DNA from: a virus
Direction: 5' to 3' (one strand)
Length of the DNA stretch: 23,337 nt
IMG/VR virus record: IMGVR_UViG_3300010885_019974
Span: 1-23,337 of that record
Made by a program: the position numbers and the translations under genes. Below, one piece after another: positions 1 through 23,337 of the stretch. Every line of letters begins with the position of its first letter. Positions within the stretch are counted from its first letter, which is position 1. The notes under the pieces are model-generated. The model was not told where the DNA came from. It searched no databases and saw nothing but the letters and a program-made list of their open reading frames with translations.

Positions 1-2
1 GA

Positions 3-2192
3 GCACCAGCAGCGCTTGGAGCAGCAGCACCCGGAGCAGCAGCACCCGGAGCAGCAGCACCCGGAGCAGCAGCACCCGGAGCAGCAGCACCCGGAGCAGC
101 AGCACCCGGAGCAGCAGCACCCGGAGCAGCAGCACCCGCATCGCCTGGAGCAGCAGCTATATTTAAAAATCCAGAAGCCTTCAAAACCCAATGGGATGAA
201 TTTCTTGCTAGTAAGCCAAATTTCAAACTAATTACTGATCCTGATTTGTTATCTGCATTAAAGAAAATGTGGATGCAATCAGGTGGAACAAGAGCAGAGA
301 GCAAATCATCTAATAAAAAAATGATTTCTGAGTCCAAACTAATGGAAGACTCTACCTATAGAGAATTCCGTGCAGTCGGCCGTATGATTGTAGAACGCAA
401 AATGAGTGAGAAAGAAATTCTTGACTTATTTGCAATGATTGAAAAGGGTGCAACTGCTGGCGGAAACAATCGCACAATGCTTGGAAAAGGCAAAGATACT
501 GCAACAGCTATAGCTTCAGCTATATCCAAAGCATATAATGGTGTAGCAGATAAGATTTCTAAATCAGTAGCTATATCTGGCGTTGACGTAAAATTTGATC
601 AACTAACTGACAAATTAGCTAAAACTGTGGGTGGACAGGAAGGTGCTGTTATGTCTGCAATCAAAAAGTACCGACAGTTTGCAAAAGAAAATCCAAGAAT
701 GCAAGGGGCAATCTATGCAATTCTAATCGCATTAACTGGATTGAGCGGTGCTGGATTAGGTGGTGCGGCCATCCTAGGTGGTATTAAAATGGCTGACAAA
801 TTATTGCTTGGTAATAAACTAAGCAGTTCATTATGGTCAGGCTTCGTTACAGGTGCCACTGCATACGGTGTTGGTCAAGCAAAAGATGCTTTCTCAACTA
901 CAGGTGGTGGTAGTGCAGGCCCAGCAGGCACTGAACCAGATTATGTGCCAGGTGGTAGTGCAGGACCAGTAGGCACTGAACCAGATTATGTGCCAGGTGG
1001 TAGTGCAGGACCAGTAGGCACTGAACCAGATTATGCTGGTAGCGGGCCACCAATGCATACGGTGCAATCAGGCGACACATTGAGTCAAATTGCTCAGACT
1101 AATAATACCAGTGTTGAAGAGTTGATGAAGTTGAATCCTAAAATAACTAATCCTGATGTTATTACGGCAGGACAACCAATCAAGTTGCCGGTACCAGGTA
1201 ATACCTTGCCAACTTATGACAATGGTGTGGGCACTGCAGCAAACACTGAACAAGGAATACAATCAGGAAGATATACCGCGAATCCGAATACTAGAATGCA
1301 AACGGCTGGATATATTAATAATAAAAATAAGTTAACTAATGAAAATATCCAGTTTAAGGCCAAAAAAATTCCAATTAAGGAAATGATTGATCCACAACAA
1401 ACATTGTATTTCCGTTCATTGCAGGAATCACTAGGTAATCCTGCAACTAAAAGTTATCAATTAACATATGCTGGAATAGACCTCATCTTTGAAAATATGG
1501 TGAGGTATCAAAAATACTTAGCAGAAGCACCTAGTGCTACTGCACCTAGTGCTACTGCACCTAGTGCTACTGCATCTGGTCCGGACAGAACTAACATTCC
1601 AGATGAATTAAGACCAGATATGCCTGGTGCCACTGGTACTCCAGCGAAAAAGGGTTTCTTAGGAAGAGCTTGGTCTGGTATCAAAAATGCAGGTCATCAA
1701 TTTACTACTAAACTGACAGCAGAAAAACTTAAAATGAATTGGCATGTAGCTGGTAAGCCTACTGATTCTGATCAGCTAAAGAGTTTCTTGGAAAAACAAG
1801 GCGCACCAACTGATGTGATTAATGATATATATACACAACTGGGACTGCAAGCCGCTGCGGCGACGGCACAACCAGCAGCACAACCAGCAGCAGCACAACC
1901 AGCAGCACAACCAGCAGCAGCACAACCAGCAGCACAACCAGCAGCAGCACAACCAGCAGCATCAGGTGGAGCACACGCAGGTAACATCTTTGCTAACCCT
2001 CAGCAATTAGCCGCGTCATTCAAAGCATTCACTGACTCAGGTGCAACCATTCCAATGCAATTTAGAGGAGTATTAGGTGATATTCTAAAGACTGCATTGC
2101 GTACAGTTGAAAACAAACAACTCAGGATGACTGCGATCATATCAGAGAGTCGTCGTATTGAGAAAGAAATGCGTAAACTTAAACAAAGGTAG
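3..2192 (+). CDS. Large repeat-rich LysM virion-type protein, 5'-truncated
   Basis: The reading frame is open from the left edge, so the true start lies outside the window; an internal TTG at 246 is not the start. About 729 residues are visible. In order they are: an Ala-Ala-Ala-Pro-Gly repeat tract (from position 21), a charged helical part, a hydrophobic Gly/Ala-rich stretch near visible residues 232-268 that could span or insert into a membrane, three copies of a [15 protein letters not shown]-type repeat, a LysM domain (about visible residues 352-396, [13 protein letters not shown] through IKLP), three PSATA repeats, an Ala/Gln/Pro tract and a basic coiled C-terminus. LysM domains bind peptidoglycan, so an inference is a virion protein that contacts or crosses the cell wall during infection. 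The next gene starts 4 nt downstream. The protein family is not recognised. The repeats could also simply be flexible linkers. Confidence 0.85.
21..125 (+). repeat. 15-bp tandem repeat encoding AAAPG
   Basis: Seven identical copies of the unit gcagcagcacccgga run head to tail, followed by a degenerate copy up to about 158. In the frame of the truncated CDS they read Ala-Ala-Ala-Pro-Gly. The near-perfect identity at the DNA level, GC-rich in an AT-rich genome, suggests recent expansion and a copy number likely to vary. Confidence 0.95.
906..1040 (+). repeat. 45-bp tandem repeat, three copies
   Basis: Three near-identical 45-bp units start at 906, 951 and 996. Each encodes a 15-residue Gly/Ser/Pro-rich linker ending in EPDYVP, or EPDYAG in the last copy. 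They lie between the hydrophobic segment and the LysM domain. Confidence 0.95.
1527..1571 (+). repeat. 15-bp tandem repeat encoding APSAT
   Basis: Three exact copies of gcacctagtgctact lie in frame in the LysM protein and form a short Ala/Pro/Ser/Thr linker. Confidence 0.95.
1866..1961 (+). repeat. 27-bp tandem repeat encoding an Ala/Gln/Pro tract
   Basis: Three copies of a 27-nt unit start at 1866, 1893 and 1920, with a partial fourth from 1947. They encode alternating AQPA and AQPAA blocks near the C-terminus of the LysM protein. On the opposite strand they create an open Cys/Ala frame that is not a gene. Confidence 0.95.
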
Positions 2193-2195
2193 TTC

Positions 2196-2981
2196 ATGAT
2201 GTATCTATACGAAGGCGGTAACGCAATACCTGACACCAATGAGGTAAACAAAGAAGATATCGCCGGAGTAGTTGATACTGCGAAAAGAGAACTACCATCT
2301 GCATTATTGAAAAATTTACATACTGATATCGGATCTGCTGGCTATAAAGCAAAATCAGGTGACATTGATATCATGGTTGAAGCTATTGATGTTGTTGAAT
2401 TGTTTAACACTACTGATGCCAAAGATCCTGTCAAAGATGCTAAGAAATTACTAGAAAAATTCTTTCAGGATAAAGGAATTCAGGCTAAAGTCAATGGTCG
2501 TAATGTTAGCATCGGCGTTAAGTATAAAGAACAAGCATCAGGTCTCAATAAATTAGCTCAGGTTGATGTTATGGTAATTCATGATGTTGGAATCGTGGCT
2601 CCATATCATCAACACGGACCTCGCGGAATGTATGCTGATCCAGAATTCAAGGGCGCACCAATGTTCATGCTCATAAACAGCATCGGTAAATTCTTAGGTC
2701 TAAAATTTGATGCCTTTGGTGCTAAGTTGATGCGTAGAGATACTGATGAAGTAGTAGCACGAACTCGTAAAGAGGTTGCAAAGGTACTATTGAATCCAAA
2801 AGCAAAAGAAGATGATCTTAATAGTGTAAAATCAATAATGAATGCACTAAAAAATGATCCTGATAGAGAAGGCAAACTTGCTCAAGCTAGACAAGATCAG
2901 GCTAAGGGACTTATATCACTTCCTGAAGATGCTCATCCTGGTACTGCAGCTTGGTTTAGAAAATTAAGCGATATAACATGA
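2196..2981 (+). CDS. Pol-beta-like nucleotidyltransferase, first of an adjacent pair
   Basis: The 261-residue protein shows the signature of the polymerase-beta nucleotidyltransferase fold: Gly46-Ser47, then GDIDIM with Asp56 and Asp58, and a third candidate carboxylate at Asp124 (QVDVMV). Such enzymes transfer an NMP to a protein, RNA or small molecule; the substrate here is unknown. The start is one of two adjacent ATGs (2196 or 2199), with AAAGG upstream at 2185-2189. The N-terminus MMYLYEGG has an L-x-E motif close to the end, like T4 prohead-protease sites. The stop overlaps the next ATG in an ATGA junction, so the two genes are probably translationally coupled. The fold call rests on motifs read by eye. 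The region between the motifs is longer than in minimal enzymes. Confidence 0.7.
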   Translation: MMYLYEGGNAIPDTNEVNKEDIAGVVDTAKRELPSALLKNLHTDIGSAGYKAKSGDIDIMVEAIDVVELFNTTDAKDPVKDAKKLLEKFFQDKGIQAKVNGRNVSIGVKYKEQASGLNKLAQVDVMVIHDVGIVAPYHQHGPRGMYADPEFKGAPMFMLINSIGKFLGLKFDAFGAKLMRRDTDEVVARTRKEVAKVLLNPKAKEDDLNSVKSIMNALKNDPDREGKLAQARQDQAKGLISLPEDAHPGTAAWFRKLSDIT

Positions 2982-4009
2982 AAGTAAAAGATATCATCCG
3001 AGAAGGTGGATGGGATACCACTATTACACAAGGAACAATCATTCGTCCAGCAATTGTAAAGATTGCTTTGAATGTAGTTCAACAATTTGTTGATGATTTT
3101 AATAACTTCTTATCAGCTAAAAACTTAGGACCAGTTAAAATGGGAAGACCCACTGGCTCAAGTGCATATCATGAAAAAGATCAAGTAGAAAATCCAGATA
3201 AGATTTATGGTGATATAGATTTACAAATGATTGCTCCACCAGTTGAAGGTACTACTTACGGTCAATATACTTCATTCTGGAATAAACTCGCTGATGAATT
3301 TGTAAAACAAGAAACCCCTCACTATGTTGATCTTAATGAAAGCAAACCAGGACATCCGATCTTTCAAATAGGTGATAGTAGTTATGTTCAAGTAGATTTG
3401 ATGTGGCATGAACCAAAAATGAGTGCATGGGGAGCTACTAGAGTAACACCTGAACATGGAGTCAAAGGATTACTATCTGGTAACATGTATAGCGTATTAG
3501 GTGAACTACTAGATATGAGTATTCAACATGCAGGAGTTCAATTAAAAGTTTCTGCTGGTAAACATGTACCATTCAGTAAGCATAAAGACACTCAATTGAT
3601 AACCATTACTAGTAATCCTAAGCTTTTCATATATGACATATTCAAGTATGAATACAAAGATATAACGAGAAATACGATTGATAAAAAGACACCCATCAAT
3701 TCTTTATTGAAACAATTTCCTGGAACTGACATTGATGATGTAAAGATCAGCAAGTTAGTAAATGGAGTTAAAGGATTGGCGTTAAGTTTTGAGATGAATG
3801 ATATGTATGGCAAGGGTGATTTAGTTAATTTCAATTCACCTGATGATTTTTTGAATAGATTCTTAGAAAGATATACTGAAAAAGCAATGCTTGATATCGC
3901 TGCTAAAAAGAGAGATAAAGCTTCTACACCTGACGCTATTGCCAGAGCGGAAGATGACAAACAAAAAGTATTAAAAGGACTGGCAATGGTTACCAGTTAT
4001 TTTAAATAA
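2978..4009 (+). CDS. Pol-beta-like nucleotidyltransferase, second of the pair
   Basis: The 343-residue protein carries TGSSAY (Gly60-Ser61), then YGDIDLQM with Asp79 and Asp81, and YVQVDLMW with Asp140. That is the three-carboxylate layout of the Pol-beta nucleotidyltransferase superfamily. A middle segment (about residues 150-185, with GLLSGNMYSVLGELLDMSI) and a helical C-terminus follow; neither is recognised. The N-terminus MKVKDIIREGG matches two other proteins in this window and resembles the capsid-targeting peptide of T4-like internal proteins, with Glu9 as a possible cleavage residue. The gene overlaps its predecessor by 4 nt and is followed 15 nt later by the ligase-like gene. The target of nucleotidyl transfer is unknown, and delivery with the virion is an inference. 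Confidence 0.75.
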   Translation: MKVKDIIREGGWDTTITQGTIIRPAIVKIALNVVQQFVDDFNNFLSAKNLGPVKMGRPTGSSAYHEKDQVENPDKIYGDIDLQMIAPPVEGTTYGQYTSFWNKLADEFVKQETPHYVDLNESKPGHPIFQIGDSSYVQVDLMWHEPKMSAWGATRVTPEHGVKGLLSGNMYSVLGELLDMSIQHAGVQLKVSAGKHVPFSKHKDTQLITITSNPKLFIYDIFKYEYKDITRNTIDKKTPINSLLKQFPGTDIDDVKISKLVNGVKGLALSFEMNDMYGKGDLVNFNSPDDFLNRFLERYTEKAMLDIAAKKRDKASTPDAIARAEDDKQKVLKGLAMVTSYFK

Positions 4010-4024
4010 GAAAGAATAAACACT

Positions 4025-5197
4025 ATGAAAATTTTAGAAGTACTTACTGAAGCAACTACTGTTGGGAGAGAATTCCAACACTTAGAAGATTTATTAATTG
4101 TTGATGGTGCCGCAGGTGGTATTGAAGCATTAGAAGAACTAGCAGATGCCTCTTCTTCACCATCAAGTTTAGTTTTCAAATGGGATGGTGGTGCTGCTGT
4201 ATATTGGGGTAGAAACAATAAGGGTGAATTTGTATTTGTTCCAAAAAACCAATGGAGCAAAGACCAGATGTTGGACAAAGAAGGATTGAGCTATCAAATA
4301 AGAAGTACAGGCAAAATCAAGTCAGGACAATCACCTGAAGCTTTTGCTAAAGTACGGGCTGGAATGGCAGCAAAGTATGAGGAGTTGTGGGATCTATTTG
4401 AAGAATCTACTCCTCCACAATTTAAAGGTTATTTGACAGGTGATCTTATGTTTACTGAACCTCAGCGGGCTAACCCAAGAACTGGAGAATATGAATTCAC
4501 TCCTAATAAAGTTACTTATCATGTTCGTCCCACTGGGTTAGGTGGTAAGATGGCAACTGCACAAGCATTTGTGATAGTTCATGGCAAGATTGCTAAGTTT
4601 GGGGCAGATGCTACTGGTAATTTAACACCAATGCCAGATAACATCATTGAGCAGTTCAATAAAACATCTAGGTTGATTGTATTGAATTCACAAAAACCAA
4701 AAATTAAGTTAAAAACAAATACTAAAGAATTGAATCAAGCTATCAATTTTATAAAAATTAATGCAGCAGCAATTAATGAAATCGCCGACTTCACAGCACC
4801 TAAATTCTCAAGCTTGAAATCAATTCTTTATACCTATGCGGTAGCTAGAGCAAAAACAGCAGGTGTAACTGACTTTGCCGCATGGTTGACCACTAGTAAA
4901 GTATCTGACAATCAAAAAGCAATACTGCAGAATGATGTAATGCGTAAACCAAGTTGGCAAGTATTTTGGGCTGCATTCCATCAAATTCTAAATGCTAAAC
5001 ACGCCGTATTAGAACAGTTGCATACTACGGGTGGAAATGACATGTATGATCGTTTAGGAATTCGTGCTAGCACTGGTGGTAAGCCTGGAGGCGAAGGGTT
5101 TGTTAAGACATTCAAGAGCGGCAAGTTAGGTAAGTTAGTGAATCCTGAATTTAGATCAGCACCTACCAACCCATTATTCTTACCCGATGCTGTTTAA
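4025..5197 (+). CDS. Ligase/capping-type nucleotidyltransferase-like protein
   Basis: The 390-residue protein contains FKWDGGAAVYWG (Lys52, Asp54, Gly55), which resembles motif I (KxDG) of the covalent nucleotidyltransferases: DNA/RNA ligases and mRNA capping enzymes. FKGYLTGDLMF (Gly139-Asp140) resembles motif III (DGEL/GD). A later helical region (about residues 235-345) and a Gly-rich tail ending in NPLFLPDAV are unrecognised. Clear motifs IV and V are not obvious, so it may be a divergent or inactive relative. The N-terminus MKILEVLTEA has the shared [LI]-x-E signature at Glu9. An AAGAAAG purine tract lies ahead of the ATG. It is the third nucleotidyl-transfer-type gene in a row, which hints at a joint role. 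It is distinct from the complete ligase at 16070. Confidence 0.6.
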   Translation: MKILEVLTEATTVGREFQHLEDLLIVDGAAGGIEALEELADASSSPSSLVFKWDGGAAVYWGRNNKGEFVFVPKNQWSKDQMLDKEGLSYQIRSTGKIKSGQSPEAFAKVRAGMAAKYEELWDLFEESTPPQFKGYLTGDLMFTEPQRANPRTGEYEFTPNKVTYHVRPTGLGGKMATAQAFVIVHGKIAKFGADATGNLTPMPDNIIEQFNKTSRLIVLNSQKPKIKLKTNTKELNQAINFIKINAAAINEIADFTAPKFSSLKSILYTYAVARAKTAGVTDFAAWLTTSKVSDNQKAILQNDVMRKPSWQVFWAAFHQILNAKHAVLEQLHTTGGNDMYDRLGIRASTGGKPGGEGFVKTFKSGKLGKLVNPEFRSAPTNPLFLPDAV

Positions 5198-5227
5198 TTA
5201 GTGTAGAAGCATTATTTTTACAAATTA

Positions 5228-5255
5228 GATAAATATTCTTATACGCGAAAGCGTA
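5228..5255 (+). promoter_or_regulatory. Late-type promoter and 5'-terminal hairpin
   Basis: GATAAATA (5228-5235) differs by one base from the T4 late -10 element TATAAATA. Six nt after it lies a compact hairpin: TACGC (5242-5246), GAAA loop, GCGTA (5251-5255). With the usual distance to the start site the mRNA would begin at the hairpin, a layout that protects 5' ends. AAAAGGA, a good ribosome binding site, follows before the ATG at 5278. Confidence 0.6.
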
Positions 5256-5277
5256 AAAAACTTAAAAGGAAACTATC

Positions 5278-5682
5278 ATGGCAATTTTTGCTCGTATTAA
5301 TGGTGACGCAAATGGCGTTGTTAACCAAGATGTAAATTTAAACCCACGTACTAATGACTTAGATATCGTTATTTCTACTGGTAGCAAGCGTCCAACAATG
5401 TTTAAAATTGTTGCTGACACTGGTGTTTCATTCAATGCTGAAATGGGTTCTGGTGGAGCAGTTGAAGCTGTTCTACGTTTAATATCAACTCAAGCTACCA
5501 TCATCGCTTATCAAGTGACTACTGGTAGTCAAGGCCAAATGAGCGTACTATGTGAATCAACTGGCTGGACTACAGACACAGTTTTGCGTGATGCTATTCG
5601 CTTACTAACAGTAATTGGTGCAGGTCCAATCTCTATGGCTGCATCAACTTGCGCATCAACTGGTGGTATTAAAGCAGCTTAA
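5278..5682 (+). CDS. Small virion-type protein, probably highly expressed
   Basis: The 134-residue protein begins MAIFARINGDANG and is rich in Gly, Thr, Ser and Val with a low charge. It looks like a compact beta-rich structural protein, but I do not recognise the family. It stands as its own transcription unit: a late-type promoter motif, a GAAA-capped hairpin at the predicted 5' end, a strong AAAAGGA ribosome binding site, then two hairpins after the stop. Its codons are cleaner and it reads more conserved than its neighbours. This fits an abundant capsid-decoration, tube or head-associated protein; that role is inferred from the architecture and not from homology. Confidence 0.8.
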   Translation: MAIFARINGDANGVVNQDVNLNPRTNDLDIVISTGSKRPTMFKIVADTGVSFNAEMGSGGAVEAVLRLISTQATIIAYQVTTGSQGQMSVLCESTGWTTDTVLRDAIRLLTVIGAGPISMAASTCASTGGIKAA

Positions 5683-5733
5683 TTCAAAATAAAATTATTT
5701 TGAAATACAAAGGGCAGATTAATTCTGCCCTTT
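5683..5733 (+). terminator. Tandem hairpins, probable terminator
   Basis: Two hairpins follow the stop. The first is AT-rich: TTCAAAAT (5683-5690) pairs with ATTTTGAA (5697-5704). The second is strong: AAAGGGCAGA (5709-5718) pairs with TCTGCCCTTT (5724-5733) around a 5-nt loop. The U-tract is short (TTT then CCC), so termination may be partial or the pair may protect the 3' end. Confidence 0.7.
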
Positions 5734-5736
5734 CCC

Positions 5737-6180
5737 ATGTTCAATAAATATTTGATGAATGATACTGGCACATGGTTTACAGGATATACACTAGTTGACA
5801 TCACTAATAGTGGAGTAATTAAGCATGACCCATTATTACAAATGAAACGTAATCAACAACGAAACTGGGAAACTATTTTACAAGTAATAAGTTTGCGCGC
5901 CCAACCAATGGCAATAACAACAAATAAACCTATAGTAGTTCAAATGAAGGAACATCAGTTTGGTAGTGCGTACACGAACAAGCAATTATGCTGGAAATTT
6001 AAATTCTATATTGAACATAAAGATGCATTAGGTCCGGCAAATGAACCAGATTTATTTTTAAAAACAGATTTTGATCAGGTACCAATCATTTTTAATTTGT
6101 CAGAGACTGTTCGGGGAAATATACCAATTTTCTATACTTCCGGAGAGTTCAAAAATATATACTTTAAGATTTCCCTGTAA
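5737..6180 (+). CDS. Conserved phage protein of unknown function, virion-type
   Basis: The 147-residue protein starts MFNKYLMNDTGTWFTGY and contains a hydrophilic middle (KRNQQRNWETILQVISLRA, residues 34-52) and a C-terminal half rich in Phe, Ile and Lys that reads like a beta-sandwich. No catalytic motif is visible. The ATG lies only 3 nt after the terminator hairpin and has no clear ribosome binding site; an in-frame ATG at 5755 (MNDTGTW) is an alternative start. An AATAAATA motif (5743-5750) falls between the two starts but is also the codons Asn-Lys-Tyr. Placement among late genes suggests a structural or assembly role. Confidence 0.75.
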   Translation: MFNKYLMNDTGTWFTGYTLVDITNSGVIKHDPLLQMKRNQQRNWETILQVISLRAQPMAITTNKPIVVQMKEHQFGSAYTNKQLCWKFKFYIEHKDALGPANEPDLFLKTDFDQVPIIFNLSETVRGNIPIFYTSGEFKNIYFKISL

Positions 6181-6184
6181 TTTT

Positions 6185-6215
6185 AATAAATATTAAAACG
6201 GAAATATATTTTCGT
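6185..6215 (+). promoter_or_regulatory. Late-type promoter and 5'-terminal hairpin
   Basis: AATAAATA (6185-6192) is followed 5 nt later by a hairpin of ACGGAAA (6198-6204) and TTTTCGT (6209-6215), with one G-U pair. The spacing is almost the same as at 5228-5255. A GGGGA ribosome binding site precedes the ATG at 6233. Confidence 0.5.
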
Positions 6216-6232
6216 AAAGGGGATTATTTAGA

Positions 6233-6490
6233 ATGTCAACTGAAATTGAAAAGAAAAGTCTAGAAGCCCATGTGGAGCTTTGCGCTGAAAGATATAGTAA
6301 CTTGCAAGACAAACTAGATAGTTTGGAAAATAAAGTTGAAAAACTTGAGGGTCATATTATCTTTATTAAAGATTCATTGGCTAGTAGCAATGAAAGAGGT
6401 AGTAAACAAATAATAACGATTGGAACATCAATTTTTGTTGCAATGATGACTGGTATAATTTCTTTATTAATACATTTAAATAAAATATGA
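6233..6490 (+). CDS. Coiled-coil protein with C-terminal membrane anchor
   Basis: The 85-residue protein has a long heptad-rich helix (about residues 8-50, with LQDKLDSLENKVEKLEGH) followed by one membrane segment (about residues 60-81, IITIGTSIFVAMMTGIISLL) and a short basic tail. This layout recalls the small XhlA-type phage membrane proteins that help holins, but it sits among virion genes and away from the lysis cassette. It probably lies in the inner membrane with the coil in the cytoplasm. The stop overlaps the next start (ATGA). Confidence 0.75.
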   Translation: MSTEIEKKSLEAHVELCAERYSNLQDKLDSLENKVEKLEGHIIFIKDSLASSNERGSKQIITIGTSIFVAMMTGIISLLIHLNKI

Positions 6491-6699
6491 AAATTGTAGA
6501 ACTGTTAAATAGTGTACAACTACCCATCAATAATGAAGAAGCTGATTTATTGGCTAAATTCAATGTAGAATCCATTATAAAGAAATCACAATTGGATTTA
6601 CATGAACAGCATATTGCAAATCAATTAGTGGTCAAAGGTGTATTACTTAGAAAAAACAATAATGGACAGCACGAATACCGTAAACATATCAAAGATTGA
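6487..6699 (+). CDS. Small hypothetical protein
   Basis: The 70-residue protein starts MKIVELLNSVQLP. It is charged and helical, with a KFNVESIIKKSQL segment and a basic C-terminus (RKHIKD). The N-terminus partly follows the MK[VI]x[DE]xL pattern of nearby proteins but lacks the Glu at position 9. It overlaps the membrane-anchor gene by 4 nt and the next gene by 38 nt, so translational coupling is likely. No function is recognised. Confidence 0.65.
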   Translation: MKIVELLNSVQLPINNEEADLLAKFNVESIIKKSQLDLHEQHIANQLVVKGVLLRKNNNGQHEYRKHIKD

Positions 6700-7189
6700 A
6701 GAGATTGTAAATAGAACAGTAATTTACTTAAAAGAATGGACCCAGAAAGAATTTTTAGAATTAGTTAATCATCCTTTACATAAAGATCAAGCACCATTAA
6801 TAGTAGATATGGGGGGAAAAGGATATTTAATAGGAAATTATGCAGTTAGGCCAATGAAGGGTAATTGGTGGAATGTTTCTTATTGTTACAGTGATATAGA
6901 ATATATCTTTAGTAGCAAAATAGCAGCAGTTTGTTATACGGTGTATAAACAATCTGGTAAGAAAAATCTAGCAGAGAAAATATTAAAACAAGATGCAGAT
7001 GTTGGTAGGTTGATAGTTAAGACTGATCAGTATAAATATAATTATAAGCAAGCTAAAACAAAAAAGAATAACTTTGCTGCTGATGTATTTTTAAGTAGAT
7101 ACCACAATTATCTTACTCAACTTGAACAATCCAAGAATGATTTAGGGAAAAGTTTAAAGTTGGCTAAATACTTTAATCTTTGGGAATAA
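6662..7189 (+). CDS. Conserved phage protein of unknown function
   Basis: The 175-residue protein is read from the ATG at 6662 (MDSTNTVNISKIEEIV). An upstream TTG-type start at 6638 would increase the overlap with the previous gene. The central block, QAPLIVDMGGKGYLIGNYAV and then WWNVSYCYSDIEYIF, looks like a small beta-sheet domain that recognises ligand or protein. The C-terminal half is Lys- and Gln-rich and helical. An exact TATAAATA (7031-7038) falls inside the gene as Tyr-Lys-Tyr codons and could act as a late promoter for the gene at 7196. No enzymatic motif is seen. Confidence 0.75.
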   Translation: MDSTNTVNISKIEEIVNRTVIYLKEWTQKEFLELVNHPLHKDQAPLIVDMGGKGYLIGNYAVRPMKGNWWNVSYCYSDIEYIFSSKIAAVCYTVYKQSGKKNLAEKILKQDADVGRLIVKTDQYKYNYKQAKTKKNNFAADVFLSRYHNYLTQLEQSKNDLGKSLKLAKYFNLWE

Positions 7190-7195
7190 CCGACT

Positions 7196-7870
7196 ATGAA
7201 CTTATCAGAAATTAACCCTGTCTCTACTGCTAAAAAAATGAATAAAATCATGGAAAGCCGATTTGGTTTCGGCATAAATTACGATACATTAACCATTCCG
7301 CAAGCAAAAAGATTGAGCAAATCTATTGCAGAGAATTTGACTAGAATCAAACATAGTTTTGGTTCACACACTGCTGAACTTAATCCAAAATATATGGAAC
7401 TTCTATTAGTCCGTGAAGGACTACAAAGATGGCTAGGTGAAACTCGTCGTCTAATGGAAGGTGAGATGGGCAAGAGTGAAGCTATCTTAGCTGCAAAGGA
7501 TATGGTTGATTCCATTCAAGACATGGTTGAAAAAGTTAGCAAAATGCAAGCAGAACAAATGCCAGCATTGATTGACACCATCCGTGATCAAATTGGTATG
7601 CAAGAAGCTGATCAATTTAAAAATTCAGTTGGACAACTTTTAACTGACATGGCAGCAAAACTAGGGCAGGCCAGGGAAAGTGCTGATGTTGCTGCTAGAC
7701 AATTGGCTGGTGAACAAATGGGTGCTGGTGGCATGGAAATGCCAGGAGCTGAACTTGCTGCACCAGAAACTAGTGATCTGGATTCAGCAGAACCAGATAC
7801 TGGAGATGCATTTGCTGCGTCAGATGCTGCAGTTGGTGGTAATGAACCATTAGGAAGAGAACAACGCTAA
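7196..7870 (+). CDS. Helical virion or scaffold-type protein
   Basis: The 224-residue protein is almost wholly helical through residue about 175. It has heptad-like stretches (MVDSIQDMVEKVSKM, ALIDTIRDQIGMQEAD) and then an acidic, Ala/Gly/Asp/Ser-rich disordered tail. Segments such as RRLMEGE resemble prohead-protease-type sites. The composition fits a head scaffold, core or internal virion protein, but this is inferred from the layout; the family is known to me only as a conserved hypothetical of T4-like phages. The stop shares a base with the next start (TAATG), so the next gene is translationally coupled. Confidence 0.75.
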   Translation: MNLSEINPVSTAKKMNKIMESRFGFGINYDTLTIPQAKRLSKSIAENLTRIKHSFGSHTAELNPKYMELLLVREGLQRWLGETRRLMEGEMGKSEAILAAKDMVDSIQDMVEKVSKMQAEQMPALIDTIRDQIGMQEADQFKNSVGQLLTDMAAKLGQARESADVAARQLAGEQMGAGGMEMPGAELAAPETSDLDSAEPDTGDAFAASDAAVGGNEPLGREQR

Positions 7871-8277
7871 TGCGAGTTCGTGAAATTATAGTTGAGGATG
7901 ATGAAGGTGGGAAGGGTGTTGATATCAGTATCAACAATCTAGCCAATATGTTAGAAACTCTGCGTAACAGAGCCGATGACATGCATCAAATTCCAAAGAT
8001 CAGGGTTGATAGTCTAATCAATATGATGCGTCATCAACCAGGATCAGAAATGTTTAATATTGATTCTCTTATAACAGCCTTTAAGGATAAAGAAGTTATA
8101 AAGAATCTAGTTAAAAATATTAAACCTGATCCTACTGGGGTCAAATATCTTTACTTAAAATCTATGTCTAATGACGAAGACTATTCATTAGATAATAGTG
8201 ATACCAACACACAAGCTATTGATCCGGAAACGACAATAGATCAAATGGCAAAACGAGCGTTAAGAAAACGAGGATAA
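7870..8277 (+). CDS. Small protein with capsid-targeting-like N-terminus
   Basis: The 135-residue protein starts MRVREIIVEDDEGG, which matches the N-termini of the proteins at 2978 and 4025, with Glu9 in an [LI]-x-E context. The rest is helical and charged (NNLANMLETLRNRADDM, residues 22-38; VIKNLVKNIKPDP) and ends in a basic tail (KRALRKRG). It is read from the TAATG overlap with the previous gene and followed by a strong terminator, so it ends an operon. The basic tail and possible targeting peptide would suit an internal DNA-associated head protein; this is inference only. Confidence 0.75.
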   Translation: MRVREIIVEDDEGGKGVDISINNLANMLETLRNRADDMHQIPKIRVDSLINMMRHQPGSEMFNIDSLITAFKDKEVIKNLVKNIKPDPTGVKYLYLKSMSNDEDYSLDNSDTNTQAIDPETTIDQMAKRALRKRG

Positions 8278-8280
8278 ATA

Positions 8281-8315
8281 AAATCAACTTAATTTCACGA
8301 TTAAGTTGATTTTTT
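8281..8315 (+). terminator. Intrinsic terminator after the 7870 gene
   Basis: A 13-bp perfect stem pairs AAATCAACTTAAT (8281-8293) with ATTAAGTTGATTT (8300-8312) around a 6-nt loop. It runs into a T5-type tract. Confidence 0.9.
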
Positions 8316-8334
8316 ACTTGTGGTGTGATATACT
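8306..8334 (+). promoter_or_regulatory. Sigma70-like promoter inside the terminator
   Basis: TTGATT (8306-8311), a 17-bp spacer and an extended -10 TGATATACT (TATACT at 8329-8334). The -35 lies in the 3' arm of the terminator stem. The predicted start (~8341) is 3 nt before the ATG of the nuclease gene. Confidence 0.65.
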
Positions 8335-8343
8335 TGTTTGGTT

Positions 8344-9045
8344 ATGATAACCAACAAATTTACCTATCAACCCCTAAACAGGGAAACGATTGACGGCAAA
8401 CGACATTATGTTACACCGGACAATCAACGAGTATCTAGTGTAACTACTATTCTGGATGCAACCAAAACGCAAGAATCTAGAGATGCATTAAATAATTGGC
8501 GAAAACGAGTAGGTACCGAAAAAGCTCAGAATATTACAACTGAAGCTGCGGGTCGTGGAACAAGGATGCATAAATGGCTAGAAAATTATGTCAAGAATGG
8601 CATGATTGATGAACCAGGATCAAATCCATATAGTCAGCAAAGTCATGTAATGGCTAATAAAATAATTGAACATGGGTTGGTTAATATAAATGAATATTGG
8701 GGTGTAGAAATACCAGTATATTATCCTAGTTTATATGCAGGCACAACTGATTGTGTTGGTATTTGGAAAGATAAACCAGCGATCATTGACTTCAAACAAA
8801 GCAATAAAGCAAAGAAGAGAGAATGGATTGACGATTACTTTTTACAACTGTGTGCTTATATGCTAGCTCATGATGAAGTACATGCAACTAAAATTGAAGC
8901 CGGGGTTATTCTAATGTGTACTCAAGATTTTCAGTATCAAGAGTTTGTACTAGAAGGATCGGATCTTGACAAATATAAAAATATGTGGTGGGACAGAGTT
9001 GCTGAATATTACAAAAATCATCATAAATACATGATACAAAGGTAA
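8344..9045 (+). CDS. RecB/Cas4-like PD-(D/E)XK nuclease
   Basis: The 233-residue protein shows the RecB-family nuclease layout: His76 in GTRMHKWLE, Asp136 in YAGTTDCVG, then IIDFKQ with Asp149 and Lys151, and a QLCAY motif (Gln168, Tyr172). These are the metal-binding and catalytic residues of exonucleases that trim DNA ends in recombination or degrade host DNA. The ATG at 8344 is preferred over a TTG at 8338. The promoter is so close that the mRNA would be leaderless, and no ribosome binding site is visible. It is the only DNA-processing enzyme inside the virion block, and it has its own promoter. Confidence 0.85.
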   Translation: MITNKFTYQPLNRETIDGKRHYVTPDNQRVSSVTTILDATKTQESRDALNNWRKRVGTEKAQNITTEAAGRGTRMHKWLENYVKNGMIDEPGSNPYSQQSHVMANKIIEHGLVNINEYWGVEIPVYYPSLYAGTTDCVGIWKDKPAIIDFKQSNKAKKREWIDDYFLQLCAYMLAHDEVHATKIEAGVILMCTQDFQYQEFVLEGSDLDKYKNMWWDRVAEYYKNHHKYMIQR

Positions 9046-9052
9046 TACTATC

Positions 9053-10624
9053 ATGTCTGTAACCCAAGTCAGTCAAATCCAAGTTCGTAGAGGTGCATTA
9101 TTAGACCTAGGTCAATTATCAGCAGGAGAATTCGGCTTTGCAATTGATCGACTTCGTTTATTCATTGGTAATGGTACTATTGCTGAAGGAGCACCAATTG
9201 AAGGTATAACTGAAATATTAACCACAAGATCAGACCTATTTGAACTGTTTAACAAATATAGATTTAGAGGTCTACTAGGAGGATATGAAGTATTAACTGG
9301 TCTAAATTCACTAAATCATACTTATAGAACATTACAAAATAAACTAGATGATAATATTAACATCCGAGACTTTGGTGCTGTCGGTGACGGATTGATTGAT
9401 GACCGAATCGCTATTCAACGTGCAATTGATCAAATTTACGGTAGACTATCTTCAATAACTCCTGTTATAACTAGACGAATAATTAATTTTCATCCGGGTA
9501 CTTATAAAATAATTGGTGAATTGCGTATTCCTCCATATTGTGTATTACGCGGTGCAGGAAAGAATAGTGTTATTATTCAACAAGCAGATGTCACTGCATC
9601 TTGTGTCTTTAGAACTACCGATAATACAGGTGCATATGGTGCTAATATTGTGGTTGGATTATCTGATACTGCTAAATTTATAGAAATTTCAGATATTGTT
9701 TTTAGCCAATCAATAGATAATACCATTGCTATAATTGATTCATCAACTGATATAACCTTTAATAAATGTAGATTTATCGGACCAACTATTAATCCAATGA
9801 CAGTTACTTCAAGTGCAGGTGTTAAAATTTCATCAGACTATTTTGATACCAGATCAATTTATTTCACTGAATGTGATTTTATTGGCACATCATCTGGGGT
9901 TGATATTTCTGACATAGAAAATACCAGTGAAATAACATTTGACAAATGTTTATTTTTTAGTTTAATGAATGGCGTGACGGTATCTACAACTCATACCGGG
10001 AATATTTCAAGCATTAAAGTAATGAATTCTCTATTCAATCAAATAGGGTCACAAGCTATATTAGCCAATGTAGATGTTCAAGGTATCACTAGTGCATTTA
10101 ATACATATTCTAATGTTGGTGATATGTATCAAGGTCCTGGTTCTGCAGTTTCATCAATTATTGAATTTAATAGCGATAATAATTATTCTATTGCTGATCT
10201 ATTCACTAGAACTCAAGCTGATAATTTAATTTTCCCATCAGTAGAACATAATGGATATTCAGTTATGTCTACTAATATTTCTGATGCCGTCAGATTTGGT
10301 AATTCATATCAGACTGTTGGAAAAAGTGTTATTGTTGATTCTGCTACTACTAATTATATTCCTATTCATGGTAAATTTAAACATGGTATTATAAATTATA
10401 GTGCAGAAAGAAATTTAAAGTACAGAACCGGTACAATCAAATTTGTAATTGATTCTGGTGTCAGTGAATGTCATTATCATGATTCTTTTACTGAAAATGC
10501 ATCAGTGGGAGTTGATATAGATGTAATGTTTAATGCTGGTTCTCCTTTTATAGTATGTACTAGTAATAATAGCAGTGATCAGACTGTAATAACCCTTGAT
10601 GTAAAATCTCTCGTAAACTCTTAA
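9053..10624 (+). CDS. Tail spike/fibre with pectate-lyase-type beta-helix
   Basis: The 523-residue protein begins with a short virion-attachment module (QIQVRRGALLDLGQLSAGE, residues 8-26, then IDRLRLFIGNG), common at the N-termini of phage fibres. Residues 102-126 (NIRDFGAVGDGLIDDRIAIQ) are the signature of the pectate-lyase superfamily right-handed beta-helix seen in phage spikes and depolymerases. Residues about 130-470 consist of repeated Ile/Val/Asn/Ser-rich turns (for example ITFDKCLFF, IYFTECDFIG) typical of helix rungs. The C-terminal ~60 residues probably form the trimerisation or tip domain. It likely binds or cleaves a surface glycan. Active residues cannot be picked out. Confidence 0.85.
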   Translation: MSVTQVSQIQVRRGALLDLGQLSAGEFGFAIDRLRLFIGNGTIAEGAPIEGITEILTTRSDLFELFNKYRFRGLLGGYEVLTGLNSLNHTYRTLQNKLDDNINIRDFGAVGDGLIDDRIAIQRAIDQIYGRLSSITPVITRRIINFHPGTYKIIGELRIPPYCVLRGAGKNSVIIQQADVTASCVFRTTDNTGAYGANIVVGLSDTAKFIEISDIVFSQSIDNTIAIIDSSTDITFNKCRFIGPTINPMTVTSSAGVKISSDYFDTRSIYFTECDFIGTSSGVDISDIENTSEITFDKCLFFSLMNGVTVSTTHTGNISSIKVMNSLFNQIGSQAILANVDVQGITSAFNTYSNVGDMYQGPGSAVSSIIEFNSDNNYSIADLFTRTQADNLIFPSVEHNGYSVMSTNISDAVRFGNSYQTVGKSVIVDSATTNYIPIHGKFKHGIINYSAERNLKYRTGTIKFVIDSGVSECHYHDSFTENASVGVDIDVMFNAGSPFIVCTSNNSSDQTVITLDVKSLVNS

Positions 10625-10638
10625 CTCAACTCTCAAAA

Positions 10639-11091
10639 ATGTGGAATCTCAAATCAAGTGATCGGCTTCACGAATGGAAGCTTTTCCGTGAAGATATTAG
10701 TGCTTTATCATTAGAAAAAGCAATAGAAAAAACAAACCATTTATGGAGTTACGCTCCATTTGTAAATTACTATATCAGTCCTGACCGAAGTCCAGATTGG
10801 CCGGACCCGTGGACATTATTACATGAAAATTACTATTGTGATATTGCAAAAAGTCTAGGAATAATGTATACTCTACATCTATGTAGACATTATGATAATG
10901 GCATTGATTCAATTGAAATGAAAATATACAAGAACCCGAAAACACACGAACCACATAATACAGTATGGATTAATGATGGTAAATATATACTTAATTTCAT
11001 CTTTGATTCAGTGGTAAATAAGTCTCAGTTAGATAAAAAATTAGTACTACAGTATACCTATTCCGTAGAAGACCTCAATCTCAATTTATAA
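10639..11091 (+). CDS. Conserved T4-like phage protein of unknown function
   Basis: The 150-residue protein starts MWNLKSSDRLHEWKLFR and has a conserved-looking Trp/Tyr/Pro-rich core (HLWSYAPFVNYYISPD, then WPDPWTLLHENYYCDIAK). No catalytic motif is recognised. Proteins with this look occur in marine and freshwater T4-like phages as conserved hypotheticals; that is from memory of the family and untested here. It follows the tail spike by 14 nt and precedes glutaredoxin by 11 nt, so it belongs to the same operon. Confidence 0.75.
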   Translation: MWNLKSSDRLHEWKLFREDISALSLEKAIEKTNHLWSYAPFVNYYISPDRSPDWPDPWTLLHENYYCDIAKSLGIMYTLHLCRHYDNGIDSIEMKIYKNPKTHEPHNTVWINDGKYILNFIFDSVVNKSQLDKKLVLQYTYSVEDLNLNL

Positions 11092-11102
11092 GAAAGAATT
11101 AC

Positions 11103-11363
11103 ATGTTAACAATTTATAGCAAGGACAATTGTCAGTTTTGCACTAAAGTTAAATCATTACTTCATCTCAAGGGAATAGCCTTTGAAGAAATTAGAATAGA
11201 TAAAGATCCGATCGCAAAAGCATTTATAGTTGATGCTGGACATAGAACAGTCCCACAGATTTACAAAAACGGTTCTATTTTTGTTGAGGGTGGGTATAAT
11301 GGTCTGGCAAAATTAGATGATAAAATATTTCAACAATTAAGGGAAGAAATCAATGCTGATTGA
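11103..11363 (+). CDS. Glutaredoxin
   Basis: The 86-residue protein has the glutaredoxin fold signature: MLTIYSKDNCQFC with redox Cys10 and Cys13 (CxxC), the cis-proline region HRTVPQIYKNG, and the GGYNGLAKL glutathione-site segment. It uses glutathione to reduce disulfides, classically in ribonucleotide reductase, and phage copies support deoxynucleotide synthesis. It is close to the usual length of 80-90 residues and complete. AAGAAAG precedes the ATG. The stop overlaps the next gene by 11 nt. Confidence 0.93.
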   Translation: MLTIYSKDNCQFCTKVKSLLHLKGIAFEEIRIDKDPIAKAFIVDAGHRTVPQIYKNGSIFVEGGYNGLAKLDDKIFQQLREEINAD

Positions 11364-11673
11364 AAAGAGCAAATATGAATTAGGTGAAGTACTATCATTC
11401 AAAACTGTTACAGGTGATGAAATTGTTGGTACATTAGTTTCCATTGAAAATGGGCTTAATGGTAAAGGTCTTAATGGAAATGATAAAAGCTACACGCTAC
11501 ACAAACCATGTATTGTAATAACTAGTGCTGAAGGTATTGGATTGATACAGGCTATGTTTGGTCTTGATCCAGATTTAGAAAACTTAACTTTGCGTGATCA
11601 ACATGTAATTTTTATATGTCGTACTCATGCACAAATGAAAACACACTACATAAGTGTTACTACTGCAGAATAA
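11353..11673 (+). CDS. Small beta-barrel (Sm-like) phage protein, tentative
   Basis: The 106-residue protein opens YELGEVLSFKTVTGDEIVGTLVSIE, which reads as the first strands of a small SH3/Sm-like barrel (strand, turn with Gly, strand). This is followed by a loop rich in Gly/Asn, YTLHKPCIVITS, and a C-terminal strand pair (HVIFICRTHAQM, YISVTTAE). Sm-like barrels often bind RNA or form rings, but no RNA-binding motif is certain. The start overlaps glutaredoxin, so it is translationally coupled. It is a conserved hypothetical; the fold is inferred from the strand pattern. Confidence 0.7.
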   Translation: MLIEKSKYELGEVLSFKTVTGDEIVGTLVSIENGLNGKGLNGNDKSYTLHKPCIVITSAEGIGLIQAMFGLDPDLENLTLRDQHVIFICRTHAQMKTHYISVTTAE

Positions 11674-11682
11674 GGAGATTGT

Positions 11683-12537
11683 ATGCCATACGCACCAGGC
11701 CCGGATACACTAAGTGATGTATATCATTCAGATAATGTAGTTATTAACGGTGTTAATGTTGCGTTATGGCGCAATCCACAATCATCACCTCAATTTGAAG
11801 GACCTCCTCCTCCAATTGATGAAATACCACCAACTGCATGTTGTACTAAACCAGACTCACCTCCATGTAGCGGACAACGATCTGATCCCAATATAACTGC
11901 AATGCAGGATAACCCTGATCAATTCAATAACCCAGCTTGTGCAGGTGCAGGATGTAAAACAAATTATGCAGGTACACCAAATAATACTGAAGGCGTAATT
12001 AGCACTGGGCCTCCCCCAGTTTGTGAAAGTGGTGCTTCAACTGTAGTTCCATTTTTAACTACAGTATTAGCTGAAGCAAAAAAAGGATTATGGAGAGAGA
12101 CCGGACAATTTGGTGGTTCAAGTAATCCCAATATATTGTCCATGTGGAAAAATATTGGGTTAGGTTATACATCAGATCAAACAGCATGGTGTGCTGGATT
12201 TGCCAGTTTTGCTTTAAAACAAAGTGGGTTAAAATGGATACCTGAAGCAGGTGCTTCTAGACTAGCAAGCAGATGTGCTGCATATGGTGGACAAGTAGTA
12301 CCTATTAGTAATATGCAACCTGGTGATTTAGTATTGTGGTCAGTGGGCCATGTTAGCTTTTGCTACACCGCTAATAATGGTGTTTATACTTTTGTTGGTG
12401 GTAATCAATCTCCTGGTAAGAATGCTACTCCCTCTGTTAGGGATCCAAAAAATGACGGTGATGTTTCTATTTCTTGGCCTGGTGGGTGGTTGCCAAGTAA
12501 AGGTGGAATACAAACAGTAATACACATTACCTGCTGA
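11683..12537 (+). CDS. Tail-associated peptidoglycan hydrolase (NlpC/P60-CHAP type)
   Basis: The 284-residue protein has an N-terminal Pro/Cys-rich virion module (residues 1-115, starting MPYAPGPDTLSDVYHSDNV, with CCTKPDSPPC and several more Cys). A C-terminal papain-like amidase domain follows: TAWCAGFASFALKQSG with catalytic Cys170, and GDLVLWSVGHVSF with His223. Such domains cut peptide bonds of peptidoglycan. The N-terminus and the neighbouring structural genes suggest a baseplate or tail-tip lysin used on entry and not the exit lysin, which lies at 14217. A clean AAGGAG ribosome binding site precedes the ATG. The many Cys residues may bind metal or form disulfides. Confidence 0.8.
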   Translation: MPYAPGPDTLSDVYHSDNVVINGVNVALWRNPQSSPQFEGPPPPIDEIPPTACCTKPDSPPCSGQRSDPNITAMQDNPDQFNNPACAGAGCKTNYAGTPNNTEGVISTGPPPVCESGASTVVPFLTTVLAEAKKGLWRETGQFGGSSNPNILSMWKNIGLGYTSDQTAWCAGFASFALKQSGLKWIPEAGASRLASRCAAYGGQVVPISNMQPGDLVLWSVGHVSFCYTANNGVYTFVGGNQSPGKNATPSVRDPKNDGDVSISWPGGWLPSKGGIQTVIHITC

Positions 12538-12547
12538 TAAGTATATT

Positions 12548-14107
12548 ATGGGACAAATTTTAACACCAACCATGACTATTGCTGCTATTGGACTTCTCAA
12601 AGGACAAGGACTAGGCATCAATGCAACATTAACTAATTCTCTAACCTCATTCGGTACTACAGGAATAAGTGGGGCTGTGAGTTCACTATTGACTAGTAGT
12701 ATAAATCCAGCTATTTCAATAGCTCTACAAAGTTTACCCCCATTTCTTTCCGGTCTAACAGCTACTGCACCTACTGGATTCAGTAGTACTAGATTGGCAT
12801 ATGAAATTCAATCACAGGCCAATAGAATGATGAGCCGTGGTGTTGGTGGGTTTATAAGTGTATTAGGTGCGGCAGGATCATATGCTGAAACAAACTTTAA
12901 TCTGCAGGGCGCAATTGCTCAGGCTAGAGGATCTAGCTTTTCTAATTTTGGATTAAGTATGCCTAACTTTGCTGCAATGCGGTCAGGTGGAATAGCTAAT
13001 CAATTTTCTGCTGGTGCATTACAAGCATTATCTAAAGGAATAAACAACTTTGGGTCTATGTTTAATGTTAAAGACTTTTCAAAAATGTCTAATCCTGGAT
13101 TCATTTGCCAGAATCTTATAAATCAAGGATTAGGAAGTTATGGTAATTTGTCTAATAAATTAATTGATGCTGGCATGGATTTATCTAGTTTGGAAAATGA
13201 ACCTCCTGCTGAAATACAAAGAATCATGGCAAGCATAAAGGGTTCAGATTTAGATGCTATGATAACAACAACAAAATTTATACCTGCTCCAGGTGTTACA
13301 TTAACCTCATTGGCTGATGTTACAAATATAAACAACTTGATGGGGTCAGCTAGTCGTGCTGCATTAGGTGGAGATGTATCATTAGACTCACTAGCAAATA
13401 AATTGGATAATATCGGTGGTGATTTTTCTTCACCCAATGGGTTATCAAAAATGATATCATCAATTAATGTCAGTTCGTATCCTGACCTTGATCAATTGAC
13501 TGCTTTATTACCAGACTCAATATATGATGGTATAGATGATTTGTTAGGATCAGGTAGTGGACCTTTTGGTAATCCAACAGTTGATGATGTTCTTGGTGCA
13601 GTAACTGGTGATTCATATATTGATAACCTTTCTTTCTTGACAGATTTACAAACAGATGTGGTGGAAAGTACTGAAGTACAAGCATTAGGTATAGCTATTC
13701 TATCTGGTAGTGCAATAGCGATTGCAGCCGCAAGTGAATTAATAAATTCTTCATCTAGTACTGAATTACAAAATGCAATTGCTGCAGGGAATGAAAAATT
13801 TCAAGGTTGCTTTGATCAATTGGCAAATGAAAAAAGAAATATATCATTAGCTGGTATTAATATAGCTACCGCTCCTGTTAGTTTGCAAAATACTGCAGGG
13901 CTGGCATTTCAATTGCATAGCTTTGCTGAGGATCCAATGGGATTGGGAGTGGGTTCTCATATAGGAAAGATGGTTAGTAGTGACATATACGGTCAAGCTA
14001 TTAGTGCATCTCTAGAAGAAGGTAAAAACTTGGCAAATTTAGCCAAGAGTAGTGTAAAAACTTACACAAAATTGGATCCGATCGCATTCGCATCAACTCT
14101 AGCATAG
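12548..14107 (+). CDS. Large hydrophobic virion structural protein
   Basis: The 519-residue protein is rich in Ala, Gly, Ser, Leu and Asn with few charged residues in its first 170 positions. There is a hydrophobic helix near residues 377-400 (VQALGIAILSGSAIAIAAA). No enzyme motif is seen. Placement directly after the tail hydrolase and before the lysis genes, together with the composition, suggests a baseplate or tail-hub structural protein; the call rests on context. It starts 10 nt after the previous stop without a strong ribosome binding site. Confidence 0.7.
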   Translation: MGQILTPTMTIAAIGLLKGQGLGINATLTNSLTSFGTTGISGAVSSLLTSSINPAISIALQSLPPFLSGLTATAPTGFSSTRLAYEIQSQANRMMSRGVGGFISVLGAAGSYAETNFNLQGAIAQARGSSFSNFGLSMPNFAAMRSGGIANQFSAGALQALSKGINNFGSMFNVKDFSKMSNPGFICQNLINQGLGSYGNLSNKLIDAGMDLSSLENEPPAEIQRIMASIKGSDLDAMITTTKFIPAPGVTLTSLADVTNINNLMGSASRAALGGDVSLDSLANKLDNIGGDFSSPNGLSKMISSINVSSYPDLDQLTALLPDSIYDGIDDLLGSGSGPFGNPTVDDVLGAVTGDSYIDNLSFLTDLQTDVVESTEVQALGIAILSGSAIAIAAASELINSSSSTELQNAIAAGNEKFQGCFDQLANEKRNISLAGINIATAPVSLQNTAGLAFQLHSFAEDPMGLGVGSHIGKMVSSDIYGQAISASLEEGKNLANLAKSSVKTYTKLDPIAFASTLA

Positions 14108-14140
14108 AGTACTCATTCAACAGGTAGGCTTACTTATTGC

Positions 14141-14169
14141 TTGACTCTATCATTGATCTATGATAGACT
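14141..14169 (+). promoter_or_regulatory. Sigma70-like promoter for the lysis genes
   Basis: TTGACT (14141-14146), a 17-bp spacer and TAGACT (14164-14169). It lies in the 109-nt gap ahead of the SleB-type gene. The -10 is imperfect, so this is a moderate call. Confidence 0.5.
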
Positions 14170-14216
14170 AAGCAGTCTGGAGTAAATTCTACCTCTAAAA
14201 ATTTAAGGAGAAGAAA

Positions 14217-14792
14217 GTGAAACATATTGCAATAAGCAACAAAAAACAGGTGCCTGATGTAACAGCATTAATCATTTTGGTTTGTGCTATTCTAACGGCA
14301 ATCGGATTATACTTATCTGCTAGTCTGTTAACTTGGGTTGTACATACAAAGTTTGATAACATAGAAAATCTTAGTCCAACTGAAGTAACTACTCAACTAA
14401 GAGAAAGACAATTAGGATGCTTAGCTAAAAATATATATTACGAAGCAGGCAGTGAACCATTTGAAGGCAAAGTGGCAGTAGCACAAGTAACTATGAATCG
14501 TGTGCGCAGCGGTGATTTCCCAGATGATCTATGCAAGGTTATCTATCAAAAGAATATTTTCTATGAGAAAATAGTTTGCCAATTTAGTTGGTATTGTGAT
14601 CGTGCAGCAACAGTTAAACCAATCAATACGGCATCGTATGATGAAAGTATGATTGTAGCAAAAAAGGTTCTACTTGAGAAATTTGAATTACCTAGTCTAA
14701 AGACCGCTTTGTATTATCACGCCGACTATATAAATCCTGGTTGGAAAAAAGAAAAGATTACACAAATCGGTCATCACATTTTTTACAAATAA
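14217..14792 (+). CDS. SleB-type cell-wall hydrolase, probable endolysin
   Basis: The 191-residue protein starts with GTG after AAGGAG. Residues about 16-42 form an N-terminal membrane segment (VTALIILVCAILTAIGLYL) that could be a signal anchor. The catalytic domain begins near residue 68: CLAKNIYYEAGSEP (Glu76, the likely acid), VAVAQVTMNRV and CQFSWYCD. This is the Hydrolase_2/SleB family of muralytic enzymes that cleave the glycan strand. The membrane anchor ahead of the domain resembles SAR-type endolysins exported by the host Sec system. A holin-like gene follows 6 nt later, which supports an exit-lysin role. Confidence 0.85.
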   Translation: MKHIAISNKKQVPDVTALIILVCAILTAIGLYLSASLLTWVVHTKFDNIENLSPTEVTTQLRERQLGCLAKNIYYEAGSEPFEGKVAVAQVTMNRVRSGDFPDDLCKVIYQKNIFYEKIVCQFSWYCDRAATVKPINTASYDESMIVAKKVLLEKFELPSLKTALYYHADYINPGWKKEKITQIGHHIFYK

Positions 14793-14798
14793 TATATC

Positions 14799-15125
14799 AT
14801 GCAAACTCTAATCCTCAATCAAATTAAACAATTTCCCTCTACTCTTACTCATTTTATTAAAGAACATCTTGGTAAAATTAGTGCCCATACATTAGGATGG
14901 TTTACTATTATTCTATTACATCTGTCTAGTGTGCCAACACTATTAGCAGTATTACTAGGTAAAAGTGATAAACTACCCCCAGTTGATCTTATGTTATTTG
15001 TATGGTGCGCTCTTATTGCAATGTTCTTCAAGGCATTGATTGATCGTAATAGCCTTTATACTGCGACGATTTGTTTAGGCTTCGCTGCTCAAACTGTTAT
15101 CATGAGTTTGATCTTGTTTAAGTGA
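14799..15125 (+). CDS. Three-segment membrane protein, holin candidate
   Basis: The 108-residue protein has three predicted membrane helices at about residues 31-53 (LGWFTIILLHLSSVPTLLAV), 62-80 (VDLMLFVWCALIAMFFKAL) and 88-107 (TATICLGFAAQTVIMSLILF). Loops are short and charged, and the N-terminal ~25 residues are amphipathic. Size, topology and position right after the cell-wall hydrolase fit a class I holin that permeabilises the inner membrane. A structural membrane role cannot be excluded. No clear ribosome binding site is seen. Confidence 0.7.
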   Translation: MQTLILNQIKQFPSTLTHFIKEHLGKISAHTLGWFTIILLHLSSVPTLLAVLLGKSDKLPPVDLMLFVWCALIAMFFKALIDRNSLYTATICLGFAAQTVIMSLILFK

Positions 15126-15176
15126 TTATATTATATCGCTGTATATATCTTAAATACATTATCACAGGAGATTATT

Positions 15177-15416
15177 ATGTCAAAACGAACTACAAGTGAC
15201 GATATTGAATCAGCCATGAAAGATTTCTATGAAACTAAAACTCATGAAATTGAAGATACTGATTGTGGGATTCTCCTAGATATTAATGGTAATCTAAAAT
15301 CATTGTTCGGGCCGGATGAAATGTTCGCTGACCCCTCTGAGTTAATGCTAAAACTATTTGAGGTTTTAGGCATAAATGACCCGGATAGGTTCCAACCATC
15401 ACATACCATACATTGA
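15177..15416 (+). CDS. Small acidic protein
   Basis: The 79-residue acidic protein starts MSKRTTSDDIESAMKDFYE after a clear AGGAG ribosome binding site. It has a hydrophobic C-terminal helix (SELMLKLFEVLGI) and no recognised motif. It stands alone between the lysis genes and a large terminator hairpin. The AT-rich stretch upstream (15127-15170) may hold a promoter, but no consensus is clear. Confidence 0.7.
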   Translation: MSKRTTSDDIESAMKDFYETKTHEIEDTDCGILLDINGNLKSLFGPDEMFADPSELMLKLFEVLGINDPDRFQPSHTIH

Positions 15417-15427
15417 GGGTGAAAAAC

Positions 15428-15478
15428 AGGCAGATTTCTAGCCTTTGTTGTCAAAAAACAACGGAAAATCTGCCTTTT
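15428..15478 (+). terminator. Compound hairpin terminator
   Basis: AGGCAGATTT (15428-15437) pairs with AAATCTGCCT (15466-15475), followed by TTTT. A second small hairpin (GTTGT with ACAAC, around 15447-15462) sits inside the loop. It ends the 15177 unit just before the next promoter. Confidence 0.75.
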
Positions 15479-15503
15479 AGTTGCGAAAAAACGACTGTTT
15501 CGG

Positions 15504-15532
15504 TTGACAGTACCAACATACAGTGTTATAAT
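15504..15532 (+). promoter_or_regulatory. Perfect-consensus sigma70 promoter
   Basis: TTGACA (15504-15509), 17-bp spacer, TATAAT (15527-15532): both hexamers are full consensus. The predicted start at about 15539 coincides with the ATG of the GIY-YIG gene. Confidence 0.85.
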
Positions 15533-15538
15533 TTCTTT

Positions 15539-15865
15539 ATGGAAATGACGAAAAGCACTCGCAAGCGCCGCAATGATACCAACCATGCAGTCTACTGCAT
15601 CACTAATACTGTTACCAACGAACAGTATGTTGGTATCACTGTGTGCGGTCGCCAAGTTGAAAAGGCCCTGAAGGTCCGTGTTCAAAAACATATCCGTCGT
15701 GCATTGACTGAGAATAAAAACTGGTCACTGTGCGAATCTATTCGTGAGTTTGGTGTAGAATCATTTACTTACGGCTTGCTGGAAGTTGTTCGTGGTAGGG
15801 CTGCTGCGCATGTTCGTGAACGGGCATTGCTGTATGAATTCATTCCTGCATTGAATTCCCACTAA
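15539..15865 (+). CDS. GIY-YIG endonuclease, freestanding
   Basis: The 108-residue protein is read from the ATG at 15539 (MEMTKSTRKRR). A longer frame upstream would run through the promoter and terminator and is rejected. AVYCITNTVTNEQYVGIT is the GIY-YIG core (here VYC and YVG). It is followed by the basic helix KHIRRALTENKNW with a catalytic-type Arg, and by RERALLYEFIPALN, which carries the metal-binding Glu. Small freestanding GIY-YIG nucleases in T4-like phages cut competing or host DNA and often act as homing endonucleases. Base composition is more GC-rich than the flanks, consistent with acquisition. The mRNA appears leaderless because the promoter start falls on the ATG. Confidence 0.85.
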   Translation: MEMTKSTRKRRNDTNHAVYCITNTVTNEQYVGITVCGRQVEKALKVRVQKHIRRALTENKNWSLCESIREFGVESFTYGLLEVVRGRAAAHVRERALLYEFIPALNSH

Positions 15866-15876
15866 GTAATAAAGGC

Positions 15877-15905
15877 TTGACAACCACCTGATAAGGTGAT
15901 ATACT
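15877..15905 (+). promoter_or_regulatory. Sigma70 promoter with extended -10
   Basis: TTGACA (15877-15882), 17-bp spacer, TGATATACT with TATACT at 15900-15905. It drives the small gene at 15934 and then the ligase operon. The -10 context GGTGATATACT closely matches that of the nuclease promoter at 8329. Confidence 0.85.
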
Positions 15906-15933
15906 GTATTCATAGTAGACAGCGGACATACAC

Positions 15934-16068
15934 ATGCAATACACATTGGTTACAAGTGCTGGGCAAGTATTTCAATTCTACATTAAAGAGTGTGCTGATT
16001 GCTATAAACTAGCATATGGCGGCGTGGTATTCACTAAACAAGTTCTTACTCAAACTGAAATTGCATAA
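15934..16068 (+). CDS. Small 44-residue protein upstream of ligase
   Basis: The frame runs from ATG 15934 to TAA 16066-16068. It starts MQYTLVTSAGQVFQFYIK, then has ECADCYKLAYGGVVF and ends VLTQTEIA. It lies 22 nt after the predicted start of a strong promoter. Its stop is 1 nt ahead of the ligase ATG, so it fits the operon exactly. Strand-like alternation and the Cys-x-x-Cys (ADC) segment suggest a small folded protein. I recall similar short proteins in other T4-like phages, but no function is known to me. Confidence 0.7.
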   Translation: MQYTLVTSAGQVFQFYIKECADCYKLAYGGVVFTKQVLTQTEIA

Positions 16069-16069
16069 A

Positions 16070-17374
16070 ATGAACCATATTATTGCTGAAATTGAATCTC
16101 ATCCAAGTCGGCTTGATAAAGAAGAAATTATTGAGCAGGAAGCACTAGCTGATAATCATGAATTCTTTGCTGGCCTTCGCTTGGCATTGGATTCTATGAT
16201 TACATTTGGTATTAAACAAGTCCCAGAACGCTCAGGACAGGATGGACCTGGGGTTGATTGGCCTACCTTCAAGGCTGCTGCTGAAAAACTCATTAAACGT
16301 GAATCTACTGGGCATGCTGCTAGGGATATGATCATTGACCTGATGAATCAATCCACCAATGAACAATGGAATGGATGGTATCGTAGAATCCTTATTAAGG
16401 ATATGCGGGCTGGATTTACTGAAGGCACTGTGAATCGTGTATGTGCTAAGAATTTTCCACAATTCAGTATCCCAGTGTTTACTTGTCAATTGGCGCATGA
16501 TAGTGCCAATCATGAAACTAAGGTCGTAGGAAAGAAACTAGTTGAAGTAAAGCTAGATGGTGTTAGAGTACTAACAATTGTGTATCCTGATGGTAGAGTT
16601 AACCAATTCAGCCGAAATGGTAAAGAATTAGTAAACTTTCCACATATCAAGGAACAGTTTAAGGCTACTTGCACTGGTATTACTGAGCCTGTTGTGTTTG
16701 ATGGTGAAGTAATGAGTTCTAGTTTCCAGGACTTGATGAAGCAGATACACCGAAAGAGTGATGTTACTGCTAATGATGCTGTTTTGTATGTGTTTGATCT
16801 TATCCCACTTGATAAGTTTGAGCAAGGCAAGTATGGTAAGACGCAAGAAGAACGAACTGCTAAGGTCCAAGCATGGAAAGACCTTTGGGTTGAGCAAACT
16901 CCTAATGTCGCAGTATTGGATAATGAATTGATTGATCTGGATACAGCAGAAGGTCAATTAAAGTATAAAGAAATCAATATGAAAGCTATAGCTGGGGGAT
17001 ATGAGGGGATTATGTTAAAGGATCCACTTGGTGTTTATGAATGCAAGCGTTCAGTTAACTGGCTAAAGCTGAAACCTTTCATTGAAGTATCATTGGAGGT
17101 AACAGATGTTGAAGAAGGTACTGGTCGTAATATCGGACGCCTGGGAGCATTTGTTTGTTCTGGTATGGATGACGGAAAAGAGATTGTTGTCAATGTCGGT
17201 AGTGGTTTTAGCGATGCTGATAGAACTGAGTTTTGGAATAATCGTAGTAGCATTACTGGTCAAATTGTTGAAGTAAGGGCTGATGCAGTAACCCAAAATC
17301 AAGACGGTACATATTCATTGCGCTTTCCACGATTCTTGCATTTCCGTGGGTTTGTAACTGGTGAAAAACTGTAA
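16070..17374 (+). CDS. ATP-dependent DNA ligase, T4 type
   Basis: The 434-residue enzyme seals nicks in DNA using ATP. Motif I is EVKLDGVR with the adenylated lysine at Lys161 (close to T4 ligase Lys159). Motif III is PVVFDGEV, IIIa YVFDLIPLD, IV EGIMLKDP and V WLKLKP. The C-terminal OB-fold region has TGRNIGRLGAFVCSG and FPRFLHFRG. The N-terminal ~130 residues form the helical DNA-binding part (RRILIKDMRAGFTEGTVNRV). The ATG at 16070 is preferred because it follows the small gene's stop by 1 nt; the in-frame ATG at 16016 would lie inside that gene. The stop overlaps the next ATG. It serves replication and repair, like T4 gene 30. Confidence 0.93.
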   Translation: MNHIIAEIESHPSRLDKEEIIEQEALADNHEFFAGLRLALDSMITFGIKQVPERSGQDGPGVDWPTFKAAAEKLIKRESTGHAARDMIIDLMNQSTNEQWNGWYRRILIKDMRAGFTEGTVNRVCAKNFPQFSIPVFTCQLAHDSANHETKVVGKKLVEVKLDGVRVLTIVYPDGRVNQFSRNGKELVNFPHIKEQFKATCTGITEPVVFDGEVMSSSFQDLMKQIHRKSDVTANDAVLYVFDLIPLDKFEQGKYGKTQEERTAKVQAWKDLWVEQTPNVAVLDNELIDLDTAEGQLKYKEINMKAIAGGYEGIMLKDPLGVYECKRSVNWLKLKPFIEVSLEVTDVEEGTGRNIGRLGAFVCSGMDDGKEIVVNVGSGFSDADRTEFWNNRSSITGQIVEVRADAVTQNQDGTYSLRFPRFLHFRGFVTGEKL

Positions 17375-17628
17375 TGGATCAAAATGCTATAAGAACAGCA
17401 CTATACGGTGGATTGACCGCACTTATGAATGATCGTGAATACTTTTATTCAAGTGGTGTACCTGGTTCACGATATGTAGCATGGAGTGAATCAGGAAAAA
17501 GGGCATTTTCTGACTTGATTTTAGCATTGACTCCTGCTATAGTAGAAGCAGAATTCGATGAAGCAAAACACAAGTCTCAAGATATGGTATTAGACGCACT
17601 AAGGAATAATTATGATGACAAAACTTGA
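17374..17628 (+). CDS. Small conserved hypothetical protein
   Basis: The 84-residue protein starts MDQNAIRTALYGGLTALMND. It is helical, with an aromatic stretch (REYFYSSGVPGSRYVAW) and an acidic C-terminus. It overlaps the ligase stop by one base (TAATG) and the next gene by 17 nt, so it is coupled to both. No function is recognised. Position suggests an early accessory protein. Confidence 0.75.
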   Translation: MDQNAIRTALYGGLTALMNDREYFYSSGVPGSRYVAWSESGKRAFSDLILALTPAIVEAEFDEAKHKSQDMVLDALRNNYDDKT

Positions 17629-18094
17629 TCTGTCCGAATGGACTACACTTGACATTACTGCAAAAAACAAGATCATTAAAGATGCTCTTGTAGAAAACCT
17701 TTGTATTGTTACCTTTACCAAAGTTGATGGTGAAGTTAGGGTTATGCCCTGTACTTTGATACCATCAATGCTACCTGAAGTGGTTGAAACTGACAAATCA
17801 GTAGTAGTCAAAGAAAAGAAACCAGACACACTTCGGGTATGGTGTACTGATATTAAAGCTTGGCGTAGTTTCAGGGTTGATAATGTTACAGAAGTTGAGT
17901 TGGTTGCTAATGAGCAAGCAGTAAGAACATCATGGGTTCTTCCATTAGAAGAAGATCCTGAAAATCCTGATGATTTGGTTCTTACTTTCCCAGAGGACCT
18001 TATGAAGTCTCAAGGATGGGAAGTTGGTGATACATTGATTTGGGATTTTGATGAAATTACCAAGCAAGCAACTCTTACCAAGAAACATGACTAA
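17612..18094 (+). CDS. SH3-barrel (DUF2693-like) plus AbrB-like fusion protein
   Basis: The 160-residue protein starts at ATG 17612 or 17615, with AAGGA at 17601-17605. The N-terminal part, residues about 27-105 (CIVTFTKVDGEVRVMPCTL, then LRVWCTDIKAWRSFRVDNV), resembles the SH3-like barrel family DUF2693, common in T4-like phages. The C-terminal part (DLVLTFPEDLMKSQGWEVGD and TLIWDF) matches the swapped-hairpin AbrB DNA-binding pattern. The combination would suit a small DNA- or RNA-binding regulator. Both calls are by motif. The last ~8 nt overlap the next gene. Confidence 0.7.
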   Translation: MMTKLDLSEWTTLDITAKNKIIKDALVENLCIVTFTKVDGEVRVMPCTLIPSMLPEVVETDKSVVVKEKKPDTLRVWCTDIKAWRSFRVDNVTEVELVANEQAVRTSWVLPLEEDPENPDDLVLTFPEDLMKSQGWEVGDTLIWDFDEITKQATLTKKHD

Positions 18095-18647
18095 GATTGC
18101 ATCAAGTCCTGATCGTTATACCTTTCAAGTAGAGGCTGCTCTTAATAGAGCGGCTAAAAACGGAGAGACTGTTCCTGAAGAATATCTTGAATTTTGGAAA
18201 ACCGTTAAACAACAAGATGAAGAGAACATGGAAAATCCAGATTGGCAAAAAGATAACATGGAATATGACCTTAGGAGTACAGAATGGATTTGTACTAAGG
18301 CCAGAAGTTCTGATTCATATGCCCAAAATTTATATGCAGCGATGTGTAACAATGAATTCCAAAAATTGGATGTAATGCCTATTCTTAGTGACAAAAAATG
18401 GAGTTGCAGTTGGAGGTCTGCTGGTGGTATTATTGCAGATATGCTTGAAGTAGGCGATTACATTGATTGGTATTGTTCAGGAATCAGGGATATTTACAAA
18501 CCCATAGATGATGAGCAGTTTTCACAAATGAGCAAAGAAGAGCAAGAGTCATATCTAAACTTCATTAAGTATGTTCCTGAAAGTCAGGTAACCGATGAGA
18601 TTGAAGCTGATTTGAAAGCCTTAGGCTGGATAGTTTTGGATAATTAA
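18087..18647 (+). CDS. Conserved phage protein of unknown function
   Basis: The 186-residue protein is read from ATG 18087 (MTKIASSPDRYTFQ); an earlier start at 18048 lies inside the previous gene. A conserved-looking core, WSCSWRSAGGIIADML and then GDYIDWYCSGI, is Trp/Cys-rich and may form a small fold; the flanks are charged and acidic. No catalytic site is evident. It overlaps the SH3/AbrB-like gene by 8 nt and belongs to the ligase operon. Confidence 0.78.
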   Translation: MTKIASSPDRYTFQVEAALNRAAKNGETVPEEYLEFWKTVKQQDEENMENPDWQKDNMEYDLRSTEWICTKARSSDSYAQNLYAAMCNNEFQKLDVMPILSDKKWSCSWRSAGGIIADMLEVGDYIDWYCSGIRDIYKPIDDEQFSQMSKEEQESYLNFIKYVPESQVTDEIEADLKALGWIVLDN

Positions 18648-18652
18648 TTCTT

Positions 18653-18808
18653 ATGACACTGATTTATGATGATTACAATGTTTGTTGGGTATGGGTTGAA
18701 AAGAACAACCATGACGATGAACTAAGTCCGCAATTTGATACACAAGAAGACGCTATGTTATGGCGCACAAGGATGATTAACATCCTTAAAGGTGCTAAAA
18801 ATCAATAG
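18653..18808 (+). CDS. Small 51-residue acidic protein
   Basis: The frame runs from ATG 18653 to TAG 18806-18808. It starts MTLIYDDYNVCWVWVEKN and ends MINILKGAKNQ. It follows the previous stop by 5 nt and fills the gap before the next promoter. Aromatic strands followed by a helix (QEDAMLWRTRMINILKG) look protein-like. Function is unknown. Confidence 0.65.
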   Translation: MTLIYDDYNVCWVWVEKNNHDDELSPQFDTQEDAMLWRTRMINILKGAKNQ

Positions 18809-18821
18809 GGTAAATTGTCTA

Positions 18822-18874
18822 TTGACACAGCAAGAAAATAGAAGTATAATCAACTCACGCTACTTTCATGTAGC
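18822..18874 (+). promoter_or_regulatory. Perfect-consensus sigma70 promoter with 5' hairpin
   Basis: TTGACA (18822-18827), 17-bp spacer, TATAAT (18845-18850). The predicted start is near 18857. A hairpin, GCTAC (18859-18863) with GTAGC (18870-18874), lies at the very 5' end of the mRNA. An AAAGGA ribosome binding site precedes the ATG at 18896. Confidence 0.85.
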
Positions 18875-18895
18875 ATTTAATTAAAGGAAATACAA

Positions 18896-19144
18896 ATGTC
18901 ATTCACTACACTAGTCACAACGCAAAACCAATTTTTAGAACAGCATCTTCGTGGTACCGGTCGTACTCTAAGTGCCCGTCAAGCGGTTTCGTTGTATGGT
19001 ATTAAGAATATTCGTGCCCGTATGTCTGAAATGCGTCAAGCAGGGCTACGAGTAACTCGCACTACTAACACGGAAGGCCGTAGTACATATCGTATTAGTG
19101 AGCGTTCAGTAAGCGGTAGCCGTGCTATCGTTTTTGCTCAGTAA
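18896..19144 (+). CDS. Small HTH-type DNA-binding protein
   Basis: The 82-residue basic protein has a helix-turn-helix-like core (LSARQAVSLYGIKNIRARMS, residues 24-43, then EMRQAGLRV) followed by a wing-like strand pair (TRTTNTEGRSTYRIS). This resembles the winged HTH modules found in small phage regulators. It sits alone between a full-consensus promoter with a 5' hairpin and a strong terminator, so it should be made in quantity, probably early. Its codon use is more GC-rich than its neighbours. Role as a transcription regulator is inferred from the fold. Confidence 0.75.
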   Translation: MSFTTLVTTQNQFLEQHLRGTGRTLSARQAVSLYGIKNIRARMSEMRQAGLRVTRTTNTEGRSTYRISERSVSGSRAIVFAQ

Positions 19145-19161
19145 TATCAGTATTATTTGAT

Positions 19162-19192
19162 GATAAAAGGCTACTTAAAGTAGCCTTTTATC
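19162..19192. terminator. Bidirectional terminator
   Basis: A 14-bp perfect stem, GATAAAAGGCTACT (19162-19175) with AGTAGCCTTTTATC (19179-19192), has A- and T-runs on both sides. It lies between the convergent genes at 18896 (+) and 19198 (-), so it can stop transcription from both. Confidence 0.9.
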
Positions 19193-19197
19193 TTTGA

Positions 19198-19407
19198 TTA
19201 CCCGCCTGGTATTTCAATGACAGTCTCTATAGAGTCACCTACTTCTATAAAGACACTAGGTCCTACCACATCTTGAACTGTTGCTACCATATCAGTAATT
19301 ATAGTTGCTGTATTACCACCAAACACTTCTGCATCAGTTCCTACTGCATCTAGTGCTATTAGTTTGCTAAAATTTATTAGTATTGTTGTTTTCGCTAAAT
19401 TTGGCAT
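19198..19407 (-). CDS. Only leftward gene: small hypothetical protein
   Basis: The 69-residue protein is read leftward from 19407 (MPNLAKTTILINFSKLI), which has GGAG 8 nt upstream; a longer frame from 19425 is less likely. It is acidic and strand-rich (TATIITDMVATVQDV, FIEVGDSIETVIEI) with no recognised motif. Support comes from the ribosome binding site, a GATAAATA promoter motif with a 5' hairpin on the same strand, and the shared terminator at its 3' end. A single reversed gene in a rightward array suggests a mobile single-gene unit. Confidence 0.65.
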   Translation of the reverse strand: MPNLAKTTILINFSKLIALDAVGTDAEVFGGNTATIITDMVATVQDVVGPSVFIEVGDSIETVIEIPGG

Positions 19408-19448
19408 TATTGTTTCTCCGGTCATAATGAGTATTTGAATAGTTGATG

Positions 19449-19480
19449 GGAAATTTCTTCTTTCCTTAAATCTATTTATC
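19449..19480 (-). promoter_or_regulatory. Leftward late-type promoter and 5' hairpin
   Basis: Read on the minus strand, GATAAATA (19480-19473) is followed 7 nt later by a hairpin, GGAAA (19465-19461) with TTTCC (19453-19449). The layout copies the two plus-strand units at 5228 and 6185. Confidence 0.5.
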
Positions 19481-19489
19481 TAAAATTAA

Positions 19490-20020
19490 AATTCAGGGCA
19501 TCAACCCTTCCATCATTAAAGCTAGCACAGGCAATTAATATGTGCCCTAAACCTGGATCAAGGATCACAGGGACGGAATCTGCGTGATGGCAGAGAACTC
19601 AACTACTACCCGTAAGGATGAAGATCAGATACGCCTTCGTAAAACTGATTTAGTTGTTTGAATAGGACGATATATTATAAGGCTAAAGATTGCGGCACTG
19701 TGAAAAAGATACAACCGCAAAACTGTGTGCTCTCGCTAGCATTGGTTCACATAGTTTCCGTTATAAATGAAATCTAGGATAATGGGTACCGGATAACCGC
19801 CCATGTGTTTTATTACAATTCCTTAATGCTAGTGGTGAAAGAACTCAGATGAAAACTTTCTTATTTTTTCCTGGCAACAGGAGAAATATAGGTTCCGAAT
19901 CTAGATGAAGGGGTACACAAACACCCCCGCATTGTTATTGTATGAAATTGTGATGAGCGTAAGCGAAGAACGAGTGAGCAAAAGCTCACTCCCATCTATC
20001 TTCCTCATGTAAATAGATTA
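19490..20020 (+). ncRNA. Candidate large structured RNA in a 600-nt gene-free gap
   Basis: No plausible gene is visible between 19408 and 20045. Many helices are. AGGGCA (19495-19500) pairs with TGCCCT (19543-19548). TTGCGG (19690-19695) pairs with CCGCAA (19715-19720). AACTGTGTG (19721-19729) pairs with CACATAGTT (19748-19756). ATGGG (19782-19786) pairs with CCCAT (19800-19804). TCCTG-GCAA-CAGGA (19869-19882) is a GNRA hairpin. GGGGT (19910-19914) pairs with ACCCC (19923-19927). GAGTGAGC (19972-19979) pairs with GCTCACTC (19984-19991). CTAGCATT in a hairpin loop (19736-19743) pairs with AATGCTAG (19825-19832), a pseudoknot. Size and style recall the ornate phage RNAs (ROOL, GOLLD), but I cannot confirm either. 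The strand is assumed from the downstream gene. No clear promoter is seen. Confidence 0.6.
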
Positions 20021-20045
20021 TGTCTTTTATAAAGTGATTACCGTA

Positions 20046-20861
20046 ATGAAAAAATATGTTGTGTCATTAATTACTGCACTAATTGTACCATTGACTTATA
20101 GTCAACCAAATTATATTGGTTCCTATGCACTATATAGCTATGAATCTAAAAGCTATCTTGTTCAACAGGATCGTAAACAAACTAAATCAATAGCTAGTAT
20201 TACAAAGTTATTCACTGCAATTACTATATTGGAAAGCGGTGTTGACTTAGATGAAAAAATTAAGGTCAATGGTAAAAGCAATGGCAAAGTACCTTCTCAA
20301 TCATTAATGTCTAGAAAGGATCTTCTTAGGGCAATGATTATAAGTTCTGATAATAAAGCAGCCGAATCACTAGCTAATAACCATCCAGGTGGTTTTGATA
20401 AGTTTATCATTGATGTTAATGCCTATACCGCAAATCATTCACTATATAATACTAATTTGACTGACAGCACTGGACTATTATCAACTAATACAAGTAATAC
20501 ATCCGACTTAATAGAGTTTTTGTATCTTATTAAAGATAATCCCATCATTAGAAGTATCGCAGCAGAAAGAGTAGCTGTATTAAATTTGGCTAAAGGGAAA
20601 AAGACTATAAAGATTAATCTACATAATACAAATCCCGATCTCTTTGTTTATGATAATATACTCATTAGTAAAACTGGTTTCACTAATGCTGCTGGTAGGT
20701 GCTTGTTAATGCTGGTGGAAAAGAATATTGAAAAATATGCTGTTGTTATTCTCGGTCAACCCAATATTAAAACTCGTAGCAAATTAGTTAATACACTATT
20801 GCATATAGAAACTGAAGCAGAACCAATTTTAAAGATTACTTCTAGTATAGAATTTTATTAA
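20046..20861 (+). CDS. Periplasmic D,D-peptidase (S11/PBP7 type)
   Basis: The 271-residue protein is read from ATG 20046; a GTG at 20034 is less likely because it would precede the signal peptide. MKKYVVSLITALIVPLTYSQ is a typical Sec signal peptide, so the enzyme acts in the periplasm. All three penicillin-binding motifs are present: SxxK (Ser51-Lys54, SITK), SxN (Ser101-Asp-Asn103, SDN) and KTG (Lys209-Thr-Gly211). This is the S11 D,D-carboxypeptidase/endopeptidase family, which trims or opens peptidoglycan cross-links. It is close to the length of PbpG-type endopeptidases. No strong ribosome binding site is visible. A phage copy could remodel the wall during infection or help lysis. Confidence 0.88.
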   Translation: MKKYVVSLITALIVPLTYSQPNYIGSYALYSYESKSYLVQQDRKQTKSIASITKLFTAITILESGVDLDEKIKVNGKSNGKVPSQSLMSRKDLLRAMIISSDNKAAESLANNHPGGFDKFIIDVNAYTANHSLYNTNLTDSTGLLSTNTSNTSDLIEFLYLIKDNPIIRSIAAERVAVLNLAKGKKTIKINLHNTNPDLFVYDNILISKTGFTNAAGRCLLMLVEKNIEKYAVVILGQPNIKTRSKLVNTLLHIETEAEPILKITSSIEFY

Positions 20862-20872
20862 TAAATAATATA

Positions 20873-21199
20873 ATGATAAAACTAACTGATATAGCGTTGG
20901 AAAAAGTAAGATTAAATCTTAAAAAACGAGGTAGAGGTATAGGAATCAGAGTGGGAGTTAAAACAACAGGGTGCAGTGGTTTAGCCTACGTATTAGAATA
21001 TCTAGATGATAATAAGTTTGATCCTAGCTGTGATGTAGGTGTATATCCGGACTTTGTTATAAAAATATCAAATAAAGATAGAATTTATTTTAAAAATGTT
21101 ACCCTAGATTGGGTTAAAAAGGGATTGAATGAAGGATTTGAATTCATTAATCCAAATGAAATCGCCCGTTGTGGGTGCGGAGAAAGTTTTAAAATATGA
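20873..21199 (+). CDS. A-type Fe-S carrier (IscA/HesB family)
   Basis: The 108-residue protein begins MIKLTDIALEKVRLNL and has the three A-type cysteines: Cys34 (TTGCSGLAYVLEY) and Cys100/Cys102 (RCGCGESF). It would carry iron-sulfur clusters to client proteins in the cytoplasm. Length is normal for the family, and it appears complete. HesB-like genes are known in T4-like aquatic phages. It overlaps the next gene by 4 nt. AATAAATA (20860-20867) lies just upstream, but too close to the ATG to be its promoter. Confidence 0.9.
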   Translation: MIKLTDIALEKVRLNLKKRGRGIGIRVGVKTTGCSGLAYVLEYLDDNKFDPSCDVGVYPDFVIKISNKDRIYFKNVTLDWVKKGLNEGFEFINPNEIARCGCGESFKI

Positions 21200-21405
21200 G
21201 TTGGTCTGAACTTGATTTAGGATTGTTAATAAAACAACAACTAGTTGATCTTAATGAATCTATCCGGCATCTGGCTTTACGCGGTGTTACTTGTGAATTA
21301 AAACTAACTAATACAATGCAAGGCGATGATCATATACAACACGCATATTCATCTATAGAAATTGAATCTTTTCGTAAAGTATCTGCGGGACGAAAAGAGT
21401 CATAA
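21196..21405 (+). CDS. Small hypothetical protein
   Basis: The 69-residue protein starts MSWSELDLGLLIKQQL and is charged and helical at first, then strand-like. It overlaps the Fe-S carrier by 4 nt (ATGA) and is followed by the next gene 3 nt later, so all three form one unit. No function is recognised. Confidence 0.7.
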   Translation: MSWSELDLGLLIKQQLVDLNESIRHLALRGVTCELKLTNTMQGDDHIQHAYSSIEIESFRKVSAGRKES

Positions 21406-21408
21406 TAT

Positions 21409-21744
21409 ATGAGGCCCTGGTCTAGATCAGATACACAAGACTGGATATCTCAGGTTGAGTGTAGACTAGACGATATAACATACTATATAAAACAAACTCT
21501 TGCATGGTGTGCAGATAATGATGTTGAGGAACAACAAGATATTTTCACTTGTTGTTTCATAACTGTAATTTGGGTCAGCAATATGCGTGAAGAACCCATT
21601 ACTTATAAAGAACTGTTGGAAATATTAGGATTCCCAGATCAAGGATTCTCTCACGATAAATTATACGACTTAGGTCCTCAATTTAAAAATCTAGATCATG
21701 AGGAAATCTTACGACTAATTGCAGGAAGATTTGACAATTATTAA
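21409..21744 (+). CDS. Hypothetical protein after the Fe-S carrier
   Basis: The 111-residue protein starts MRPWSRSDTQDWISQV and has an aromatic, Cys-containing middle (TLAWCADNDVEEQ, IFTCCFITVIWVS), then a helical C-terminus. No known motif is seen. It ends the 20046-21744 operon. The methyltransferase promoter starts inside its last codons. Confidence 0.7.
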   Translation: MRPWSRSDTQDWISQVECRLDDITYYIKQTLAWCADNDVEEQQDIFTCCFITVIWVSNMREEPITYKELLEILGFPDQGFSHDKLYDLGPQFKNLDHEEILRLIAGRFDNY

Positions 21745-21768
21745 CCGTTATGCTATACTATAGCATAA
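21731..21768 (+). promoter_or_regulatory. Sigma70 promoter overlapped by a 21-bp palindrome
   Basis: TTGACA (21731-21736), 17-bp spacer, TATACT (21754-21759). A palindrome with 10-bp arms (TTATGCTATA, centre C, TATAGCATAA; 21748-21768) covers the -10 and the start site. It reads as an operator for a dimeric repressor. AAGGA precedes the ATG at 21781. Confidence 0.8.
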
Positions 21769-21780
21769 AGGAATTTTCAA

Positions 21781-22509
21781 ATGCAAACTGATCAATTACA
21801 AAATTACATCACAAATCAAAATAACATATTTGGGTGGTTCTATGGCCCAGATATGCAACTGTTTATTACATTAAGTGATATTCAAAAAATTGCTAACTTC
21901 AACGGACCTGTATGCGAAATCGGCGTATGTCATGGAAAATCATTAGCTCTATTAACTATTCTTCGCGGTAAATATGAATCTATAGGTATAGACCTCTTTG
22001 ATAGTGATCTTCTACCAAATACTAATAATACGATTGAATCATTTTGTGGGTCATCCTCCGCCGCTACACTAATTAAAGGTGATACTCAATTAATGGACAT
22101 GTCTCAGGTAAATAGCATTACTTCATCTAAATTGAGAATTCTTCATATTGACGGTGGACATGAACACCATGAAGTACTTAATGACTTAACTAAATTTTCA
22201 GGTCTAGTTGATAAAACAGGAATCATAATTCTTGATGATATTAATGATCCTGTTTACCCTGGTGTAAATTCAGCTATGGCAGAATTCTTGCAATGCGGTG
22301 AGAATAAAGATTGGACTACTTTTGTTATTGGTCATAATAAGATTTATTTGTGTAACCCTGCTCTACGAAAATATTATCAATCACGCTTACTAAATCTGAG
22401 TATATATCAAACAAGACTTCGGTTAACAAAACTGTGGTCTACTCCCACTCTTATGATAAATGTAGAGCGTAGTAATCACTCTCTTGAAGAATGTCTTGCA
22501 GGAATTTGA
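21781..22509 (+). CDS. Class I SAM-dependent methyltransferase
   Basis: The 242-residue protein has the Rossmann methyltransferase pattern: motif I VCEIGVCHGKSLALL (residues 43-57), an acidic residue closing strand 2 (SIGIDLFD) and strand 4 ILHIDGGHEHHEVL, then GIIILDDIND. The His/Asp-rich ILHIDGGHEHH is typical of the Methyltransf_24 group, which acts on sugars, lipids or small molecules and not on DNA. The substrate is unknown. It has its own palindrome-covered promoter and a good ribosome binding site, so it is probably regulated separately. A glycan-modification role is a guess. Confidence 0.82.
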   Translation: MQTDQLQNYITNQNNIFGWFYGPDMQLFITLSDIQKIANFNGPVCEIGVCHGKSLALLTILRGKYESIGIDLFDSDLLPNTNNTIESFCGSSSAATLIKGDTQLMDMSQVNSITSSKLRILHIDGGHEHHEVLNDLTKFSGLVDKTGIIILDDINDPVYPGVNSAMAEFLQCGENKDWTTFVIGHNKIYLCNPALRKYYQSRLLNLSIYQTRLRLTKLWSTPTLMINVERSNHSLEECLAGI

Positions 22510-22518
22510 AAAAATATT

Positions 22519-22540
22519 GTTGTTTTTGTACAACTTTCTT
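22519..22540 (+). terminator. Weak terminator-like hairpin
   Basis: GTTGT (22519-22523) pairs with ACAAC (22530-22534), followed by TTTCTT. It sits just after the methyltransferase stop and is short, so termination is uncertain. Confidence 0.4.
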
Positions 22541-22550
22541 GAAAAAGCGG

Positions 22551-22579
22551 TTGACAAAGGACTAAATACTATATATAAT
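22551..22579 (+). promoter_or_regulatory. Perfect-consensus sigma70 promoter
   Basis: TTGACA (22551-22556), 17-bp spacer, TATAAT (22574-22579). The predicted start is near 22586. It drives the structured RNA that follows. Confidence 0.88.
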
Positions 22580-22585
22580 AAAGGT

Positions 22586-22820
22586 CATAGAGATAGAGAA
22601 ATCTATCTCTTTTTAAGAAAAGCAAAAAATGAATTGTACACGATTTAATCAGATTAGTAAGTTGTCAAGTTGGACAGGCACCATGCCTTCCTCTTTACTC
22701 CATGCTGTCCAGAATGATCGTGCCAATTCACCAGCAGAGTATGATAAGGGGTCCAGGAGACCGTAGTGTAACAACACTCAACTTCCAAGGACCCCAGAAT
22801 TAAAAACTCTGGGGTTTTTG
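22586..22820 (+). ncRNA. Structured leader RNA with 5' hairpin and switch-like end
   Basis: The transcript opens with a perfect hairpin, AGAGATAG (22589-22596) with CTATCTCT (22603-22610), followed by TTTT. A domain then closes through GAATTG and CACGAT (22631-22644) pairing with ATCGTG and CAATTC (22717-22729). Inside it TGGACA/GCA (22671-22680, one bulge) pairs with TGCTGTCCA (22703-22711). GGGGTCC (22748-22754) pairs with GGACCCC (22789-22795), enclosing AGTGT/ACACT (22765-22778). The last strand overlaps the terminator stem at 22791. This is an aptamer-plus-expression-platform layout. A 45-codon frame (22629-22766) is also open and could be a leader peptide. Confidence 0.6.
22791..22819 (+). 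terminator. Intrinsic terminator that competes with an upstream helix
   Basis: ACCCCAGA (22791-22798) pairs with TCTGGGGT (22808-22815), followed by a T5 run. Bases 22791-22795 can pair instead with GGGGTC upstream, which would prevent termination. Confidence 0.85.
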
Positions 22821-22839
22821 CTTGTGGGAAAGGTAAGAA

Positions 22840-22999
22840 GTGTGAAGTATTCAGGAAACGAGGTCCTGATCCTGCACTTAAAACATGGGATGAACGGGCG
22901 GGTCAAGGGCATAAAATCTGTGGCGGTAACACAGAAAGTAAGAACTTGATGGTAAAGCACATTGCTATCTAGTGTGCTTTACCATACACATTTTGTAAA
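22840..22999 (+). other. Hairpin-rich gene-free stretch with a perfect 11-bp stem
   Basis: No gene with a normal start is visible. Hairpins include CAGGA with TCCTG (about 22855-22871), CTGTG with CACAG (about 22918-22934) and the perfect GGTAAAGCACA (22951-22961) with TGTGCTTTACC (22973-22983). A protein-like frame (ending HKICGGNTESKN..., stop near 22970) lacks any ATG, GTG or TTG start. The stretch may continue the RNA above when the terminator is read through. Confidence 0.45.
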
Positions 23000-23029
23000 A
23001 AGTGTGTGCAATTGTTGTAAAAATACAAC

Positions 23030-23069
23030 TTGACTGAAGCATAGAACGGTGATACAATGTATGCATACA
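23030..23069 (+). promoter_or_regulatory. Sigma70-like promoter with start-site palindrome
   Basis: TTGACT (23030-23035), 17-bp spacer, TACAAT (23053-23058). TGTATGCATACA (23058-23069) is a perfect 12-bp palindrome at the predicted start and may be an operator. A GTTGTA/TACAAC hairpin (23014-23029) abuts the -35. It drives the boxA-led RNA operon. Confidence 0.75.
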
Positions 23070-23072
23070 GTG

Positions 23073-23110
23073 AGAAGAGCAAGTTACTTCTTACATGTTC
23101 TTTAACAATT
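23073..23110 (+). promoter_or_regulatory. rrn-like boxB-boxA antitermination leader
   Basis: A hairpin, AGAAG (23073-23077) with CTTCT (23087-23091), is followed by TGTTCTTTAACAATT (23096-23110). This differs by one base from the boxA core of E. coli rRNA leaders (TGCTCTTTAACA). BoxB then boxA is the rrn order. It would recruit NusB/S10-type factors so that polymerase reads through an untranslated, structured RNA. Confidence 0.7.
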
Positions 23111-23125
23111 CATGAAAATATGATC

Positions 23126-23246
23126 GTGAGGTCATATTGAAGCTCTGGTGTAAATGGGCACATCCCCCAAGTACTAGTCTTGGAAAAACGGGGAAAGAAT
23201 ACGCGGCTCCAAAAGCAGATGCGAGTGAGTTTCAATATGATCTTAC
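23126..23246 (+). ncRNA. Structured RNA domain closed by a 16-bp stalk
   Basis: GTGAGGTCATATTGAA (23126-23141) pairs along its full length (two G-U pairs) with TTCAATATGATCTTAC (23231-23246). The ~89-nt interior holds GGTGT with ACATC, and CCCC with GGGG enclosing CCAAG with CTTGG around a 7-nt loop. Its 5' strand also has a competing 6-bp hairpin, ATATGA with TCATAT. The stalk ends 5 nt before the tRNA-like element, like a processing stem. No known family is recognised. Confidence 0.55.
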
Positions 23247-23251
23247 ACAAT

Positions 23252-23325
23252 GGGTTTGTAACTTAAAAGTAAAGTATCGGACTTTTAATCCGACTAAGAA
23301 GGAGCGTTACCTTCCAGACCTACCA
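23252..23325 (+). tRNA. Atypical tRNA-Lys(UUU) cloverleaf
   Basis: The 74-nt element forms a full cloverleaf. The acceptor stem is GGGTTTG (23252-23258) with CAGACCT (23315-23321, two G-U pairs). The D stem is ACTT/AAGT. The anticodon stem TCGGA/TCCGA surrounds loop CTTTTAA, with anticodon TTT and U33. The variable region has 4 nt. The T stem is GAAGG/CCTTC. The 3' end is ACCA with CCA encoded. The D loop (AAAAGTA) lacks the GG pair, and the T loop (AGCGTTA) lacks the usual TTC core, so the normal elbow contact would be missing. It may be a degenerate tRNA, a decoy or a tRNA-like part of a larger RNA. Confidence 0.55.
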
Positions 23326-23337
23326 TATAGAAATGCA

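Follow-up and report, generated by a model that had tools for sequence, protein, structure and literature searches.

Sequence comparison shows that the motif catalogued in Rfam as RF01718 (Polynucleobacter-1) is one end of a much larger, widespread and mix-and-match phage RNA, and the catalogue entry is drawn too short. A minor Rfam entry thereby leads to a large phage RNA family, with relatives in hundreds of environmental viral contigs, and to another RNA, unrelated to it, that occupies the same place in phage genomes. The copy described here lies in the window, by which we mean the whole stretch of DNA analysed, a 23,337-base IMG/VR virus record carrying T4-type phage genes, e.g., DNA ligase and exonuclease. 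It occupies a gap of ∼600 bases between a minus-strand ORF (19198–19425) and a peptidase S11 gene (20034–20861). The preliminary description of this DNA had noted that the gap is without plausible genes, and its sole ORF is indeed one of 44 aa on the minus strand. The same description proposed a large ornate noncoding RNA at 19490–20020, which is borne out by compensatory changes and a real pseudoknot; a structured RNA lies inside these limits, with slightly different bounds of ∼19510–19992.

Structure and extent of the RNA

A permissive scan of window positions 18800–20800 with the whole of Rfam (4227 families; matches to E = 10) matched the entire model of RF01718, a 141-nt catalogued motif without assigned function (Table 1), and gave no other convincing match. 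The sole paper naming Polynucleobacter-1 that we found in the open-licence literature rates both its being an RNA and its cis-regulatory role as probable, with sources in Burkholderiales and fresh water or estuary (Weinberg et al., 2010, Table 1; PMC2864571); no description of the full-length RNA was found in that literature. The Rfam model reaches neither the core with its two pseudoknots nor the twin 7-mers and the tail, whereas conservation and compensatory pairing continue for ∼330 nt past it, and we therefore place RF01718 as the 5′ domain of a ∼480-nt RNA.

Comparative evidence settles that this is a real structured RNA. In an alignment of 36 diverse relatives, a 73-pair structure spanning the whole RNA has 91.8% of its cells paired, and the covariation that the preliminary description had named as a check is present, with 47 of the 73 pairs changing on both sides. 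Two-sided cells number 310; shuffles give 88, and slid controls no more than 57. The slid controls are somewhat flattered, as the structure was derived from a single relative (L003) together with the alignment. Many of these helices are nevertheless top-ranked in a structure-free scan of column pairs in 72 sequences. The fold of the window sequence alone only modestly beats shuffles over 19500–20020 (z = −2.44), and the 3′ tail at 19893–20000 reaches z = −4.53.

The RNA is also under stronger constraint than its surroundings. A relative that is ∼93% identical to the window over the region (L012) differs by 0.7 per 100 nt in 19508–19660, by 0 in 19661–19718 and by 2.9 in the core, compared to 7.5 per 100 nt in the gene at 19198–19425; the downstream figure contains alignment-end gaps and was left aside.

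Table 1. Parts of the RNA, in window positions.
Feature	Positions	Strand	Basis
Whole structured RNA	∼19510–19992 (ends approximate)	+	Conservation and covariation (36 relatives); constrained relative to close relative L012
5′ domain, RF01718 Polynucleobacter-1	19520–19659	+	98.7 bits (cut-off 37); full-length match, model positions 1–141
Hairpin E, TTGCGG (19690–19695) with CCGCAA (19715–19720)	19690–19720	+	Covarying columns 19694/19717 and 19695/19716
Core domain, type A	19719–19892	+	Covariance model R1, built from 34 type A cores including that of the window: 81.2 bits, E = 3e-17
Hairpin F, 19722–19729 with 19748–19755	19722–19755	+	9/9 model pairs with two-sided changes
Pseudoknot 1, loop strand (partner 19825–19832)	19736–19743	+	7/7 pairs with two-sided changes, ∼97% paired
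Pseudoknot 1, 3′ strand	19825–19832	+	As for the loop strand
Pseudoknot 2, 5′ strand (partner 19793–19797 in the helix H loop)	19760–19764	+	99% paired, 2/4 model pairs two-sided
Pseudoknot 2, 3′ strand	19793–19797	+	As for the 5′ strand
Helix I (19776–19779/19820–19823) around helix H (19782–19786/19800–19804)	19776–19823	+	96–100% paired, two-sided changes
Putative docking repeat 1, GAA-CTC-AGATGAA	19841–19853	+	7-mer same as in repeat 2; lock-step evolution
Hairpin J, GCAA tetraloop, between both repeats	19865–19886	+	Sequence; hairpin at same place in relatives
Putative docking repeat 2, GAA-TCT-AGATGAA	19897–19909	+	7-mer same as in repeat 1; lock-step evolution
Terminal 8-bp hairpin M	19972–19991	+	Sequence and fold; hairpin closes the element in relatives

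The helices that the preliminary description named were all recovered at their positions. They include the best-supported helix of the RNA, pseudoknot 1, in which CTAGCATT pairs with AATGCTAG. Hairpin J has the sequence CCTG-GCAA-CAGG at 19870–19881 and can be extended to ∼9 bp; it is 68% paired in the alignment, a count limited by alignment slippage at this place. Hairpin M (GAGTGAGC-AAAA-GCTCACTC) has no downstream T-run in the window. Pseudoknot 2, absent from that description, pairs GTTAT with ATAAC. The loop of hairpin E, CTGTGAAAAAGATACAACC, is similar to the loop of relatives that have no RF01718 domain.

Relatives and a second RNA at the same site

A pattern taken from the central part of RF01718 found 87 viral loci, and their alignment shows conserved blocks far past the model, while a pattern for the core found at least 120 loci, many of them with another 5′ domain. 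Model R1 also matches relatives without an RF01718 match (L118, 77.9 bits; L099, 53.2 bits; L092, 52.7 bits; L110, 52.6 bits). At least 306 loci carry a type A core with matching repeats, at least 236 of them when near-copies are left out, and a pattern test places an RF01718-like 5′ domain in at least 173 of the at least 306. By these comparisons, the 5′ domain is swappable.

Many relatives lie downstream of a SegE-like gene, and a scan of 68 SegE-like loci found the type A core ∼190 nt past the stop codon in 56. Eight of the other 12 have a different conserved sequence there, which we call type B. A type B pattern matched 84 viral loci, e.g., L218:2427–2900, and describes a conserved RNA of ∼400 nt (GGTTGGCGGGCC.GTTT.TAATACCGCTGTGGAAAAA) that has no match in Rfam and in which 28 of 68 predicted pairs have two-sided changes. 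It ends in the same twin-7-mer 3′ module and has nothing else in common with type A. Type B is a second large RNA, new to Rfam, at the genomic site of type A. Parts have been swapped between these RNAs, because mixed forms exist: L540 combines the RF01718 domain with a type A core, yet its 7-mer is type B-like, and in L502 and L505 a type B core follows another 5′ domain. A possible third group (type III: L128:390–1000, L146 and L159) has in common GGTACCGG.CAACCGCC and a later TATGG-like segment, without twin 7-mers; R1 aligns over only ∼20 positions of these loci, and we make no claim of homology.

No isolate was matched when RNA queries from six sources were compared by blastn with 50,697 phage records. 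The L524 query matched Dinoroseobacter, Roseobacter and Caulobacter phages and was dropped, the matching DNA being only a palindromic variable hairpin (TACGG..TAGCGTATA). Isolates with a SegE-like gene (ACP17, V45v66, Melnitz and C48C1) are without the RNA according to R1. Two pattern matches in GTDB genome contigs (L089 and L090) were judged, from their sequence, to lie in coding DNA and to have arisen by chance.

The twin 7-mers

The 3′ module contains two copies of a 7-mer, one after CTC and one after TCT, which are the same within an RNA and different between RNAs. In the window they belong to direct repeats of 13 bp, spaced ∼50–60 bp, that flank the GCAA hairpin. The columns 19847/19903, 19851/19907 and 19853/19909 covary by identity and not by complementarity. 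The two copies agree at the 7-mer positions in all 72 of the 72 sequences compared, and under parsimony all 37 of the 37 changes in these sequences fall on the same branch, to the same base, in both copies. Rare variants (ACGAAAT, ATGAAGA, TGGTAAT and GAATGAT) obey the same rule. Of 184 type A loci, 171 contain CTC-N7 followed by TCT with the same N7, as do 71 of 77 type B loci; the pattern has 0 matches in 1.55 Mb of flanking sequence.

Two short segments that stay identical, in lock step, through 37 independent changes form an unusual evolutionary signature. Ordinary covariation is a sign of pairing; this pattern instead points to one partner, common to both copies, that co-evolves with them. 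Gene conversion between the repeats was rejected because the CTC and TCT triplets stay distinct. No complementary column was found within the RNA, and no complementary position or sequence is enriched within 1.5 kb; a partner would therefore most likely be a phage-encoded RNA-binding protein. In the type B consensus fold, TCACA pairs with TGTGG and CAATCT with AGGTTG, so that CTC, TCT and some of their neighbors pair to the 5′ part. The triplets may thus tether the 3′ module, which is a prediction, since most of the pairs involved are invariant.

Proposed function, gene context and alternatives

On balance, we favor an autonomous, trans-acting structured RNA of ∼480 nt in which each of the two 7-mers docks one copy of the same partner. 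Such an RNA would be made by T4-type phages, mostly of fresh and estuarine water. It consists of a 5′ domain that can be exchanged (RF01718 in this copy), a core with two pseudoknots and a 3′ module that would offer two equivalent sites for docking. The comparisons establish its structure and limits, the strong constraint on it, the exchange of its parts and the lock-step identity of the 7-mers. Beyond these, it would have its own transcription, fold into a compact scaffold and act either as RNA alone or as a ribonucleoprotein particle; less confidently, the 7-mers may bind two copies of one fast-evolving, hypothetical partner. Autonomy is supported by the upstream ORF, which in the window and in L012 lies on the other strand, and by downstream genes on either strand, the same strand in 83 and the opposite in 77 of 160 loci as called by a simple ORF caller.

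A broader proposal, which we put forward tentatively and as plausible rather than probable, is a superfamily of modular phage RNAs. It would comprise two or more large, mutually unrelated bodies (type A, including RF01718, and type B) with one 3′ module bearing two copies of a rapidly changing 7-nt address, and 5′ domains and bodies would be exchanged between phages. Because the address must match in both copies, the RNA would serve as a scaffold holding two identical partners.

An unlikely alternative is that the RNA acts in cis, either as a 5′ leader ahead of the downstream gene or as part of the 3′ UTR of the SegE-like gene on its other side. The former agrees with the published rating (Weinberg et al., 2010; PMC2864571), and the latter could hold where a SegE-type GIY-YIG gene (PF19835) lies directly upstream on the same strand, as it does in 149 of 171 loci, with the RNA at its regular distance past the stop. 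In the window and L012, however, the upstream ORF is small and divergent, and the opposite strand of the downstream gene in nearly half of the loci makes the published guess, and with it the cis-regulatory label of RF01718, doubtful. These opposite-strand genes count against the inferred function and not against membership in RF01718. The T4-type late promoter motif TATAAATA also argues against a leader. It lies 3′ of the RNA in ∼50 cases, in a number of loci ahead of the downstream gene, but was never seen on the 5′ side within 420 nt of the core; many downstream genes therefore appear to have their own promoter. On the other hand, and against autonomy, a promoter candidate for the RNA in the window at 19401–19428 (10/12) is no better than chance.

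Same-strand downstream genes often start like MKIxELIxE, a commonality that would fit a cis-acting element; these starts presumably resemble T4 capsid-targeting sequences. Window ORFs starting at 2978, 4025, 6487 and 7870 likewise have a common N-terminus of this kind (MKVKDIIRE, MKILEVLTE, MKIVELLNS and MRVREIIVE).

We give little credence to a distant relative of ROOL or GOLLD, beyond the reach of Rfam, that multimerises into a cage. Like these, the RNA is phage-encoded, large, ornate and pseudoknotted, and a constant 3′ with a variable 5′ part is also a feature of GOLLD (PMC12286853). The likeness, which the preliminary description had raised without calling it established, gained no support from Rfam: neither these models, nor those of HEARO and group I introns that it had named for a check, nor OLE are among the matches in 18800–20800 to E = 10. 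At ∼480 nt, the RNA is also shorter than the 659-nt ROOL and the 800-nt-plus GOLLD, both often near tRNA islands according to a 2025 paper (PMC12286853). ARAGORN found 0 tRNA genes in 60 scanned sources and so no adjacent tRNA array, a contrast that is soft because the same tool missed the window tRNA found by Rfam at 23252–23322. HEARO (HNH endonuclease-associated RNA and ORF) is similar in that many relatives here adjoin a nuclease gene. This nuclease is, however, of the SegE GIY-YIG and not the HNH type, and the window copy has none beside it, its neighbors being a hypothetical ORF and the peptidase S11 gene.

The identity of the 7-mers could also reflect a DNA-level cause, e.g., a sequence that the adjacent SegE-type nuclease recognizes or uses for recombination, so that modules are swapped, which we regard as slightly less credible still. 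The SegE-like neighbor, the spaced direct repeats and the visible exchange of modules would suit such a site. The window RNA, however, keeps its repeats with no SegE gene beside it (a sub-threshold SegE-like match lies 3.6 kb away), the CTC and TCT triplets differ as they would not after conversion, and compensatory pairing within the same element makes selection at the RNA level evident. An intron-like or self-cleaving ribozyme, which a compact pseudoknotted core with many invariant bases might suggest, is very improbable, as the RNA lies between ORFs and interrupts none, and no group I, group II or ribozyme family matched in the Rfam scan of 18800–20800 to E = 10.

Returning to the surroundings of this probably autonomous RNA, several features of the window are worth recording. 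A perfect sigma-70 consensus promoter (TTGACA-17-TATAAT) at 18822–18850 on the plus strand stands ahead of a small winged-helix gene (18896–19144), which ends in a strong terminator-like hairpin at 19162–19192. Positions 20873–21199 encode an IscA-like iron-sulphur assembly protein, adjoining the peptidase S11 (D-Ala-D-Ala endopeptidase-like) gene. The window tRNA, on the plus strand 3.3 kb from the RNA (Rfam, 52.9 bits), is probably Lys UUU, because its anticodon loop is ACTTTTAAT. Relative to the window, L012 carries a 542-nt insertion (L012:3315–3856), possibly mobile, that adjoins a SegE-like GIY-YIG ORF (window 15413–15865).
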